From Maribacter sp. (GTDB lineage: Bacteria; Bacteroidota; Bacteroidia; Flavobacteriales; Flavobacteriaceae): a stretch of 64,000 nucleotides of DNA. Positions within the stretch are counted from its first letter, which is position 1; every line of letters begins with the position of its first letter. Under the pieces are notes generated by a model that was given only the letters and a program-made list of their open reading frames with translations, did not search any database and had not been told where the DNA came from. The position numbers and the translations under genes are program-made. Location of the stretch: assembly GCF_016744255.1 (NCBI RefSeq), contig NZ_JADGES010000001.1:1-64000 (forward strand). The letters run 5' to 3'. Positions 1 to 64,000 of this stretch are shown piece by piece.

Positions 1-1313
1 TGCATATCATTCATTTTCAATAAAAACTTATAAGTGCTCTTTAATTGCACCTCTAAATGATAATCCATACCAGCCTCATAATGAGCAACTAAACTTAATA
101 CACGTGCAAAACACATTAAGTCTTCACGCATTTTTAAATTTTTATTTTCAATAATTTTTTTTAAATATTGAATACAAGATTTATTATCCCCTATTCCAAA
201 ATACAAGCATGCAATTTTATAGTATAACACCATTACATGATGCACATCTATACGGTCCTTGTGTTTATTAATTCCGTATTCTACAATTTTCACCAAATAC
301 AACCCTTTCTCAAAAGTTCCTTCTAAAAAGTGAAGACTCAATCGGTTGGCATTTAGATATAAAAAAACCAGAGAGTTAATGTTATCATTCTTTGGAAAAG
401 CCTTAGACTCTACTATAGATTCTAATTTTTCTAATGTTTGCTTAAATTGTGAGCTATATTTTACATAAAACAACGATTCTAATAAATAATGATTCCCTTT
501 CAAGAAAAATACAGGGTTTAAATAAATCATTTCTTTTTGCTCATAAAATAAGCCTACCCATTTATTAGCATATTTATAGCAAGAAAGAAAATCTTGCATT
601 AAAAAACTGTGCCATAAGTGAGCCTTATAGAGCCATAGTTTCTCTCTAAAGCCTAAATCTTCTATTTTATATTTAGGTAGGTGTTTTTCAAAATACTCCT
701 CCACCATTTGGTGGCTTTCATCACTTTTAACGTAACCAACCTTAAGCATCATACTATACAACTGCATAGATAGATTAGAAAGTTTACTAGTAATTACATT
801 CTGGCCAGACAATTCTTTTGCTTGTATTGCCAGTTCATTTGCCCTATCAGGAATACTACGCGTAATATATTGAGTTTCTATTATTTTTTCTAATTCTACA
901 ATCTCATAGGCAATATTCTTCTCCTCATTATCTATAGCAGTAGCCTTTACTTTATCTAATATTTTAAGACTTTGCTTATATAGTCCTTTTTGATACAGAA
1001 TAGTCGCAAAATCTAACTGCTCCCTAATCTGAACACGTATATTTTGGTTTACAGGATTTAATCTTAAGCTCACCAAAATTTGTTTGTAAAGGTGCGCTTT
1101 AAGATTAGATAATTGTTCTTTTTTAACTATTCCGCTATCCAGAATAATTTTCTCTTTATATACCTTAATCTTGTCTAATAAGTTGAATAATGCTAAGAAT
1201 TTAGCATCAGAATTCACCCCTAATCGCCCAACATACAATTTAAATTGTCGCTTCTCTGACTTAGATAGGGATTTCACTAAAACGAACAAAGCATCTTTAT
1301 GTACATTTGTCAT
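1..1313 (-). CDS. Partial alpha-helical (TPR-like) protein of unknown function, 3' end outside window
   Basis: This gene is missing from the ORF track because it runs off the left edge. Reading leftward from the ATG at 1313 gives an open frame of 437 codons with no stop, beginning MTNVHKDALFVLVKSLSKSE. The protein has no signal peptide or membrane segment. It is rich in Leu, Lys, Glu and Tyr and looks like a string of helices in TPR style, with repeated patterns such as LYKQSLKILDKV. I do not recognise a named family. It is divergent from leuA across a 146 bp gap that holds promoters in both directions. A cytoplasmic scaffold role is possible but only inferred from the helical repeats. Confidence 0.8.
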   Translation of the reverse strand, partial: MTNVHKDALFVLVKSLSKSEKRQFKLYVGRLGVNSDAKFLALFNLLDKIKVYKEKIILDSGIVKKEQLSNLKAHLYKQILVSLRLNPVNQNIRVQIREQLDFATILYQKGLYKQSLKILDKVKATAIDNEEKNIAYEIVELEKIIETQYITRSIPDRANELAIQAKELSGQNVITSKLSNLSMQLYSMMLKVGYVKSDESHQMVEEYFEKHLPKYKIEDLGFREKLWLYKAHLWHSFLMQDFLSCYKYANKWVGLFYEQKEMIYLNPVFFLKGNHYLLESLFYVKYSSQFKQTLEKLESIVESKAFPKNDNINSLVFLYLNANRLSLHFLEGTFEKGLYLVKIVEYGINKHKDRIDVHHVMVLYYKIACLYFGIGDNKSCIQYLKKIIENKNLKMREDLMCFARVLSLVAHYEAGMDYHLEVQLKSTYKFLLKMNDM

Positions 1314-1339
1314 CGTAAAAAAAATAGTTTATATATTTG
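1306..1339 (+). promoter_or_regulatory. Candidate leuAB promoter (TTTG - N22 - TATATTTG)
   Basis: TATATTTG at 1332-1339 fits the Bacteroidota -7 consensus TAnnTTTG exactly. TTTG at 1306-1309 lies 22 bp upstream, within the usual spacing. Transcription would start near 1346 and give a leader of about 114 nt before leuA. No convincing attenuator hairpin was seen in that leader. Confidence 0.5.
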
Positions 1340-1451
1340 TATATCAATCATTTAAAAGAACAAAAAACTATATTAACATTGTAAATATTCATTCTATATT
1401 TAGTTCTTTCCTTCTATTGTCATATATTCGTTACGACCAGTTAAAACTACG

Positions 1452-1481
1452 CAAATATAATGAGCAAAGATAAAGTACAAA
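1452..1481 (-). promoter_or_regulatory. Candidate leftward promoter overlapping the leuA start codon
   Basis: On the minus strand, TTTG (1481-1478), an 18 bp spacer and TATATTTG (1459-1452) form a complete Bacteroidota promoter. The -7 box ends one base before the leuA ATG, and the -33 box lies inside leuA codons. It would drive the partial leftward gene with a leader of about 130 nt. Confidence 0.45.
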
Positions 1482-2632
1482 TTTTTGACACCACACTAAG
1501 AGATGGAGAACAAGTTCCGGGATGCAAATTGGATACGGAACAGAAATTAGTAATTGCAGAAAGGTTAGAACTTTTAGGTGTGGATATTATTGAAGCTGGG
1601 TTCCCCGTATCTAGTCCTGGAGATTTTAAATCTGTCACAGAGATTTCTAAGTTAATGAAAAATGTTACTGTTTGTGGTTTAACCCGTGCAGTAAAAAATG
1701 ATATTGAAGTTGCAGCAGAAGCTCTAAAGTATGCAAAAAGACCTAGAATACATACAGGTATAGGAACATCAGCATCTCATATAAAATTTAAATTCGATTC
1801 TAACAAAGATGCTATAATTGAACGTGCTGTTAGTGCTGTTAAACATGCTAAATCCTTTGTAGAAGATGTTGAGTTTTATGCAGAAGATGCAGGACGAACA
1901 GACAATGAGTTTTTAGCACGTGTTTGCGAAGCAGTTATAAAAGCAGGGGCTACGGTACTAAATATTCCTGATACAACAGGATATTGTCTTCCGGAAGAAT
2001 ATGGTGCAAAAATAAAATACCTAAAAGAGAATGTTACTAGTATTCATAAAGCAATACTTTCTTGCCACTGCCATAATGATTTAGGTTTAGCAACGGCAAA
2101 TTCTATTGCTGGCGTTGTTAATGGAGCAAGACAAATTGAGTGTACTATAAATGGTATTGGCGAACGCGCAGGAAATACAGCCCTAGAGGAAGTTGTTATG
2201 ATTTTAAGACAACACCCAACATTAGGACTAGATACCGGAATCAATAGTAAATTATTAAACGATACTAGTTTAATGGTTGCTCAAAAAATGGGAATGATGG
2301 TACAACCTAACAAAGCAATTGTTGGAGCAAATGCTTTTGCTCACAGTTCTGGTATACACCAAGATGGCGTCATTAAAAACAGAGAAACTTACGAGATTAT
2401 TGACCCTGCAGATGTTGGTGTCAATGAATCATCTATTATACTTACAGCAAGAAGTGGTCGTGCCGCATTAGCGTATAGAGCTAAAATTGTTGGATACGAA
2501 TTAACAAAAGTTCAGTTAGATACCGTATATGAAGAATTCTTAAAGTATGCAGATACTAGAAAAGAAATTGTAGATAACGATATTCATGAGATTATTGAAA
2601 CAAGTGGTATTAATATTAAAGCCCTAAGTTAA
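1460..2632 (+). CDS. leuA: 2-isopropylmalate synthase (short form)
   Basis: This 390-residue enzyme condenses acetyl-CoA with 2-oxoisovalerate, the first committed step of leucine synthesis. The DRE-TIM barrel signature [13 protein letters not shown] is at the N-terminus, and the metal-binding HCHNDLGLA plus the GIGERAGN motif lie near residues 200-235. The length matches a catalytic barrel with a short tail. The C-terminal allosteric LeuA_dimer domain of the roughly 520-residue E. coli type is absent, so leucine feedback through that domain is unlikely. It overlaps leuB by one base (TAATG), implying translational coupling. leuC and leuD are not in the window. Homocitrate synthase-like relatives are possible, but the leuB neighbour settles the call. 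Confidence 0.93.
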
Positions 2633-3753
2633 TGTATTTAAATATTGCTCTTTTAGGTGGTGACGGTATTGGCCCTGAAGTACTAGCCCAATCCGTAAAA
2701 TGCCTACAGGCAATAGAACATAATTTTGGACACACTTTTTCTATTACTAAGGCAGACATAGGTGCTATTGCCATGAAAAAGACAGGCAAGCCACTACCTG
2801 AAAAAACACTAAAAATATGTAAAAATTCAGATGCCATTTTATTTGGTGCAATTGGCTCTCTTGAATATGACCAAAACCCTAAAGCTAAAGTTTGGCCAGA
2901 ACAAGGATTGTTTCAGTTACGCAAAGAGCTAGACTTGTTTGCCAATATTAGACCCGTAAAAGTTTTCCCTGCATTAGCAAAATTATCCCCTTTAAATAAA
3001 GCCAATATTTTAGATACCGACTTAGTAATTTACAGAGAACTTACTGGTGGAATTTATTTTGGAAAAAAAGAAGTTAGTGATGATGGTACTTTCGCTATGG
3101 ATGCTTGTGAGTATACTGAAAAAGAAATAAGTAGAATTACACACTTAGCTTTTAAAGCAGCTAAAAGCCGAAGAAAAAAACTCACCCTAGTAGACAAAGC
3201 CAATGTTTTAGAGACCTCTAGATTATGGCGTAGAGTGGTTATGAATATTGCGAGCAGCTATCCAGAAGTAAGCCTTAATTGTATGTTTATGGATCATGCA
3301 GCAGTACAGATGATACTAAACCCTAATCAGTTTGATGTTATTCTAACCGATAACATGTTTGGAGATATATTGTCTGACCAAGGGAGTGCTATTTCTGGTT
3401 CTATTGGTTTACTCCCCTCCTCTTCTGTTGGTATTGGCCATGCTATGTTTGAGCCTATCCATGGTTCGTACCCACAAGCTAAAGGTAAAAATATAGCAAA
3501 CCCAGTTGCATCGATTTTAAGTGTAGCCATGCTATTACAACATTTTGACTTACAAGAAGAAGCCAACGCAGTAATAACTGCTGTGCTTAAATCTTTTGCT
3601 AAGAAAATAGTTACTCCAGATGTATTAGGAAGCAGTAAATACGGTACAGACTATGTCGGAGATTTTATTGCTAATAACATCTCGGATGATTCTGATGATG
3701 ACTTAAAAATAAATGATGAAAATATTGGGTTAGGAAAATCCACCATAATTTAA
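2632..3753 (+). CDS. leuB: 3-isopropylmalate dehydrogenase
   Basis: This 373-residue NAD-dependent enzyme oxidises and decarboxylates 3-isopropylmalate to 4-methyl-2-oxopentanoate. Family motifs are visible: GGDGIGPEV at the N-terminus, the substrate-site block ELTGGIYFG, VDKANVLETSRLWR, and the metal/cofactor block DNMFGDILSDQGSAISGS. The C-terminus carries about 20 extra acidic residues (DDSDDDLKINDEN) beyond the usual end. The start overlaps the leuA stop. It is convergent with the remnant gene at 3750-4420, whose stop overlaps its own. Confidence 0.96.
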   Translation: MYLNIALLGGDGIGPEVLAQSVKCLQAIEHNFGHTFSITKADIGAIAMKKTGKPLPEKTLKICKNSDAILFGAIGSLEYDQNPKAKVWPEQGLFQLRKELDLFANIRPVKVFPALAKLSPLNKANILDTDLVIYRELTGGIYFGKKEVSDDGTFAMDACEYTEKEISRITHLAFKAAKSRRKKLTLVDKANVLETSRLWRRVVMNIASSYPEVSLNCMFMDHAAVQMILNPNQFDVILTDNMFGDILSDQGSAISGSIGLLPSSSVGIGHAMFEPIHGSYPQAKGKNIANPVASILSVAMLLQHFDLQEEANAVITAVLKSFAKKIVTPDVLGSSKYGTDYVGDFIANNISDDSDDDLKINDENIGLGKSTII

Positions 3754-4420
3754 ACCCCATTTTTTCCAATTAGTTTCTCCTCAAAATAATTAAATTCTTT
3801 TCTTAAAAGAAAGGTGCTCATCTTCTTCCTCTCTTTTACATATTCAAAAATTAGGGCAACGACTGCCATTTTTCTCTTTTTACCTGAAAAAGAAAAGTTA
3901 AATGAATCATAACCTTCCTTTAATAAGGTTACACTATTTGCATCTGGTAACTCAAAATATTCCGTCCTTTTGCAATAAGCGGTTGTTTAAAATGGTTTCC
4001 ATAATAAAAAAGCAGGAGCTCCATTAAAAACGAAAAAGCTTAGCATACTAATATGGGACAGAACAACTCTATCTACACTTTTTTTTAACAAACGGAAGTG
4101 TAATAATCGTATTCATAAACACCCTTGCAATAAACCCACCAAAAACAGGCCATTAATAAACTCATAATCTTTTATAAATTCAATTTCATCTACCGTAATA
4201 ACCTCTTCCGCGTTATGAACATTGAAGACTACTTCATTTTTTTTTACAAGACATCACTTTGAAATTAAAAGATAATTTACCCCTTCTCATTACCATGATA
4301 CTTACCAAACAACACCTTTTTTAAAGTTTACAAAATTTTCTTTTTTACAAGAAAAAACACAACTCAATATTATATTAACCAAAGCCGCATCCTCTATTTT
4401 AATGGATATTCTATTTAAAT
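3750..4420 (-). pseudogene. Decayed leftward gene of unknown function
   Basis: The 772 bp between leuB and pheT hold no intact gene, but the minus strand shows protein-like stretches broken by stops and frameshifts. The last stretch, from about 3985 down to the stop at 3750, reads TAYCKRTEYFELPDANS, continues for about 77 codons, and ends KLIGKNGV. An in-frame TAA separates it from an upstream part containing RVVLSHISMLSFFVFNGAP. Further upstream, in shifted frames, lie EVVFNVHNAEEVITVDEIE and IEDAALVNIILSCVFSCKK. The breaks are several and scattered, so this is decay rather than one sequencing error. I cannot name the family. Confidence 0.6.
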
Positions 4421-4475
4421 ACAAAGAGTAATTATTTAATTAAAATAAAAAACAAAGAATTCAACGTATTCATTA

Positions 4476-4506
4476 TTGAATGTCTTAACGCATTGTTTTA
4501 TCTTTA
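4476..4506 (+). promoter_or_regulatory. Candidate pheT promoter (TTG - N20 - TATCTTTA)
   Basis: TATCTTTA at 4499-4506 differs from TAnnTTTG only in the last base. A TTG at 4476-4478 is correctly spaced. The predicted start site near 4513 leaves a leader of only about 13 nt before the pheT ATG. Confidence 0.45.
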
Positions 4507-4525
4507 CAGGCTTTAAATCCAACTA

Positions 4526-6952
4526 ATGAAAATTTCTTTTAACTGGCTTAAACAGTTTATAAACATCGATTGGGATTCCCAGAAAACAGCGGAACTCTTA
4601 ACAGACCTTGGTCTAGAGGTAGAAGGCGTTGTTCCTTTTGAATCTGTAAAAGGCGGTTTAAACGGTGTTATTGTAGGCCATGTGTTATCCTGTGAAAAAC
4701 ACAGCAATGCAGATAAACTTAAGATAACCCTTGTAGACATAGGAGGAGAATCTCCTCTACAAATTGTTTGTGGCGCCCCTAATGTAGCAGCAGGACAAAA
4801 AGTTCCTGTAGCAACAATCGGAACAACTCTTTATACAAAAGAAGGAGAAGGTTGGACTATAAAAAAAGGAAAAATCAGAGGGGAAGAAAGTCATGGAATG
4901 ATTTGCGCCGAAGATGAACTAGGAATTGGAGAAAGCCATGATGGTATTATGGTTTTAGCAGAAAACTTAACTCCAGGAACCTTATGCTCCGAAATTTTTG
5001 AAATAGAAAACGATGAAGTTTTTGAAATTGGCCTCACGCCAAATAGAGCGGATGCCATGAGCCATTTTGGTGTGGCAAGAGATTTAAAAGCCGGACTTAA
5101 GCAAAAAGAAGTTGAAATAGAATTAATTACACCTCCTGTAACCAATTTTAATGTAAATACCAGATCTCTTAAATTCGATGTATCGGTAGAGAACAACGAA
5201 TTAGCTCCTAGATATGCAGGAGTAACACTAAGTAACCTAATAGTACAACCATCTCCAGATTGGTTACAAAATAGATTAAACGCTATTGGTATAACTCCAA
5301 AAAACAATCTTGTAGATGCAACCAATTATGTATTGCACGAATTAGGACAACCACTACATGCTTTTGATGCTGCTAAAATAAAAGGCAATAAAATAGTTGT
5401 AAAAACATTACCTAAAGGAACTAAGTTTACTACGCTAGATGGCATAGAAAGAGAATTACATGAAGAGGATTTAATGATTTGTGATGCAGAAAAGCCAATC
5501 TGTATTGCTGGTGTATTTGGAGGCTTGCATTCTGGAGTTTCAGAAAATACTACCTCTATCTTTTTAGAAAGCGCCTATTTTAATGCTGTTTCTGTTAGAA
5601 AAACTGCAAAAAGACACGGATTAAATACCGATGCTTCTTTTAGGTTTGAACGTGGTATAGATATTGAAAATGTAGAGTATAGCTTAAAAAGAGCTGTTCT
5701 ATTAATTAATGAAATTGCTGGAGGAGAAATTACTTCTGATATTATTGATTTATACCCGAATAAGGCTAAATCTTTTGAAGTTTTTGTTCCTTTTGATAAA
5801 ATACACCGTCTTATTGGACAAGAAATACCAAGAGATACCATAAAATCTATTTTAACCTCCTTAGATATAAAAGTAAAAAGTGTAACCGAAGCAGGCTTAG
5901 GTCTCGAAGTTCCAACATACAGAGTAGATGTACAAAGACCTGTAGATGTTATAGAAGAAATTTTACGAGTTTACGGATACAATAATATAGATTTTACGCA
6001 AAAATTAAACGCTTCTATTGCTGCTACAAGTAAATTTGATGATCATAAAGTACAAAACACTATTGGCAATGCCCTTGCCTCTAAAGGTTTTTATGAAATT
6101 ATGACAAACAGCCTTACTTCACCAGAATACACTTTGCTTTCAGAGCATTTAAAACAAGAAAATTCTGTTACTATACTAAACCCGTTAAGCGCGGATTTAT
6201 CTGTCATGAGACAATCTTCTTTGTTTTCTTCGCTAGAGGTAGCTGCTTATAATATCAATAGAAAGAAATCTAATCTTCAGTTATTTGAATTTGGAAAAAC
6301 CTATCGCATAGAGAACACAAATAGAAAAGAGTCTAAATATTTAAGTATACTAATTAGCGGAAACAGAAATAGCCCAAATTGGAACGAAGACCCAAAAAAA
6401 TCTGATTTCTTCTACACCAAATCTATAGTAGAATTTGTACTAGAGCGCTTAGGTATACAAAACACAAAAAGTATTCCTGTAAATAATACGGATTATTCCG
6501 AAGGTTTATCATACGAGATAAAAGGTAAAAATATTGTAGATTTTGGTATAATAAAACCATCCATTTGTAAAAAAATAGATGTAAAACAAGATACAATGTT
6601 TGCTCATTTTAATTGGGATTTAATTTTAGAACTAGCAAGCAAAAATAACATCGTATTTAAAGATATACCTAAATACCCTGAAGTTAAAAGGGATTTTGCA
6701 CTACTGTTAGATGACCATATTACCTTTAAAGAAATATATGATATTGCATTACAGACAGAGAAAAAAATACTTAAAAAAGTAAGCCTTTTTGATGTCTATA
6801 CTGGGAAAAAATTAGCTTCCGGAAAAAAATCTTATGCAGTCAGTTTTACCCTTCAAGACAACAACAGTACACTAACAGATAAACAGATTGACAAAATCAT
6901 GAGCAAATTAAAATATAGATTTGAAAATGATTTAGCTGCCGAACTAAGATAG
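4526..6952 (+). CDS. pheT: Phenylalanine-tRNA ligase beta subunit
   Basis: This 808-residue subunit pairs with PheS to charge tRNA-Phe. The domains appear in the expected order: an N-terminal tRNA-binding EMAP-like domain (about 40-150, VCGAPNVAAGQKVPVA), the B3/B4 editing region (about 200-390, with EVFEIGLTPNRAD just before it), B5 (about 400-480), the catalytic-like core, and a C-terminal ferredoxin-fold anticodon-binding domain starting near FKDIPKYPEVKRDFALLLDD. The length is normal. pheS is not adjacent, so the two subunits are encoded apart, as is common in Bacteroidota. It is convergent with the fasciclin gene, with a gap of only 3 bp. Confidence 0.97.
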   Translation: MKISFNWLKQFINIDWDSQKTAELLTDLGLEVEGVVPFESVKGGLNGVIVGHVLSCEKHSNADKLKITLVDIGGESPLQIVCGAPNVAAGQKVPVATIGTTLYTKEGEGWTIKKGKIRGEESHGMICAEDELGIGESHDGIMVLAENLTPGTLCSEIFEIENDEVFEIGLTPNRADAMSHFGVARDLKAGLKQKEVEIELITPPVTNFNVNTRSLKFDVSVENNELAPRYAGVTLSNLIVQPSPDWLQNRLNAIGITPKNNLVDATNYVLHELGQPLHAFDAAKIKGNKIVVKTLPKGTKFTTLDGIERELHEEDLMICDAEKPICIAGVFGGLHSGVSENTTSIFLESAYFNAVSVRKTAKRHGLNTDASFRFERGIDIENVEYSLKRAVLLINEIAGGEITSDIIDLYPNKAKSFEVFVPFDKIHRLIGQEIPRDTIKSILTSLDIKVKSVTEAGLGLEVPTYRVDVQRPVDVIEEILRVYGYNNIDFTQKLNASIAATSKFDDHKVQNTIGNALASKGFYEIMTNSLTSPEYTLLSEHLKQENSVTILNPLSADLSVMRQSSLFSSLEVAAYNINRKKSNLQLFEFGKTYRIENTNRKESKYLSILISGNRNSPNWNEDPKKSDFFYTKSIVEFVLERLGIQNTKSIPVNNTDYSEGLSYEIKGKNIVDFGIIKPSICKKIDVKQDTMFAHFNWDLILELASKNNIVFKDIPKYPEVKRDFALLLDDHITFKEIYDIALQTEKKILKKVSLFDVYTGKKLASGKKSYAVSFTLQDNNSTLTDKQIDKIMSKLKYRFENDLAAELR

Positions 6953-6955
6953 AAA

Positions 6956-7522
6956 TTATATCTTCTTTGGAACAAAGACGCTATCAATCTCATGGATAAC
7001 CCCATTACATTGGTTGGCGTCTGCATTTGTAATTTTAGCTGTATTCCCAAATTGATCGGTTAGGACAATATCTGTACCATCCATTGTAGCTATTAACTCA
7101 TCTCCTAAAACCGTGGTAAAAGAAGCTGTACCATTCCCTTGACACATTTGCCTTAATATATTAGAAGCACTAATATTACCAGCAACAATATGATGCGTTA
7201 ATAAAGAATACACCTCTTTTTTATTATCTGGTTTTAAAAAACTGCCGAGATTAAATTCGGATAAATTATCAAAAGCAACATTCGAAGGAGCAAAAACTGT
7301 AAATGGGCCATCTGAGCTAAGAACATCTTCTAAATCTGCCATTTTTATCACAGCCATCAAAGTAGTATGATTTTCTGAAATACCTGTATTTGTGCTAATA
7401 GAGAATTCTGGATTCATTTTAAAAGAGGGCTCATTTTCTTTAGAAGAAGAAACAGTCTGTGCCACACTAATAGCTGAAAACAACAGCAAAAGTGCTGACA
7501 AGGGGTACGCCATGCGATTCAT
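6956..7522 (-). CDS. Secreted fasciclin (FAS1) domain protein
   Basis: This 188-residue protein has a cleavable signal peptide (MNRMAYPLSALLLLFSAISVAQ) and one FAS1 domain filling the rest. The H1 box reads GPFTVFAPSNVAFDNL, the central YH-like motif is LTHHIVAGN, and the H2 box near the end is CNGVIHEIDSVFVPK. FAS1 domains mediate adhesion or ligand binding at the cell surface; the partner here is unknown. Two start codons are possible (codons 1 and 4); both leave a good signal peptide. No anchor sequence follows, so it is probably periplasmic or released. Confidence 0.9.
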   Translation of the reverse strand: MNRMAYPLSALLLLFSAISVAQTVSSSKENEPSFKMNPEFSISTNTGISENHTTLMAVIKMADLEDVLSSDGPFTVFAPSNVAFDNLSEFNLGSFLKPDNKKEVYSLLTHHIVAGNISASNILRQMCQGNGTASFTTVLGDELIATMDGTDIVLTDQFGNTAKITNADANQCNGVIHEIDSVFVPKKI

Positions 7523-7727
7523 AGGTTATAGGTAACGGGGGTTAATATTTATCGTTCTCGACGAACAGTATAAATTCTCCGTTAATATACAATATTGTTC
7601 TAATTATAAGAAACCAAAACACTCCTCCGTATTCGTATTAACAAAATATTAACATATTTATTGTACTAAAACAAAACCCTATTAAAACTATGGATTAATC
7701 AATACAAATAATTTAGATAGAAATAAA

Positions 7728-8853
7728 CTATTTAACGAAGATATTATAAGGCACTCCATTTAAATCTATATTATCAATAAACGCACCATCTGGAGCTGGT
7801 TTTACACGCAATAGACCCTAGCTCATTAGAACCTATTTTTCTATACCCTATTAACATAAACCCATTTTTATCATCAAAAGCAACAACGGTAGTTTCTTTA
7901 ATTTTATACTCTACATTTATTTGCTCTGTCCTTAAAAAATTTTCATAAAAATATAACGTAGTCAAATTGCTTTCCATATTATAAATTGCTGGTATACTAG
8001 TTATAATAGCTTCATCCGCAAACTTATTGTAATATAGATTTCCTTGACTATCAAAATTATATTGGTTTGAATTATGAAATTCAGGAGCTGTACTCTCCTC
8101 GTATCTAACATATTGTAATACTAGAGTAGACGCATTTAATACAGAATGTAACTCCTCATAACTAATGATTATATTACCATCTTGCCGCTTAAAAATATTT
8201 TTAACACTATATCCTAAGCTCTGATTATCTATAATACTAAAACTATCATTACTAAAAATTAGAAGATTATTTTCGTTAGTAATCTCGGCATCTAGAGTTA
8301 AAACAAATAACCTGTTATTAGAAAATACCATTTGCAAAGGTTTCTGGGTCAGTTCTAATTCTACAAAGCTAAATTCAGAAGAAGAACTATCTATTTTACG
8401 CAATACATATTTTTTTTGCAAAGTAGTTGTTCCTATCTGATACGCTACATAGAAATAAGAATCATGACGAGCAATGGCTATAACATTTATACTACAGTCT
8501 AATAAATCTGTAAAAACATCTAGCCTTTTCTCTTCTCCTCCTTTAAAATCATAGGAAATAATTTCTCCTTTACAATCAGCCGTTTGCCTATAAAAAGTTT
8601 GGATACTCCCTTCCGAGAAATCAATTACTGGTTCTGGAATAGTAGAAAAAGTACTATTATCATTATTAAAAGTTACTCCGTAGTAATCCGCATTTAAATG
8701 TTGTACCTCAATCTTGTTTTCCTTGTGCAATAACACCGAATAATCGACAGCAACACTACTAATTTCTTTTTTAAGTTCTTGTTCGCTAGTGGATTTTGTG
8801 CATCCTATTATTACCAATGCAAAAACCACCCATACATAACTATAGGTCTTCAT
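7728..8853 (-). CDS. Lipoprotein of unknown function, apparently frameshifted near its C-terminus
   Basis: The track ends this 359-residue ORF at 7774 with an unlikely tail, ACKTSSRWCVY. In the next frame the sequence continues GLLRVKPAPDGAFIDNIDLNG and ends PYNIFVK at a stop at 7728. Removing one G from the GGG run at 7816-7818 would join the two as NELGLLRVKPAPDG, so a single inserted G explains the break. The N-terminus is a lipoprotein signal (VVFALVIIGCTKS, Cys 18). The body alternates short strands and turns, like a beta-propeller or beta-sandwich surface protein. I do not recognise a family. The coordinates given cover the restored reading frame. Confidence 0.65.
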
Positions 8854-8886
8854 AAGAATAAAATTTGGGATCTAATAAAGTGAGTT

Positions 8887-10554
<1,668 letters not shown>

Positions 10555-10685
10555 CTAAAACCAATATTCTTATATTGCATATTAAATAATACATTAACGT
10601 TGTTTCTCTTTTTTTTAACTCGCTATTAACAGCGTAGACCCCCAGTGTTCCTTATTTTTGAATGTTACACAGTAACTATTTGCCC

Positions 10686-12071
10686 ATGAATAGAATTTTA
10701 CTTCTTTGTTTTCTTTTATTATTAGTAAGCTGTAGTACAGTAGAGAAAGGTTCCCCAAGCGTTTTTTTTGCAGGTGAAATCGTTAACCCTACAAGTAAGT
10801 ATGTCGTATTACACAAAGGTGAAAAAGTAGTAGATTCTGCTTTGCTTGATACTAACAATCGATTTTCTTTTACATTCGATTCTATCCCACATGGCCTATA
10901 TAGCTTTAACCATGCTCCCGAACACCAATATGTTTATCTAGAGCCTGGAGACAGTTTAATGATTCGCTTAAATACTGTAGATTTTGATGAATCTCTTATA
11001 TTTTCAGGCAAAGGGGAAAGCATTAACAACTTTCTACTAGATTTATTTCTAGGTAATGAAAAGGAAGAATTACTTGTTCGTAGAAGCTACAACTCCCTAG
11101 AGCCAGACGATTTTAGAAATAAAATAAACTCCCTTAGAGAAAAAAGATTGGGAGAATTAAAAACCATTAAAATGGAGGGTAATTTATCTGACGAAGCCTA
11201 TAATATTGCTGTCGCCAGTATCAATTACACCTATTACAATTATAAAGAACGCTATCCTTTTGATCATAGAAAATACAATAAAGATAAAAAGATAGCCCAA
11301 CTTCCTGATGATTTCTACAACTATAGAAAGAATATTAATTTTAATAACCGCCAGTTAAATTACTTAAGACCTTATTATGATTTTATGCGGTCTCATTTTG
11401 GAAACCTGTCTTATATGACATGTTCTCACAAATGTATTATTAAAAATAATGAAGTAAAAAACAAACTCCATTTTAACAAACACAAATTAAAATTAATAGA
11501 CAGTCTTGTTATAGAAAAGGAACTAAAAGACAACTTATTCCGAAACGTTGCCTTTGATTATCTTTTAAAAACTAACGACTCCTCTAAGAACAATGAAACC
11601 TTTATAAAAGAATTTCATAAATTATCTGGAAGCAATAGACACATAAAAGAGATTGATGACCTTTATACAGGTATTAAAAATATACAACCTGGAAATAAAA
11701 TTCCAAATATCATCGTAACGAGTGCATATGGCGACTCTGTTGTCTTACAAGATATTACAAAAGGAAAAAAAGTAATTTTTTACTTTTGGTCAGAGACCAA
11801 CAAAAAACACTACAAAAGCATCTTTAAAAGAGTTTCCCAATTAAAAGCAAGAAAAAAAGGATATACCATTGTAGGAATAAACTTTAAAACTAAAGAAGAT
11901 AATTGGAAAACTATAATTAACCGTAACAACCTAGACACTAACAATCAATACAGAGCCAGTAGTTTTGATGAGCTATCAAAAAATTTAATTGTCTACCCAT
12001 TAAATAAATGCATCATAACAGATAATAAAATAATTGTAGACGCCTTCTCTAATATCTATGGAAGACTTTAA
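10686..12071 (+). CDS. Lipoprotein with thioredoxin/AhpC-TSA fold, no catalytic cysteines
   Basis: I place the start at the second Met, MNRILLLCFLLLLVSC, which opens a clean lipoprotein signal. The track start at 10662 lies directly after a TATTTTTG -7 box (10653-10660) and so is probably not transcribed. After the signal comes a beta-rich N-terminal domain (about 20-110) like those before many Bacteroidota thioredoxin-like lipoproteins, then a helical middle. A thioredoxin fold starts near residue 335 (GNKIPNIIV, GKKVIFYFWSETNKKHYKS). The active-site CxxC is replaced by SETN, so disulphide exchange is unlikely. It overlaps the convergent SDR gene by 4 bp. Confidence 0.75.
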   Translation: MNRILLLCFLLLLVSCSTVEKGSPSVFFAGEIVNPTSKYVVLHKGEKVVDSALLDTNNRFSFTFDSIPHGLYSFNHAPEHQYVYLEPGDSLMIRLNTVDFDESLIFSGKGESINNFLLDLFLGNEKEELLVRRSYNSLEPDDFRNKINSLREKRLGELKTIKMEGNLSDEAYNIAVASINYTYYNYKERYPFDHRKYNKDKKIAQLPDDFYNYRKNINFNNRQLNYLRPYYDFMRSHFGNLSYMTCSHKCIIKNNEVKNKLHFNKHKLKLIDSLVIEKELKDNLFRNVAFDYLLKTNDSSKNNETFIKEFHKLSGSNRHIKEIDDLYTGIKNIQPGNKIPNIIVTSAYGDSVVLQDITKGKKVIFYFWSETNKKHYKSIFKRVSQLKARKKGYTIVGINFKTKEDNWKTIINRNNLDTNNQYRASSFDELSKNLIVYPLNKCIITDNKIIVDAFSNIYGRL

Positions 12072-12877
12072 ATTTTAGAATGGTTTAGAAGCATTTTTTC
12101 ATACATTTTACTCGGTAAAATTTTTTTTAATACAATAGAAAATTTCTGTAAAAAAGAACCCACCTTATAATGAACTTTAGGATTACTGGTATTTATTATT
12201 TTTAGCACCATTTTTGCCACCATAATAGGGTCTTCCCCTCCATCTACATCATCGTCAATAGCCTTTAATGTTTTCCCGTAAGGTTTTTCATATGCTGAAT
12301 CTTTAATTACAGGAGAATGGTAACGCCCTGCAGCTATATTCGTTGCAAAATCCCCAGGAGCCAAAGTAGTTATTTTAATTCCAAAATCTTTAGTCTCCAT
12401 ACGTAAAGATTCTGTTACTATACCTAGAGCTCCTTTAGTAGCGGAATAAATACCCCTATACGGCAACCCCATATAACCAGCAATAGAAGTTATATTAATA
12501 ATAAGACCTATATTTTGTTTTCTCATAAGGGGCAATACACCCTTTATCACATTTATTGGACCATTAAAATTGGTATCAAACACATTTAAAATCTCTTCAT
12601 TTGGCGTTTCTTCTATGGGGCCCGTAATGCCTACCCCTGCATTATTAATCAATACATCTACCCTACCCTCTTTCAATATTAACTCCTTAAAAGCTATAGA
12701 AATACTCTCTACACTTCTTACATCCATTTGCAATAATGAGAATGGGTTAAAATCTGGATATTTATCTACATTTCTTGTGGTACCATAAACTACATATCCT
12801 TTTTTAGATAAATACGTTCCTATAGACTTTCCTATCCCAGAAGAGCCGCCTGTAATTAATACTATTTTCCTTTCCAT
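12068..12877 (-). CDS. Short-chain dehydrogenase/reductase (SDR)
   Basis: This 269-residue classical SDR starts best at MERKIVLITGG, six codons after the track start. The cofactor motif TGGSSGIGK is at the N-terminus, NNAG (LINNAGVGITGP) near residue 85, the catalytic Ser in NITSIAGYMG, and the active-site YxxxK as YSATKGA. The tail ends in a basic segment (LKKILPSKMYEKMLL), common in SDRs that act on lipids or retinol-like substrates. The substrate is unknown. It stands alone on its strand. Confidence 0.9.
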   Translation of the reverse strand: MERKIVLITGGSSGIGKSIGTYLSKKGYVVYGTTRNVDKYPDFNPFSLLQMDVRSVESISIAFKELILKEGRVDVLINNAGVGITGPIEETPNEEILNVFDTNFNGPINVIKGVLPLMRKQNIGLIINITSIAGYMGLPYRGIYSATKGALGIVTESLRMETKDFGIKITTLAPGDFATNIAAGRYHSPVIKDSAYEKPYGKTLKAIDDDVDGGEDPIMVAKMVLKIINTSNPKVHYKVGSFLQKFSIVLKKILPSKMYEKMLLNHSKI

Positions 12878-12959
12878 ACAATTGCAAAGAAACAAATAAA
12901 TTAAAGGATTTTAATAAAGGAAGTTTAATAAAAGAGAAGAAACTATCGGGTATAAAAAA

Positions 12960-13054
12960 GGCAAGCTACCTACATCGCACCGCTACAACCTAATACCCTT
13001 GCTGCGTTCCCACCCTGGGGGATTCAAAGGGAGCTGGTCGTGTAGGACTTGCCA
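12960..13054 (-). ncRNA. ffs: Signal recognition particle RNA (small bacterial type, 4.5S-like)
   Basis: The minus strand from 13054 reads TGGCAAGTCCTACACGACC, and the RNA ends in TGTAGGTAGCTTGCC. The two ends pair as GGCAAG/CTTGCC and TCCTACA/TGTAGG to form a long rod. The apical domain holds GGTGGGAACGCAGCAAGGGT, the Bacteroidota version of the SRP RNA domain IV that binds Ffh. No ORF covers the site. A matching promoter sits directly upstream. The RNA works with Ffh and FtsY to target membrane proteins. Confidence 0.94.
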
Positions 13055-13058
13055 GATG

Positions 13059-13088
13059 CAAATATACAACCTTTTAAAACTTTCACAA
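13059..13088 (-). promoter_or_regulatory. SRP RNA promoter (TTG - N19 - TATATTTG)
   Basis: On the minus strand, TTG (13088-13086), 19 bp and TATATTTG (13066-13059) match the Bacteroidota consensus exactly. The -7 box ends 5 bp before the predicted 5' end of the SRP RNA, where transcription should begin. Confidence 0.8.
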
Positions 13089-13206
13089 TCCTTTTAGTTT
13101 CTAATTTTTATGAATTAACTTGCTCCAATATATTTACTCTCTAAGTTTTCTATTAAGACGAAGCTAATTAAAAAACGTAACGCTTTTTTCTTTAAAATGT
13201 AACCCT

Positions 13207-14250
13207 ATGAATATCATTAAGTTATTTATCTCATTTTCTTTATTAATCCTTTTATTCAGCTGTGGAGGCAGTAACCCTGCTGCTAGTTCTTTATTTGAAA
13301 TTGGACTAGAGGGAAACCAAAAAAAATTCACTCAAAATGAAATTGTAACCATAACATTAATAAATAAAAAAGAAAAAAATATTAATAACGTTACCTATTC
13401 CTTAGATGGAAAAGCCCTAAATGTAACCGACAATAAAATAAAACTTAACACATCTACACTTGGTAACAAAAGTATAAAAGCTAAAATTTCGTATGAGGAT
13501 ACAACCGCTGAAATAGAAAAAAAAATAACCATACTTTCTTCTAAATCTCCAGAAATTTACACCTATGAAATTATCAAAGAATACCCGCACGATATTAAAG
13601 CATACACACAAGGTTTAGAATTTTATAAAGACACACTTTATGAAAGTACAGGTAGAAGAGGACAATCTTCTTTACGCAAGGTAGATTATAAAACAGGAAA
13701 AATTCTGCAACAAATTGATTTAGACAAAACTTATTTTGGAGAAGGTATCACCATATTAAATGATAAACTGTACCAACTTACTTGGCAAAGTAAAACCGGT
13801 TTTATTTACGATTTAAATTCCTTTAAAAAAACTGGAAACTTTCAGTATGGCGATAGTAAAGAAGGATGGGGACTTTGCAATGACGGAAAAAAATTGTTTA
13901 AAAGTGATGGCACAGAAAAAATATGGTTTTTAAACCCAGACACTTTAATAGAACAAGAATATATTGAAACAGTATCTAATAAATCGGTATTTAACAAAGC
14001 TAATGAACTAGAATATGTAGACGGAAAAATCTATGCAAATGTATACCAAAAACCAAGTATAATGATTATAGATGCTACTAGTGGGGCTATAGAAGGGGTT
14101 ATTAACTTTAGTGGTCTAAAAAATAAAGTTACTAAACATGATGCTATTGATGTGCTAAACGGAATTGCATACCACCCTACTCGTAAAACTTTTTTTGTTA
14201 CCGGAAAAAACTGGGATAAACTTTTTGAGGTAAAAATACTTAAAAAGTAA
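13207..14250 (+). CDS. Glutaminyl-peptide cyclotransferase lipoprotein
   Basis: This 347-residue protein converts N-terminal glutamine of peptides to pyroglutamate. A lipoprotein signal (LFISFSLLILLFSCGG) is followed by an Ig-like domain (about 25-115). The plant/bacterial-type glutamine cyclotransferase five-bladed propeller runs from about 120 to the end: KEYPHDIKAYTQGLEF, YESTGRRGQSSLRKVD, FGEGITILNDKLYQLTW, NELEYVDGKIYANVY. It is probably anchored in the periplasm or on the surface. It leads a tight run with the thioesterase (4 bp gap) and the beta-helix lipoprotein. Confidence 0.9.
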   Translation: MNIIKLFISFSLLILLFSCGGSNPAASSLFEIGLEGNQKKFTQNEIVTITLINKKEKNINNVTYSLDGKALNVTDNKIKLNTSTLGNKSIKAKISYEDTTAEIEKKITILSSKSPEIYTYEIIKEYPHDIKAYTQGLEFYKDTLYESTGRRGQSSLRKVDYKTGKILQQIDLDKTYFGEGITILNDKLYQLTWQSKTGFIYDLNSFKKTGNFQYGDSKEGWGLCNDGKKLFKSDGTEKIWFLNPDTLIEQEYIETVSNKSVFNKANELEYVDGKIYANVYQKPSIMIIDATSGAIEGVINFSGLKNKVTKHDAIDVLNGIAYHPTRKTFFVTGKNWDKLFEVKILKK

Positions 14251-14254
14251 ACGC

Positions 14255-14662
14255 ATGCCTTTTGAAAAAAAAATAACCGTTGTCGCTAATGACTTAGACG
14301 AACTAAAACATGTAAACAATGTACGTTATGTACAATGGATACAAGATATATCTAAAGAACATTGGAAAGCTAGAGCCCCAAAAAAATTACAAGAAAACAC
14401 CATCTGGGTAGTACTAACACATTATATTACCTATAAAAAACCTGCACAATTAGGAGACTCTATATTGATTAAAACTTTTATAAAAGAAAGTAAAGGTGCT
14501 ATTTCTGTGCGAGTTGTAGAAATGTTTAACGCCAAAACAAATTCGCTTTTATTACGTTCCAGTACCGAGTGGTGTTTATTAAATGCCAAAACTCAAAAAC
14601 CTATGCGAATTTCAGAAGACCTAAAAAACGTCTTTATAAAACCTAATAGCAATACTGCTTAA
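14255..14662 (+). CDS. Acyl-CoA thioesterase, 4-hydroxybenzoyl-CoA thioesterase type
   Basis: This 135-residue hotdog-fold protein shows the family's N-terminal block NDLDELKHVNNVRYVQWIQD, where the Asp after a conserved strand is the usual catalytic residue. The later YKKPAQLGDSILIKTFIKES is typical. It is cytoplasmic and probably hydrolyses acyl-CoA; chain length is not predictable. It is packed between the cyclotransferase (4 bp) and the lipoprotein (11 bp), suggesting one transcript. A second, different 4HBT protein lies at 60655-61056. Confidence 0.88.
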   Translation: MPFEKKITVVANDLDELKHVNNVRYVQWIQDISKEHWKARAPKKLQENTIWVVLTHYITYKKPAQLGDSILIKTFIKESKGAISVRVVEMFNAKTNSLLLRSSTEWCLLNAKTQKPMRISEDLKNVFIKPNSNTA

Positions 14663-14673
14663 TAAATTTTAGA

Positions 14674-16176
14674 ATGCGGGCCTATCTATACTTAATCCCA
14701 ATAGTATTTCTTATTATTTTTGGTTCTTCTTGCCGAAAAAATTTTGAGTACGCCCCTAGTTCTGGAAATTTATCTTTCTCTAAAGACACTGTGTATTTAG
14801 ACACTATTTTCAGCAGTATAAGTAGCAGCACTTACTCACTCAAAGTATATAATAAAACTAGAGATGATGTGGTAATACCAAATATTTCTTTGGAAAATGG
14901 AGAAAATAGCGGATATCGTTTAAATGTAGATGGTGTCGCCGGAAAATCTTTCCATAATATCCCTCTTTTTGCGAAAGACAGTCTCTTTATTTTTATTGAA
15001 GTAACACAGAGTATAACGACGCAGCAAAATTCCATACTATATACAGATGTTATTTTGTTTGATTCTGGTATAGACCTACAACAAGTCTCCTTGGTTACCC
15101 TAATTAAGGATGCCGTTTTTATTTACCCAACTACTTTAGGTAATAACACTAAAGAACAAATATTTATAGGTTTTAATGACTCTGGAAAAGAAATTCTTAC
15201 CAATGGAACTACCTTAAAAGGTGAGAAATTACATTTTACAAATAAAAAGCCTTATGTAATATACGGCTATGCATCTGTTCCTAGCGACAATGAACTCATA
15301 ATAGATGCAGGATCCAGAATACATTTTCACAAAAACTCAGGCCTTGTTGTTCAGGAAAAAGCCTCCATAAAGGTTAATGGGGTTTTAAGCCTAGACGAAA
15401 AACTACAAGAGGGAGAAGTTATTTTTGAAGGAGACCGCCTAGAACCAGAATTCACCAATATTCCTGGACAATGGAGTTCTATACGATTAAACAAAGGAAG
15501 CATTAATAATCTAATTAATTACGCTACCATAAAGAATGCCACTAATGGTATATATATAGAAGGTGATGTAGAAAACCCAGATAATAGATTACAAATAAAT
15601 AACAGCCAAATATACAACAGCAATAATATTAATTTATGGGGTAAAACTGCTAAAATAAATGCAACAAATATAGTCCTTGGTGGCGCGGGGAATACTAGCC
15701 TGTTCTGTAATTTAGGAGGAGAATACTCCTTTATACACGCAACTATTGCGAACTATTGGACTCATGGTTTTAGAGAAGGCTATGCACTTAAAATAGATAA
15801 TAAAAATGATTTAATTTCTTCTGAATTCAGTAATTGTATTATTGATGGCAATAAAAATGATGAATTAAATTTTGAACTTAATAAAGACGCACAATTTCAA
15901 ATTTTATTTACAAATTGTATAATTACCACTAGTGTAACAAACGAAGGAAATCCACTTTTAGATTTCTCTAACGAAGAATATTACGCTAATACCTACACCA
16001 ATGAAGATATTGGTTTTATAAACCCCAACAAGAACAATTTTACTATCAAAAACACTTCTTTCGCCATTGACAAAGGCAATCTAGAGAAGTATTCTCTAGC
16101 CCCTTTAGACTTAAAAGGAACCAACAGATTACCTCTCCCAGATATTGGAGCTTTTGAGTTCATTAAAAATAAATAA
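14674..16176 (+). CDS. Lipoprotein with right-handed beta-helix-like domain
   Basis: The 500-residue product starts with a lipoprotein signal (LIPIVFLIIFGSSCRKN). Residues 25-150 look like an Ig-like beta domain. The rest has short repeated strands typical of pectate-lyase-like parallel beta-helices (NNLINYATIKNATNGIYIEG, NRLQINNSQIYNSNNINLWG). The C-terminus ends LPLPDIGAFEF, a motif seen at the end of many such Bacteroidota surface proteins. No catalytic signature was recognised, so an enzymatic role on polysaccharide is only a possibility. It is the last gene of the 13.2-16.2 kb run. Confidence 0.75.
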   Translation: MRAYLYLIPIVFLIIFGSSCRKNFEYAPSSGNLSFSKDTVYLDTIFSSISSSTYSLKVYNKTRDDVVIPNISLENGENSGYRLNVDGVAGKSFHNIPLFAKDSLFIFIEVTQSITTQQNSILYTDVILFDSGIDLQQVSLVTLIKDAVFIYPTTLGNNTKEQIFIGFNDSGKEILTNGTTLKGEKLHFTNKKPYVIYGYASVPSDNELIIDAGSRIHFHKNSGLVVQEKASIKVNGVLSLDEKLQEGEVIFEGDRLEPEFTNIPGQWSSIRLNKGSINNLINYATIKNATNGIYIEGDVENPDNRLQINNSQIYNSNNINLWGKTAKINATNIVLGGAGNTSLFCNLGGEYSFIHATIANYWTHGFREGYALKIDNKNDLISSEFSNCIIDGNKNDELNFELNKDAQFQILFTNCIITTSVTNEGNPLLDFSNEEYYANTYTNEDIGFINPNKNNFTIKNTSFAIDKGNLEKYSLAPLDLKGTNRLPLPDIGAFEFIKNK

Positions 16177-16185
16177 TTATTTTTG
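16153..16185 (+). promoter_or_regulatory. Candidate promoter for the LytTR gene
   Basis: TATTTTTG at 16178-16185 fits TAnnTTTG. TTTG at 16153-16156 is 21 bp upstream and lies inside the 3' end of the preceding gene. Transcription would begin near 16192, about 66 nt before the TTG start. Confidence 0.5.
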
Positions 16186-16257
16186 TAGGTTTTTTCTTTC
16201 TTTTTTTCTGATTTTTCTTAATTTAGAGAAATAACCTTTTTTTTTATAAGGTTTTGG

Positions 16258-17040
16258 TTGGGTCAATTCTTATTAGCATTACCTAATTTGCATCTAAACA
16301 AAATCCATTTGCACTATAAATACACCATAATAGATTCCAATGCAACTTCCAATTTGCAATTACAGCATTACATGGAAGACTATGGTGATTTTACGTGCAT
16401 TAATATTTCAAAAAACAAAAAAGAAGGACTACATAGTATTCTTAAGTTTTTGCCAGAGGTTGTTATTATTAACCTAAACGAAAACTCCGAAGAGTATTTT
16501 AGTATGATTACAGAGTTACACCAGTATTTAGAAAAATTACCCATATTTATAGGAATAGCAAAAAATAAAAATTTTGCTTACAATGCTATTAAAAATGATT
16601 TCTTTGATTACTGGCTACAACCTTATAACGAATATGAGATATTAAAGTCGCTCCTTAAATTAAAAAAGAAACTTCCAAAACAAGAAGTACCACAAACATT
16701 ATGTTTAAAATCTTATAGTGATTTTCAATATTTAAACACAAACAACATACTTTATTTAAGAGCAGATAATAATGCTACTGATTTTCACATGAAAGATGGC
16801 ACGATTAATAATGCCTATAAAACACTTAAAACATTTGAAAGTCAATTACCTCCTAATTTTGTTCGTATTCACCAAAGCTACATTGTAAACACCAATTACG
16901 TATCTAGAATAAATTATGGTAAATCTATTTGTGCTTTACGCCTAGTAAAAGTACAACTACCTTTCTCTAAATCTTACAAGATAAACGTAGACCAATTAAA
17001 AAAAGTACTATCTAGCAAAACCATTTCTTCGCTTAACTAA
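16258..17040 (+). CDS. LytTR-family DNA-binding regulator with degenerate receiver domain
   Basis: The N-terminal half (about 20-135) follows the receiver fold: YTIIDSN as strand 1, VVIINLNEN as strand 3, LPIFIGIAKN as strand 4, and YWLQPYNEYEIL where the conserved Lys region should be. The phospho-acceptor Asp is Asn in INLNEN, and the usual Lys of KPF is replaced, so phosphorylation control is unlikely. The C-terminal LytTR domain (about 150-255) is clear: ILYLRADNNATDFHMKDG, FVRIHQSYIVNTNYVSRI. No ATG precedes the receiver strand 1, so the start must be a TTG (16258, or 16309). The ATG at 16372 would delete strand 1. Confidence 0.85.
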   Translation: MGQFLLALPNLHLNKIHLHYKYTIIDSNATSNLQLQHYMEDYGDFTCINISKNKKEGLHSILKFLPEVVIINLNENSEEYFSMITELHQYLEKLPIFIGIAKNKNFAYNAIKNDFFDYWLQPYNEYEILKSLLKLKKKLPKQEVPQTLCLKSYSDFQYLNTNNILYLRADNNATDFHMKDGTINNAYKTLKTFESQLPPNFVRIHQSYIVNTNYVSRINYGKSICALRLVKVQLPFSKSYKINVDQLKKVLSSKTISSLN

Positions 17041-17109
17041 AAGATATTTCTCCTCCTTTTCTTTTTTCCTTTATACTTTCTATAATATATTCGCAAACTA
17101 CAAATACGC

Positions 17110-17151
17110 AACGCACTGATTATGCGTTATCTATACACACCTTCAATGTGT
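17110..17151. promoter_or_regulatory. Two short dyads with 7 nt centres upstream of the peptide gene
   Basis: AACGCA-N7-TGCGTT (17110-17128) and ACACA-N7-TGTGT (17135-17151) follow each other in the 285 bp gap between the LytTR gene and the peptide gene. Neither is followed by a T-run on the plus strand strong enough to call a terminator. They may be operator half-sites or small RNA hairpins. Confidence 0.35.
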
Positions 17152-17194
17152 TTTTCTCTACACAAAAAAAGACCTTACACTACTGCTTTTCTTT

Positions 17195-17243
17195 AAATAC
17201 TCGTAGAACTAAGACAAATACTCACAGATAGCTACCAAATACT
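17195..17243 (+). promoter_or_regulatory. Three AAATACT direct repeats at exact 21 bp period
   Basis: AAATACT occurs at 17195, 17216 and 17237. LytTR regulators typically bind short direct repeats about 21-22 bp apart on one helix face. The last repeat lies about 42 bp upstream of a TAAATTTA -7-like box (17285-17292), placing the array just upstream of the -33 region. It is a candidate activator site for the peptide gene at 17326. Confidence 0.5.
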
Positions 17244-17325
17244 AGTATGTTTTTACATATAGACCTTTCCTACCCTCTCTTCTCTAAATTTACAATAGAA
17301 ATATAACCCGAAAACAATTTAGAAA

Positions 17326-17481
17326 ATGAAAAAAGTAGCAAGTATTGTAGCAGTAGCATTATTTACATTAGGTATGTTCGCAACAGCAGTTAACACAGGA
17401 GATTCAGATTGGTCAGATCTTGCAAATGCAGTAGCATGTGATGATTGCGACCCAGGACATACTGGTAGAGGCAATGCCTAA
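17326..17481 (+). CDS. Small exported peptide, 51 residues, unknown function
   Basis: This gene is too short for the ORF track. The ATG at 17326 opens MKKVASIVAVALFTLGMFAT, a textbook signal peptide with two Lys and a hydrophobic core, then a polar tail ending ACDDCDPGHTGRGNA before TAA. The predicted mature part is about 25-30 residues, acidic, with a CDDC pair that could form a disulphide or bind metal. It has its own upstream repeats, a strong terminator 16 bp after the stop, and sits between a LytTR regulator and a TPR sensor kinase. A signalling peptide or a small secreted effector are both possible. No homologue is recalled. Confidence 0.78.
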   Translation: MKKVASIVAVALFTLGMFATAVNTGDSDWSDLANAVACDDCDPGHTGRGNA

Positions 17482-17496
17482 AATATATACACATTT

Positions 17497-17531
17497 AAAA
17501 AGCCTTAAATTTTTAGTTTAAGGCTTTTTTT
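17497..17531 (+). terminator. Strong intrinsic terminator after the small peptide gene
   Basis: AAAAAGCCTTAAA (17497-17509) pairs perfectly with TTTAAGGCTTTTT (17517-17529) around a 7 nt loop, followed by more T. The kinase ATG begins 14 bp later, so the kinase needs read-through or its own promoter. A weak TACCTTTA box lies at 17533-17540. Confidence 0.88.
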
Positions 17532-17545
17532 ATACCTTTATTTTA

Positions 17546-19615
17546 ATGAAGGCACACACCATAATATCCAAAAATAAATTTCCGCAATACATTTGCTTTA
17601 TAGCCCTTTCTGTATTCTTTTGTGCCTGCACCAATAACAAAGGAAGCGAACAAAAAAAAATAAAAAAAACAGCTCAACAAGATAGTATTAGCACTTGGGT
17701 TGCCAACGCAGAAAACAAAAACCTACCGAAAAAAGAACGCTTAATTTTTTTAGAAAAAGCATACATCCTCAACAAGAAACAACCCAAAGATTCGAATGCC
17801 ACTAAAACGCTTTCCACAATATCCTACACCTATTACCAGCTAAAAGACACTTTACTGTTTAGAAAAACCAATAAAGAAACCATTGCACTTGCTAAAATAA
17901 GTAAAGACTCCACAACCCTTGCTAATTCGTATTGGGATTTGGGGGGTTATTTAAGTAATAAAAAAGTAAACGACAGCGCTTTTTTTTACTACCACAAAGC
18001 TCAAAAGATTTTTAGCGCTAAAAAGAATAATTACTTAGCTGGTAGAATGTATAATAGAATGTCCTGGATACAACAGAGCATAAATGATAATACAGGAGCC
18101 GAAATAAACTGTACAAAAGCAATAGAATTAATAAAACCGTTAAAAAAATACAATGAACTATCTAGCTGTTATTCCACTATGGGGGTCATTGCTAATAATT
18201 TAGGAGAGCAAGAAAAATCTATAGGCTATTATGAAGAAGCCTTTAAATACGACAATAAGAAACCTAAAAAACAAAGCCCTAATTATAGCATACTAAATAA
18301 TATTGGGGTAGTTTACAAGAGTAATAAACAATATGCTAAAGCTATACCATATTTTAAACAATTAACAGAAATAGATAGTTTTAGTATAAAAAACCCTACT
18401 CTATACGCAACTGCATTAAACAACTTAGCCTATGCTAATTACAAGCTAAATATCTTAGACAATGTAGAAGCTCAGTTAAAAAAAGCATTGAAAATTAGAA
18501 AAAACCTCGGTAATACAGCAAAAATAGCTGGTAGCCACTATAGCTTAGGAGAATATTATTTAACTAAAAAGGACACTGCAAAAGCGCATAAAGAAGCTTT
18601 ATTAGCTAAAAAAAATGCAGAATTAAGCACCGCTAACAAACGCATATTAGAAGCTCTAGAATTATTAGCATTAACCAACCCAACAAAAGCTGCAGATTAT
18701 CGCCTAGAGCATATACAATTAGCTGACAGATTACAAAAAGAAGAACGTAAAATACGTAATAAATTTGCTCGTATCCGTTTCGAGACAGATGAATTTATTG
18801 CTGAAAATCTATTATTAGAAAGACAAAAACAACTCTGGACTGGTATTGCAATTGGTCTTATTCTTTTGATTATTTCTATCTATATAATTGTTACACAACG
18901 AGCTAAAAACCAAAAACTTAAGTTCGCGCAGCAGCAGCAAACTAATAACCAAGAAGTATTTAATTTAATGCTTGCTCAAAAACAAAAAGTAGAAGAAGCC
19001 AAAAGACAAGAGCAAAAAAGAATATCCGAAGAACTACATGATGGCGTACTAGGTAAAATGCTAGGTGCTAGAATGGTACTTACTGGATTAAACAAAAAAG
19101 CCGACCCAGAGGCTATCGCAGAAAAAGCAAAAGCAATAGTAGCTCTAAAAGATGCAGAAGGCGAGGTAAGAGCAATTTCTCACGAATTAAGTCACTCTGC
19201 TTATCAGAAAATTCCTAACTTTATTAATTCTATAACAGAACTATTAGAGTCCCTTGCTAAAAACGCAAAAATTGAACAAGATTTTAATTTTGACAATACA
19301 ATGGATTGGGATACGTTATCAGGAGACATAAAGATTAATGTATATAGAATGATACAAGAATGTGTACACAACTCTATAAAACATGCAAATTGCTCCAAAA
19401 TTTACGTGAATTTTGAAATTCATAAATCGAATTTTGAAGTTACTGTTGGCGATGATGGACAAGGTTATGTCCTTAATAAAGAGAAAAAAGGAATTGGATT
19501 ACGAAATATTAAATCGAGAATGGAAAAACTTAATGGTCACTTTACTGTAGATACCGCGCCTGGTCGTGGCACCTCATTTTTCTTTAATATTCCTTTTTCA
19601 AAAGTACCTGAATAG
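17546..19615 (+). CDS. TPR-containing sensor histidine kinase (NarL/DesK type)
   Basis: The 689-residue protein begins with an export signal (YICFIALSVFFCACTNN), possibly an imperfect lipobox. Residues 45-400 are TPR repeats (for example DLGGYLSNKKVNDSAFFYYHKAQ), predicted periplasmic. One membrane helix follows near 428-447 (GIAIGLILLIISIYIIV). The HisKA_3 box RISEELHDGVLGKMLGA carries the phospho-His near residue 498. The HATPase domain has the N box MIQECVHNSIKHAN, GDDGQGY and GIGLRNIKSRM. It likely phosphorylates the response regulator 55 bp downstream. TPR sensors bind peptides or proteins elsewhere, which makes the neighbouring exported peptide a candidate ligand. Confidence 0.93.
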   Translation: MKAHTIISKNKFPQYICFIALSVFFCACTNNKGSEQKKIKKTAQQDSISTWVANAENKNLPKKERLIFLEKAYILNKKQPKDSNATKTLSTISYTYYQLKDTLLFRKTNKETIALAKISKDSTTLANSYWDLGGYLSNKKVNDSAFFYYHKAQKIFSAKKNNYLAGRMYNRMSWIQQSINDNTGAEINCTKAIELIKPLKKYNELSSCYSTMGVIANNLGEQEKSIGYYEEAFKYDNKKPKKQSPNYSILNNIGVVYKSNKQYAKAIPYFKQLTEIDSFSIKNPTLYATALNNLAYANYKLNILDNVEAQLKKALKIRKNLGNTAKIAGSHYSLGEYYLTKKDTAKAHKEALLAKKNAELSTANKRILEALELLALTNPTKAADYRLEHIQLADRLQKEERKIRNKFARIRFETDEFIAENLLLERQKQLWTGIAIGLILLIISIYIIVTQRAKNQKLKFAQQQQTNNQEVFNLMLAQKQKVEEAKRQEQKRISEELHDGVLGKMLGARMVLTGLNKKADPEAIAEKAKAIVALKDAEGEVRAISHELSHSAYQKIPNFINSITELLESLAKNAKIEQDFNFDNTMDWDTLSGDIKINVYRMIQECVHNSIKHANCSKIYVNFEIHKSNFEVTVGDDGQGYVLNKEKKGIGLRNIKSRMEKLNGHFTVDTAPGRGTSFFFNIPFSKVPE

Positions 19616-19670
19616 AAAGAAAATAAAATTACTGTTTAACAAAATTCCCCTAAATAAATATACTTACTAA

Positions 19671-20342
19671 ATGGAAACAATCCGAATTTTAGCTATTGAT
19701 GATCACGAAATGACCCCTTTGGGATATAAATATATACTAGAGGGCACTGAATTTCCTAACTTTGAAGTTAAGGTAGATGTAGCCAGAGGGTTTGAACTAG
19801 GTAAATCTAAAATAGAATCTTCCGGACGCTCCACGATACATTATGATATTATTTTATTAGACATTCAACTTTTCCCTACCCACGCCCATGATGAGCGCAG
19901 TGGAGAAGATTTAGGTAAATTAGCTAGAGAAGTATCTCCTAATTCCAAAGTTGTTTTCATGTCCTCATTTAGCGATAGCTATAAAATTAATAGCGTTTTT
20001 AAAACTGTAGACCCAGATGGATATATGGTTAAATCTGAAATTGATGAACAATCTCTAATTGCCATGGTAGAAACCGTTGTTTCTAACCCTCCGTATTATA
20101 CCGCTGGAGCATTATCTGCTGTTAGACGAAAAATGGCCAATGACATCGTAATTGATGATGTGGACAAAAAAATACTATTCAACCTATCTGTAGGTGTGCG
20201 AACAAAAGACATTGCTCCATTAATTTCTGCCGCTATAACAACCGTAGAATCCAGGAAACGCCAATTAAAAACTCTTTTTGGCATAGATAACGGTAATGAC
20301 CTAGCCCTTATTGAGGAAGCAAGAAGGAGAGGCTTTCTTTAA
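19671..20342 (+). CDS. Response regulator, NarL/LuxR type
   Basis: This 223-residue regulator has a receiver domain with the acidic pair in LAIDDHEM, the phospho-acceptor Asp near residue 64 in IILLDIQLF, Ser-rich strand 4 (VVFMSSFSDS) and Lys in YMVKSEID. The acceptor lies about ten residues later than usual because of an insertion before it. The C-terminal LuxR-type helix-turn-helix reads VRTKDIAPLISAAITTVESRKRQLK. It pairs with the TPR kinase directly upstream. Its target genes are unknown. Confidence 0.92.
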   Translation: METIRILAIDDHEMTPLGYKYILEGTEFPNFEVKVDVARGFELGKSKIESSGRSTIHYDIILLDIQLFPTHAHDERSGEDLGKLAREVSPNSKVVFMSSFSDSYKINSVFKTVDPDGYMVKSEIDEQSLIAMVETVVSNPPYYTAGALSAVRRKMANDIVIDDVDKKILFNLSVGVRTKDIAPLISAAITTVESRKRQLKTLFGIDNGNDLALIEEARRRGFL

Positions 20343-20467
20343 AAAACACAAAAAAACAACATTTATAAACTACTAAATTACAGAAGATTAACATTTAAAT
20401 TTGTAAATAAAGGACAAACCTCTTTTTTTCCGAGGTTTACGTATGTTCCAAAATGAAGCTTAAAATA

Positions 20468-20475
20468 TATATTTG
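20468..20475 (+). promoter_or_regulatory. Candidate -7 box TATATTTG for the gene at 20508
   Basis: TATATTTG matches TAnnTTTG and lies 32 bp before the ATG. No clear TTG is found at the right distance upstream, so an activator may be needed. A short hairpin, AAACCTC-N9-GAGGTTT, lies some 30 bp upstream, with T's in its loop. Confidence 0.4.
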
Positions 20476-20507
20476 TTTGTATAGTAATATTAATTACAAT
20501 CAAGCAT

Positions 20508-21155
20508 ATGTCAGTATACAAAGACAACTCTCAAAACAGTGATGCTTGGAGGTTCCCCCAGACCCTTCAAAACGACTCTATATATTCTTTTATAAGAAAT
20601 ATAGAAAAATATTTTTTTGCTGAAGTAACCGTTCAGAATTGCACATACACAGAATGTGCGGTTGATTTAGCTATTCAGTTAGATTGCAACCTTACTCTTT
20701 TTGAAGTTTTAAACCATGCCAACTTAGGAACATGGGGAAATTTAAAAAATATCGATGCCCCTCTGCCCAAAGCACTGCAATCTTTAAAAAATGATAATAA
20801 TATAGATGTACGTATTGACGAGTTTTCGATATTCTTAAAAGACACATCTATAATTATTAAAAGAACTAATAACCTTAATATCTCGGAACAATTAGAGGGT
20901 ATTTTAAGGGAAATAAGTAGCCACTACATCTATTTTACCAAAGGTCTTTCTCAAAAACCATATGAAATTTACATTCCTATATCAGAGGAGGAAGAATTCG
21001 ATTATAACCTAAATAACACTGTTCCTACTACTGCAAAAAGTTATACAGAGTATTGGGGTATTTATTTTGAGTCTGAAGATGATGCAACTATTTATGATGT
21101 AAAAAATTCCGCTTATTTACCTGCAGAACTACATCTTTGTATGGCAGACGTATAG
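20508..21155 (+). CDS. Cytoplasmic protein of unknown function, 215 residues
   Basis: I do not recognise this family. The protein has no signal peptide or membrane segment and is acidic, with a net excess of Asp and Glu (for example EEEEFDYNLNN). It looks mixed alpha/beta: CAVDLAIQLDCNLTLFEVLNHA, then FSIFLKDTSIIIKRTNNLN. It follows the response regulator by 165 bp with its own candidate promoter, so it may be a target of that two-component pair or simply adjacent. Codon use and base composition are like the neighbours. Confidence 0.7.
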   Translation: MSVYKDNSQNSDAWRFPQTLQNDSIYSFIRNIEKYFFAEVTVQNCTYTECAVDLAIQLDCNLTLFEVLNHANLGTWGNLKNIDAPLPKALQSLKNDNNIDVRIDEFSIFLKDTSIIIKRTNNLNISEQLEGILREISSHYIYFTKGLSQKPYEIYIPISEEEEFDYNLNNTVPTTAKSYTEYWGIYFESEDDATIYDVKNSAYLPAELHLCMADV

Positions 21156-21173
21156 AAAATAACTAGTAAACTA

Positions 21174-21262
21174 CCTCGGGGCAAGCTCACGAGGCATTCG
21201 TAGGAAAACAACCTTAAAATTTAGAGGCAAGCCTCGGAGCATTCAAATGCTCGATTATCGAG
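21174..21262. repeat. Hairpin-rich intergenic element (REP-like)
   Basis: Four inverted repeats follow one another: CCTCG/CGAGG (21174-21194), GAGGCAAGCCTC (21224-21235), GAGCATT-CA-AATGCTC (21237-21252) and CTCGA-TTA-TCGAG (21250-21262). Two degenerate copies of a core, GGGGCAAGCTCACGAGGCAT and GAGGCAAGCCTCGGAGCAT, lie about 45 bp apart. The stretch is clearly more GC-rich than its surroundings and carries no ORF. It resembles a dispersed palindromic repeat; copies elsewhere cannot be checked here. Confidence 0.55.
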
Positions 21263-21274
21263 TAAAATAAAAAA

Positions 21275-21306
21275 AGCCAATTTGAATATATTTTTTCAAA
21301 TTGGCT
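21275..21306. terminator. Bidirectional terminator between the 20508 gene and glyA
   Basis: AGCCAATTTGAA pairs perfectly with TTCAAATTGGCT across an 8 nt loop. A-runs on the left and T-rich sequence on the right make it work in both directions for the two convergent genes. Confidence 0.88.
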
Positions 21307-21331
21307 ATTATTTTAAATAAAATTATTCTGT

Positions 21332-22606
21332 TTATACGTTAAATAACTCCCTACCTTTCATCAAAGCATTTACTTTCATCTTAACAGAAGAAAGTACCGT
21401 CTCGTCTTCTGGGTTAGAAATTACTGCATCAATAAAGTCTACTATAGTAGCCATATCTTTTTCTACCAAACCTCTTGTAGTAATTGCTGCTGTACCAAAA
21501 CGAACACCAGAAGTTACAAAAGGCGATTTATCATCAAAAGGCACCATATTCTTATTAGCAGTAATATCAGCTAATACAAGAGCATTCTCAGCTTCCTTGC
21601 CAGAAATATTTTTATTTCTTAGATCAATTAACATCATGTGGTTATCTGTTCCTCCAGAAATGATATGATAATCTTTTGCAACAAATGCTTTTGCCATAGC
21701 CTCTGCATTTTTCTTTACTTGAACCATGTAGTGTAAGTACTCATCAGATAAAGCTTCTCCAAAAGCAATTGCTTTAGCTGCAATAATGTGCTCTAAAGGT
21801 CCACCTTGATTTCCTGGAAAAACAGCCAAATTTAATAAGGTCGACATTTTTCTTAATTTTCCGCTTTTTAAAGTAATTCCAAATGGATTATCAAAATCTT
21901 CACCCATAAGTATTAACCCTCCTCTTGGTCCACGCAAAGTTTTATGCGTAGTAGTTGTTACTATATGACAATGAGGAATTGGATCATTTAAAATTCCTTT
22001 AGCAATTAAACCCGCTGGGTGACTAATATCAGCTAACAACAATGCATCAACACTATCCGCTATTTCTCTAAACTTCTTAAAATCTATATCTCTAGAATAA
22101 GCAGAAGCACCAGCAATAATCATTTTTGGCTTTTCTTTAGTTGCTATTTCTTGTATAGCATCATAATCTAGCCTTCCAGTTTCTTTGTCTACTCCGTAAA
22201 ATACTGGGTTATATAAACGTCCAGAAAAATTTACCGGAGAACCATGTGTTAAATGCCCTCCATGAGAAAGATCAAAACCTAAAATAGTATCCCCTGGCTT
22301 TAAACAAGCATGATAAACAGAAGCATTCGCTTGAGAACCAGAATGTGGTTGCACATTTGCATACTCTGCTCCGAATAATTCTTTAGCTCTATCGATAGCA
22401 AGTTGTTCTATTTTATCTACAACTTCACATCCGCCATAATATCTTTTTCCTGGATACCCTTCAGCATATTTATTTGTAAGTACAGAACCAGCTGCCTCCA
22501 TTACTTGTGGGCTGGTAAAATTTTCAGAAGCAATTAACTCTACACCGTTAATTTGGCGTTCTTTTTCTTCTTCTATTAAGTCAAAAATTAGGTTGTCGCG
22601 TTGCAT
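21332..22606 (-). CDS. glyA: Serine hydroxymethyltransferase
   Basis: This 424-residue PLP enzyme interconverts serine and glycine, loading one-carbon units on tetrahydrofolate. The N-terminus has [19 protein letters not shown] and [15 protein letters not shown]. The PLP-lysine motif [15 protein letters not shown] is near residue 225, and [13 protein letters not shown] follows. The length is normal. It is a single-gene unit reading leftward, ending in the shared terminator at 21275. Confidence 0.98.
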
Positions 22607-22858
22607 ATCTTATTTTTCAATTATATTAGATGCGTAAAAATACGAATTGGGAATGTATAAATACATCTTAAATACTACTTTTGAAACAGAATTTATTAAA
22701 ATTCAATCAACAAATAAAAAAGTCTATTTACAACCATAAATTATTACTTTTAATTACTGCACCTAGTGGTTCCTAAATACCATTTAGAATATCACGAAAA
22801 GGTATGTTGTCTGTATTACACTATACTTAAACGTTTTTCGTTATACCAATTACCATAT

Positions 22859-22874
22859 TTGGCACGGCTGTTGA
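22859..22874 (+). promoter_or_regulatory. Candidate sigma-54 promoter (TTGGCACG - N4 - TTGA)
   Basis: TTGGCACG at 22859-22866 followed by four bases and TTGA matches the sigma-54 -24/-12 consensus TTGGCACG-N4-TTGC at 11 of 12 positions. The start site would be near 22886, about 21 nt before the lipoprotein ATG at 22907. It lies inside the track's N-terminal extension of that ORF, which argues against the extension. Confidence 0.6.
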
Positions 22875-22906
22875 ATTTAACCTCTAGAATATGTAAATTA
22901 TTTATT

Positions 22907-24094
22907 ATGAAAAAATTTCTACTTTTCGGATTAGCGATAACTTTACTAACTGGGTGTAGCGGAGTAAAGAAAACGCAAGAAGCAATTAATACTGGTAATT
23001 ACACCCAAGCAATTAATACCTCTATTGTTAATTTATCTAGTAATAAAACAAAAAAGAGTAATCAGCCCTACATTCTCTTATTAGAAGAAGTGTTCGCAAA
23101 AAACACAGAACGAGAAATGGACAGAATTGCTTTTTACAAAAAAGATGGCAACCCCGCAAATTTAGAATCCGTATACAATGGTTATTACCGATTAAAATTG
23201 GTGCAAGAACAAATAAAACCTTTACTACCATTACAGATTTATGAAGAAGGAAGAGAGGCCAAATTTCAATTGGTAGATTACGACCAAAAGATAATTAATA
23301 CCAAACAAGAATTATCTAACTACTTATATACGAATGCCAATAATCTATTAAAAAACGCTAGCAATAAATTTGACTACAGAAAATCTTACAATGATTTTAC
23401 TTATTTAAGTAAAATTAATCCTGGTTTTTTAGATACAAAAACAAAAATGGAAGAAGCTCTTGCCAAAGGCATTAATTATGTTAGTGTCGCTATGAGCAAT
23501 AATACTAACATAATAATTCCAGAAAAATTAGAAGCTGAAATGTTAAATCTTAGCACATATGGCCTAAATAAATTATGGACAGAATACCACACCAATCCGT
23601 TACCAAATGTAATTTATGATTATAATTTAGATGTTTCTTTTGAAGATATAGCTATTTCACCTGAGCAAATAAACGAAAAGCAAATAATAAAAGAAAAACA
23701 GATAAAAGATGGTTATGAATATCTTACTAATAGCGATGGCAATGTTGTAAAAGATAGCTTAGGGAATATGATAAAAGTGGATAAATTTAAAACTGTAAGA
23801 TGCAATTATTATCAGTTTACTCAATTTAAAAGCACACAAGTTACTGGCTTAGTAAGCTTTACCGACAATATTAAAAAACAGCAAATTGATCAATACCCTT
23901 TAACTAGTGAATTTGTGTTCGAACATATTTATGCTAATTACCATGGTGATAAAAGAGCTTTAGACAATGATTTAACTCCTTTATTAAAACTTGGCGCTGT
24001 ACCTTTTCCTACAAACGAGCAAATGGTTTATGATACTGGCGAAGACTTAAAAGCTAAATTAAAATATATACTACAACAACAAAATTTTAATTAA
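22907..24094 (+). CDS. Lipoprotein of unknown function, 395 residues
   Basis: The start is placed at codon 48 of the track ORF, where MKKFLLFGLAITLLTGCSG forms a perfect lipoprotein signal. The extra 47 residues upstream overlap a sigma-54-type promoter. The mature protein is Lys- and Asn-rich, with an N-terminal helical region (TQEAINTGNYTQAINTSIVN, a TPR-like repeat) and a C-terminal beta-rich part. I do not recognise the family. It is probably anchored in the outer membrane, facing the periplasm. It ends at a strong bidirectional terminator. Confidence 0.85.
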   Translation: MKKFLLFGLAITLLTGCSGVKKTQEAINTGNYTQAINTSIVNLSSNKTKKSNQPYILLLEEVFAKNTEREMDRIAFYKKDGNPANLESVYNGYYRLKLVQEQIKPLLPLQIYEEGREAKFQLVDYDQKIINTKQELSNYLYTNANNLLKNASNKFDYRKSYNDFTYLSKINPGFLDTKTKMEEALAKGINYVSVAMSNNTNIIIPEKLEAEMLNLSTYGLNKLWTEYHTNPLPNVIYDYNLDVSFEDIAISPEQINEKQIIKEKQIKDGYEYLTNSDGNVVKDSLGNMIKVDKFKTVRCNYYQFTQFKSTQVTGLVSFTDNIKKQQIDQYPLTSEFVFEHIYANYHGDKRALDNDLTPLLKLGAVPFPTNEQMVYDTGEDLKAKLKYILQQQNFN

Positions 24095-24095
24095 T

Positions 24096-24117
24096 AAAAG
24101 CCCCAATTGGGGCTTTT
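24096..24117. terminator. Bidirectional terminator, perfect palindrome
   Basis: AAAAGCCCCAATTGGGGCTTTT is a perfect 22 bp palindrome placed between the convergent lipoprotein and ytxJ genes, flanked by A-rich and T-rich ends. Confidence 0.9.
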
Positions 24118-24120
24118 ATT

Positions 24121-24516
24121 TTATATATACTCCTCTAAAAGAATATCATTTATTCCTCCATGGGAAGAATGCGCAATAGCCTCTCCTCCCTTTATAACAA
24201 GTAACTGTGGCGATTGGTGCATTACTTGGAATTTAATTCCTACCTCATTAGAAACGGATCTAAAACTATGCAGGTCTAAATAATACAAATCTGCTTGTTC
24301 TTTGTCTAATACGTATGTTTCTTGAAATATATTCATAACCATTCTACTAATACCACAAGTTGTAGAATGCTTAAAAATAACCTGCGTCTTATTTTTAGAC
24401 TTTTCAGCAATCTCATTTAATTGATCCAAAGAACTTAAAGGTATCCATGGAATTACTTTTTTCTCTTTTTTCTCATCATTATTACTCTTTCCAAATAAAC
24501 CATCAAAAATTCCCAT
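24121..24516 (-). CDS. ytxJ: Bacillithiol system redox protein YtxJ (monothiol bacilliredoxin-like)
   Basis: This 131-residue protein has a thioredoxin-like fold with a single active-site Cys in FKHSTTCGISRMVMN, the mark of YtxJ/DUF2847. The cis-Pro loop is seen as HQSPQLLVIKGG. YtxJ proteins act in the bacillithiol pathway, probably removing bacillithiol from oxidised proteins. The N-terminal 20 residues (FGKSNNDEKKEKK) are a charged linker. It is cytoplasmic and transcribed alone. Confidence 0.9.
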   Translation of the reverse strand: MGIFDGLFGKSNNDEKKEKKVIPWIPLSSLDQLNEIAEKSKNKTQVIFKHSTTCGISRMVMNIFQETYVLDKEQADLYYLDLHSFRSVSNEVGIKFQVMHQSPQLLVIKGGEAIAHSSHGGINDILLEEYI

Positions 24517-24562
24517 ATACCTCTTTTATTATAAGTCGAATAACCCTCATTTTGCATACAAA

Positions 24563-24608
24563 CTGACTAAATGTCCTTTTTTTATTCCTGTATCAAGACA
24601 TTTTGTCT
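24563..24608. promoter_or_regulatory. Two similar dyads upstream of the clpB promoter
   Basis: CTGACTAAATGTCC (24563-24576) and AGACATTTTGTCT (24596-24608) are versions of one site in opposite orientation (GGACATTTAGTCAG versus AGACATTTTGTCTG). Their centres are about 32 bp apart, three helical turns. They lie upstream of a -24/-12 element, where enhancer-binding activators of sigma-54 bind. Confidence 0.5.
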
Positions 24609-24619
24609 GCCCTTTTCAA

Positions 24620-24635
24620 TTGGTAAGGTTGTTGA
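24620..24635 (+). promoter_or_regulatory. Candidate sigma-54 promoter of clpB (TTGGTAAG - N4 - TTGA)
   Basis: TTGGTAAG at 24620-24627, four bases, then TTGA fits the -24/-12 spacing, keeping the key GG and TTG. The predicted start near 24647 leaves a 34 nt leader. No TAnnTTTG box was found in this gap. Confidence 0.5.
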
Positions 24636-24680
24636 CATTAACATATCAAAACTAAGAAATAACATTAAATTATAAGAGAT

Positions 24681-27281
24681 ATGAACTTTAATAATTTTAC
24701 AATAAAATCGCAGGAAGCGGTACAACAAGCCCAAACCCTTGCCCAGTCTATGGGGCATCAACAAATAGAAAATGAACATCTTTTTAAAGGAATTTCAGAA
24801 GTAGATGAAAATGTACTCCCGTTTCTATTAAAAAAGCTTCAGGTTAACTTTAAAATGATTTCTCAAATTCTAGACAAAGAATTAGAAAGCTTTCCAAAAG
24901 TTACTGGTGGTCAAATTATGGTTTCTCCTGAAGCGGGAAAAACTTTAACAGAGGCCAACATCTTGGCAAAGAAAATGAAAGATGAGTTTGTTTCTATCGA
25001 GCATTTACTACTTGCTATTTTTAAATCTAAAAGCAAAATTTCTACGGTTTTAAAAGACCAAGGAGTTACCCTTAAAGATTTAGAAGCTGCGATAGACGAA
25101 TTAAGAAAAGGAGGAAATGTAACCTCGCAAAGTGCTGAGGAAACGTATAACTCTTTAGATAAGTATGCTAAAAATCTTAATAAACTTGCCGATAGCGGAA
25201 AATTAGACCCCGTTATTGGACGCGACGAAGAGATAAGAAGAATATTGCAAATACTAACAAGAAGAACAAAAAACAATCCTATGTTGGTGGGTGAGCCAGG
25301 CGTTGGTAAAACAGCAATTGCAGAAGGACTTGCACATAGAATTGTTATAGGAGATGTACCTGAAAACCTGAAGGATAAAATTATATATTCTCTAGATATG
25401 GGAGCACTTATTGCTGGCGCTAAATATAAAGGAGAATTTGAGGAAAGGCTAAAAGCTGTAATCAAAGAGGTTACCGAATCGGATGGAAACATTGTTCTTT
25501 TTATCGACGAAATTCACACTCTAGTTGGTGCTGGTGGTGGCCAAGGTGCTATGGATGCAGCTAATATTTTAAAACCTGCATTAGCCAGAGGAGAATTAAG
25601 AGCTATAGGCGCAACAACACTAGATGAATATCAAAAATACTTTGAAAAAGACAAGGCATTAGAACGTAGATTTCAAAAGGTGATTGTAGATGAACCAGAT
25701 ACAGAAAGCGCTATATCTATCTTAAGGGGTATAAAAGAAAAATACGAAGCACACCATAAAGTACGTATTAAAGATGATGCTGTAATTGCTGCTGTAGAAC
25801 TATCTCAACGTTATATTACAAATCGCTTTTTACCAGACAAAGCCATTGATTTAATGGATGAGGCTGCTTCTAAACTTAGAATGGAGATTAACTCCAAACC
25901 TGAAGAACTAGATGCTCTAGACCGTAAAATTATGCAGCTAGAGATTGAAATCGAAGCCATTAAACGCGAAAAAGATACACAAAAAGTAAAATCTCTGAAT
26001 ATAGAGCTTGCTAATATTAAAGAAGATCGTATTGAGATATTTGCTAAATGGGAAAGTGAAAAAACGGTAATAGACAATATTCAAAAAACAAAACAAGATA
26101 TTGAAAACTTTAAATTAGAAGCAGAAAGAGCAGAAAGAAACGGAGACTACGGAAAAGTAGCAGAACTGAGGTACGGTAAAATTAAAGACGCGCAAGAAAA
26201 CTTAGAAAAATTACAGGTAGAACTTAAAGAGCAACAAGATGCAGGCACATTAATAAAAGAAGAGGTAACAAATGAAGATATTGCCGATGTTGTTGCCAAA
26301 TGGACTGGTATTCCTGTTACTAAAATGCTGCAAAGTGAAAAAGAAAAACTATTACAGTTAGAAGATGTATTGCACAAACGTGTTGTTGGACAGGATGAAG
26401 CCATTGCAGCAGTATCAGACGCTATAAGACGAAGTAGGGCTGGTTTACATGATATAAAAAAACCTATTGGCTCTTTCTTATTTTTAGGAACTACAGGTGT
26501 TGGTAAAACGGAACTAGCTAAAACATTAGCCGCTTATCTATTCGATGATGAAAACGCAATGACTAGGATAGATATGAGTGAATACCAAGAACGCCACGCC
26601 GTAAGTAGATTAGTAGGAGCTCCTCCAGGATACGTAGGTTACGAAGAAGGCGGACAATTGACAGAAGCTGTCAGAAGACGCCCCTACTCTGTTATTTTAT
26701 TAGATGAAATAGAAAAAGCGCATCCAGACACTTTTAACATACTGTTACAAGTTTTAGATGAAGGAAGACTAACAGACAATAAAGGAAGGGTTGCAGATTT
26801 TAAAAATTCCATTATTATAATGACAAGTAATATGGGGAGTCATATTATTCAAGAAAAATTTGAGAATACCAATGATATTTTTAGCGCATCAGAAGCTGCT
26901 AGAGTTGAAGTTTTAGGTTTGCTTCGAAAAACAATTAGACCTGAATTTTTAAATAGAATAGATGACATCGTAATGTTTACTCCTCTAAGTAAGGATGATA
27001 TTAAACTCATTGTAAAACTACAGGTAGAACAATTGAAAAAGATGCTTACTAAACAAAACATCACAATTGATGCTACACCTGAAGCTATAAACTTTTTAGC
27101 AGAAAAAGGTTATGACCCACAATACGGAGCTAGACCTATAAAAAGAGTAATACAAAGAGAAGTGTTAAACAATTTATCCAGAGAATTACTTAAAGGTACT
27201 ATAAAAGCAGAAAGTGTAGTACTCATTGATTCTTTTAACGACGCTCTTGTTTTTAGAAACCAGAACGAATTTGCTTCCTAA
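24681..27281 (+). CDS. clpB: ATP-dependent disaggregase ClpB
   Basis: This 866-residue Hsp100 protein works with DnaK to pull proteins out of aggregates. It has the N-terminal Clp repeat domain (1-145), AAA module 1 with Walker A GEPGVGKT near residue 205, and the coiled-coil middle domain (about 410-525, rich in Glu and Lys) that separates ClpB from ClpA and ClpC. AAA module 2 follows, with GTTGVGKT near 605, IDMSEYQERHAVSRL and GAPPGYVGYEEGG. No zinc finger or ClpP loop was seen. The promoter region suggests sigma-54 control. A palindromic terminator follows. Confidence 0.98.
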   Translation: MNFNNFTIKSQEAVQQAQTLAQSMGHQQIENEHLFKGISEVDENVLPFLLKKLQVNFKMISQILDKELESFPKVTGGQIMVSPEAGKTLTEANILAKKMKDEFVSIEHLLLAIFKSKSKISTVLKDQGVTLKDLEAAIDELRKGGNVTSQSAEETYNSLDKYAKNLNKLADSGKLDPVIGRDEEIRRILQILTRRTKNNPMLVGEPGVGKTAIAEGLAHRIVIGDVPENLKDKIIYSLDMGALIAGAKYKGEFEERLKAVIKEVTESDGNIVLFIDEIHTLVGAGGGQGAMDAANILKPALARGELRAIGATTLDEYQKYFEKDKALERRFQKVIVDEPDTESAISILRGIKEKYEAHHKVRIKDDAVIAAVELSQRYITNRFLPDKAIDLMDEAASKLRMEINSKPEELDALDRKIMQLEIEIEAIKREKDTQKVKSLNIELANIKEDRIEIFAKWESEKTVIDNIQKTKQDIENFKLEAERAERNGDYGKVAELRYGKIKDAQENLEKLQVELKEQQDAGTLIKEEVTNEDIADVVAKWTGIPVTKMLQSEKEKLLQLEDVLHKRVVGQDEAIAAVSDAIRRSRAGLHDIKKPIGSFLFLGTTGVGKTELAKTLAAYLFDDENAMTRIDMSEYQERHAVSRLVGAPPGYVGYEEGGQLTEAVRRRPYSVILLDEIEKAHPDTFNILLQVLDEGRLTDNKGRVADFKNSIIIMTSNMGSHIIQEKFENTNDIFSASEAARVEVLGLLRKTIRPEFLNRIDDIVMFTPLSKDDIKLIVKLQVEQLKKMLTKQNITIDATPEAINFLAEKGYDPQYGARPIKRVIQREVLNNLSRELLKGTIKAESVVLIDSFNDALVFRNQNEFAS

Positions 27282-27299
27282 GCAAAAGAATAGTTATGT

Positions 27300-27340
27300 A
27301 ATCGATATCGGTATAAATTTATACCGATATCGATTTTTTT
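27300..27340 (+). terminator. Perfect 36 bp palindrome and T-run after clpB
   Basis: AATCGATATCGGTATAAA (27300-27317) is followed directly by its exact reverse complement to 27335, then a run of T to 27340. This is a strong terminator for clpB. The inner TATAAATTTATACC recurs 30 bp downstream next to the TetR operator candidate, so it may double as a binding site. Confidence 0.82.
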
Positions 27341-27349
27341 ATATAAATT

Positions 27350-27365
27350 TATACCATACAGTATA
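27350..27365. promoter_or_regulatory. Candidate TetR operator
   Basis: TATACCATACAGTATA has 5 bp arms (TATAC/GTATA) around 6 bp and lies 37 bp before the tetR-type gene, where an autoregulatory operator is expected. The overlapping TATAAATTTATACC (27342-27355) repeats a segment of the palindrome at 27300-27335. Confidence 0.4.
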
Positions 27366-27401
27366 TAGATTTTTTATATTCGTATAAAATACACCGTTAA
27401 A

Positions 27402-27998
27402 ATGTCTGGTAAAGCAAAAAAAACCACAGCCTTTATTATAGAAACCGTAGCTCCTGTTTTTAACAAGCATGGTTATATAGGTACAAGTATGAGCGACTTA
27501 ACGGAAGCAACTGGCTTAACCAAAGGCGCCCTTTATGGGAATTTTGAAAACAAAGAAGCCTTAGCTCTTGCTGCTTTTGAATATAATAGCAAATTACTTT
27601 TTAAGGCTATTGATGAGGAACTTAATGTTGAAGGTAAGGCACTAGACAAAATTTTTAATCTAACTAAATTTTACCAACGTTATGACATTTTTACTTTAGA
27701 AATGGGTGGTTGTCCTATTGTAAATGTTGGTGTTGACGCGCAAAACAATAATAGACTTTTAGCAGCTGCGGCTAAAGAAGCTATAAAAGAAATTGAAGGC
27801 AAAATAGCTTTAGTTCTAGAAAATGGAGTAAATAATCAAGAAATTCATCTGCCAGTTACTCCTTTACAATTTGCTAAACAAATGTTCACCATGATTCAGG
27901 GTGCTATAACAATGTCTACTATTACCAAAGACAGAAAATATCTACACAACACTGTTGCATATCTTGAAGTATTAGTAAAAAAAGAAATTAAGAAATAA
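27402..27998 (+). CDS. TetR/AcrR family transcriptional regulator
   Basis: This 198-residue repressor has the TetR helix-turn-helix at residues 8-55: FNKHGYIGTSMSDLTEATGLTKGALYGNFENKEAL. The C-terminal ligand domain resembles the YxaF/AcrR-like group with a buried Cys (MGGCPIVNVGVDA). The ligand is unknown. No transporter or enzyme gene is adjacent, so only self-regulation can be inferred, from a dyad 37 bp upstream. Confidence 0.92.
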   Translation: MSGKAKKTTAFIIETVAPVFNKHGYIGTSMSDLTEATGLTKGALYGNFENKEALALAAFEYNSKLLFKAIDEELNVEGKALDKIFNLTKFYQRYDIFTLEMGGCPIVNVGVDAQNNNRLLAAAAKEAIKEIEGKIALVLENGVNNQEIHLPVTPLQFAKQMFTMIQGAITMSTITKDRKYLHNTVAYLEVLVKKEIKK

Positions 27999-28020
27999 TA
28001 TTTTCTTAATTTCTTTTTCT
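27981..28020. terminator. Bidirectional terminator spanning the tetR-type stop codon
   Basis: AAAGAAATTAAGAAA (27981-27995) pairs with TTTCTTAATTTCTTT (28002-28016), a 15 bp perfect stem whose loop contains the TAA stop. It is T-rich downstream on the plus strand; the A-run before it serves the leftward porP gene. Confidence 0.8.
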
Positions 28021-28028
28021 GTTTTATT

Positions 28029-29699
28029 TTACTCCCCTGTTACTCTAAATATCCAAGTTTTTGAAGTGTACTTCCCTTTTAACTTACCATCTCTAGCGGT
28101 TCTAGCCTCATTAATAGTATTGTATTTACCTAAGTACACATAATTAAATCTATTCTGACTTCTATAAAAATAAGCAGGAGTTAAACCTTTCTTTTTCATG
28201 TCTTTCATGAAAAGTTCTAGATACTTTTTAGTTCCAAAAACATTAGCTATTAGATAATATCCGGGCTCTAAATTTCCTTCTTTTGCTACCTCTTCATACT
28301 TCTCCCCCTTTTGAACAATTACCACTTCTGTAATACTCGTTTTATTAGGTGCCTCAAGAGCCAACTCTTTTTTAGCTAAAGAATCTTTCATTCTTTTCTC
28401 TCGTAACCTTCTAGAAAAAGCCAAAGCCTCTTCTAACTTAACTCTATCAACAGAATCCTTTTTTCTTAATTGAACCCTTTCTTCGCTTGCAATTTTAGTT
28501 TCATTAAGAATATTTCTATCCTCTAATAACTTTTGCTCACGTTTAGCTGCTCTAACAGAGTCTTTAATTCTTTTGCGAACTTCATTTCTATTTACAGCAA
28601 GGCTAGCTTCCTCTTTTTTAACACTCAACAAAGAATCTCTCTGAAACCTTACCTTTTGTTTCTCTATTTTGGCCTTTTCTTTTTCCGATTTTTTCACAGC
28701 TAAAGCCTCTGATTTAGACAATTGTCTACCTAACTTTTCTTCTTTCTCCGTATTCTCTTCTTCTTTAGTCTTTTCTTTTCTTGCTCTTTGTTTTCCAAAG
28801 TTATAAGTGGTTACCAATTCAAAAGTAGGATCTACTCCTTTTAAATCAGAACTAGAACCAAACTCCGTCAATACCCCAACAGACAAACGTTTAAAAAAAT
28901 TTCCTCCGACACCACCAGAAAAACCATAGAAGTTATTATAACCAGCTTGTGCCCAAAATTTATTAGTATCTAATAAGGTAGTAATACCTATTTGAGAATC
29001 TTGATTAGGGACTGTTTTATAATAAACTGCAGGTCTTAAAAAAGCATTCTCATCAAAATTAAAGAAAGATACAGGAAACTCATAAGATGCCAAACCCAGA
29101 AAAACACGTTCTCCAGATACTGAAGACCTCTCTTTATTGGTAAAATTATAATCGAATAAATTTTCCGCTACAACCCCTACACTAAATCTATCTATCTGTA
29201 AATTTAACCCTGGAGCAACTTGAACTATAAAATTATTACTACTTGCTAGTTGCGGTAATTGAATTTGAGGATCCGTTTGGAAACGGGTATCTGCTAATTC
29301 TTGAGTATACCCCATTACATTAACCCCTATGCCCAAAAGTACACCTGAACCTAATTTAATAGTATGTGCATAATTAATTATACCTCCGGTATTAATAAAT
29401 ATTCCTGTATTATTTTGTAAAAACCCAACCCCAACAGAAGTTGCTTCCCCTATCTTTCTATTATAGTTTAAAAAAACAGAAGTTGGATCTGCATCAATAG
29501 TTTGCCACTGCCAACGCGTCCATAAACCTATAGATTGCGAAGTATTCGCTTCTAAAGAATATGCAGGGTTTAACAAACTAGTATTAAAATTAGTTATGTT
29601 ATGTTGCCTTATATCACCAGGCAGGTCTATATTTTGTGCATTTGTTGCTAGGAACATTAAGAACACTAGAACAACTATATTATTTTTAAGCATATACAA
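28029..29699 (-). CDS. PorP/SprF-type outer membrane protein fused to a SPOR-like domain
   Basis: This 556-residue protein has a signal peptide (IVVLVFLMFLATNAQ) and a PorP/SprF beta-barrel domain (about 20-305: DIRQHNITNFNTSLLNPAYS, GVGFLQNNTGIF, YNNFYGFSGGVGGNFF). Such proteins serve type IX secretion or anchor gliding components in the outer membrane. A long charged coiled-coil linker follows (about 310-455, many Arg, Lys and Glu). A C-terminal domain then resembles SPOR or a SPOR-like peptidoglycan binder (EPGYYLIANVFGTKKYLELFM). The fusion suggests a link between the barrel and the cell wall. It is divergent from the histidine phosphatase gene. Confidence 0.88.
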   Translation of the reverse strand: MYMLKNNIVVLVFLMFLATNAQNIDLPGDIRQHNITNFNTSLLNPAYSLEANTSQSIGLWTRWQWQTIDADPTSVFLNYNRKIGEATSVGVGFLQNNTGIFINTGGIINYAHTIKLGSGVLLGIGVNVMGYTQELADTRFQTDPQIQLPQLASSNNFIVQVAPGLNLQIDRFSVGVVAENLFDYNFTNKERSSVSGERVFLGLASYEFPVSFFNFDENAFLRPAVYYKTVPNQDSQIGITTLLDTNKFWAQAGYNNFYGFSGGVGGNFFKRLSVGVLTEFGSSSDLKGVDPTFELVTTYNFGKQRARKEKTKEEENTEKEEKLGRQLSKSEALAVKKSEKEKAKIEKQKVRFQRDSLLSVKKEEASLAVNRNEVRKRIKDSVRAAKREQKLLEDRNILNETKIASEERVQLRKKDSVDRVKLEEALAFSRRLREKRMKDSLAKKELALEAPNKTSITEVVIVQKGEKYEEVAKEGNLEPGYYLIANVFGTKKYLELFMKDMKKKGLTPAYFYRSQNRFNYVYLGKYNTINEARTARDGKLKGKYTSKTWIFRVTGE

Positions 29700-29787
29700 A
29701 AAAACAAAAAATAGCCGTGAAATATACTATTTTCTAGTATTTTTAGTTAGATTAATAGTTAATTTTTACGTTACAGACTACCTAATT

Positions 29788-30336
29788 ATGAAAGCACTTA
29801 AAATCATATTCCTTATTTTATTTATTATAGGTTTATCTTCTTGTAAAGACAAAGCTATAGAAACACAAGAAACAGCAGTAGTACCAGAAGTTTCTACATA
29901 CTATTTTATCAGACATGCTGAAAAAGATAGGAGTAATTCTCAAAATAGTGACCCAGAACTCATTCAAAAAGGCTTAGGAAGAGCTATGCATTGGGCTGAA
30001 ATATTTGTAGATATAGATTTAGATGCAATATATTCCACAGATTATTCCAGAGCCTCCATGACAGCTGCTCCAACATCTGTTAAAAAAAATATAGATGTAC
30101 AATATTATAACTTCGAGGATATTAATATAGAACAATTTAAAAAAGACCACATAAATCAAAATACTTTAATCGTTGGACATAGCAATTCTACTCCTGAATT
30201 TGTAAACCAAATGCTAGGTGAAGAGAAATATAACCAAATGGACGATTATGATAATGGAAGTCTTTTTATTGTACAAGTAGTCAACGGAAAAGCAACTTCG
30301 CAGCGTTTACATATTAATTGTAACTGTCCGGAGTAA
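29788..30336 (+). CDS. Histidine phosphatase family lipoprotein (SixA/phosphoglycerate mutase-like)
   Basis: The track start is 64 codons too early; the real start is MKALKIIFLILFIIGLSSCKD, a lipoprotein signal. The phosphohistidine motif is YYFIRHAEKDRSN, and the second catalytic His is in TLIVGHSNSTPEF, both family marks. At 182 residues it is a small SixA-like phosphatase exposed to the periplasm. The substrate is unknown. Its 3' end overlaps the convergent gene at 30314 by 23 bp. Confidence 0.9.
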   Translation: MKALKIIFLILFIIGLSSCKDKAIETQETAVVPEVSTYYFIRHAEKDRSNSQNSDPELIQKGLGRAMHWAEIFVDIDLDAIYSTDYSRASMTAAPTSVKKNIDVQYYNFEDINIEQFKKDHINQNTLIVGHSNSTPEFVNQMLGEEKYNQMDDYDNGSLFIVQVVNGKATSQRLHINCNCPE

Positions 30337-31066
30337 CTGTAATTTTCTTTAACTCTATTGTAGACAATAATTCTAATTCCTTTTTAGTATAAAGAAGATC
30401 TAAGTCTTGAACCGGATATTCGGTATTCTTAGGTTTATAATTTTTATAATCTACAAAACGAATTCCGTTTATATATCTTTCATTAAAAGCAACCCTAAAT
30501 CTGCTTCCTCCTCCATTTACAGCAAAAGAATACGCTAAAAAATCTGGCAAATAGGTTTCTGTGTTTATCCAATATATATACACATCTTCAAAATCATCCC
30601 CTCCATCCTTCTCACTAAAAGTCACTTGTATTTTATAATACTCTCGCCCTTCTATGGTAACTTTACCTAACATCGTTTTATGTACAGCCGCATCATTTAG
30701 ACCAAAAGGAAGTTTTGAAAAATAATGTACCGAATTTATTGAATTAGCATAGGCTACAGATAAGGTATCGTGTAATTTTACAAAAGTACCATCTACAAAA
30801 CGCTTTACTCCTTTTCCATATTTAACATCTTCTATATACAGGGAATCTTGCTTATAACTTCTACTTAACTCAAAACCCTTTTTTTGAGGTTTTGAAACAT
30901 ATTTTTTATCCCTAAAAATAAAGGATGTTTTATTTTTCTTATGCAGATACCCTCCACTTGCTTCCATACTTTTATTTACTACAAATTGCGCAGTAGGTAC
31001 TTTTTTTTCGTTTATTTTACAGGATAAAAAAAGAATAGTGATTAAGAATATAAATACTATTTTCAT
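30314..31066 (-). CDS. Lipoprotein, probably DUF6503 family
   Basis: This 250-residue protein has a lipoprotein signal (MKIVFIFLITILFLSCKIN). The body is beta-rich with regular strands (TSFIFRDKKYVSK, YYKIQVTFSEKDGGDDFEDVYIYWIN), like other Bacteroidota outer-membrane lipoproteins related to LolA/LolB-type folds. The DUF6503 assignment is from memory of the pattern and needs a profile search. It overlaps the phosphatase gene tail to tail. Confidence 0.7.
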   Translation of the reverse strand: MKIVFIFLITILFLSCKINEKKVPTAQFVVNKSMEASGGYLHKKNKTSFIFRDKKYVSKPQKKGFELSRSYKQDSLYIEDVKYGKGVKRFVDGTFVKLHDTLSVAYANSINSVHYFSKLPFGLNDAAVHKTMLGKVTIEGREYYKIQVTFSEKDGGDDFEDVYIYWINTETYLPDFLAYSFAVNGGGSRFRVAFNERYINGIRFVDYKNYKPKNTEYPVQDLDLLYTKKELELLSTIELKKITVTPDSYN

Positions 31067-31162
31067 AAATAATTTTATTATCTGTTCGCAAATAAACTTT
31101 TTAATTACAATTCTTATTCTAATTTTCTAAATTATTAAAAAGAGTTATAAAATTATTGTGCT

Positions 31163-31170
31163 TATTTTTG
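31163..31170 (+). promoter_or_regulatory. Candidate -7 box TATTTTTG of smpB
   Basis: TATTTTTG fits TAnnTTTG and ends 7 bp before the smpB ATG, so transcription should begin at or next to the start codon. No clear TTG lies at the -33 distance. Confidence 0.45.
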
Positions 31171-31177
31171 CTTTACT

Positions 31178-31639
31178 ATGCAAACTAACATCAACATTAA
31201 AAATAAAAAGGCTCGTTTTGAATACGAGATTTTAGACAAATATACCGCAGGTATTGTTTTGTCTGGAACAGAAATAAAATCTATTCGTTTCGGAAGAGCT
31301 TCCATAACCGAAAGTTTTTGTGAATTTAATGAAAGAGGAGAGCTTTTTGTGATTAATATGCAGGTTGATGAATATTCTCATGGCTCTCATTACAACCACA
31401 AGCCAAAGGCTGCTCGTAAACTTCTTTTAAATAAAAGGGAACTAAAGAAACTAGACCGTGAAGTAAAAAACTCTGGCCTTACCATTGTACCACTTAATCT
31501 CTTTATAAACGAAAAAGGATTTGCCAAAATGAATATTGCCTTAGCAAAAGGTAAAAAACTTTATGACAAAAGAGAAACAATGAAAGACCGCGACAACAAA
31601 AGAGATTTAGACCGCGTTAAGAAAAATTTTAAATCTTAA
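31178..31639 (+). CDS. smpB: SsrA-binding protein
   Basis: This 153-residue protein binds tmRNA and brings it to stalled ribosomes. Motifs are typical: [38 protein letters not shown], the basic tail [18 protein letters not shown], and a short C-terminal helix. The length is normal. Its stop overlaps the convergent pcm gene by 4 bp. The ssrA RNA itself is not in this window. Confidence 0.97.
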
Positions 31640-32277
31640 TTTTTATTCTCTAACAAAGGAACAAAACGAAAAGAACCTAATTCTGTCTTCTGAAATTCTT
31701 TCTCTGACTTCCGAACAAACAAAGTCATTATTTGGTCATCTATACCAACAGGAATAACCAAACGCCCACCTATTTTCAGCTGAGCTAATAATGGTTTAGG
31801 AACCTCTGGTGCGCCCGCCGTAACAACTATACCATCGAAAGGAGCTTCTTCCGGCATTCCCTTATAACCATCACCAAAAATCATTTTTTTAGGTCTATAC
31901 CCCATTTTCTTAAAAAAGATACTGGTCTTTTTAAAAAGTTCTAATTGCCTCTCAATAGAATACACTTTAGCATGTAGCGCAAGTAAAACAGCTGTCTGGT
32001 AACCACTACCGGTACCTATCTCTAATATTTTTTGATTTGCAGACACTTGTAAAAGTTCCGTCTGAAAAGCTACAGTATATGGTTGAGAAATAGTTTGGGA
32101 TGCTGCTATAGGAAAAGCTTTGTCTTGATAAGCATGCCCCTCAAAACTACTATCTATAAATAAATGCCTGGGTATTTTACGTATTGCATTTAAAACATCA
32201 TTATCTACTATGCCTTTTTCTATTAGCACTTCTGCTAATTTATTACGCATTCCACTATGCTTAAGAGTATCTTTCAA
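31636..32277 (-). CDS. pcm: Protein-L-isoaspartate O-methyltransferase
   Basis: This 213-residue SAM-dependent enzyme methylates isoaspartyl residues for repair. Family motifs include the N-terminal [21 protein letters not shown], motif [17 protein letters not shown], and [22 protein letters not shown]. The product begins [22 protein letters not shown] as expected. It is cytoplasmic, a single gene, and convergent with smpB. Confidence 0.96.
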
Positions 32278-32461
32278 TCGGTTGGTTTTGGTTTTCCAAA
32301 GTTAGGAAAGTTAATTAGAAATGTAAACGGTAAATGTTATTTCTTATATAATTTTAATAGACCATATCATTAATACTTTTCTACCTATAATAACAATAAA
32401 CTTTTAATCCACCAACGCAATAAACTTCTAAAGTATGCTTATTTTTGAAAAAACAAAATTC

Positions 32462-33430
32462 ATGCTGAAAGTTGGAGTATTAGGAGCTGGTCATTTAGGA
32501 AAAATACACCTCCGCCTACTAAACGAATCCGAAAAATATACGTTAATAGGATTTTATGATCCAGATGCTATAAATGGCAAAAAAGTTGCCGATGAATTTG
32601 GGTACACTTATTATGACAATATCAATACTCTTATTAACGCTGTAGATGTAATAGACATTGTAACCCCTACCCTTTCTCATTTCGATTGCGCAAAAAAAGC
32701 CATTGAAAACGGAAAACATGTATTTATAGAAAAACCTATAACAAATACACTAGAAGAGGCTGAAGAATTAATTTCTTTAGCTAATCAATATAATGTTAAA
32801 GGGCAAGTGGGGCATGTAGAGCGTTTTAATCCTGCTTTTTCTGCTGTAAAAAACAGTATAGAGTCCCCAATGTTTATAGAAACACATCGATTAGCAGAAT
32901 TTAACCCCAGAGGCACAGATGTTCCTGTTGTTTTAGATTTAATGATTCATGACATTGATGCTATACTTAGTGTTGTTAAATCTAAAGTTAAAAAAATCAA
33001 TGCAAGTGGCGTTTCTGTAATTAGTAAATCTCCTGATATTGCAAATGCTCGTTTAGAGTTCGAAAACGGTTGTGTTGCTAACTTAACAGCAAGTAGAATA
33101 TCTTTAAAGAATATGCGTAAATCTCGCTTCTTTCAACAAGACGCTTATATTTCTGTAGATTTTTTAGAGAAAAAAGTAGAAGTTGTAAAAATGAAAGATG
33201 CTCCAGAAAAAGCAGGCGATTTTGATATGATTTTACAAAATGCGGAAGGAGAAAAAAAGCAAATTTATTTTGAAAACCCAGAGATAGAAGTTAATAATGC
33301 CATTTTAGATGAATTAGAAACTTTTGCGGATGCCATTAATACAAATACCACTCCAATAGTTACGCTACAAGATGGCACAGAAGCTTTAAAAGTAGCTTTA
33401 GCAATTATACAATCTTTTAAAGACAAATAA
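32462..33430 (+). CDS. Gfo/Idh/MocA family oxidoreductase
   Basis: I start at the second Met, MLKVGVLGAGHLGKIHL, because a TATTTTTG -7 box (32440-32447) overlaps the track start at 32435. The Rossmann motif is GAGHLG. The family EKP triad is present as HVFIEKPITNTLEEAEEL, and GQVGHVERFNPAF follows. At 322 residues it is normal. Substrates of this family are usually sugars or inositol-like compounds; this one is unassigned. The next gene starts 2 bp later, so the two are cotranscribed. Confidence 0.9.
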   Translation: MLKVGVLGAGHLGKIHLRLLNESEKYTLIGFYDPDAINGKKVADEFGYTYYDNINTLINAVDVIDIVTPTLSHFDCAKKAIENGKHVFIEKPITNTLEEAEELISLANQYNVKGQVGHVERFNPAFSAVKNSIESPMFIETHRLAEFNPRGTDVPVVLDLMIHDIDAILSVVKSKVKKINASGVSVISKSPDIANARLEFENGCVANLTASRISLKNMRKSRFFQQDAYISVDFLEKKVEVVKMKDAPEKAGDFDMILQNAEGEKKQIYFENPEIEVNNAILDELETFADAINTNTTPIVTLQDGTEALKVALAIIQSFKDK

Positions 33431-33431
33431 G

Positions 33432-34319
33432 ATGAAGAATATAGCAGTTATAGGCGCGGGCACCATGGGAAATGGAATTACTCATGTTTTTGCTCAAAAC
33501 GGTTTTAAAGTAAATCTCATAGATATTTCTGAAGCCTCTTTAGAAAAAGGCTTAGCTACTATTGTTAAAAACTTAGACCGTCTTATTGCAAAGGAAAAAA
33601 TCACTGAGAAAATTAAGTCGGATACATTAGCTAACATATCTACATTCACCGCTATACCAGATGGTGTGCAAAATGCAGCATTAGTTGTAGAAGCTGCAAC
33701 AGAACGTAAAGATTTAAAATTAAAAATATTCAAAGAATTAGATGAAGTATGCCAAAGCAATACCATTTTAGCAACAAACACTTCTTCTATTTCTATAACA
33801 CAAATAGCTGCAGCTACCAATAGAGCGGATAAAGTAATTGGGATGCATTTTATGAACCCAGTACCAATTATGAAATTGGTGGAAATAATTAGAGGATATA
33901 ACACTTCGGATGAAACCACAAAGGCGATAATGGATTTGTCTCTTCAATTAGGAAAAACACCTACAGAAGTAAACGATTATCCTGGTTTTGTTGCCAATCG
34001 TATTTTAATGCCCATGCTAAATGAAGCTATTGAAACACTCTATAATGGTGTAGCTGGAGTAAACGAAATTGATACGGTTATGAAATTAGGAATGGCACAC
34101 CCAATGGGACCATTACAATTAGCAGATTTTATTGGTTTAGATGTTTGCTTATCTATTCTTAATGTTCTTTACGATGGGTTTAAAAACCCCAAATATGCAC
34201 CTTGTCCATTATTAGTTAATATGGTTATGGCTGGTAAATTAGGCGTTAAATCTGGCGAAGGTTTCTATGATTACTCAGAAACCAAAAAGGCCGAAAAAAT
34301 TGCTAAACAGTTTGTTTAA
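33432..34319 (+). CDS. 3-hydroxybutyryl-CoA dehydrogenase
   Basis: This 295-residue enzyme oxidises 3-hydroxyacyl-CoA with NAD(P). Motifs include MKNIAVIGAGTMGNGITH, the NTSS block ILATNTSSISITQIA, the catalytic GMHFMNPVPIMKLVEI, and NRILMPMLNEAI. The C-terminal helical domain ends GVKSGEGFYDYS. It fits butanoate or branched fatty-acid metabolism. It lies 2 bp after the oxidoreductase and 20 bp before the YggS gene in one run. Confidence 0.95.
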   Translation: MKNIAVIGAGTMGNGITHVFAQNGFKVNLIDISEASLEKGLATIVKNLDRLIAKEKITEKIKSDTLANISTFTAIPDGVQNAALVVEAATERKDLKLKIFKELDEVCQSNTILATNTSSISITQIAAATNRADKVIGMHFMNPVPIMKLVEIIRGYNTSDETTKAIMDLSLQLGKTPTEVNDYPGFVANRILMPMLNEAIETLYNGVAGVNEIDTVMKLGMAHPMGPLQLADFIGLDVCLSILNVLYDGFKNPKYAPCPLLVNMVMAGKLGVKSGEGFYDYSETKKAEKIAKQFV

Positions 34320-34338
34320 AAAATAGTACTGATACTAC

Positions 34339-34998
34339 ATGTCTGTAAAGGAAAATTTGCTAAAAATAAAAGAATCACTCCCCAAAGGAGTAACCTTGGT
34401 TGCCGTTTCTAAGACCAAACCAATACCTGATTTACAAGAAGCCTATAATGCTGGGCAACGTATTTTTGGTGAAAATAAAATTCAGGAAATGGCACAAAAA
34501 TGGGAGGCTCTCCCCAAAGACATCGAATGGCATATGATTGGTCATGTACAGCGTAATAAGGTAAAGTATATGGCAGAATTTATTTCTTTAATTCATGGGG
34601 TAGATAGCTTAAAACTATTAACCGAAATAAACAAACAAGCTGTAAAACACAACAGAATCATTTCTTGTCTTCTACAAATACATATAGCACAAGAAGACAC
34701 CAAGTTTGGTTTAGACGAAAAAGAATTAATAGAACTCCTTAACGATCCAGCTTTTAAAGCTCTTGAAAATATTAAAATTAAAGGGGTAATGGGCATGGCC
34801 TCCTTCACAGATAACAAAAATCAAGTTAAAGAAGAGTTTAAAACTTTAAAAAATACTTTTACCCAAGCCAAAAAAATACTTCCTAATATAAACGTTTTAT
34901 CTATGGGAATGAGCGGGGATTATCCTCTAGCAATTGCAGAAGGTAGCACCATGGTGCGCATCGGAAGTAGTATCTTTGGTAATAGAAATTACGCTTAA
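34339..34998 (+). CDS. YggS family pyridoxal phosphate homeostasis protein
   Basis: This 219-residue single-domain TIM barrel binds PLP through the Lys in TLVAVSKTKPIPD. Other marks are FGENKIQEMAQKWE, WHMIGHVQRNKVKYM and MGMSGDYPLAIAEGSTMVRIGSSIFG. The family keeps PLP and amino-acid pools balanced and has no strong catalytic activity. It is cytoplasmic and cotranscribed with the two upstream genes. Confidence 0.95.
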   Translation: MSVKENLLKIKESLPKGVTLVAVSKTKPIPDLQEAYNAGQRIFGENKIQEMAQKWEALPKDIEWHMIGHVQRNKVKYMAEFISLIHGVDSLKLLTEINKQAVKHNRIISCLLQIHIAQEDTKFGLDEKELIELLNDPAFKALENIKIKGVMGMASFTDNKNQVKEEFKTLKNTFTQAKKILPNINVLSMGMSGDYPLAIAEGSTMVRIGSSIFGNRNYA

Positions 34999-35037
34999 CT
35001 AAATATTTGGGTCTTAGCACCCAAAGAACACTAATAA

Positions 35038-36405
35038 ATGTACACAATACTAGATATAGAAACTACCGGAGGAAAATACAATGAAGAAGGCATTACAGAA
35101 ATTGCAATTCATAAATTTGATGGACACCAAGTAGTTGATACATTTATTAGCCTAGTAAATCCAGAAAAAGATATTCAACCCTTTGTAGTGAAACTTACCG
35201 GTATAAATAATAAAATGCTACGCACAGCTCCCAAGTTTCATGAAGTAGCTAAACGTATTGTAGAAATCACAGAAGACACTGTTATTGTTGCTCACAACGC
35301 ACAATTCGATTATAGAATTCTTCGCACAGAATTTAAAAGACTAGGGTATAATTTTGAACGAAAAACGCTTTGTACAGTAGATCTTTCTAAAACACTATTA
35401 CCCGATGCCGAATCCTATAGCCTTGGTAAATTAGTACGCTCTTTAGGCATAGCTGTGAGTGATAGGCATAGAGCAAACGGAGACGCCTTAGCTACCATTA
35501 AATTATTTAAACTCTTACTTACCAAGGACACCGATAAATCTATCATTAAAAGCGTAATACGCAAAGAAACACACGGAGAACTATCGGAGAACCAATTAGA
35601 TATTATACAAGAACTCCCCTCTGAAACAGGAGTGTATTACATGCATAATAAGGATGGAGATATACTTTTCTTAGGGCACACTAAGAATATTAAGAAAAGA
35701 GTGAACGACCATTTTATTAAGAGAGGGGATCGCGCTAGAAAACTACAAAAAGAAACAAAAAAGGTGACTTTTGAAAAAACGGGCAGCGAATTAATTTCTC
35801 TATTAAAAGAACATGAAGAGCTCTTAAAAAACAAGCCACGCTACAATAACAAAGTAAAACCAAAACTATATTCTCATGCCTTATATAAAGGGTACACCAA
35901 AGAAGGCTACATAACCCTCAACGCTAGTCATATTAATGGTAACAGAGAAAACATCACCACTTTTAATAGTATTCATGGTGCTAAAAATTTTATTTACAAA
36001 ATCAATGAAGAGTTTTGTTTATGCGATAAGTTAAACGGTCTTTCTGAAGCTAAAACAAACTGTTCTAAGTTTAATGAAGAAAAATGCAAAGGAGCTTGTG
36101 TTCAGAAAGAAACAGTAGAAGAATATAACAAGAGAGTTGCCCAAGTTATTGAAAAATATAGCTTAGCCAACAAAAGCGTTATTATAGTAGATAAGGGCCG
36201 TGAAATTGGCGAATACAGCGCTATTTTAATTAAAGAAGGTACGTTTATTGGTCTTGGCTATTACGATTTAAACCATCAAATAAATAATATTGCTATATTA
36301 GAATCTATTATTACACCTATGAAAAGCGGTAAAAATGCAATTCATATTATAGAATCCTATTTAAGAAAGAAAAGAGTTGTAAAAATAATTGACCTGAATA
36401 CATAA
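35038..36405 (+). CDS. DnaQ-like 3'-5' exonuclease fused to a GIY-YIG nuclease domain
   Basis: This 455-residue protein has two nuclease parts. Residues 1-165 form a DEDDh exonuclease: YTILDIETTGGKYNEEG, AHNAQFDYRIL, and HRANGDALAT with the His/Asp pair. Residues 198-275 form a GIY-YIG domain like the UvrC/Cho N-terminus: ETGVYYMHNKDGDILFLGHT, NIKKRVNDHFIKRG. The C-terminal 150 residues include a Cys cluster (CLCDK, CSKFNEEKCKGACVQ) as in Cho-like proteins. A role in DNA repair is likely, making or trimming incisions. The ATG at 35038 opens the exonuclease core directly. Confidence 0.92.
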   Translation: MYTILDIETTGGKYNEEGITEIAIHKFDGHQVVDTFISLVNPEKDIQPFVVKLTGINNKMLRTAPKFHEVAKRIVEITEDTVIVAHNAQFDYRILRTEFKRLGYNFERKTLCTVDLSKTLLPDAESYSLGKLVRSLGIAVSDRHRANGDALATIKLFKLLLTKDTDKSIIKSVIRKETHGELSENQLDIIQELPSETGVYYMHNKDGDILFLGHTKNIKKRVNDHFIKRGDRARKLQKETKKVTFEKTGSELISLLKEHEELLKNKPRYNNKVKPKLYSHALYKGYTKEGYITLNASHINGNRENITTFNSIHGAKNFIYKINEEFCLCDKLNGLSEAKTNCSKFNEEKCKGACVQKETVEEYNKRVAQVIEKYSLANKSVIIVDKGREIGEYSAILIKEGTFIGLGYYDLNHQINNIAILESIITPMKSGKNAIHIIESYLRKKRVVKIIDLNT

Positions 36406-36408
36406 ATT

Positions 36409-37242
36409 TTGAGTAAACAAAAAACTACATCCAAATGGAAAGATAAACTTCATGAAATTATTTATGAAGCAGACACTCCTGTAGGGAAATGGTTCGATAT
36501 TATTCTTTTTATTCTTATAATAGTAAGTGTTATTCTTGTTATGCTAGAGAGTGTAAAAGATATAGATGCTAACTACCACAAAGTTTTACTCACATGGGAA
36601 TGGATTATTACTATTTTCTTCTCTATAGAATACATTGCTAGAATTATAAGCATTAAAAAACCATTTAAATATATTTTTAGCTTTTATGGAATCATAGATT
36701 TCATTTCTACAATTCCTCTTTACCTTTCTTATTTTTTTATAGGGTCTCAGGTATTATTAGCTGTCAGAGCTCTACGTTTATTACGTGTTTTCCGAATTTT
36801 AAAACTCGTCCAGTTTTTAGGAGAAGCCTCTCAATTAACACGTGCATTAAAAGCCAGTAGAACCAAAATTGCGGTTTTTATTTATGCTGTCTTAATACTT
36901 TCTGTAATTATGGGTACTATAATGTATCTTGTTGAGGATGATGCTGCTGGCTTCACCAGTATTCCTAGGAGTATCTACTGGGCTATTGTTACGCTTACAA
37001 CGGTAGGATACGGAGATATTGCACCCCAAACACCATTAGGACAACTTATTGCAACTATCGTTATGATATTAGGTTACGGTATAATTGCAGTTCCTACAGG
37101 CATTGTTACTTCTGAATTTACAAAGCAAGGTAAAATAGAAGATAAAAAAGTACACTTAAACACGCAATCTTGCCTAAGTTGCTCATCAGAAGGACATAGG
37201 GATGATGCTACTCACTGTTTTAATTGCGGAAGTAAACTATAA
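36409..37242 (+). CDS. Voltage-gated-type potassium channel with C-terminal zinc ribbon
   Basis: The start codon is TTG (MSKQKTTSKWKDK), 3 bp after the upstream stop; no ATG fits. The 277-residue protein has the six-helix ion-transport layout. The S4-like helix is VRALRLLRVFRILKLVQ, and the selectivity filter TTVGYGD, near residue 198, defines K+ conduction. The C-terminus has four Cys in two pairs (CLSCSS, CFNCGSKL), a likely zinc ribbon in the cytoplasm. Its stop overlaps the miaA start by one base. Confidence 0.93.
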   Translation: MSKQKTTSKWKDKLHEIIYEADTPVGKWFDIILFILIIVSVILVMLESVKDIDANYHKVLLTWEWIITIFFSIEYIARIISIKKPFKYIFSFYGIIDFISTIPLYLSYFFIGSQVLLAVRALRLLRVFRILKLVQFLGEASQLTRALKASRTKIAVFIYAVLILSVIMGTIMYLVEDDAAGFTSIPRSIYWAIVTLTTVGYGDIAPQTPLGQLIATIVMILGYGIIAVPTGIVTSEFTKQGKIEDKKVHLNTQSCLSCSSEGHRDDATHCFNCGSKL

Positions 37243-38162
37243 TGAAAAAAAAAGTAATCTCTGTTGTTGGGCCCACTGCTATCGGAAAAACGAAATTAGC
37301 CATACATATTGCAAAACATTATAATGCAGAAATAATTTCTGCTGACTCTAGGCAATTTTTTAAAGAAATGTACATTGGTACGGCGGTACCAGAAAAAGAG
37401 GAACTTAAAGCGGCCAAACACCATTTTATACAAAATAAGAGTATTAGAGATTCCTATTCTGTTGGCGATTTTGAAAAAGAAGCTTTAGACTGTATAAGCC
37501 ATTTACATAAAGAAAACCCTATAGTAGTATTAGTTGGTGGTAGCGGTTTATATGTTGATGCAGCAACCAAAGGATTAGACAAATTCCCTAAAATAAACCC
37601 TAGCATTAGAGAGAATCTAAATACCATTCTAGAAACCAAAGGAATGAAAAGCTTACAAGATCAACTTAAAGAGTTAGACCCTGAATATTACTCCAAAGTA
37701 GATATAGAAAATCCACATAGAATAATAAGAGCTTTAGAGGTTTGTATTGGCTCAGGACACCCTTACTCCTCTTTTATAACCGATAAAAAAGATAACCGAC
37801 CTTTTAAAGTAATTACCGTTGGTCTTACCGCTGATAGAAAAATTATTTACGACAGAATTAATAGACGGGTAGATGTTATGATGGAAGGAGGTCTTCTAGA
37901 GGAAGTAAAATCCTTAAAAGAACAGAAAGACCTAAATGCACTCCAAACCGTTGGCTATAGAGAACTATTTATGTATTTAAATAAGGAATGGACTTTAGAT
38001 TTCGCTGTTTCCGAAATTAAGAAAAACACACGCCGGTTTGCTAAAAGACAGCAAACTTGGTTTAAAAAAAATGCGGATACTATCTGGGTAGAATACGATT
38101 ATATACCAGAAAACATATTCCCCATTATTGATTATAAATTGAATGAAATACAAGACACCTAA
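37242..38162 (+). CDS. miaA: tRNA dimethylallyltransferase
   Basis: This 306-residue enzyme adds a dimethylallyl group to A37 of tRNAs reading codons beginning with U. The P-loop is VVGPTAIGKTKLA. The family motifs SADSRQFFKEMYIGTAVP and VLVGGSGLYVDA follow, and QTVGYRELFMYLNKEW is near residue 230. The length is normal. The start overlaps the channel gene (TAATG), so the two are coupled. A hairpin terminator lies about 100 bp downstream. Confidence 0.97.
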   Translation: MKKKVISVVGPTAIGKTKLAIHIAKHYNAEIISADSRQFFKEMYIGTAVPEKEELKAAKHHFIQNKSIRDSYSVGDFEKEALDCISHLHKENPIVVLVGGSGLYVDAATKGLDKFPKINPSIRENLNTILETKGMKSLQDQLKELDPEYYSKVDIENPHRIIRALEVCIGSGHPYSSFITDKKDNRPFKVITVGLTADRKIIYDRINRRVDVMMEGGLLEEVKSLKEQKDLNALQTVGYRELFMYLNKEWTLDFAVSEIKKNTRRFAKRQQTWFKKNADTIWVEYDYIPENIFPIIDYKLNEIQDT

Positions 38163-38263
38163 AACTTCTATTTTCTTTGTCTGGGATTTTAAGCTGCGAT
38201 AAATCAACATAAAACCTATACACTTTCTACCTACAAAAATCATTTAAAAAAACACCTACAAAC

Positions 38264-38297
38264 AAAAGCACGCCTATATTTTTAAGCGTGCTTTTTG
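38264..38297. terminator. Intrinsic terminator between miaA and the response regulator
   Basis: AAAAGCACGC (38264-38273) pairs with GCGTGCTTTT (38286-38295) over a 12 nt loop, followed by T's. The A-run on the left lets it serve the convergent leftward gene too. Confidence 0.85.
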
Positions 38298-38321
38298 TTT
38301 ATAAATACCTATAGAGAATAA

Positions 38322-39029
38322 CTACTCTGTTTTTATCACCAAACGGAATCCTTCTCCATGAATGTTTAGAATCTCTACAGTTTCATCACGTTTTAAATAC
38401 TTACGTAATTTAGCTATATACACATCCATACTACGAGAAGTAAAATAATTATCATCTCTCCAAATCTTAGTCAATGCTAATTCCCTAGGCATTAAATCAT
38501 TTTCATGCAAAGCCAAAAGACGCAATAGCTCATTCTCTTTAGGAGATAATTTTATAGGCTCTTCTTCTCCGTATTTTAAAAATCTTAGTTTAGAATTTAA
38601 ATGAAACCCGCCGATCGTAAATTCAAATTTTCTACTATCTGCAAGTGTATTAGATGCTTTTCTCTGAAGTATTGCTTTAAGCTTCATAAGAAGCACCTCA
38701 GAATCGAAAGGTTTGTTTAAATAATCATCAGCCCCTGCCTTATACCCTTTTAAAACATCTTCTTTCATGGTTTTAGCAGTAAGAAATACAATCGGAACAT
38801 TTTCGTTCTTTTCTCTTATCTCTTTAGCCAAAGTAAACCCGTCTTTATAAGGCATCATAACATCTAAAATACAGATATCATAATTATCTTTTTTAAATTT
38901 TTCAAATCCTTCCATACCATTTTTAGCAAGGACTACATCAAAATTATTCATTGACAAATAATCCTTTAATACGATACCAAAATTTGGGTCATCTTCTACT
39001 AATAGTATTTTCTTATTTACTGTTTCCAT
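38322..39029 (-). CDS. Response regulator, OmpR/PhoB type (RprY-like)
   Basis: This 235-residue regulator has a receiver domain with KKILLVEDDPNF, phospho-Asp near residue 57 in CILDVMMPYKDGFTLA, Thr in FLTAKTMKED, and Lys in YLNKPFDSE. The winged-helix DNA-binding domain occupies about 140-230 (LSPKENELLRLLALHENDLM, YIAKLRKYLKRDE). The sequence resembles RprY of Bacteroides. It lies 6 bp downstream of its kinase, so the two form one operon. Confidence 0.94.
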   Translation of the reverse strand: METVNKKILLVEDDPNFGIVLKDYLSMNNFDVVLAKNGMEGFEKFKKDNYDICILDVMMPYKDGFTLAKEIREKNENVPIVFLTAKTMKEDVLKGYKAGADDYLNKPFDSEVLLMKLKAILQRKASNTLADSRKFEFTIGGFHLNSKLRFLKYGEEEPIKLSPKENELLRLLALHENDLMPRELALTKIWRDDNYFTSRSMDVYIAKLRKYLKRDETVEILNIHGEGFRLVIKTE

Positions 39030-39035
39030 AGTATA

Positions 39036-40619
39036 TTATATTAACGGTAATTTTATATAGAAAGTACTTCCTTTTCCTTTTTCACTTTCTACATAAACAT
39101 CACCTTGGTGATCATCTATTATTTTTTTTACATAAGAAAGTCCCAATCCATGGCCTTTTACATTATGTATGTTTCCTGTATGCTCTCTATAAAATTTTTC
39201 GAATACCTTCTTTAAAACTGCTTTACTCATTCCTGAGCCTTGGTCTTGTACTTTTATTAGTATATTATTTTTTGCAACCTCTGTATACACATCTATTTTT
39301 GGTGCTTCTTCAGAATACTTAATGGCATTATCTAAAATATTAACTACAACATTGGTAAAATGCATTTCGTTTGCCAAAACCTCTGTACGTGTTGCATCTA
39401 AATGTCTTTCTATATAACCTCCTCTATCTTCTACTATTAAAGACACATGAGCAATAGCATCTTCTATTATATCGTGTACGTCTACCCTATCCTTACTAAT
39501 ATCTAATTGATTCTTTTCTAGCTTAGATATTCGCAATACATTTTCTACTTGTGCATGCATACGTTTATTCTCATCTCGTATCATTTGCAAATAGCGCATC
39601 ACCTTCTCTTTATCATCTATTATTTGCGGATTCTTAATAGCCTCTACAGCCAAATTAATAGTTGCTATGGGTGTTTTAAACTCATGCGTCATATTATTTA
39701 TAAAATCCGTTTTAATCTCCGATATCTGCTTTTGCTGAATTAATTGATAAATAGCTCCTGCATATGCAACTACAATTATCAAAGTAAACAGAAGTGACAG
39801 ACCAGCCATACCCAATATAGACTGAATTAAAAACCGTTTCTTTTTAGGGAAACTAATAAGTAAAGAAAAATTTGAGTTCCCCTCTAAATCTTTAAATATG
39901 GGAGATTTATAAATATTTTTCTTACTATACTTAAATTTTTTAGACTTTACTTTAGTTGGTAACCCTTTACTATATACACCATACTCAAAAGCTACATTTA
40001 TCTCTCTGTTTTTAAGCTCGCGATCTAACAGAAGTTCTATCTCTTGCGTAGAAACTCTTTGGTGAATAGGCACCATTTTAGCGTAATCACTAAAAACATC
40101 TTCCATTTGAGCCTTAACTATCTCTGTTAAACCTCCTATTTTCTCAAACTTCTGTACAGCATTAAGCTCTTGCTGCTTGCCATCTAAACCTACATTCTCT
40201 TTAAAAATAGTCGTAGTACGTTTACTCGTATAATTTTTTATTGTAGGAAGGTTGTTATCCTCATTACCATTGTCAAAGAACGTAGATGCTATATTGTAAT
40301 CTTCCTCTAAAATGCCATGAGAATACATTCGTATCTCATTAGAATTAAGGTCTCTGTTTATATAGAAAAAATTTCCTATACTGGAATTTTTCAGTTCCCC
40401 GATACTATCTTTTAGATTCATATATCTATCAAAATAGTTTCTAGTTTCTCTACTAGATATCTTATCCGCAACATTATTCAAAGCATCAAACACTGTGTGC
40501 GAAAATTGCTCTTCTTTATCTTCTACAGATTGTTTAATCCAAAAGATTTGAACAAAGATTATTCCTACCAATGAGAGGCTCATCAATACTACCATAACAA
40601 CAAACAACCTCTTATTCAT
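39036..40619 (-). CDS. Sensor histidine kinase (RprX-like)
   Basis: This 527-residue kinase has an N-terminal membrane helix (LFVVMVVLMSLSLVGIIFV), a periplasmic sensor domain (about 30-260), and a second helix (LGMAGLSLLFTLIIVVAYAG). HisKA follows with FINNMTHEFKTPIATINLA. The HATPase domain has N box VVNILDNAIKYSEE, DQGSGMS and GHGLGLSYVKKI. It should phosphorylate the response regulator encoded 6 bp downstream. The signal is unknown. A short dyad, TTAACA-AAAA-TGTTAA (40672-40687), lies 53 bp upstream and may be an operator. Confidence 0.94.
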   Translation of the reverse strand: MNKRLFVVMVVLMSLSLVGIIFVQIFWIKQSVEDKEEQFSHTVFDALNNVADKISSRETRNYFDRYMNLKDSIGELKNSSIGNFFYINRDLNSNEIRMYSHGILEEDYNIASTFFDNGNEDNNLPTIKNYTSKRTTTIFKENVGLDGKQQELNAVQKFEKIGGLTEIVKAQMEDVFSDYAKMVPIHQRVSTQEIELLLDRELKNREINVAFEYGVYSKGLPTKVKSKKFKYSKKNIYKSPIFKDLEGNSNFSLLISFPKKKRFLIQSILGMAGLSLLFTLIIVVAYAGAIYQLIQQKQISEIKTDFINNMTHEFKTPIATINLAVEAIKNPQIIDDKEKVMRYLQMIRDENKRMHAQVENVLRISKLEKNQLDISKDRVDVHDIIEDAIAHVSLIVEDRGGYIERHLDATRTEVLANEMHFTNVVVNILDNAIKYSEEAPKIDVYTEVAKNNILIKVQDQGSGMSKAVLKKVFEKFYREHTGNIHNVKGHGLGLSYVKKIIDDHQGDVYVESEKGKGSTFYIKLPLI

Positions 40620-40699
40620 TCTCTGTAAAATTAAGATTTAACATATAGAAAATTGCACGTTTAACCAAACCTTAACAAAAATGTTAAAATGGCGTAACT

Positions 40700-41284
40700 C
40701 TATCTATATTCAAGGAGATGCCTATTCAGTTTTTCTACTTTTTCTTTTGTTTCTTCCAGGTTAATATTCTCTAATACAAAATCTGCTTTTGGAATTTTAA
40801 CAATATCACTTAATTGGTTATTAATCCTTGCCAATATAGCTTCTCTTGTATTCTTATCTCTCTGCAATACGCGTTGTACACGAACCTCCTCTGGAGCAGT
40901 AACTAAAATAATTTTATCATACAGCTTTTCTGCCTTATTCTCAAACAATAAAGCTGTTTCTTGTATAACGTATGCATGATTTTGACTAGAAAGCCAATGT
41001 AAAAAGTCTTCCCTTACTGCTGGATGCACAATAGCATTTAGCTTACTTAATAATTCCCTGTCACCAAAAATTTTTTGTGCTATATAAGACCTATTTAGTT
41101 TCCCTTCTTTATAGGATTCTTCTCCTAATAAGGCTTTTATTTTTTGTATTAAAATTTTGGAATTTTGCATTAACTCCTTGGCTTGCAAATCTGAATTATA
41201 TACAGGTACTCCCAATGCGTTAAACAATGTAGCTACAGTTGTTTTTCCACTACCAATACCCCCCGTTAAACCAACTACTTTCAT
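40700..41284 (-). CDS. coaE: Dephospho-CoA kinase
   Basis: This 194-residue enzyme performs the last step of coenzyme A synthesis. The P-loop is VGLTGGIGSGKTTVATLF; substrate-site motifs NAIVHPAVREDF and the lid VQRVLQRDKNTREAI are present. It overlaps the upstream YbbR gene by 4 bp, forming a three-gene leftward unit with YbbR and a glycosyltransferase. coaBC, an earlier step in the pathway, is encoded 6 kb away. Confidence 0.97.
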   Translation of the reverse strand: MKVVGLTGGIGSGKTTVATLFNALGVPVYNSDLQAKELMQNSKILIQKIKALLGEESYKEGKLNRSYIAQKIFGDRELLSKLNAIVHPAVREDFLHWLSSQNHAYVIQETALLFENKAEKLYDKIILVTAPEEVRVQRVLQRDKNTREAILARINNQLSDIVKIPKADFVLENINLEETKEKVEKLNRHLLEYR

Positions 41285-42237
41285 TCCTCGCTAATAATAT
41301 AAGTTACTTCTTTTTCTATTAATGTAGCGCTATATACGTTATTAGGTACATTACCCACATTTAAAGTGACTTTTTCATTACCCTCTATCATATCCTTGTA
41401 ATCCGCTATAACAGTAAAGTTATTTTCAGAAATAGTTTTTAACACTCCTAACTTAGCCTTGCATAATACCTTAACTCTATCTGGGAATGTCTTTACAATG
41501 GCTCCTTTCGGAAGATTTATAATAGTAATAGGAATATTTTCTATCATTTTTTCTGAAAAACGAGAAACCTTACCACTAATAACAACTTTATTGGTATTAT
41601 AAGTTGTATTATTTAAGCCACTAGGTTCTATTGTTAGAATGGTTTTAGAAAAATTTTCATCTATATCTTTTAATTCTACCAATTTTGTTTTTATACTTTG
41701 CAGCGTATCTATCTCATTGGTTGGCCCTGTAACTTCTATAGTTTTTGGCTCTAGTAGTATCGCCCCATCTAACATGCAATTTTTCTGAAGATTCATTTTA
41801 ATATTCACTTCTACACGAACATTTTTTGTTATAATCTCTACCAGCTCAAAAATAACATCTTCTTTATCTAAATCTATCAAAACTATAGAGTTAGGTAACT
41901 TTTTTTCTACCTGCTTTTGAATTTTCTTTTGCGATAAAATAAATTTGGATTTTTTTTTACTTGCTTCAGATATATCTATAGATATATCTTTTGCATTAAA
42001 TCCAAAACCCAAAAACTGAAATCCACTTGCTTCTAGTTTTACTTCTAAACTCTCTTTAGATGCCGATTTTAACAAATATCCTTTAGGAACATTAATATAA
42101 CTTAATTTAAATGTAGCTCTACTCGTATAAGATTCTGACAATTTATTGATAAACCAAGCCATACTAGAAACTAGTAAAAACACTAAAAATATTTTTACCT
42201 TTCTCTTTTTTAAATGTTTACCGATTCTCTGTATCAA
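41281..42237 (-). CDS. YbbR-like domain membrane-anchored protein
   Basis: This 318-residue protein has one N-terminal membrane helix (KIFLVFLLVSSMAWFINKLSES) and then an extracytoplasmic part with repeated YbbR-type beta modules (about 45-310; TIEVTGPTNEIDTLQSIKT, NVRVEVNIKMNL). Function in Bacteroidota is not established; in other phyla YbbR/CdaR proteins regulate a diadenylate cyclase, but none is adjacent here. It overlaps coaE and the glycosyltransferase by 4 bp each, so the three are cotranscribed. Confidence 0.85.
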   Translation of the reverse strand: MIQRIGKHLKKRKVKIFLVFLLVSSMAWFINKLSESYTSRATFKLSYINVPKGYLLKSASKESLEVKLEASGFQFLGFGFNAKDISIDISEASKKKSKFILSQKKIQKQVEKKLPNSIVLIDLDKEDVIFELVEIITKNVRVEVNIKMNLQKNCMLDGAILLEPKTIEVTGPTNEIDTLQSIKTKLVELKDIDENFSKTILTIEPSGLNNTTYNTNKVVISGKVSRFSEKMIENIPITIINLPKGAIVKTFPDRVKVLCKAKLGVLKTISENNFTVIADYKDMIEGNEKVTLNVGNVPNNVYSATLIEKEVTYIISEE

Positions 42238-43250
42238 AGTATATGGTTTGTTTTAAAGAATAATTTGGGGAATATCTCTCTTGGTTTTTTTTTACTAAAG
42301 TTAATCCAAAATGTAGATTTTAAAAAACCATACCCATAACCCACAAATTGAATTATAACAGCAACTAAAGAAAGTGCTGCAACAACTATATTTTTATTCT
42401 GCACTAGGGAATGAAAAAATAACCCTAAAAAATATGCGCCGTAAAAAGCTATTGGCAACCAAAACCCAAACAGTAACAAAAAGAACGCTCCTATAAAACC
42501 CACACAAAATAAAGAAGGAAACCAATAGGTAATTTTAGTTGTCTCCGGGTGCCATTTATTTAAAATAGGCCTAACCATCCCAAATTTATTGACCTGAATA
42601 TAAAACTTGTTCCAATCTATCCTGCGTTTATGATATACGTAAGCCTCTGGTATTAATCTAGTATCATACCCTTTATTCCATATACGAATTGTTAAATCGG
42701 GGTCTTCTCCTGGATGTATATTTCCATACCCCCCAACATCTTCAAAAGCTTCTTTAGAAATACCCATATTAAAACTACGAGGTTGAAACTTATCTACTGC
42801 ATTCTTATTCCCACGAATTCCTCCTGTAGTAAACAAAGAAGTCATTGCATAGTTTATTGCCTTCTGAACGGCTGTAAACGAATCGTGCGCCGCATCTGGA
42901 CCACCATAACAATGCACAAAATTATCCTCTAATGATTTTTCTGCAACTTCTAAATATTGCGAGGGAATGATACAATCGGAATCTAAAACAATAAAGTAAT
43001 TCCCCTTTGCCCTTCGCATTCCATAATTTCTAGAATCTCCTGGTCCTGAGTTAAATTTTTTATAGTATGATATATTTAGTTTAGATTTAAAACTCTCGAC
43101 TATATTCTCTGAAGAAATTGTAGAGCCATCTTCTATTATTACTATTTCAAAAGGCTTTTTATACGTCTGCTTAGAAAGACTCTCTAACAACTCCGACACC
43201 TCATTAGGTCTGTTATAGACAGGAACAATAAATGAAAAAGATAAATCCAT
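42234..43250 (-). CDS. Family 2 glycosyltransferase with C-terminal membrane helices
   Basis: This 338-residue GT-A enzyme has SFIVPVYNRPNEVSELLESL at the N-terminus, the nucleotide-sugar block IVIIEDGSTISSE, DSDCIIP as the metal-binding DxD-like motif, and PGEDPDLTIRIWNKGYD as the acceptor motif. Two or three C-terminal helices (LFCVGFIGAFFLLLFGFWLP and on) place it at the inner membrane. It is the first gene of the GT2-YbbR-coaE unit. Donor and acceptor are unknown. Confidence 0.92.
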   Translation of the reverse strand: MDLSFSFIVPVYNRPNEVSELLESLSKQTYKKPFEIVIIEDGSTISSENIVESFKSKLNISYYKKFNSGPGDSRNYGMRRAKGNYFIVLDSDCIIPSQYLEVAEKSLEDNFVHCYGGPDAAHDSFTAVQKAINYAMTSLFTTGGIRGNKNAVDKFQPRSFNMGISKEAFEDVGGYGNIHPGEDPDLTIRIWNKGYDTRLIPEAYVYHKRRIDWNKFYIQVNKFGMVRPILNKWHPETTKITYWFPSLFCVGFIGAFFLLLFGFWLPIAFYGAYFLGLFFHSLVQNKNIVVAALSLVAVIIQFVGYGYGFLKSTFWINFSKKKPREIFPKLFFKTNHIL

Positions 43251-43280
43251 AAGAACCTTAATTACCTAGGGTTATATAAA

Positions 43281-43320
43281 AAAAGAAGTCGACTTTTGAA
43301 AAATCACTCTTCAAAAGTCA
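43281..43320 (-). terminator. Terminator of fabI
   Basis: On the minus strand, TGACTTTTGA...TCAAAAGTCGA pairs around an 11 nt loop and is followed by TTCTTTTTTT. It ends the leftward fabI transcript before the glycosyltransferase gene. Confidence 0.75.
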
Positions 43321-43349
43321 ACCTAATACATTATTTTAAATAATAAGTT

Positions 43350-44159
43350 TTACTCGAACTTATCCATAACTTCTCTACTTACACCTGTGTTCGAAAATCC
43401 TCCATCATGAAATAAGTTCTGCATAGTAACCTTACGAGTAAGATCAGAGAACAACGTTAAAGTATAATCTGCACAATCTTGAGCGCTTGCATTACCTAAG
43501 GGAGACATTTCCTCCGCAAAGTTAATAAAGCCATTAAATCCTTTTATTCCCTGCCCTGCAGTTGTTGCTGTTGGCGATTGCGATATCGTATTTACTCTTA
43601 CTTTTTTATCTTTACCAAAGAAATAACCAAAGCTACGAGCAACAGACTCTAAATACGCTTTATTATCTGCCATATCGTTATAATCTGGAAAACTTCTTTG
43701 CGCTGCCATATAGGTTAAAGCAACAATGCTTCCCCATTCTTTCATAGCATCATTTTTATAAAGAGATTGCATTACTTTATGAAATGACAATGCTGAAATA
43801 TCCCATCCCTTGGCCGTAAAATCGTAATTCTCATCCATATAAGACCTACCCTTTCTTACATTGATAGACATACCTATAGAGTGTAATACAAAATCTATTT
43901 TACCTCCTAAAATTTCCATAGATTTAGTAATAAGATTGTTTAAATCTTCTTCACTAGTTGCATCTGCAGGAATAATTTCTGAACCAGTCTTTTCCCCTAA
44001 TTCTTTTAATTGACCCATACGCAAAGCAATTGGGGCATTGGTAAGCACAAAAGTACCGCCTTCTTCATGAACACTAAGTGCCGTTTTCCATGCAATAGAA
44101 TTCTCATCTAATGCTCCAAATATAATTCCTCTTTTGCCTTTCAATAAATTGTATGCCAT
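43350..44159 (-). CDS. fabI: Enoyl-[acyl-carrier-protein] reductase
   Basis: This 269-residue enzyme does the last reduction in each round of fatty-acid elongation with NAD(P)H. It opens LLKGKRGIIFGALDENSIAW, the FabI version of the cofactor motif. The catalytic region reads VALTYMAAQRSFPDYNDMADNKAYLES, with the Tyr and Lys of the YxxMxxxK pattern modified as in FabI. SPTATTAGQGIKGF is the substrate loop. It is followed by an intrinsic terminator. A TATCTTTG -7 box (44195-44188, minus) precedes it. Confidence 0.96.
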   Translation of the reverse strand: MAYNLLKGKRGIIFGALDENSIAWKTALSVHEEGGTFVLTNAPIALRMGQLKELGEKTGSEIIPADATSEEDLNNLITKSMEILGGKIDFVLHSIGMSINVRKGRSYMDENYDFTAKGWDISALSFHKVMQSLYKNDAMKEWGSIVALTYMAAQRSFPDYNDMADNKAYLESVARSFGYFFGKDKKVRVNTISQSPTATTAGQGIKGFNGFINFAEEMSPLGNASAQDCADYTLTLFSDLTRKVTMQNLFHDGGFSNTGVSREVMDKFE

Positions 44160-44239
44160 GTTCCTGTTCTTAGGTTTTTATAAAAATCAAAGATATTTAA
44201 AATATGTTAAAAAAAAAGAAGTAAAACAGCTATAAAAAT

Positions 44240-45898
44240 CTATGCGCCATTTAATAGTTCTTTTGCATGGGCTATTGCAGAATCTGAACGTTCTTTCCCT
44301 CCCAACATTTCTGCAAGTTCCTCTACTCTTTCTTCATTAGACAGCATATACAAACTAGTTCTTGTTCCTTTATTATCTTCTGTTTTTTTAACTTTATAAT
44401 GCTGTTTTCCTTTAGAAGCAACTTGTGGTAAATGTGTTATTGAAAAAACTTGCATATCTGCACTCATATTTTTCATAATAACCCCCATTTGGCTAGATAT
44501 TTCGCCGGAAACTCCACTATCTATTTCATCGAACATTATCGTTGGTAAATTCTCATACTTAGCAAGTATAGCCTTTATTACCAGCATTATTCTAGAAAGT
44601 TCTCCACCCGAAGCCACCTTTTTAAGTTCTCCGTAATTCCCTCCTTTGTTAGCAGAAAACAAGAAAACTAAATCATCCTTTCCAGATGTTTTATAATCTC
44701 CAGAAGCATGTATTTCCATTTTAAAAGAAGCGCTAGGCATACCCAAAGACACTAAAGAATTTTCTAATTGTTTTTTTAAACTAGGAATTACTTTTTCCCT
44801 TCTTCTCCTAATATCTAAAGCAAATTTCTCTAATACCTCTTTCCCTTTTAATAGTCTATCTTCTTTTTCTTTTATGGTAGATTCTATATTTTCTGTTGTA
44901 GAAACTTTTTCGTTTAAATCTTCTCGTACGGCAATCAAATCAGCCATAGTTAAAACACTGTGCTTCTTTTGTAAATCGTACAACAACTGCAATTTACTAT
45001 TAACTTCTTCTAATAATTTAGGGTTTACTTCTGTATTCTCTATACAATTCTGAAGCTCAGAACTTATGTCATCTAACTCTATAAAAACAGACTGTACTCT
45101 TTCATTTAAAGAAGTGTACTGAGAGCCATAACCAGACAATTTAGTCGTTACTTGCTTTAATTGAGAAAGAGCTCCTACCACCCCTATTTGCTCGTCATTT
45201 AACAATTGATTCCCAGAACCTAATTGCTCCATAATCAACTCTACATTATTCAACTGCTCATATTGCTCCTCTAACTCTTCTACAATTCCTTCTTTTAAAG
45301 GCGCCGACTCTAGCTCTTTCAATAAAAAACTATTATAATCTTGCTCTTTGGAAGCATTATCACGGAAATCTATTAATTCTTGTAGTTCTTTGACTAAAGA
45401 TTGATACAGCTTTAAAGCCTCTCTATACTTTTGAAGTTTAGCGGTATTGTCCGCCAAAGCATCTACTACTTTTAACTGAAAATCGTTATCTGTTAATTGC
45501 AAGGTTTGATGTTGCGAATGCACATCAATCAAACTATCTCCTAATTTCGAAAGAATATCTAAAGTAACTGGGCTATCGTTAATAAAAGCTCTAGACTTGC
45601 CACTTGGCTGTATTTCTCTTCTAATTATGGTGGTATCTTCATAATCCAAATCGTTCTTTTCAAAAAAGCGCTTTAAATTATATTTATCTACCAAAAATTC
45701 TGCCTCAATTACGCACTTTACAGTTTTATCTCTCAGGGATGATAAATCTGCTCGTTTACCTAATACCAAAGACAAGCCTCCTAGCAGAATAGATTTACCA
45801 GCTCCTGTTTCTCCTGTAATTACTGTAAAACCATTTGTAAACGCAACATTCAACTGATCTATTAGCGCATAGTTTTTAATGGAAAGATTTGTTAGCAA
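44240..45898 (-). CDS. recN: DNA repair protein RecN
   Basis: This 552-residue SMC-like ATPase acts in double-strand break repair. The Walker A is VITGETGAGKSILLGGL, the middle is a long coiled coil (about 160-380), and the C-terminal half has SANKGGNYGELKKVASGGELSRIMLV and MFDEIDSGVSGE. The length is typical. A TACATTTG -7 box (45927-45920, minus) precedes it, so it may have its own promoter in addition to the upstream genes. Confidence 0.96.
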   Translation of the reverse strand: MLTNLSIKNYALIDQLNVAFTNGFTVITGETGAGKSILLGGLSLVLGKRADLSSLRDKTVKCVIEAEFLVDKYNLKRFFEKNDLDYEDTTIIRREIQPSGKSRAFINDSPVTLDILSKLGDSLIDVHSQHQTLQLTDNDFQLKVVDALADNTAKLQKYREALKLYQSLVKELQELIDFRDNASKEQDYNSFLLKELESAPLKEGIVEELEEQYEQLNNVELIMEQLGSGNQLLNDEQIGVVGALSQLKQVTTKLSGYGSQYTSLNERVQSVFIELDDISSELQNCIENTEVNPKLLEEVNSKLQLLYDLQKKHSVLTMADLIAVREDLNEKVSTTENIESTIKEKEDRLLKGKEVLEKFALDIRRRREKVIPSLKKQLENSLVSLGMPSASFKMEIHASGDYKTSGKDDLVFLFSANKGGNYGELKKVASGGELSRIMLVIKAILAKYENLPTIMFDEIDSGVSGEISSQMGVIMKNMSADMQVFSITHLPQVASKGKQHYKVKKTEDNKGTRTSLYMLSNEERVEELAEMLGGKERSDSAIAHAKELLNGA

Positions 45899-45955
45899 TG
45901 TAGATGTTTTTTATTGCTACAAATGTACTCTATATTCTATCGTAAAAAAATAGTG

Positions 45956-46843
45956 TTAATACTTTATATCATTCCAAGTGCTGGAATATAACGGTGCCAC
46001 CCTAGTAAGAGTTTCTTTAAGCTTAATAATATCTACTTTAGGCCCACCAGAGAAGACATTTAGAATCTCTTCGGACTTGGCATCAAAAAAAGTTTGTATT
46101 AAAAAAGCGTTGGGTCTTCTTTTTTGCATAGTATCAAACAGATTCATGGTACCTGCTATTATCTGCTTTCCTGTACTATTATTATCCCCAAGAATATCTA
46201 ATCCTTTTCTATGGTAATTATACATAGCAACCCTATATTCTTTGTATGTATTAGATAATAGGTTATCGATTAACTCAAACCTACTACGGTCCGAAGACTG
46301 ACTCCACCCGGAAGAATTACCGCCTTGGGCTTGCGTAACTATACTCTGTGCCTTTCTAAAAAATTCATTCCCTCCTTCTAATGCAAATGTGTCCGCATCT
46401 AACCCTAAAATAACATAGGCATAGTAAGCTATTACACTTACCAAGTTAGATTCGTAAACATTCTCATTAAAAATCAAAGGTTGAAATTCTATATACTCAA
46501 AATTAAATTGATTGTCCTTGTAGTTAAATACAGGGGTATCATAAGAGGTATTAAAAACGGGTCGAGAAGATTGAATCTGAAGATTGCCTTTAAACCTATT
46601 AGACTCATAGTCGGTTATCGTAATAAAGATTTGCGCATTTACACGCTCGTTTTCTTTATACACTTTATTTGTCCATTTATTTTTATTCACAAAATCGTTC
46701 AACGAACGTTCTAAAGTTTTAAAAACTTGTTGATTAGTTTGGGAAACCTGATCCGAATTTATAGTAATCTTACAGTTTAACTCCTGCGCTTTTAAAAACA
46801 AGGTAGAACCTAAAAAAAATATAGCGACAATTAAATTACGCAT
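45956..46843 (-). CDS. DUF4835 family secreted protein
   Basis: The 295-residue product has a signal peptide (NLIVAIFFLGSTLFLKAQ) and matches the Bacteroidota DUF4835 pattern: ELNCKITINSDQVSQTNQQVF near the N-terminus, and YYAYVILGLDADTFALEGG in the middle. Function is unknown. It overlaps coaBC by 8 bp and lies 57 bp from recN, a gene order I recall as conserved in flavobacteria. It is probably periplasmic. Confidence 0.88.
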   Translation of the reverse strand: MRNLIVAIFFLGSTLFLKAQELNCKITINSDQVSQTNQQVFKTLERSLNDFVNKNKWTNKVYKENERVNAQIFITITDYESNRFKGNLQIQSSRPVFNTSYDTPVFNYKDNQFNFEYIEFQPLIFNENVYESNLVSVIAYYAYVILGLDADTFALEGGNEFFRKAQSIVTQAQGGNSSGWSQSSDRSRFELIDNLLSNTYKEYRVAMYNYHRKGLDILGDNNSTGKQIIAGTMNLFDTMQKRRPNAFLIQTFFDAKSEEILNVFSGGPKVDIIKLKETLTRVAPLYSSTWNDIKY

Positions 46844-48041
46844 CTAGTCTTTGAATTATTTCGTTTAATATATCTAACGCAACTTCTGCCTTAGTCTTTA
46901 ATTCAAACGTTTTTATCTGCGACTTGGTATCTATAAAAGTAATTTTATTAGTCGCCTTACCAAAACCTGCGCCATTATCATTCAAAGAGTTAAGAACGAT
47001 AGCATCTAAATTTTTTCTCTTTAGCTTCCCTGTTGCATTTTCCACCTCATTCTCTGTCTCTAATGCAAAGCCAACTAAAAACTGATTCTCCTTCTGCTCT
47101 CCTAGAGAAAACAAAATATCTTTATTCTTCACAAGCTCTATAGAGAATTCGTCTGCTTTCTTCTTTATTTTTTGAGTTGCTTTGGTTTTAGGCTTATAAT
47201 CCGCAACTGCTGCTGCACAAATAGCAATATCTATTTTTTTGTAGTACTTATGTACTTCTTGGTACATTTCGTCTGCAGAAACTACCTTTATTAAATCAAT
47301 AAAATTATGATTCACAGTGTATTTGGATGGCCCTGAGATTAATATTACCTCAGCTCCAAGATTCGCCGCACTTTTAGCCAACTCAAAACCCATTAGACCT
47401 GAAGAATGATTCCCAATAAAACGCACGGGATCAATAGCTTCATAGGTTGGGCCTGCTGTAATTAATACTTTTTTACCCCTCAATGGAAGATTCTTAGCCA
47501 AATCGCTTTCAATGAAAGCTACTATATCTTCTGGTTCTGCCATTCTACCTTCGCCATGCAAACCACTAGCCAATTCACCAGAGGTTGCTGGTATAATTAT
47601 ATTATCAAAGGATTGTAATTTTTCAATAGAAACTTTTGTTGAAGGATGCTTATACATATCCAAATCCATAGCTGGTGCTACATAAACTGGGCATTTTGCA
47701 GATAAATAAACGGTCAACAATAAATTATCACTAGCTCCACTTGCCATTTTAGACATAGTGTTTGCTGTTGCAGGCGCAATAATCATAATATCTGCCCACA
47801 AACCTAGCTCTACATGATTATTCCAATCTACCTGATTATCTTCTGTGGAAACAAAAGAAATTGGCACCGGATTTTTAGAGAGTGTTGCTAAGGTTAGCGG
47901 AGAAACAAAAGAGCTGGCGCTCTCTGTTAAAACAACTTTAACATTGGCACCAGCTTTAATAAGTAAACGAACAAGAAATGTAGTTTTATAAGCCGCAATC
48001 CCTCCGGTAATTCCTAAAAGGATGTTCTTATTAGCTAACAT
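46836..48041 (-). CDS. coaBC: Bifunctional phosphopantothenoylcysteine decarboxylase / phosphopantothenate-cysteine ligase
   Basis: This 401-residue protein does two steps of coenzyme A synthesis. The N-terminal CoaC flavoprotein (1-180) has NILLGITGGIAAYKTTFLVR, the catalytic-His region NNHVELGLWAD, and PAMDLDMYKHPS. The C-terminal CoaB (190-400) opens KKVLITAGPTYEAIDPVRFIGNHSSG and has AAAVADYKPK. The length is normal. It is 3 bp from rpoZ and overlaps the DUF4835 gene, so it sits inside one operon. Confidence 0.97.
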   Translation of the reverse strand: MLANKNILLGITGGIAAYKTTFLVRLLIKAGANVKVVLTESASSFVSPLTLATLSKNPVPISFVSTEDNQVDWNNHVELGLWADIMIIAPATANTMSKMASGASDNLLLTVYLSAKCPVYVAPAMDLDMYKHPSTKVSIEKLQSFDNIIIPATSGELASGLHGEGRMAEPEDIVAFIESDLAKNLPLRGKKVLITAGPTYEAIDPVRFIGNHSSGLMGFELAKSAANLGAEVILISGPSKYTVNHNFIDLIKVVSADEMYQEVHKYYKKIDIAICAAAVADYKPKTKATQKIKKKADEFSIELVKNKDILFSLGEQKENQFLVGFALETENEVENATGKLKRKNLDAIVLNSLNDNGAGFGKATNKITFIDTKSQIKTFELKTKAEVALDILNEIIQRLDA

Positions 48042-48044
48042 ACA

Positions 48045-48377
48045 TTACGCGTCTTTTTCCGTATTTCTGTAATAAATTTTTTCATTCAACCACTCTTCTA
48101 CTGCTAATGCATGCGGCTTAGGTAGTTTTTCGTAAAATTTAGAAACTTCTATTTGTTCTTTATTTTCAAAAACTTCTTCTAAACTATCACTGTATGTAGC
48201 AAACTCCTCTAACTTCTCTAAAAGCTCTTTTTTTATGTCAGAATTAATCTGTACTGCTCTTTTAGCGGTAATAGAAATAGCTTCATAAATATTCTCTGTT
48301 TGCTTATCGAACTCATTCTTATTAATGGTCGTTGTTGAAACAGGAGCTTGCGAGTTTTTTAAATCGTTCATGTTCAT
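48045..48377 (-). CDS. rpoZ: RNA polymerase omega subunit, Bacteroidota type
   Basis: This 110-residue protein shows the omega core NIYEAISITAKRAVQINSDIK, with short extensions on each side typical of flavobacterial RpoZ. It helps assemble RNA polymerase by holding the beta-prime subunit. The gene lies 12 bp after bamD and 3 bp before coaBC in the conserved bamD-rpoZ-coaBC order, which supports the call for so short a protein. Confidence 0.88.
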   Translation of the reverse strand: MNMNDLKNSQAPVSTTTINKNEFDKQTENIYEAISITAKRAVQINSDIKKELLEKLEEFATYSDSLEEVFENKEQIEVSKFYEKLPKPHALAVEEWLNEKIYYRNTEKDA

Positions 48378-48389
48378 AATAACAAGTAT

Positions 48390-49220
48390 TTATTTTGCTT
48401 CTTCAGGAAGTCTTTTTAATTCTTTTTCTATTTTCTTAAGCAAGTTATCCGCTTCTTCACTGAATTTTGTTTCAGGAAACTTTTTCTTTAAAACGTCATA
48501 AGCACCTTTTGCATTGCCCAAACGTTCTGTTTTTAATGATTCAAAGCTATTCATCGCCATATGCGTTAAAGCATCTAACTTTACAAACAAAGCTTCTTCT
48601 TTATATATAGAACCTGGATAATCTGAAATAAAATTGTCACTTCCAGCTACAGCTGATTTTAACAACTCAAAATTAAACTCTCCTAGTTTATTATACTGCT
48701 TTACAATCTCAAAAGCTTTCTGTTCCTTTTTTGTTGTAAGCTCTTTTGCCAAAACATTAGCTTCTGCAAAATACTCTGAATCTTGATAGGTGTTTATAAA
48801 ATTCTGAAGTTTTAAAAGAGCTTTATCCGTATCTGTTTGGTCTAGAGAATAATTAGGAGAAAGCATATAATAACTTTTTGCCCCTAAAAAAGCAGCTTCT
48901 TGTATCTTATCACTTTTGGAGTACGATTTTATAAATCTTTCAAATTGATAACCTGCCATATTATAGTCCTCTCTCTGAAAATACGTATCCGCAAAGAAAA
49001 ACATTACGCGCTCCCCTTGAGGTTTACCAATGTATTTAGGAGCTATTTGCTCGAACAAACGATTAGATCGCTTAAAATCTTTCTCTTTATAAAACTTTTC
49101 TGCCAAATCATACTTAGCCTTTACATCTTCGTTCTTAAGTACTTTTTGGTACTCACTACAGGATTGTAAAGTTAAAGCGATAATGGCAAATGAAAAAAGG
49201 AGCCTCTTATTTAAAAACAT
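48390..49220 (-). CDS. bamD: Outer membrane protein assembly factor BamD
   Basis: This 276-residue lipoprotein has signal MFLNKRLLFSFAIIALTLQSCSEY and then five TPR-like repeats (KYDLAEKFYKEKDFKRSNRLFEQI, ADTYFQREDYNMAGYQFERF). BamD is part of the BAM complex inserting beta-barrels in the outer membrane. It heads the leftward operon running through recN. A TAATTTTG -7 box (49232-49225, minus) ends 4 bp before the ATG, so the transcript may be leaderless. Confidence 0.94.
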   Translation of the reverse strand: MFLNKRLLFSFAIIALTLQSCSEYQKVLKNEDVKAKYDLAEKFYKEKDFKRSNRLFEQIAPKYIGKPQGERVMFFFADTYFQREDYNMAGYQFERFIKSYSKSDKIQEAAFLGAKSYYMLSPNYSLDQTDTDKALLKLQNFINTYQDSEYFAEANVLAKELTTKKEQKAFEIVKQYNKLGEFNFELLKSAVAGSDNFISDYPGSIYKEEALFVKLDALTHMAMNSFESLKTERLGNAKGAYDVLKKKFPETKFSEEADNLLKKIEKELKRLPEEAK

Positions 49221-49224
49221 TTTG

Positions 49225-49232
49225 CAAAATTA
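49225..49232 (-). promoter_or_regulatory. Candidate -7 box TAATTTTG of bamD
   Basis: On the minus strand TAATTTTG fits TAnnTTTG and lies immediately before the bamD ATG at 49220. No matching TTG was seen at -33. Confidence 0.35.
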
Positions 49233-49271
49233 GGAATTATCAATGGATATAAAAAACATTTTATCATGCTA

Positions 49272-49306
49272 AAATAAAAGCATCCATAGGATACCACAAT
49301 GCTTTT
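49272..49306 (-). terminator. Candidate terminator after dapA
   Basis: On the minus strand AAAAGCAT and ATGCTTTT pair over a 15 nt loop, and TTATTTTAG follows. It lies 30 bp after the dapA stop and before bamD, separating the two transcription units. Confidence 0.6.
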
Positions 49307-49335
49307 GGGGAAGTTTTAACGTTCTAGTAAAATAT

Positions 49336-50226
49336 TTATACTCTAACCTTAATAAATGGCTTTGCAAATGTTCCTATTTTTTGTTTTAACTCAACCGTTG
49401 CTTCAACCAAAGGCAAGCGAACTGCAGCGTTAGATAAACCTACAAGTTCTAAGATAGTTTTTATACCTGCCGGGTTTCCTTCTTCAAAAATTAATTGCAT
49501 TCCTTCTTGTAAATCATATTGCAATGCAAAAGCCTCAGCTACTTTTTTCTGTAACCCTAAACGAATCATCGAAGAAAACTCTTTTGGCACCCCTTGTCCG
49601 ATAACAGAAATTACACCAGACCCACCAGCTAAAACACTAGATAGAGCGGTAATATCGTCTCCAGAGATTACATGAAAATTAGCAGGTGTCTTTTTTATCA
49701 ATTCTAATACCTGTACTATATCGCCTGATGCCTCTTTTACTGCAACAATATTTTCAAAGTCTTGAGCTAAACGAGCTACTGTCTCTGGCAACACATTACT
49801 CCCTGTCCTACCAGGAACATTATACAATATGATTGGAATTGGAGACGCCAAAGAAACGGCTTTAAAATGCTGATAAACGCCTTCTTGCGTTGGCTTATTG
49901 TAATATGGAGATACAGAAAGAACTGCCATAAAATCACTTAAATCGATAACAGACAACTCCTCTACCACCTTTGCTGTGTTATTGCCTCCTACACCTAAAA
50001 CCAAAGGCAAACGCCCTGCATTAGCCGCTACCACTGTATCTATAACAAGTTGTTGTTCTCCTTTGGATAAGGTTACAGATTCTCCTGTAGTTCCCAATAC
50101 TACTAAATACTCTATTCCTCCAGATATATTATACTCCACTATATTAGCTAAAGCAAAAACATCTACAGCTCCTTCTTCATTAAAAGGGGTGACTAAAGCA
50201 ACACCTGTACCCAATAATTCTTTCAT
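49336..50226 (-). CDS. dapA: 4-hydroxy-tetrahydrodipicolinate synthase
   Basis: This 296-residue TIM-barrel enzyme condenses pyruvate and aspartate semialdehyde, leading to lysine and diaminopimelate. Motifs: [44 protein letters not shown] with the catalytic Tyr, and the Schiff-base Lys in [11 protein letters not shown]. The length is standard. It overlaps the upstream DUF6913-like gene by one base and ends before a hairpin. Confidence 0.97.
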
Positions 50227-50759
50227 TATTCTATTTCGTTTAATACTCGTAAATATTTTTTAAGTTCCTTTTTAAAAACCTTAAAATTCTTTATAGGAGT
50301 ATTCAATATTAAATCATTATAAACTTTATCTACTTCAATAAACCCTACATTAACTCTTGCTCTTGTTTTCACGGTCATTAACTCTAATAATAAGTTTTCC
50401 TCATCATAATAGTTTACCAGCATATCATACTCCCTACTCAAAAACTCTAAAGCATAACTATTTTCTATATTTCCTTTCCACCCCAAATCTTTGTCTGAAA
50501 AAACTGGTATAGCATAGGGCGAATTTTTATCATAAAAATTCTTATAACCAATGATTTTAACAGCATTTGGTCGCAAAGAAAATTCTTCAATAAACTCATA
50601 AAAGAGATCCGCGTTTTCAAACTTATCTAAATCTACTATACAGCCTATAGATGTAATTCCTTTTTTACGCTCTACTTCAACCAATGGCTTACTCAATTCT
50701 GCTTTTAAAAATTTAGCCCCAGATTTACGTTTTAATTTATCTTTTATTCCGTTAAACAT
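50226..50759 (-). CDS. DUF6913-like cytoplasmic protein
   Basis: This 177-residue protein has no signal or membrane segment. It opens with a basic helix ([21 protein letters not shown]) and continues as alternating strands and helices ([21 protein letters not shown]). I recall this as a family, DUF6913, found next to dapA in flavobacteria; function is unknown. It overlaps dapA by one base. A TACATTTG -7 box (50784-50777, minus) precedes it. Confidence 0.75.
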
Positions 50760-50826
50760 GTATTTTTACATTTCTACAAATGTAAAGAATCTTCATTTGT
50801 TTAGATAGCGCTAAATTAAAACAATC

Positions 50827-51591
50827 ATGAATTTAAAAATAACACATTTTGTGATATTTATAACAATTGGTTTTTTAACCTCTTGTTCCGAGTCTCCAAA
50901 AAAGCTTATCCAAATAGAAGGAAAACAAATACCAATTGACACCAGTTACGCGGAGACAGACTCTATTAACGATTACATAAAACCGTACCGAAATCGCATT
51001 AATGAAGTTTTAGACAGTACTTTAGCGTATGCTACGCATAAAATATCTAAAGAAGATGGCCTATACAATACCTCTGCTGGAAATCTAATAGCAGACATTA
51101 TTAAGATACAAGCCAACCCTATATTTAAATCTAGAACAGGAAACAATATTGATTTTGTTCTTTTAAATCATGGCGGCATACGTTCCATCATTTCTAAAGG
51201 AGCCGTTACAGCTAGAACCGCTTATGAGGTTATGCCTTTTGAAAACACTATTGTTGTTGTGGAATTAAATGGGAAATCGATATTAGATTTAGTGCAATAT
51301 TTAATAAACACTAAAAGAGCACACCCAATCTCTGGAGCACAAGTAATATTAAGCAAAAACAACAAATTAAAAACTTTAAATATCCAAGGAAAGCCTTTTG
51401 ATAATACTAAAACATATTTTGTAGCCACATCTAACTATCTAGTAAATGGCGGAGACAATATGGGCTTTTTTAAAGATGGATTAAACGTTTCTGAAACCGA
51501 TTATAAAATTAGAAATGCCATTATAGATTATTTTAAGAAAGTAGATACCCTCTCCCCTAAAGTAGACAATCGTTATTATAAAATAAAGTAA
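50827..51591 (+). CDS. 5'-nucleotidase C-terminal domain lipoprotein
   Basis: This 254-residue lipoprotein (FVIFITIGFLTSCSES) consists only of the 5'-nucleotidase C-terminal, substrate-binding domain: FVLLNHGGIRSIISKG, EVMPFENTIVVVELNGK and ATSNYLVNGGDNMG. The catalytic metallophosphatase half is the next gene, 2 bp downstream. In UshA-like enzymes both halves are one chain with the order reversed. The two products probably form one periplasmic nucleotidase. Confidence 0.93.
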   Translation: MNLKITHFVIFITIGFLTSCSESPKKLIQIEGKQIPIDTSYAETDSINDYIKPYRNRINEVLDSTLAYATHKISKEDGLYNTSAGNLIADIIKIQANPIFKSRTGNNIDFVLLNHGGIRSIISKGAVTARTAYEVMPFENTIVVVELNGKSILDLVQYLINTKRAHPISGAQVILSKNNKLKTLNIQGKPFDNTKTYFVATSNYLVNGGDNMGFFKDGLNVSETDYKIRNAIIDYFKKVDTLSPKVDNRYYKIK

Positions 51592-51593
51592 TT

Positions 51594-52505
51594 ATGAACA
51601 GAAGAAAATTTATCACAAACACCTCTGCAACTTCTGCTTTTGTAGGCTTAGGAGGGCTCACTCTAGGCTCCTGTTCCCAAGATAAACCAACAAAAATTAC
51701 TATTCTACACACCAATGATGTACATAGCCATATAGACCCGTTCCCATCGGACCATTCCGATTTTCCGAACCTAGGAGGGTTAGCGCGCAGAGCCACTTTA
51801 GTAGATAATATTAGAAAAGAAAACCCCAACACCTTATTGTTTGATGCCGGTGACATCTTTCAAGGCACCCCATATTTCAACTTTTTTGGAGGAGAATTAG
51901 AGTTTAAGCTAATGAATATGCTAAAATATGATGCTGCTACTTTAGGAAATCATGATTTTGACAATGGCGTAGAAGGTTTATTAGCACAAATTCCGAATGC
52001 AAAATTCGATTTGCTATCTGCTAATTACAATTTTAGCAATACCACTCTAGATGGATACACAAAACCATACAAAACCTACACGCTTAACAACCTTAAAATA
52101 GGTGTTTACGGCATTGGTATTGAATTAAAAGGTTTAGTTACCAAAAGACTATATAAAGAGACAGAGTACCTTAATCCTTTTGAAATTGCAACAGACATAG
52201 AAACGCAATTAAAAGAAGTAGAAAAATGCGATTTAATAATTTGCCTTTCGCATTTAGGTTACGAATATGCAAACGAGCAAAAACCAGACGACCTTACCCT
52301 AGCATCTAAAACAAAACACACGGATTTAATTATTGGCGGACACACACATACTTTTCTTGAAAAACCTACTGTTGTTAAAAATGCTATAGACAGAGATATC
52401 TTAGTAAACCAAGTTGGGTGTTTTGGAATTAATTTAGGGCGAGTAGATTTTTATTTTGACGGCGCTACCAATACACAATCTCAAGGGGTTTCTATAAAAG
52501 TATAA
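51594..52505 (+). CDS. Metallophosphatase (5'-nucleotidase N-terminal domain), Tat-type signal
   Basis: This 303-residue protein has a twin-arginine leader with lipobox (NRRKFITNTSATSAFVGLGG then GSC). Metal-site motifs are complete: ILHTNDVHSHIDPF, DAGDIFQGTPYF, LGNHDFDNG, CLSHLGYE and GGHTHTF. It lacks the C-terminal nucleotide-binding domain, which the preceding gene supplies. The Tat leader suggests folding and metal loading in the cytoplasm before export. The GNAT gene begins 4 bp later. Confidence 0.94.
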   Translation: MNRRKFITNTSATSAFVGLGGLTLGSCSQDKPTKITILHTNDVHSHIDPFPSDHSDFPNLGGLARRATLVDNIRKENPNTLLFDAGDIFQGTPYFNFFGGELEFKLMNMLKYDAATLGNHDFDNGVEGLLAQIPNAKFDLLSANYNFSNTTLDGYTKPYKTYTLNNLKIGVYGIGIELKGLVTKRLYKETEYLNPFEIATDIETQLKEVEKCDLIICLSHLGYEYANEQKPDDLTLASKTKHTDLIIGGHTHTFLEKPTVVKNAIDRDILVNQVGCFGINLGRVDFYFDGATNTQSQGVSIKV

Positions 52506-52509
52506 TTCC

Positions 52510-52956
52510 ATGAAGCTTCTTAGAACCAATTCTAAAAACAAAGACTTTATTACACTAACAGAAAAACTAGATACATATTTAGCTGTTACCGATGGTAATG
52601 AGCACGATTTCTACAATCAGTTTAATTCCATTCAAAATCTGAAATATGTTATTATTATCTATCAAGACAATATTCCTGTAGGCTGCGGCGCTCTTAAAGT
52701 TTTGAACAGCACTTCTATGGAGATAAAACGAATGTATGTTTCTCCCAAAGTCAGAAAAAAAGGTGTTGCAACCACCATATTAAAAGAATTGGAAACCTGG
52801 ACAAAGGAATTAAAGTTTAAATCTTGTGTTCTAGAAACCGGTTGCAGACAAACAGAAGCAGTAGCACTATACAAAAAGTGCAACTACAAAATAACACCAA
52901 ATTACGAGCAATATATCGGAATGAAAAACAGCCTTTGTTTTATAAAAGAATTATAA
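52510..52956 (+). CDS. GNAT family N-acetyltransferase
   Basis: This 148-residue enzyme has the acetyl-CoA site MYVSPKVRKKGVATTILKEL and the strand SCVLETGCRQTEAVALYKKC. It is cytoplasmic; the acceptor is unknown. It follows the nucleotidase pair by 4 bp and may share its transcript, but no functional link is evident. A 158 bp gap with a dyad-rich element follows. Confidence 0.9.
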   Translation: MKLLRTNSKNKDFITLTEKLDTYLAVTDGNEHDFYNQFNSIQNLKYVIIIYQDNIPVGCGALKVLNSTSMEIKRMYVSPKVRKKGVATTILKELETWTKELKFKSCVLETGCRQTEAVALYKKCNYKITPNYEQYIGMKNSLCFIKEL

Positions 52957-53048
52957 GACAGAACATCTAATAATAGTAATTCACTTTGCTTATAATATCA
53001 TCGCAACCAAATATCTGGATTTAAATAAAACATACGCTTTCAACCTAA

Positions 53049-53102
53049 CAATTAATTATACACGACTCTGTTACCATTATTAGCAACACAATGCATTAAT
53101 TG
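53049..53102. repeat. Imperfect inverted-repeat element in the GNAT/XRE gap
   Basis: CAATTAAT (53049-53056) and ATTAATTG (53095-53102) bound a 54 bp stretch whose interior is itself partly palindromic (TGTTACC...TAGCAACA). The 158 bp between two convergent genes has no ORF. The layout resembles dispersed palindromic elements found downstream of accessory genes in flavobacteria. Confidence 0.35.
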
Positions 53103-53114
53103 ACCATTCTTATT

Positions 53115-53759
53115 TCATCTTTTTTCTACAACGTAAGTCTTAGTCAATTTGTCGTATAAATTTTGATTTTTATCATCCCAAAAAATCCAGATAATAGGAA
53201 TAATAAAAAAACTAAACACACCTTTTAACATCTCTCGAATAGCTCCTTCTGATGCTTTTTCAAAATCATTTCCAGATTCAGAAGATATAACTTTCAAACC
53301 AAACATTCGATGTCCTAAATTACCTGTAAAAATTGGATAAAATGTAGCTCCTACAATTAACCCAAAGATAGCAGCAAATCCAAATCCTATAGGATTATCT
53401 CCATTCATAAATCCTTTTAAAGAAGAAGTATTATAAATGGTGTAGGGTAAAAAAATAAGCAGCCCGTACATACAAGTCTCTAACAGATTAGCCAAAAAAC
53501 GAGTTCCCTTTGAAGCCAATTTATATCCAAAAACTTGATTAATATTATTTTCAGATTGAATTTTTCTTTGGAGCAAGTCCTCCAAGTCAATATCTAACAC
53601 TTCACAAATTAGAACTAATGTTTTTCCTCGCGGTTCGTTTTCACTGTTTTCTATTCGCTGTATTGTTCGTAAATTTACTTTTGCGAGTTCCGCTAGTTCT
53701 TCCTGAGTAAGACCTTTTACTTTTCTACCTGCGCTAATTTTCTCTCCTAATATACTCAT
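53115..53759 (-). CDS. XRE helix-turn-helix domain fused to RDD membrane domain
   Basis: Residues 1-62 of this 214-residue protein are an XRE DNA-binding domain (GLTQEELAELAKVNLRTIQRIENSEN). Residues 75-210 are an RDD domain with three membrane helices (YGLLIFLPYTIYN, FAAIFGLIVGATFYPIF, GVFSFFIIPIIWIFW) and the RDD-type LGHRMFGLKV. A membrane-tethered regulator is implied. A TAACTTTG -7 box (53790-53783, minus) and a 31 bp dyad lie upstream. Confidence 0.9.
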   Translation of the reverse strand: MSILGEKISAGRKVKGLTQEELAELAKVNLRTIQRIENSENEPRGKTLVLICEVLDIDLEDLLQRKIQSENNINQVFGYKLASKGTRFLANLLETCMYGLLIFLPYTIYNTSSLKGFMNGDNPIGFGFAAIFGLIVGATFYPIFTGNLGHRMFGLKVISSESGNDFEKASEGAIREMLKGVFSFFIIPIIWIFWDDKNQNLYDKLTKTYVVEKR

Positions 53760-53833
53760 TAATGTTTTTATTTAGTTTTCATCAAAGTTATTTATGAAAC
53801 CATATTTTGATAGCGGTATAAATACGGCATTTC

Positions 53834-53864
53834 TACGACATTTTCATTTATTCTAAATGTCGTA
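53834..53864. promoter_or_regulatory. 10 bp inverted repeat upstream of the XRE-RDD gene
   Basis: TACGACATTT (53834-53843) and AAATGTCGTA (53855-53864) are perfect arms around an 11 bp centre, starting 75 bp upstream of the gene start. The spacing and position suit an operator for a dimeric regulator. The remaining bases of the 286 bp gap up to ligA show no gene. Confidence 0.5.
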
Positions 53865-54045
53865 AAACAAAACATCCCTTTAATTTCTATATTTATTTGG
53901 GTTTAACGAAAACATATACTAAAACCCCTAGAACTACAGAAATTATTTTTCAGAATACCTATAGGACACTTTATAAGCTAACGAAGAAAGTAGCACATAC
54001 CAAAAACGGCGTGTAGTATTGGTTATCATATATCCTTATTTCTAA

Positions 54046-56040
<1,995 letters not shown>

Positions 56041-56084
56041 TTATATTTCTTCTTTAAATACTTACTACAAATTAACTTACTCTA

Positions 56085-56939
56085 CTACTTTTTTACTGCT
56101 TTCAACATTCGGTCATTACCAAACATATCTTTCCGGAGTTCAATTTCTGAAAAATTTTCATTTTCTAAAAGCTGCTTTGTTTCTTTTCCTAAATATTGAT
56201 TAATTTCAAAATACAAAGCACCGTCTTTTTTTAAATTTTCTTTAGCAAAAACGCTTATCTTTTCATAAAACATAAGGGCTTTATTATCTGGGACGTACAA
56301 TGCCAAATCTGGTTCGTATTTTTTTACGTTATCTGCCATCTTATCCTTTTCTAACTCCCTAACATAAGGAGGATTAGATACAATTATATCAAAATATAAA
56401 TCAAGCGTTTTTAGTTCTAAAATATTAGCATGCACAAAAGTAATATCTACCTCGTTTAAAACAGCATTCTCCTGAGCTACCTGCAACGCCTCTTTAGAAA
56501 CATCCAATGCAAATACTTTTGCTTTTGGCAAGTGCTTAGCTAATGTAATTGGAATACACCCACTACCCGTTCCAATATCCAAAATATGTAATTGCTGGTT
56601 GTTTCTTTTTTTTACATCGTCTAAAATCCAATATACCAATTCCTCTGTCTCTGGTCTCGGAATTAAAACATTAGCATTAACCTTAAAATCTAAATCCATA
56701 AAATATGCAGACCCCAATATGTGTTGCAAAGGTTCTTGCAATTTTAATCTAGACAATGCTTTAAACAATGGCTCCTCTTCGTCTTTAGTTAAAGTTAAAT
56801 TAGGCTCTGTAGCCAAAACAAATCTCTGCAAGTGCAAATAATGCTCTATGGCTCTGTAAAAAAAACTCTGTACCTCTGTTAAAGGATAAATCTCCTTTAG
56901 TTCTTCTTCAAAAATATTTTTAATATCTCGTAATAACAT
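56085..56939 (-). CDS. prmC: Release factor glutamine methyltransferase
   Basis: This 284-residue SAM enzyme methylates the GGQ glutamine of release factors. Motif I is LHILDIGTGSGCIPITLA, and the substrate motif is DIIVSNPPYVRELEKDKM, with NPPY as the mark. PRPETEELVYWIL precedes motif I as in PrmC/HemK. The GNAT gene is 3 bp upstream, so they are cotranscribed. Confidence 0.96.
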   Translation of the reverse strand: MLLRDIKNIFEEELKEIYPLTEVQSFFYRAIEHYLHLQRFVLATEPNLTLTKDEEEPLFKALSRLKLQEPLQHILGSAYFMDLDFKVNANVLIPRPETEELVYWILDDVKKRNNQQLHILDIGTGSGCIPITLAKHLPKAKVFALDVSKEALQVAQENAVLNEVDITFVHANILELKTLDLYFDIIVSNPPYVRELEKDKMADNVKKYEPDLALYVPDNKALMFYEKISVFAKENLKKDGALYFEINQYLGKETKQLLENENFSEIELRKDMFGNDRMLKAVKK

Positions 56940-56942
56940 ATA

Positions 56943-57428
56943 CTATAAATCTTTTATCATCCAAACAGGACAGGAATAATGGCCCGTATCTCCCATTTTA
57001 TCCTCTAAATATGTAAATCCCGTTTTTAGATATAGTTTCTGTGCCGCTTTCATATATGGCATGGTTTCTAAATAACATTTATCAAAACCGTATTCTTTTC
57101 CTTTTTCAAGACAAGTTCTTATCATCATAGCTCCTAATCCTTTGCCCCTTGCCTCTTCTAAAAAATACATTTTTTGAAGCTCACAGACATTACCTTCGTA
57201 ATTTTCTAACTGCGCCACTCCTGCGCAACCAATAATAGCCCCATCTTGCTCCACAACAAAATATGTAGCCTTAGGCACTTTATAATTTTCGAACATAGAA
57301 TCTAAAGCCTTATCTGCATAAGCTGTACCAACTTTAGGAACCCCAAGATCTATTAATACTTTACGGATAACAGTTGCCACTTCGGCATTATCTTTTTCTT
57401 CTATTTCTCTAATAAATGTAGTATTCAT
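56943..57428 (-). CDS. GNAT family N-acetyltransferase
   Basis: This 161-residue GNAT protein has the acetyl-CoA motif MYFLEEARGKGLGAMMIRTC and AAQKLYLKTGFTYLED. It resembles arsenate/MarR-linked acetyltransferases, but the substrate is unknown. It is the first gene of a GNAT-prmC-ligA leftward run, divergent from ribD. Confidence 0.9.
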   Translation of the reverse strand: MNTTFIREIEEKDNAEVATVIRKVLIDLGVPKVGTAYADKALDSMFENYKVPKATYFVVEQDGAIIGCAGVAQLENYEGNVCELQKMYFLEEARGKGLGAMMIRTCLEKGKEYGFDKCYLETMPYMKAAQKLYLKTGFTYLEDKMGDTGHYSCPVWMIKDL

Positions 57429-57480
57429 ACACCTTCGTTTTAGCCTAACTACATACTCTTTCTATTTCTGAACTTATTTT

Positions 57481-57512
57481 TTGAAATACAAGAAGTATAT
57501 ATCCTATTTTTG
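57481..57512 (+). promoter_or_regulatory. ribD promoter (TTG - N21 - TATTTTTG)
   Basis: TTG at 57481-57483 and TATTTTTG at 57505-57512 form a good Bacteroidota promoter. The TTG is the codon the ORF track takes as ribD's start, so that start is wrong. Transcription should begin near 57517-57519. Confidence 0.65.
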
Positions 57513-57516
57513 TGAA

Positions 57517-58569
57517 GTGAAGATACATGAAAAATACATGTTACGTTGTATTGAATTAGGCAAAAATGGCCTTGGAAATACTGCTCCTAACCCAATGGTA
57601 GGTAGCGTTATTGTACTTCATAACAAAATAATAGGAGAAGGACATACTAGCCCGTATGGCGGCCCTCATGCCGAGGTGAACGCAATAAACTCGGTTACAG
57701 ACACTTCCCTTTTAAAAGACGCCACTATATATGTTACTCTAGAACCCTGTTCTCATTATGGAAAAACACCTCCATGTGCTGATTTAATACTAAAATACCA
57801 AATTAAAACGGTAGTTATTGGCACCCTAGACCCTAATGAAAAAGTAGCAGGCAAAGGCATTAAAAAATTAAAAGATGCAGGTTGCAATGTTATTACTCCT
57901 GTTCTAGAAAAAGAATGCAAAGAACACCATAAACGTTTCCTAACTTTTTTTACAAAAAAACGTCCGTACATTATTTTAAAATGGGCAGAAACAAAGGATG
58001 GATTTATAGCTCCTGATATCTCTGCTCGAAAAGAAAACCCAGAGCCATATTGGATTACAAGTCCTTATTCTAGGCAGTTAGTTCACAAATGGCGCGCTGA
58101 AGAACAAGCCATACTTGTAGGTACAAATACCGCTAAACAAGATAATCCAAAACTAGACGCTAGAACTTGGAAAGGAAACAATCCTATCCGGGTTGTTTTA
58201 GATAAAAATTTAAAACTAAAACCAAACACTCACTTACTAGATAACTCCATAAAAACGATTGTTTTTACAGAAAACAAGGATGCAAAAAAAATAGTTAAGG
58301 GGATTAATTATGAAGTTATTCCTTTTAATAAATCATTAGCAAAGCATGTATGTAACTCTCTGTACAAAAGAAACATCAACAGTATAATTATTGAGGGCGG
58401 CACTAAAACAATACAAACTTTTTTAGATGCTAACCTATGGGATGAAGCTCGTGTTTTTATAGGGAACTCTTATTTTAAACAAGGTACTAAAGCTCCTGTT
58501 ATTAAGAATAAAATAATACAAACCATGCAAATAGCAACAGACCTATTAAACCTAATAAAAAATGATTAA
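57517..58569 (+). CDS. ribD: Bifunctional riboflavin deaminase/reductase
   Basis: This protein does two steps of riboflavin synthesis. I start it at GTG 57517 (KIHEKYMLRCIELGKNGLG), because the track start lies in the -33 box; the mRNA would be nearly leaderless. The N-terminal deaminase has zinc ligands in PYGGPHAEVNAI and VTLEPCSHYGKTPPCADLI. The C-terminal reductase has ILKWAETKDGFIA and IIIEGGTKTIQTFLD. It overlaps the HAD gene by 8 bp. No FMN riboswitch was seen upstream. Confidence 0.94.
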   Translation: MKIHEKYMLRCIELGKNGLGNTAPNPMVGSVIVLHNKIIGEGHTSPYGGPHAEVNAINSVTDTSLLKDATIYVTLEPCSHYGKTPPCADLILKYQIKTVVIGTLDPNEKVAGKGIKKLKDAGCNVITPVLEKECKEHHKRFLTFFTKKRPYIILKWAETKDGFIAPDISARKENPEPYWITSPYSRQLVHKWRAEEQAILVGTNTAKQDNPKLDARTWKGNNPIRVVLDKNLKLKPNTHLLDNSIKTIVFTENKDAKKIVKGINYEVIPFNKSLAKHVCNSLYKRNINSIIIEGGTKTIQTFLDANLWDEARVFIGNSYFKQGTKAPVIKNKIIQTMQIATDLLNLIKND

Positions 58570-59173
58570 AAATATTATTTTTGATTTTGGTGACATATTC
58601 ATCAACCTAGACAAAGAAGCTGTTTTTAAAGAATTAGCAAAATATGGCTTTACCTCTTTAACTTCCGAATTAGATTCTTTGGCTAAAAGTTACGAGCAAG
58701 GTTTAGTATCCTCCAAAATCTTTATTTCTAATCTAATCACTATTTTTCCAAACACGGATGAAACCAAAATAAAAAATGCATGGAATTCTATTTTGTTAGA
58801 TTTTCCTTTGAATCGTTTAGAGTTTTTAGAAAACCTTGCAAAGGAAAACAAATACCGTCTTTTTCTATTAAGTAACACTAATGAAATGCATATTTCTTCC
58901 GTAATAGAAACTATGGGAAAAGATAACTTCCAACGTTTTAAAAATTGTTTTGAAGAATTCTACCTCTCCCATGAAATACAATTGCGTAAACCAAATGCGG
59001 ATATTTACGAATATGTATTAAAACAAAATAATCTTACCGCTACAGAAACAATTTTCATTGATGATACCAAAGAAAATACCGATGCAGCTGAAGAATTAGG
59101 TATTCATTGCTGGAATTTACAAGTGGGCCTTGAAGACATCATTGATTTAAAAAATAAACTACCACAATGTTAA
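58562..59173 (+). CDS. HAD family hydrolase (YihX-like)
   Basis: This 203-residue phosphatase opens with IIFDFGDIFINLDKEA; the first Asp is the nucleophile, and Gly replaces the second Asp of DxD, as in the YihX group. Motif II is LFLLSNTNEMH, motif III RKPNADIYEYVL, and motif IV ETIFIDDTKENTDAA. It may act on a sugar phosphate or, given the neighbour, a riboflavin pathway phosphate, but that is unproven. It overlaps both neighbours. Confidence 0.9.
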   Translation: MIKNIIFDFGDIFINLDKEAVFKELAKYGFTSLTSELDSLAKSYEQGLVSSKIFISNLITIFPNTDETKIKNAWNSILLDFPLNRLEFLENLAKENKYRLFLLSNTNEMHISSVIETMGKDNFQRFKNCFEEFYLSHEIQLRKPNADIYEYVLKQNNLTATETIFIDDTKENTDAAEELGIHCWNLQVGLEDIIDLKNKLPQC

Positions 59174-60030
59174 ACCTTACTTTAAGCATCTTATTTTCTA
59201 GTTTAATATTTGTTATTTTTAAACTATTTAGCATCTATAAAATACAGACCTTATACGCGATTATTACAAATTACGTGGTAGCGTGCACTGTTGGCCTTTT
59301 TCTCTACCAAGGACCTGTCTCTATTTCTTCTGTGCCAGAAAAACCATGGTTCTTTGGCACATTAGCACTTGGGCTCTTATTTATTGTAGTTTTTAATTTA
59401 ATGGCAGCTACCGCCCAAAAAGTTGGGATATCTGTTGCATCAGTAGCTACTAAAATGTCTTTTGTTATCCCTGTCATTATAGGTGTCATTGCCTACAATG
59501 AACATCTGAGTTTTTTAAAAGTATTAGGAATACTTTTAGCCATGGGAGCGGTCTACTTTGCCTCTATGAAAGAAAGCAAAACCTCTTTCAATATAAATGT
59601 TTTACTATTACCTGTTCTAGTTTTTCTTGGCTCAGGAACCATAGATGCAACCATAAAGTATTTTCAAGAAAAGCACGTTGCCCCAGCTGAATTCTCGCTT
59701 TTTTCTTCTGTTATTTTTGGTTCTGCTGCAGTTGTAGGTCTTCTTTTTATTCTATTACAATCGAAAAAAAATCCTTTAAAAATCAATATAAAAAATATTG
59801 TGGGCGGAATTGTTTTAGGAGTCCCTAATTTTTTCTCCATTTTCTTCCTACTAAAAGCCCTTAACAATCCCAACTTTAACAGCGCTTCGATTTTTACTAT
59901 AAACAATGTTGCTATAGTTATGTTTTCTACTTTATTAGGTATTCTTCTTTTTAAAGAAAAAATTAGCCTTAAAAACTGGATCGGAATCGCACTAGCTATT
60001 ATCAGCATATCTCTTGTAGCACTAACATAA
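59167..60030 (+). CDS. EamA/DMT family membrane transporter
   Basis: This 287-residue protein has about ten membrane helices in two related halves, as in EamA drug/metabolite transporters (LTLSILFSSLIFVIFKLFSI; IGVIAYNEHLSFLKVLGILLAMGAVYF; LGILLFKEKISLKNWIGIAL). It overlaps the HAD gene by 7 bp and the YigZ gene by one base. The substrate is unknown. Confidence 0.9.
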   Translation: MLNLTLSILFSSLIFVIFKLFSIYKIQTLYAIITNYVVACTVGLFLYQGPVSISSVPEKPWFFGTLALGLLFIVVFNLMAATAQKVGISVASVATKMSFVIPVIIGVIAYNEHLSFLKVLGILLAMGAVYFASMKESKTSFNINVLLLPVLVFLGSGTIDATIKYFQEKHVAPAEFSLFSSVIFGSAAVVGLLFILLQSKKNPLKINIKNIVGGIVLGVPNFFSIFFLLKALNNPNFNSASIFTINNVAIVMFSTLLGILLFKEKISLKNWIGIALAIISISLVALT

Positions 60031-60647
60031 TGCAAACTCCTAAAGACACATATAAAACGATATTAACTCCTTCTAAGGAAATTCTTTTAAAAGAAAAGAA
60101 GAGTAAATTTTTTGGTTATGCATATCCTATTACTACAGAACAGGAAGTTAAACCAATTATAGAGACTTTACGCAAAAAACACCATACCGCCAATCATGTT
60201 TGCTATGCATGGCAATTGGGAGTTAAACAACCTACTTACAGAGCAAATGATGATGGTGAACCAAACAATTCCGCAGGAATGCCAATATATGGACAAATAA
60301 AATCTTTTGATATTACAAACGTCCTTGTTGCCGTAGTTAGGGTATTTGGAGGAACAAAACTTGGTGTTGGCGGCCTAATAAGCGCCTACCGAAATACAGC
60401 AGAAATAGCATTACAAGAAGCTACTATTGTGGAACAAATAATTATGGATGCTTATGAAGTTGCTTTTAGTTATAAAGAAATGGACAAAGTAATGCGCATA
60501 ATAAAACAACACCAACTAAAAATTAATTCGCAACAAATGGAGATGACTTGCTCTATACAATTCTCTGTTAGACAAAAAGACTCTAAAAAAATCGAAACAA
60601 TTATTAAAGCCCATCACGAAATAACACTCAAAAAAATCGACTTGTAA
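60030..60647 (+). CDS. YigZ/IMPACT family protein
   Basis: This 205-residue protein has the UPF0029 N-terminal fold with KKSKFFGYAYPI, HHTANHVCYAWQLG, RANDDGEPNNSAGMPIYGQI and VVRVFGGTKLGVGGLISAYR, and a shorter C-terminal domain. The function in bacteria is unsettled. It is the last gene of the rightward ribD-HAD-EamA-YigZ run, where starts and stops overlap throughout. Confidence 0.94.
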   Translation: MQTPKDTYKTILTPSKEILLKEKKSKFFGYAYPITTEQEVKPIIETLRKKHHTANHVCYAWQLGVKQPTYRANDDGEPNNSAGMPIYGQIKSFDITNVLVAVVRVFGGTKLGVGGLISAYRNTAEIALQEATIVEQIIMDAYEVAFSYKEMDKVMRIIKQHQLKINSQQMEMTCSIQFSVRQKDSKKIETIIKAHHEITLKKIDL

Positions 60648-60654
60648 AGTTATA

Positions 60655-61056
60655 TTACTCTAAATCTAATTTTTCGAGAATATAATCTGGACATTTAATT
60701 GGTCTTCTTTTTTCTTTATCCATAAAAACTAATTCTACATTAGCCTCTGCTAAAATTTCCCTTTTTTCATTATAAATAATAAAGTCGAATTCAATCCTAA
60801 CAGAGGGCTTTTTCTTTAAAATAGTACGCACAATTATTAAATCATCATAAAACGCAGATTTTTTAAATTTTGTATTTAAAGAAATAACTGGTAGAATTAT
60901 ACCATTTTCCTCCATACTCTTGTAAGAAATACCCTCACCCCTTAACCACTCTACTCTACCCATCTCTAAGTACTGTGCGTAGTTTCCGTGATAAATAACT
61001 CCCATTTGGTCCGTTTCGCTATATCTAGCTCGAAAAGAAATTTCGTTAAAATTCAT
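60655..61056 (-). CDS. Acyl-CoA thioesterase, hotdog fold (YbgC-like)
   Basis: This 133-residue protein shows the YbgC motif RARYSETDQMGVIYHGNYAQYLEMGR, with Asp as the catalytic residue and YHGNY near it. The rest (VRTILKKKPSVRIEFDFIIY) fits the fold. It is cytoplasmic. Its start faces dnaA across 208 bp. Confidence 0.93.
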   Translation of the reverse strand: MNFNEISFRARYSETDQMGVIYHGNYAQYLEMGRVEWLRGEGISYKSMEENGIILPVISLNTKFKKSAFYDDLIIVRTILKKKPSVRIEFDFIIYNEKREILAEANVELVFMDKEKRRPIKCPDYILEKLDLE

Positions 61057-61088
61057 ATTATTTCAGGTAAATATTCTATATTTAAAAA

Positions 61089-61111
61089 GTTCGTAATTTG
61101 GGCATACGAAC
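61089..61111. promoter_or_regulatory. Inverted repeat between the thioesterase and dnaA
   Basis: GTTCGTA and TACGAAC (61089-61095, 61105-61111) flank a 9 bp centre. One near-match to a DnaA box, TTGTTCACA, lies near 61170. The dyad could be an operator for either divergent gene. Confidence 0.35.
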
Positions 61112-61264
61112 ATGAGAAAAAAATATCTAAAATTCAAAGGAATTTCATTTTTTTATTACATAATTTGTTCACATATTTGCTGAACTATAAACGCACTATT
61201 TACGACTTAATAAACACAAGTTGCAAAAACGAAATCACTAACCAAAAAAGAGGGAAATAATACA

Positions 61265-62689
61265 ATGAGTGTTACTGCTAATTCTGTTTGGGACAATTGT
61301 CTGGCTTTTATCAAAGATAATATCCAACCGCAGGCATTTAAAACTTGGTTCGAGCCTATTAAGCCTATAAAGCTTTCTGAAAAAGCTCTTAGCATTCAAG
61401 TTCCTAGTAAATTTTTCTACGAATGGCTAGAAGAACATTATGTAAAACTACTTAAAGTAGCCCTAACAAAAGAACTAGGGGAAACAGCTAAGCTAGTTTA
61501 CATTATTCGTATGGAAAACACATACGGAAACAAAGAGCCCTTTACCGAAAAAATTCCTAGTACAAATCGAGGAAATCTAGCATCACAAGAGCTAAATGTC
61601 CCTATTAAATCTAAAAACCCAGAATTAAGAAATCCTTTTGTAATTCCAGGAATTAGAAATATAAAAATAGAATCTCAACTAAACCCTAATTATAATTTTG
61701 AAAATTTCCTAGAAGGGGACTCTAATAGATTGGCTCGTTCTGCAGGAATGGCGGTTGCCAACAAACCAGGAGGAACTTCATTTAACCCATTACTGATTTT
61801 TGGTGGTGTTGGATTAGGAAAAACCCATTTAGCCCACGCTATAGGTGTTGAGATAAAAGACAAATACCCAGAAAGAACCGTACTATATATTTCTGCAGAG
61901 AAATTTACACAGCAATACATAGAGTCTGTTAAAAAGAATACTAGAAATGATTTTATTCATTTTTATCAATTAATAGATGTTTTAATAATTGATGACGTAC
62001 AATTTCTTTCTGGAAAATCTGGTACTCAAGATGTATTTTTCCACATTTTTAACCACTTACACCAGAATGGAAAACAAGTAATCCTAACATCTGATAAAGC
62101 TCCTGTTGATATGCAAGACATAGAACAGCGTTTATTATCTCGTTTTAAATGGGGATTATCCGCAGAGCTACAAAACCCTGATTACGAAACACGTATTTCT
62201 ATACTGAAGAATAAATTATATAGAGATGGCGTAGAGATGCCTAATGATATTATTGATTATGTTGCAAAACACATAAAATCTAATATCCGAGAATTAGAAG
62301 GAGCTATTATTTCTCTTATAGCACAATCCTCTTTCAATAAAAAAGAGGTAACCATAGACCTTGCTCAGCAAGTAGTGGAGAAATTTGTGAAGAATACCAA
62401 AAGAGAAGTTTCCATAGACTACATTCAAAAAGTAGTTTCTGATTATTTTGAAATGGATGTTGCAACCTTACAATCTAAGACTAGAAAACGTCATATTGTA
62501 CAAGCAAGACAATTAGCTATGTTTTTCGCTAAGAAATTCACAAAAGCCTCTCTTGCTAGTATTGGTTCCCAAATAGGAAAACGAGATCATGCTACGGTAT
62601 TACATGCTTGCAAAACCGTTGATAACCTTGCCGAAACAGATAAACAGTTCCGTAAGTACATTGATGATTTAACAAAGAAATTTTCATAA
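61265..62689 (+). CDS. dnaA: Chromosomal replication initiator protein DnaA
   Basis: This 474-residue initiator has all four domains: domain I (NCLAFIKDNIQPQAFKTWFEP), a linker (about 85-140), the AAA+ domain III with Walker A FGGVGLGKTHLAHAIG and Walker B VLIIDDVQFLSGK, and domain IV with the DNA-binding signature GKRDHATVLHACKTVDNL. Length is normal. The 208 bp upstream lacks a DnaA-box cluster. It is followed 10 bp later by the phosphatase gene. Confidence 0.98.
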   Translation: MSVTANSVWDNCLAFIKDNIQPQAFKTWFEPIKPIKLSEKALSIQVPSKFFYEWLEEHYVKLLKVALTKELGETAKLVYIIRMENTYGNKEPFTEKIPSTNRGNLASQELNVPIKSKNPELRNPFVIPGIRNIKIESQLNPNYNFENFLEGDSNRLARSAGMAVANKPGGTSFNPLLIFGGVGLGKTHLAHAIGVEIKDKYPERTVLYISAEKFTQQYIESVKKNTRNDFIHFYQLIDVLIIDDVQFLSGKSGTQDVFFHIFNHLHQNGKQVILTSDKAPVDMQDIEQRLLSRFKWGLSAELQNPDYETRISILKNKLYRDGVEMPNDIIDYVAKHIKSNIRELEGAIISLIAQSSFNKKEVTIDLAQQVVEKFVKNTKREVSIDYIQKVVSDYFEMDVATLQSKTRKRHIVQARQLAMFFAKKFTKASLASIGSQIGKRDHATVLHACKTVDNLAETDKQFRKYIDDLTKKFS

Positions 62690-62699
62690 TCTCTTTTAG

Positions 62700-63152
62700 A
62701 TGAAAACCAAAATATTAATGGTATGCCTCGGAAACATCTGCAGGTCTCCATTAGCAGAAGGTATACTAAAAAGCAAAATTAACCCTGCTGAAATTTTTGT
62801 TGATTCCGCCGGAACTGCAGGATACCATGTAGGCAACATGCCAGATATACGCTCTATTGCAGTTGCTCAGAAATACGGAATTGATATTCACCAACAGAAG
62901 TGTAGAAAATTTTCTTCCAAAGATTTTAAAGAATTTGATATTATATATGTTATGGACAAAAGTAATTATGAAAACATAATTACCCAAACATCAAACAAAC
63001 AAGATATCGCCAAAGTAAGATTATTACTTTCTGAAATTGATTTAAAAACAACGGAAGTACCCGACCCATATCATGATAAAGACGAAGGGTTTGAGCATGT
63101 TTTTCAATTAATAGACAAAGCCTGTAACGAGATTGCTAAAAAACTACAATAA
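62700..63152 (+). CDS. Low molecular weight protein tyrosine phosphatase
   Basis: This 150-residue enzyme opens KILMVCLGNICRSPLAEGIL, the CxxxxxR(S) P-loop, and has the acid loop VPDPYHDKDEGFEHVF. Such enzymes remove phosphate from tyrosine or act on arsenate-type substrates. It sits 10 bp after dnaA and one base overlaps the next gene. Confidence 0.96.
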   Translation: MKTKILMVCLGNICRSPLAEGILKSKINPAEIFVDSAGTAGYHVGNMPDIRSIAVAQKYGIDIHQQKCRKFSSKDFKEFDIIYVMDKSNYENIITQTSNKQDIAKVRLLLSEIDLKTTEVPDPYHDKDEGFEHVFQLIDKACNEIAKKLQ

Positions 63153-63871
63153 TGGAAACCACAACCACTAAAGGAAAACTTTATTTAATACCAACTACTC
63201 TTGGCAATAACGAACCTTTAGAAGTTTTACCAATTTCTATTAAACAAACAATTGAGAGTGTTAATCATTATATAGTAGAAAACGAAAAGACTGCTCGTCA
63301 CTTTATTAAAAAAATAAACCCTAGAAAATCACAACAAAGTCTAGAAATAAACTTACTTAACAAATTTACTGAAGCCCATGAAATTCCTAGCTTTTTAGAC
63401 CCATGCTTAAATGGTATAAATGTTGGCATTTTATCTGAAGCAGGATGCCCAGGTATTGCAGACCCTGGTGCAGATGTTGTTAAAATTGCACACGAAAAAA
63501 ACATACAAGTAGTTCCTTTAGTTGGACCATCTTCTATATTATTAGCTCTTATGGCTAGTGGATTCAATGGACAAAATTTTGCTTTTAATGGATACCTACC
63601 AATAGACAGTTCCGACAAAAAAAAAATCATTAAAACTTTGGAAAAAAAATCCAGGGAACTAAAACAATCTCAAATATTTATTGAGACACCCTATAGGAAT
63701 GACAAAATGCTTCAAGAACTAACAAAAACTCTAGCTGATAATTCCTATATCTGTGTTGCTTGCGATATTACATTACCTACCGAATTTATAGCAACCAAAA
63801 AAGTTTCTGATTGGAAAAAAACAAAGGTAGACTTACACAAAAGACCTACCATATTTATAATACAAGCATAA
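63152..63871 (+). CDS. Tetrapyrrole methylase-fold SAM-dependent methyltransferase (RsmI-like)
   Basis: This 239-residue protein matches the RsmI family layout: KLYLIPTTLGNNEPLEVLP, VGILSEAGCPGIADPGADVV, PLVGPSSILLALMASGFNG and FIETPYRNDKMLQEL. RsmI methylates 16S rRNA near the decoding site; the shorter C-terminus here leaves the exact target open. The start overlaps the phosphatase stop by one base. A terminator follows. Confidence 0.92.
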   Translation: METTTTKGKLYLIPTTLGNNEPLEVLPISIKQTIESVNHYIVENEKTARHFIKKINPRKSQQSLEINLLNKFTEAHEIPSFLDPCLNGINVGILSEAGCPGIADPGADVVKIAHEKNIQVVPLVGPSSILLALMASGFNGQNFAFNGYLPIDSSDKKKIIKTLEKKSRELKQSQIFIETPYRNDKMLQELTKTLADNSYICVACDITLPTEFIATKKVSDWKKTKVDLHKRPTIFIIQA

Positions 63872-63875
63872 AAAA

Positions 63876-63905
63876 AAGCCTTGACGGTTCTATCTATCAA
63901 GGCTT
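63876..63905. terminator. Terminator after the methyltransferase gene
   Basis: AAGCCTTGA (63876-63884) pairs with TCAAGGCTT (63897-63905) over a 12 nt loop. The A-run on the left side suits the leftward gene that ends at 63932, and it may also serve the rightward unit. Confidence 0.75.
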
Positions 63906-63931
63906 ACCATTTTCATATTAAACTTACTCTT

Positions 63932-64000
63932 CTATACTTTTGGATTTCTTATCGGCGTAACATGCGATATATCATATCCTGAAAACTTTTTTAAATACTT
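63932..64000 (-). CDS. Partial leftward gene, C-terminal 22 residues only
   Basis: From the right edge the minus strand reads KYLKKFSGYDISHVTPIRNP, then KV and a TAG stop at 63932. The frame is open to the edge of the window, and a terminator lies just downstream. The fragment is too short to assign a family. Confidence 0.55.
   Translation of the reverse strand, partial: KYLKKFSGYDISHVTPIRNPKV

Follow-up and report, generated by a model that had tools for sequence, protein, structure and literature searches.

The window (the whole stretch of 64,000 nucleotides analysed here), part of a Maribacter-like flavobacterial genome, carries a locus that probably encodes an exported signalling peptide, produced under the control of a LytTR regulator and read by a TPR histidine kinase together with a response regulator. 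The sequence and the list of its ORFs show, all on the + strand, a LytTR gene, a 51-codon ORF (MKKVASIVAVALFTLGMFATAVNTGDSDWSDLANAVACDDCDPGHTGRGNA), a hairpin terminator, the TPR histidine kinase and a NarL-like response regulator, in that order. An earlier note had described these parts as a LytTR regulator without a phospho-Asp, a small ORF encoding a signal peptide and a CDDC tail, a strong terminator, a kinase with a predicted periplasmic TPR domain and a NarL-type regulator, all in one direction, and every one of them was recovered:

16309–17040, + strand: LytTR DNA-binding regulator with a pseudo-receiver, Asp replaced by Asn (LytTR domain PF04397, E = 9e-18).
17196–17250, + strand: putative operator for LytTR, made up of three direct repeats, AATACTC..AGA, spaced exactly 21 bp apart (lag test, motif model).
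17285–17292, + strand: possible -7 promoter element, TAAATTTA (by eye, cf. Bacteroidota TAnnTTTG).
17326–17481, + strand: 51-aa precursor of the exported peptide, in its single-copy form (76/76 unbiased relatives; dN/dS).
17326–17388, + strand: Sec signal peptide, residues 1–21, ending in ATA (from the sequence).
17437–17478, + strand: C-terminal core CDDCDPGHTGRGNA; relatives can have this part in tandem copies (comparison with relatives).
17497–17529, + strand: intrinsic terminator between the peptide and kinase genes (hairpin, −20.3 kcal/mol, z −6.1).
17546–19615, + strand: TPR sensor histidine kinase, 689 aa (TPR_12, HisKA_3, HATPase_c).
17678–18739, + strand: predicted TPR superhelix in the periplasm, proposed to receive the peptide (AlphaFold2, Foldseek).
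19671–20342, + strand: NarL-like response regulator with an intact phospho-Asp (PF00072 below gathering score; MctR-like).

Relatives fetched with the kinase protein alone comprised 80 loci, 76 of which had the LytTR gene in view upstream. The conserved neighbourhood around these kinases has the order UP, LytTR, peptide, kinase, regulator, an unknown gene and glyA. Conservation of the order LytTR gene, small signal-peptide ORF and TPR kinase had been put forward as a check in the earlier note, which would have taken a missing or broken small ORF beside retained flanking genes as evidence against its reading; such cases were looked for, and both order and ORF were kept in 76/76. Because the small ORF is kept in all of these relatives found by the kinase alone, we regard it as a real gene, not a chance ORF. 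The gene is under purifying selection: among single-copy peptides, dN/dS was ~0.22 for the leader and 0.17 for the tail, from pairs that are not independent.

A set of 102 distinct canonical loci was the base for array, lipobox, terminator, operator and residue counts. The net charge after the signal is negative in 100/102. Cores are free of Cys or have their Cys in CxxC pairs with a spacing of 3; a lone Cys does not occur, which would fit a disulfide or metal pair. At 58 of the loci the signal sequence has a lipobox instead, the other 44 having none. Lipobox-type orthologues carry acidic residues right after the Cys, and an acidic stretch in this position is similar to the signal by which Bacteroidota export lipoproteins to the surface (PMC5080379). 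By this analogy, a surface-export-like signal would ease the outer-membrane problem for the lipobox types, but not for the signal-peptidase-I type found in the window. The locus neighbourhood contains no peptide-dedicated protease or exporter adjoining the gene. Searches of Pfam and NCBIfam returned no family for the peptides. A profile of 35 peptides retrieved further loci across Flavobacteriaceae, to which its strong matches were confined among 198 sampled genomes of the order; the tail of this search (E 1e-4 to 0.01) consisted mostly of unrelated lipoprotein signal sequences and was left out of the counts.

The part following the signal is a tandem array in 29/102 distinct canonical loci, with 2 to about 15 copies of short, acidic units of the type CDxC...DRR or TDGDD..DRR. 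Examples are TDGDDVQIDRRGSS in ten copies (L016), TDGDHVPTDTRDSS in six (L014), CDDCAHTKDRRKEKVASAT in seven (L035), a 28-aa unit in six (L142) and an array of about 15 copies (L149); the core unit of the Zobellia type is TDGDDVPTDRRGSS. On a FastTree tree of the other genes, the array state requires at least 13 parsimony changes, gains and losses together, and the Cys and TDGDD core types replaced each other ~10 times, with the same partner genes. Copies within an array were compared for in-register arrays only, excluding L051 and L140, which are out of register. In eight such arrays (L014, L026, L047, L071, L073, L120, L133, L172) the copies differ by 0.25–0.84 at synonymous sites, with zero amino-acid change. 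Since copies vary at synonymous sites and almost never at amino acids, selection keeps the repeat unit itself identical, a signature that would be expected if every unit yields the same product.

Peptide binding is common among TPRs. The TPR domain of the kinase was modelled by AlphaFold2 with 55 orthologues (mean pLDDT 89.9, pTM 0.81), giving a superhelix that leads into a long helix crossing the membrane. The top Foldseek matches in the PDB were LGN/Pins TPR domains with bound peptides, followed by Rap proteins with Phr pheromones, the Rap matches (E about 1e-6) being RapJ-CSF (4gyo), Phi3T Rap (8rtc), 8rsv and RapF (3ulq, 4i9c). A sequence-profile search also retrieved RapF and Rap3T. These fold matches, which come from a model, show that peptide binding is feasible, not binding itself. 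The TPR domain is predicted to lie outside the inner membrane because the protein has a hydrophobic N-terminus and one transmembrane segment. The hallmarks of a two-component pair of the HisKA_3 and NarL-like type are present, with HATPase_c, the kinase His (102/102) and the regulator phospho-Asp (102/102) all conserved; the receiver domain itself falls below the Pfam gathering cut-off.

The LytTR gene more likely starts at TTG 16309 (243 aa) than at TTG 16258, as the former position is the start codon in relatives. At the phospho-Asp place of its receiver-like half (VVIINLN in the window), relatives have Asn in 92/102 and Asp in only 2. The DNA targets of LytTR domains are direct repeats separated by about two turns of the helix. 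The three repeats upstream of the peptide gene in the window are AATACTCGTAGAACTAAGACA, AATACTCACAGATAGCTACCA and AATACTAGTATG, and both features of the LytTR class, the domain and direct repeats at this distance, are present, the operator being putative. Across loci, 239 8-mer matches at lag 21 were found upstream of the peptide, compared with 13.5 expected. In a motif model, the repeat triple of 101/102 loci scored above every control segment; the model was trained on the same upstream regions, and of the two tests only that of the lag is independent. Within its own genome, the operator pair occurs without mismatch only at this locus, with 2 mismatches at one other site, and with 3 mismatches at the level of a reversed-pattern control. 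Because the 21-bp repeats match LytTR operator geometry, the neighbouring LytTR protein is likely a dedicated regulator of the peptide promoter. The earlier note had drawn on the pairing of LytTR regulators and peptides in Gram-positive quorum systems. Here the sequence points to another division of labour: LytTR would act on the promoter of the peptide gene, and the peptide would be read by the kinase with its response regulator.

TAxTTTxG-like words occur in relatives at about the same place as the possible -7 element, as judged by eye. A generic sigma-70 promoter scan was uninformative here (22 found, 20.9 expected). Downstream of the peptide ORF, a stem followed by a T-run is present in 100/102 loci, compared with 29 in shuffled sequence. 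The sole Rfam match, a sub-threshold Thr-leader on the opposite strand over the terminator, was taken as chance.

A second TPR-kinase group (profile A3) was found in 72/201 sampled Flavobacteriaceae genomes. Small exported ORFs lie ≤500 bp upstream of 58/85 A3 kinases; by the same rule they precede 98/102 canonical kinases, 60/373 random long frames (16%), and 8–13% of response regulators (8/102), LytTR genes (12/101) and glyA genes (10/78). The A3-linked ORFs encode small acidic lipoproteins with related-looking cores (ATEGDDGD, ACCGDDGEIPPPPPP), and one of them, L215, has two copies of IDGNQSAGQSRKVD. More distantly related TPR kinases belonging to other families of this class (L205–L211) had no small exported ORF upstream, and neither did two other TPR kinases of the genome that contains the window (L157, L158).

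Comparison with known systems shows parallels with Rap-Phr of Bacillus (RRNPP), in which a TPR receptor of similar fold likewise adjoins a short gene for a Sec-exported peptide. Some Phr precursors, whose Rap receptors are TPR proteins, also contain several identical autoinducer copies (PMC5199041). An exported precursor lies beside the candidate receptor here as well, and its C-terminal part may be the mature peptide. In Rap-Phr, however, the receptor is cytoplasmic and the peptide is re-imported, whereas the TPR domain here belongs to a Gram-negative membrane histidine kinase and is periplasmic by predicted topology, and therefore no re-import would be needed. In contrast to Phr, the peptides are acidic, often lipoproteins, with longer units in up to about 15 copies, and share no evident sequence similarity with it. 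On the signalling reading, the locus is a peptide system working like Rap-Phr without being a member of it. Agr-type quorum systems also combine a peptide, a histidine kinase and a LytTR regulator in one locus. Unlike in Agr, the LytTR protein has lost the phospho-Asp, and the evident partner of the kinase is not this protein but the separate NarL-like regulator; the sensor is a TPR domain and not polytopic, and no AgrB-like processing or export protein was found in the conserved neighbourhood. FimS-type kinases (Porphyromonas FimS, NF053520) share the TPR sensor domain on a histidine kinase, but the match to the TPR and linker region lies far below the NCBIfam cut-off (37 vs 600 bits), and we know of no peptide linked to FimS. 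The yeast alpha-factor precursor is comparable by analogy only, being secreted with tandem identical peptide units; its receptor is of another class, and no recognized processing sites were found here.

The co-variation of peptide and TPR lengths raised in the earlier note is absent, the TPR domain keeping ~410 residues with one peptide copy or ten. A mirror-tree comparison of the peptide core with the TPR domain gave a negligible partial correlation (0.06), with no signal beyond phylogeny and the other domains. Likewise, the association of TPR columns with the CxxC/TDGDD switch, assessed with a tree-based null, was no stronger than for other domains. As the cores are short and noisy, these two null results weaken the receptor claim only mildly; they are the reason why our confidence in the signalling reading is not higher.

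The small protein might alternatively be a non-diffusible accessory of the kinase, tethered in the periplasm or outer membrane as a CpxP-like feedback protein or envelope-stress sensor, its repeats raising avidity. The 58/102 lipoproteins, the lack of an exporter or protease beside the gene and the invariable linkage to the kinase agree with tethering, but the constant TPR length across copy numbers does not, nor do the 44/102 orthologues lacking a lipobox; many identical short units suit release or dosage better than folding, and copy number changes frequently. We consider such an accessory unlikely. A metal or redox role of the unit (CxxC, or calcium-like DGDD), by which the kinase would read metal or redox state, is distinctly improbable: the CxxC Cys are gained or lost jointly, always at the same spacing, and DGDD is akin to acidic metal sites, yet the swaps between Cys and TDGDD left the partners unchanged, and no Pfam or NCBIfam metal-site model reached cut-off.

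Short, fast-evolving, exported, multi-copy precursors are known among RiPPs, and the arrays recall them; on this reading the peptide would be a bacteriocin or another modified product, and the kinase would serve to sense it or to confer immunity. We rate this as highly improbable: the conserved neighbourhood contains neither a modification enzyme nor a peptidase transporter or an immunity gene, the signal is of Sec or lipoprotein type and not a double-glycine leader, and the peptide has no family match. The remaining reading, an ordinary small exported protein merely located between two genes, draws on the background rate of secreted-like small ORFs within 500 bp of random genes; the 76/76 conservation and the repeated pairing at paralogous TPR-kinase loci leave it a near-negligible probability.

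The signalling reading can be set out as follows. LytTR would bind the three upstream direct repeats and set peptide expression, as operator geometry and adjacency suggest, and the terminator 3′ of the peptide would keep the peptide transcript more abundant than that of the kinase. The precursor would leave the cytoplasm through Sec; in many relatives it would be an anchored, acidic lipoprotein, perhaps facing outward. Its C-terminal acidic unit, in 1 to about 15 identical copies, may then be released by processing or displayed as a signal between cells. The adjacent kinase would bind the unit with its periplasmic TPR superhelix and would phosphorylate the neighbouring NarL-like regulator. The proposal of the earlier note that the exported peptide may be the ligand or partner of the TPR kinase is borne out in part: the pairing receives strong, though indirect, backing from invariable linkage, selected arrays of identical units, the operator-like repeats, the paralogous loci and the predicted TPR fold, and the peptide is a putative ligand.

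To our knowledge, peptide cell–cell signalling is a textbook matter in Gram-positive bacteria and hardly known in Bacteroidota, and we know of no stimulus for any of the many TPR kinases of this phylum. Searches of openly licensed papers turned up no account of a comparable system in Bacteroidota. We see even chances that the locus represents a Flavobacteriaceae-wide pheromone system, with diverse acidic, alpha-factor-like peptides and cognate TPR kinases outside the inner membrane, in at least two paralogous subfamilies. If true, this would be a peptide-receptor class so far undescribed in Gram-negative bacteria, and would parallel multi-copy pheromone precursors in bacteria beyond Bacillus Phr. 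Each kinase would gain a short, synthesizable candidate ligand, with multi-copy precursors marking the active unit, and the question would be open to direct testing in marine genera that can be cultured, among them Maribacter and Zobellia.

The LytTR gene of the window seems to start with the TTG codon at 16309. Among relatives (n = 101), the codon at this position was TTG in 53, ATG in 36 and GTG in 11; rare start codons are unusually frequent here, which may keep translation of LytTR low. Two genes near the locus also stood out:

13207-14250, three genes upstream of LytTR: glutamine cyclotransferase (PF05096, E = 3e-95)
20508-21155, next after the response regulator and facing glyA: fast-evolving protein of unknown family

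The latter arrangement recurs in nearly all relatives, and the protein is possibly an output gene or a plain neighbour. A glutamine cyclotransferase gene likewise lies upstream in some relatives.

In four related loci (L005, L009, L021 and L022), the TPR kinase gene is present in two or three tandem copies, with 45-65% identity to the window's kinase, flanked by a single peptide gene and a single response regulator; L021 and L022 look like one and the same arrangement, and the L021 sequence ends before reaching the peptide gene. The peptide array of L149, another related locus, consists of about 15 near-identical units of 51 bp. Two single-base deletions in unit 4, both in homopolymers, put the remaining array out of frame, and are probably a sequencing error or a very recent event.

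In L147, L153, L161 and L168, the gene immediately 3' of a comparable small lipoprotein gene encodes a short membrane protein of unknown family in place of a kinase. A small Cys-rich exported protein (L173:5151-5453), beginning CRCHNDGICYGG, showed similarity to the leader profile only, and no kinase match was found in locus L173.

A second, paralogous family of loci (type-2, L197-L295), comprising a TPR kinase, a response regulator and a small acidic lipoprotein carrying ATEGDDGD or ACCGDDGxIPPPPPP, occurs across Flavobacteriaceae. The divergent gene upstream in several type-2 loci (L159, L165, L167) had no Pfam match above the cut-off. The window's genome also encodes one type-2 kinase (L196, G000:C143:8169-9821), whose contig stops short of its upstream region, leaving the peptide out of view. 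Gln precedes several type-2 peptide cores; given this residue and the glutamine cyclotransferase gene, we speculate about an N-terminal pyroglutamate.

Follow-up and report, generated by a model that had tools for sequence, protein, structure and literature searches.

What is a heptamer doing in three exactly spaced copies between the gene of a LytTR-domain regulator and the gene of a small exported peptide in Maribacter sp.? The locus lies in the window (the whole 64-kb stretch of DNA that was analysed), and the earlier note on this DNA had read the repeats, together with two dyads just before them, as an activator site controlling the peptide promoter. The explanation favoured here, with a probability of roughly 0.8, takes the array for a LytTR operator of three sites whose single role is to activate the exported-peptide promoter, both binding and activation being putative. 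The question matters beyond a single genome: Flavobacteriaceae are dominant marine bacteria, the array gives experiments a precisely defined site in constant register with a promoter, the presumed regulator apparently has a single target, and a conserved peptide gene with pheromone-precursor-like repeats makes peptide communication in this family directly testable.

The repeat array and its conservation

Copies of AAATACT start at 17195, 17216 and 17237, in steps of 21 bp as the earlier note had reported, and this is the sole 7-mer in the 64 kb that forms an equally spaced triple at spacings of 10–60 bp. Markov-simulated windows contained 0.08–0.25 such triples per window over spacings of 10–60 and 0–0.025 at spacings of 20–22, the simulations and shuffles used throughout preserving composition and not relatedness. 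The exact pair AAATACT-N14-AAATACT occurs in the 3.6-Mb genome at this locus only, as two overlapping pairs. The triple of exact copies is a peculiarity of the window genome among orthologous loci; the array itself is what is conserved.

For the comparison, the DNA downstream of about 120 LytTR orthologs was oriented, which covered about 115 other Flavobacteriaceae genomes with orthologous loci, and a near clade (70 loci, LytTR protein identity of at least 50%) was distinguished from a distant clade (42 loci). Arrays were compared by anchored ungapped alignment; MAFFT, applied to four arrays, misplaced the third unit. Aligning the intergenic region across relatives, as had been proposed, shows the repeats conserved together with the genes and the 21-bp period kept. 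The near-clade array consists of three units of approximately AAWNCTC-N-YARAA, one every 21 bp, and its position matrix describes a degenerate unit of 14 bp, A-A-A/T-T-N-C-T-C-N-Y-A-R-A-A; the distant-clade unit, likewise taken from a position matrix, is TTTCACTC-N-YAGA. Autocorrelation upstream of the peptide gene gave z = 20.6 at lag 21 and z = 5.6 at lag 42 over the 70 near loci, and lag 21 was again the signal in the 42 distant loci (z 4.9–7.5). In either clade, each of the three units has a C as its sixth base, with 92–98% conservation. The near-clade core positions are 88–98% conserved; conservation is poor in the spacers and in the 35 bp that separate the array from the promoter box.

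According to the position matrices, units 1 and 2 are full and unit 3 retains only its first half. On the + strand of the window, unit 1 is AAATACTCGTAGAA (17195..17208, conserved C at 17200), unit 2 is AAATACTCACAGAT (17216..17229, conserved C at 17221), both placed by the matrix of the 70 orthologous loci with held-out testing, and the half unit 3 is AAATACTA (17237..17244, conserved C at 17242). Held-out tests exceeded the 1% shuffle threshold in 346/350 cases in the near clade and 201/210 in the distant clade; the best spacing of two held-out units was 21 bp in 135/140 and 65/84 cases, respectively, and shuffles had no clear preference. The near-clade matrix works only in part on the distant clade, because the half-site there reads TTTCACT instead of AAATACT; of the 42 distant loci, 24 lie above threshold and 34 have their match at the same position.

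The two dyads with 7-nt centres that had been taken as companions of the array are present, as AACGCA-N7-TGCGTT at 17110–17128 and ACACA-N7-TGTGT at 17135–17151 (together 17110..17151), and their membership in a conserved operator did not hold up. Only in congeners does a stretch of about 150–240 bp separate the LytTR stop from the array. Other near-clade genera have the repeats immediately behind the stop, and since the array begins 2 bp after the stop in most relatives, these have no room for the dyads. As part of the operator the dyads were rejected, being confined to the genus. They probably form weak hairpins where the LytTR transcript ends, and the second, with a T run behind it, may act there as a weak terminator.

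Promoter register

A -7 promoter box of the Bacteroidota TAnnTTTG type, TAAATTTA, lies at 17285..17292 on the + strand. Counted from the conserved C in unit 3, it stands 43 bp away. The box has the form TAGTTTAG in near loci and TAnnTTTG in distant loci, and its first T keeps this 43-bp distance in 57/70 near and 36/42 distant loci. Across both clades, the start of the array varies between 2 bp before the LytTR stop and about 500 bp after it, and the distance from the array to the peptide ATG ranges from about 125 to 350 bp; a distance that is fixed to the -7 box and variable to both flanking genes is the pattern expected of a transcriptional activator site. The stretch between array and box is nearly without information in the aligned orthologous loci, and therefore contains no conserved -33 element. 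In Flavobacterium psychrophilum the -7 box spans -12 to -5 (PMC9723704), which would place transcription start at about 17297 (predicted) and the three conserved C residues at about -97, -76 and -55.

The regulator and the four-gene module

The LytTR regulator is encoded at 16258..17040 on the + strand and combines a degenerate receiver domain with a C-terminal LytTR domain (Pfam PF04397, E 8.8e-18), for which LytTR structures of AgrA were also matched. Its true start is probably the TTG at 16309, and orthologs mostly align from about query residue 18. Relatives have GTG or TTG at the same place, and a conserved TAATTTGCA precedes it (16284–16311), which resembles the TAnnTTGY promoter motif (SM5) of F. 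psychrophilum (PMC9723704). The gene upstream (14674–16176) encodes a secreted, anchor-Q-like protein that matches no Pfam family. Orthologs of the regulator are found in 119 of 400 family genomes (E < 1e-25).

In a Foldseek search with the predicted model (pLDDT 73), the top match of the protein was full-length ComE (E 1.2e-10), and AgrA matched the DNA-binding domain; the best NCBIfam match was BtsR (E 7.3e-16), far below cut-off. The position of the phospho-acceptor is occupied by Asn in the window protein and in 92/120 orthologs (60/72 near and 32/48 distant), so that ordinary phosphorylation is unlikely. The receiver-like fold has moderate support from the model and the acceptor Asp of a canonical receiver is absent; the protein is in this respect a pseudo-receiver, this Asp having been lost in most orthologs.

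Downstream of the peptide gene lies a sensor kinase (17546..19615, + strand) with an N-terminal signal and a transmembrane helix, both assigned by eye, and TPR repeats, HisKA_3 and HATPase_c according to Pfam, followed by a response regulator (19671..20342, + strand; Response_reg E 3.9e-4) with an intact acceptor Asp and a LuxR-like C-terminus. In the DNA retrieved for each locus, the kinase gene was present downstream in 68/72 near and 42/48 distant loci, and the order LytTR gene, kinase gene, response regulator gene is kept in 10 of 10 wider neighbourhoods, including three of the distant clade with different flanking genes. Three distant loci (L110, L112 and L123) possess the LytTR gene and the array with the response regulator gene immediately downstream, and no peptide or kinase gene was found at these loci. 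Additional DNA between the kinase and response regulator genes amounts to about 4.5 kb in L175 (genome G001) and about 2.2 kb in L167 (genome G002).

The exported peptide

The peptide gene (17326..17481, + strand) encodes 51 amino acids, MKKVASIV...ACDDCDPGHTGRGNA, and is conserved in orthologous loci as a small signal-peptide or lipoprotein gene whose products belong to no Pfam or NCBIfam family above cut-off. By a loose pattern, 96 of 112 peptides carry a lipobox-like Cys; the window peptide has the look of an ordinary signal sequence (FATAVNT). An intrinsic terminator follows the gene at 17497..17529 on the + strand (hairpin -14.6 kcal/mol, z -5.5).

The C-terminus of the peptide is short and acidic, of the type TDGDxxxxxR or ACDDC...R, and in at least 14 loci it is tandemly repeated two to six times or more. 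In-frame C-terminal tandem repeats of 12–17 codons occur, for instance, in L037, L048, L051, L055, L071, L075, L084, L087, L095, L096, L097, L102 and L139, one example being TDGDDIPVSEREG in three copies; the repeats of L087 are separated by KR-containing linkers, and the repeat tract of L096 apparently shifts frame midway. With a signal sequence followed by several copies of a short C-terminus, these peptides recall multi-copy pheromone precursors, a resemblance of architecture.

Within the distant clade, L104, L109, L111, L116, L122, L124, L126, L129 and others have long 5' leaders before the peptide gene with recurrent palindromes (GAAGCTTC, TTGTGCACAA and ATGCGCGCAT) downstream of the -7 box, and the leaders in the loci scanned gave no Rfam match at gathering score. 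At L106, the peptide gene is apparently frameshifted after the lipobox, and a degenerate array at 21-bp steps persists.

One site per genome

Genomes were searched with a sequence-only array model, which was trained on 38 of the arrays that it finds, so that its sensitivity is circular and its specificity, that is, the lack of other sites, is not. The window site scored E 5.6e-9 and the next site in the same genome E 0.16. Among 60 relatives, strong matches (E ≤ 2.3e-8) occurred in the 12 genomes with a close LytTR ortholog, one in each and adjoining the LytTR gene. Similarly, 58 of 400 family genomes had exactly one match at E < 1e-4, and all 58 carry a LytTR ortholog; in 57 of them the array stands directly after the end of the LytTR gene. 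The exception (G334) has its array on a separate contig, near the contig end, and a truncated LytTR match, which is most simply explained by a contig break.

The suggestion that the same repeats might precede other small signal-peptide genes is not borne out in the window genome, given the score of its next site. An array before other genes was likewise rejected as a candidate: the second-best matches checked in two congeners fall inside coding sequence. The operator appears to be the only strong target of the LytTR regulator in the genome.

Interpretation and alternative explanations

The mechanism proposed for the locus would begin with LytTR domains binding all three direct repeats (about -97, -76 and -55), which follow one another at two helical turns and lie on the same side of the DNA. 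The bound regulator would then activate a promoter that has a -7 box and no conserved -33 element, and the resulting short transcript would encode the small exported peptide and end mostly at the intrinsic terminator before the kinase gene. The peptide would probably serve the neighbouring TPR sensor kinase as a signal or as the ligand that it senses, and this kinase would in turn phosphorylate the adjacent response regulator. On geometry, linkage, one-site-per-genome co-occurrence and fold, the LytTR protein is very probably the array binder, and activation by it is inferred from the position of the array and the missing -33 element. As a LytTR operator before the peptide promoter, the reading of the earlier note survives where the 21-bp repeats are concerned, by virtue of their conservation with the genes, period, -7 register and single occurrence beside the LytTR gene; the dyads and a recurrence before other peptide genes drop out of it. 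One observation counted against the favoured explanation is that the array persists at L110, L112 and L123, the loci at which no peptide gene was found; another is the loss of the acceptor Asp from the LytTR receiver in most orthologs.

The alternative that survives best, although it is unlikely, is that the LytTR protein binds the array and represses the peptide promoter. A precedent is CoxC, a LytTR regulator with three direct repeats that acts as a repressor (PMC11347149). The CoxC operator, however, overlaps the -35 box, whereas the last conserved half unit here ends at about -53, upstream of the promoter. Moreover, a promoter without a conserved -33 element is what would be expected under activator dependence, which argues against repression.

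Slightly less probable again is binding of the array by the LuxR-type response regulator, whose gene lies two genes downstream, in which case kinase, response regulator and peptide would form a loop and the LytTR protein would do something else. Linkage alone does not single out the LytTR protein, because the adjacent LuxR-type response regulator is equally tightly linked; the module conserves kinase and response regulator together, the response regulator keeps the acceptor Asp that the LytTR protein lacks, and its gene comes right after the array at L110, L112 and L123. Against this alternative, LuxR/NarL-type regulators usually have short inverted repeats as their binding sites. Three direct repeats at 21 bp are instead the known LytTR geometry (PMC4847170, PMC11347149), and the array begins just behind the LytTR stop in most loci.

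A role of the repeats as RNA, in a leader structure or riboswitch, is very improbable and was rejected: read-through from the LytTR gene could carry transcription into the intergenic array, but the array shows no tendency to fold (z +0.7), Rfam gave nothing at gathering score, and the -7 box stands downstream of the repeats. Chance repetition in intergenic DNA, which the AT-richness of the region and the shortness of a 7-mer might suggest, is already refuted by the comparative data, since the simulations, the conservation over about 115 loci, the held-out tests and the fixed register to the -7 box leave it practically no probability.

Comparison with known systems

A limited set of open-access literature yielded no defined LytTR operator for Bacteroidota and no such peptide quorum-sensing system for Flavobacteriaceae. 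Tentatively, and with rather less than even confidence, the locus may represent an undescribed Flavobacteriaceae family of peptide signalling, in which a LytTR pseudo-receiver and its dedicated three-site operator would drive a lipoprotein-like pheromone precursor, often with tandem short acidic C-terminal peptides. A periplasmic TPR histidine kinase, paired with a response regulator of its own, would sense this product.

In gene content the locus resembles ComCDE and AgrBDCA, the peptide quorum-sensing systems of Firmicutes, in which a LytTR regulator is likewise linked to a sensor kinase and to a gene for a small exported peptide, and ComE is the top structural match of the window protein. 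In contrast to those systems, the kinase of the window is of the HisKA_3/HATPase_c type with TPR repeats and not HPK10, the LytTR protein is not its evident cognate regulator as the kinase has a LuxR-type response regulator of its own, the LytTR receiver is without the acceptor Asp, the peptides are lipoprotein-like, and no dedicated exporter was identified. The LytTR Regulatory Systems (LRS; HdrRM/BrsRM) resemble the locus in combining a direct-repeat operator near the promoter with a LytTR regulator that does without classical phosphorylation (PMC6193735); they apparently differ in that no gene for a partner membrane inhibitor was seen at the locus with Pfam and NCBIfam, and no copy of the array was found before the LytTR gene itself.

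Published LytTR operators are direct repeats of 9–11 nt with gaps of 11–13 nt and no common sequence (PMC4847170), and the array agrees with this format and its period of about 21 bp, standing in a fixed register upstream of the promoter that it is predicted to control (57/70 and 36/42 loci). Operators of the Escherichia coli BtsR/YpdB type share the direct repeats and the exact 21-bp period, as in the YpdB site GGCATTTCAT-N11-GGCATTTCAT (PMC4847170), and BtsR is the best NCBIfam match of the window protein; unlike the present array, they have two sites instead of three, canonical phosphorylated receivers and transporter targets. The operators of RcoM1 and CoxC have three repeats (PMC11347149), imperfect and direct, about two helical turns apart as here, and RcoM1 activates from upstream of the promoter (PMC11347149). 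They differ in repeat sequence and serve gas-sensing regulators of cox genes, CoxC repressing from an operator over the -35 box, whereas the third unit of the window array is a half unit and its target is a small peptide gene.
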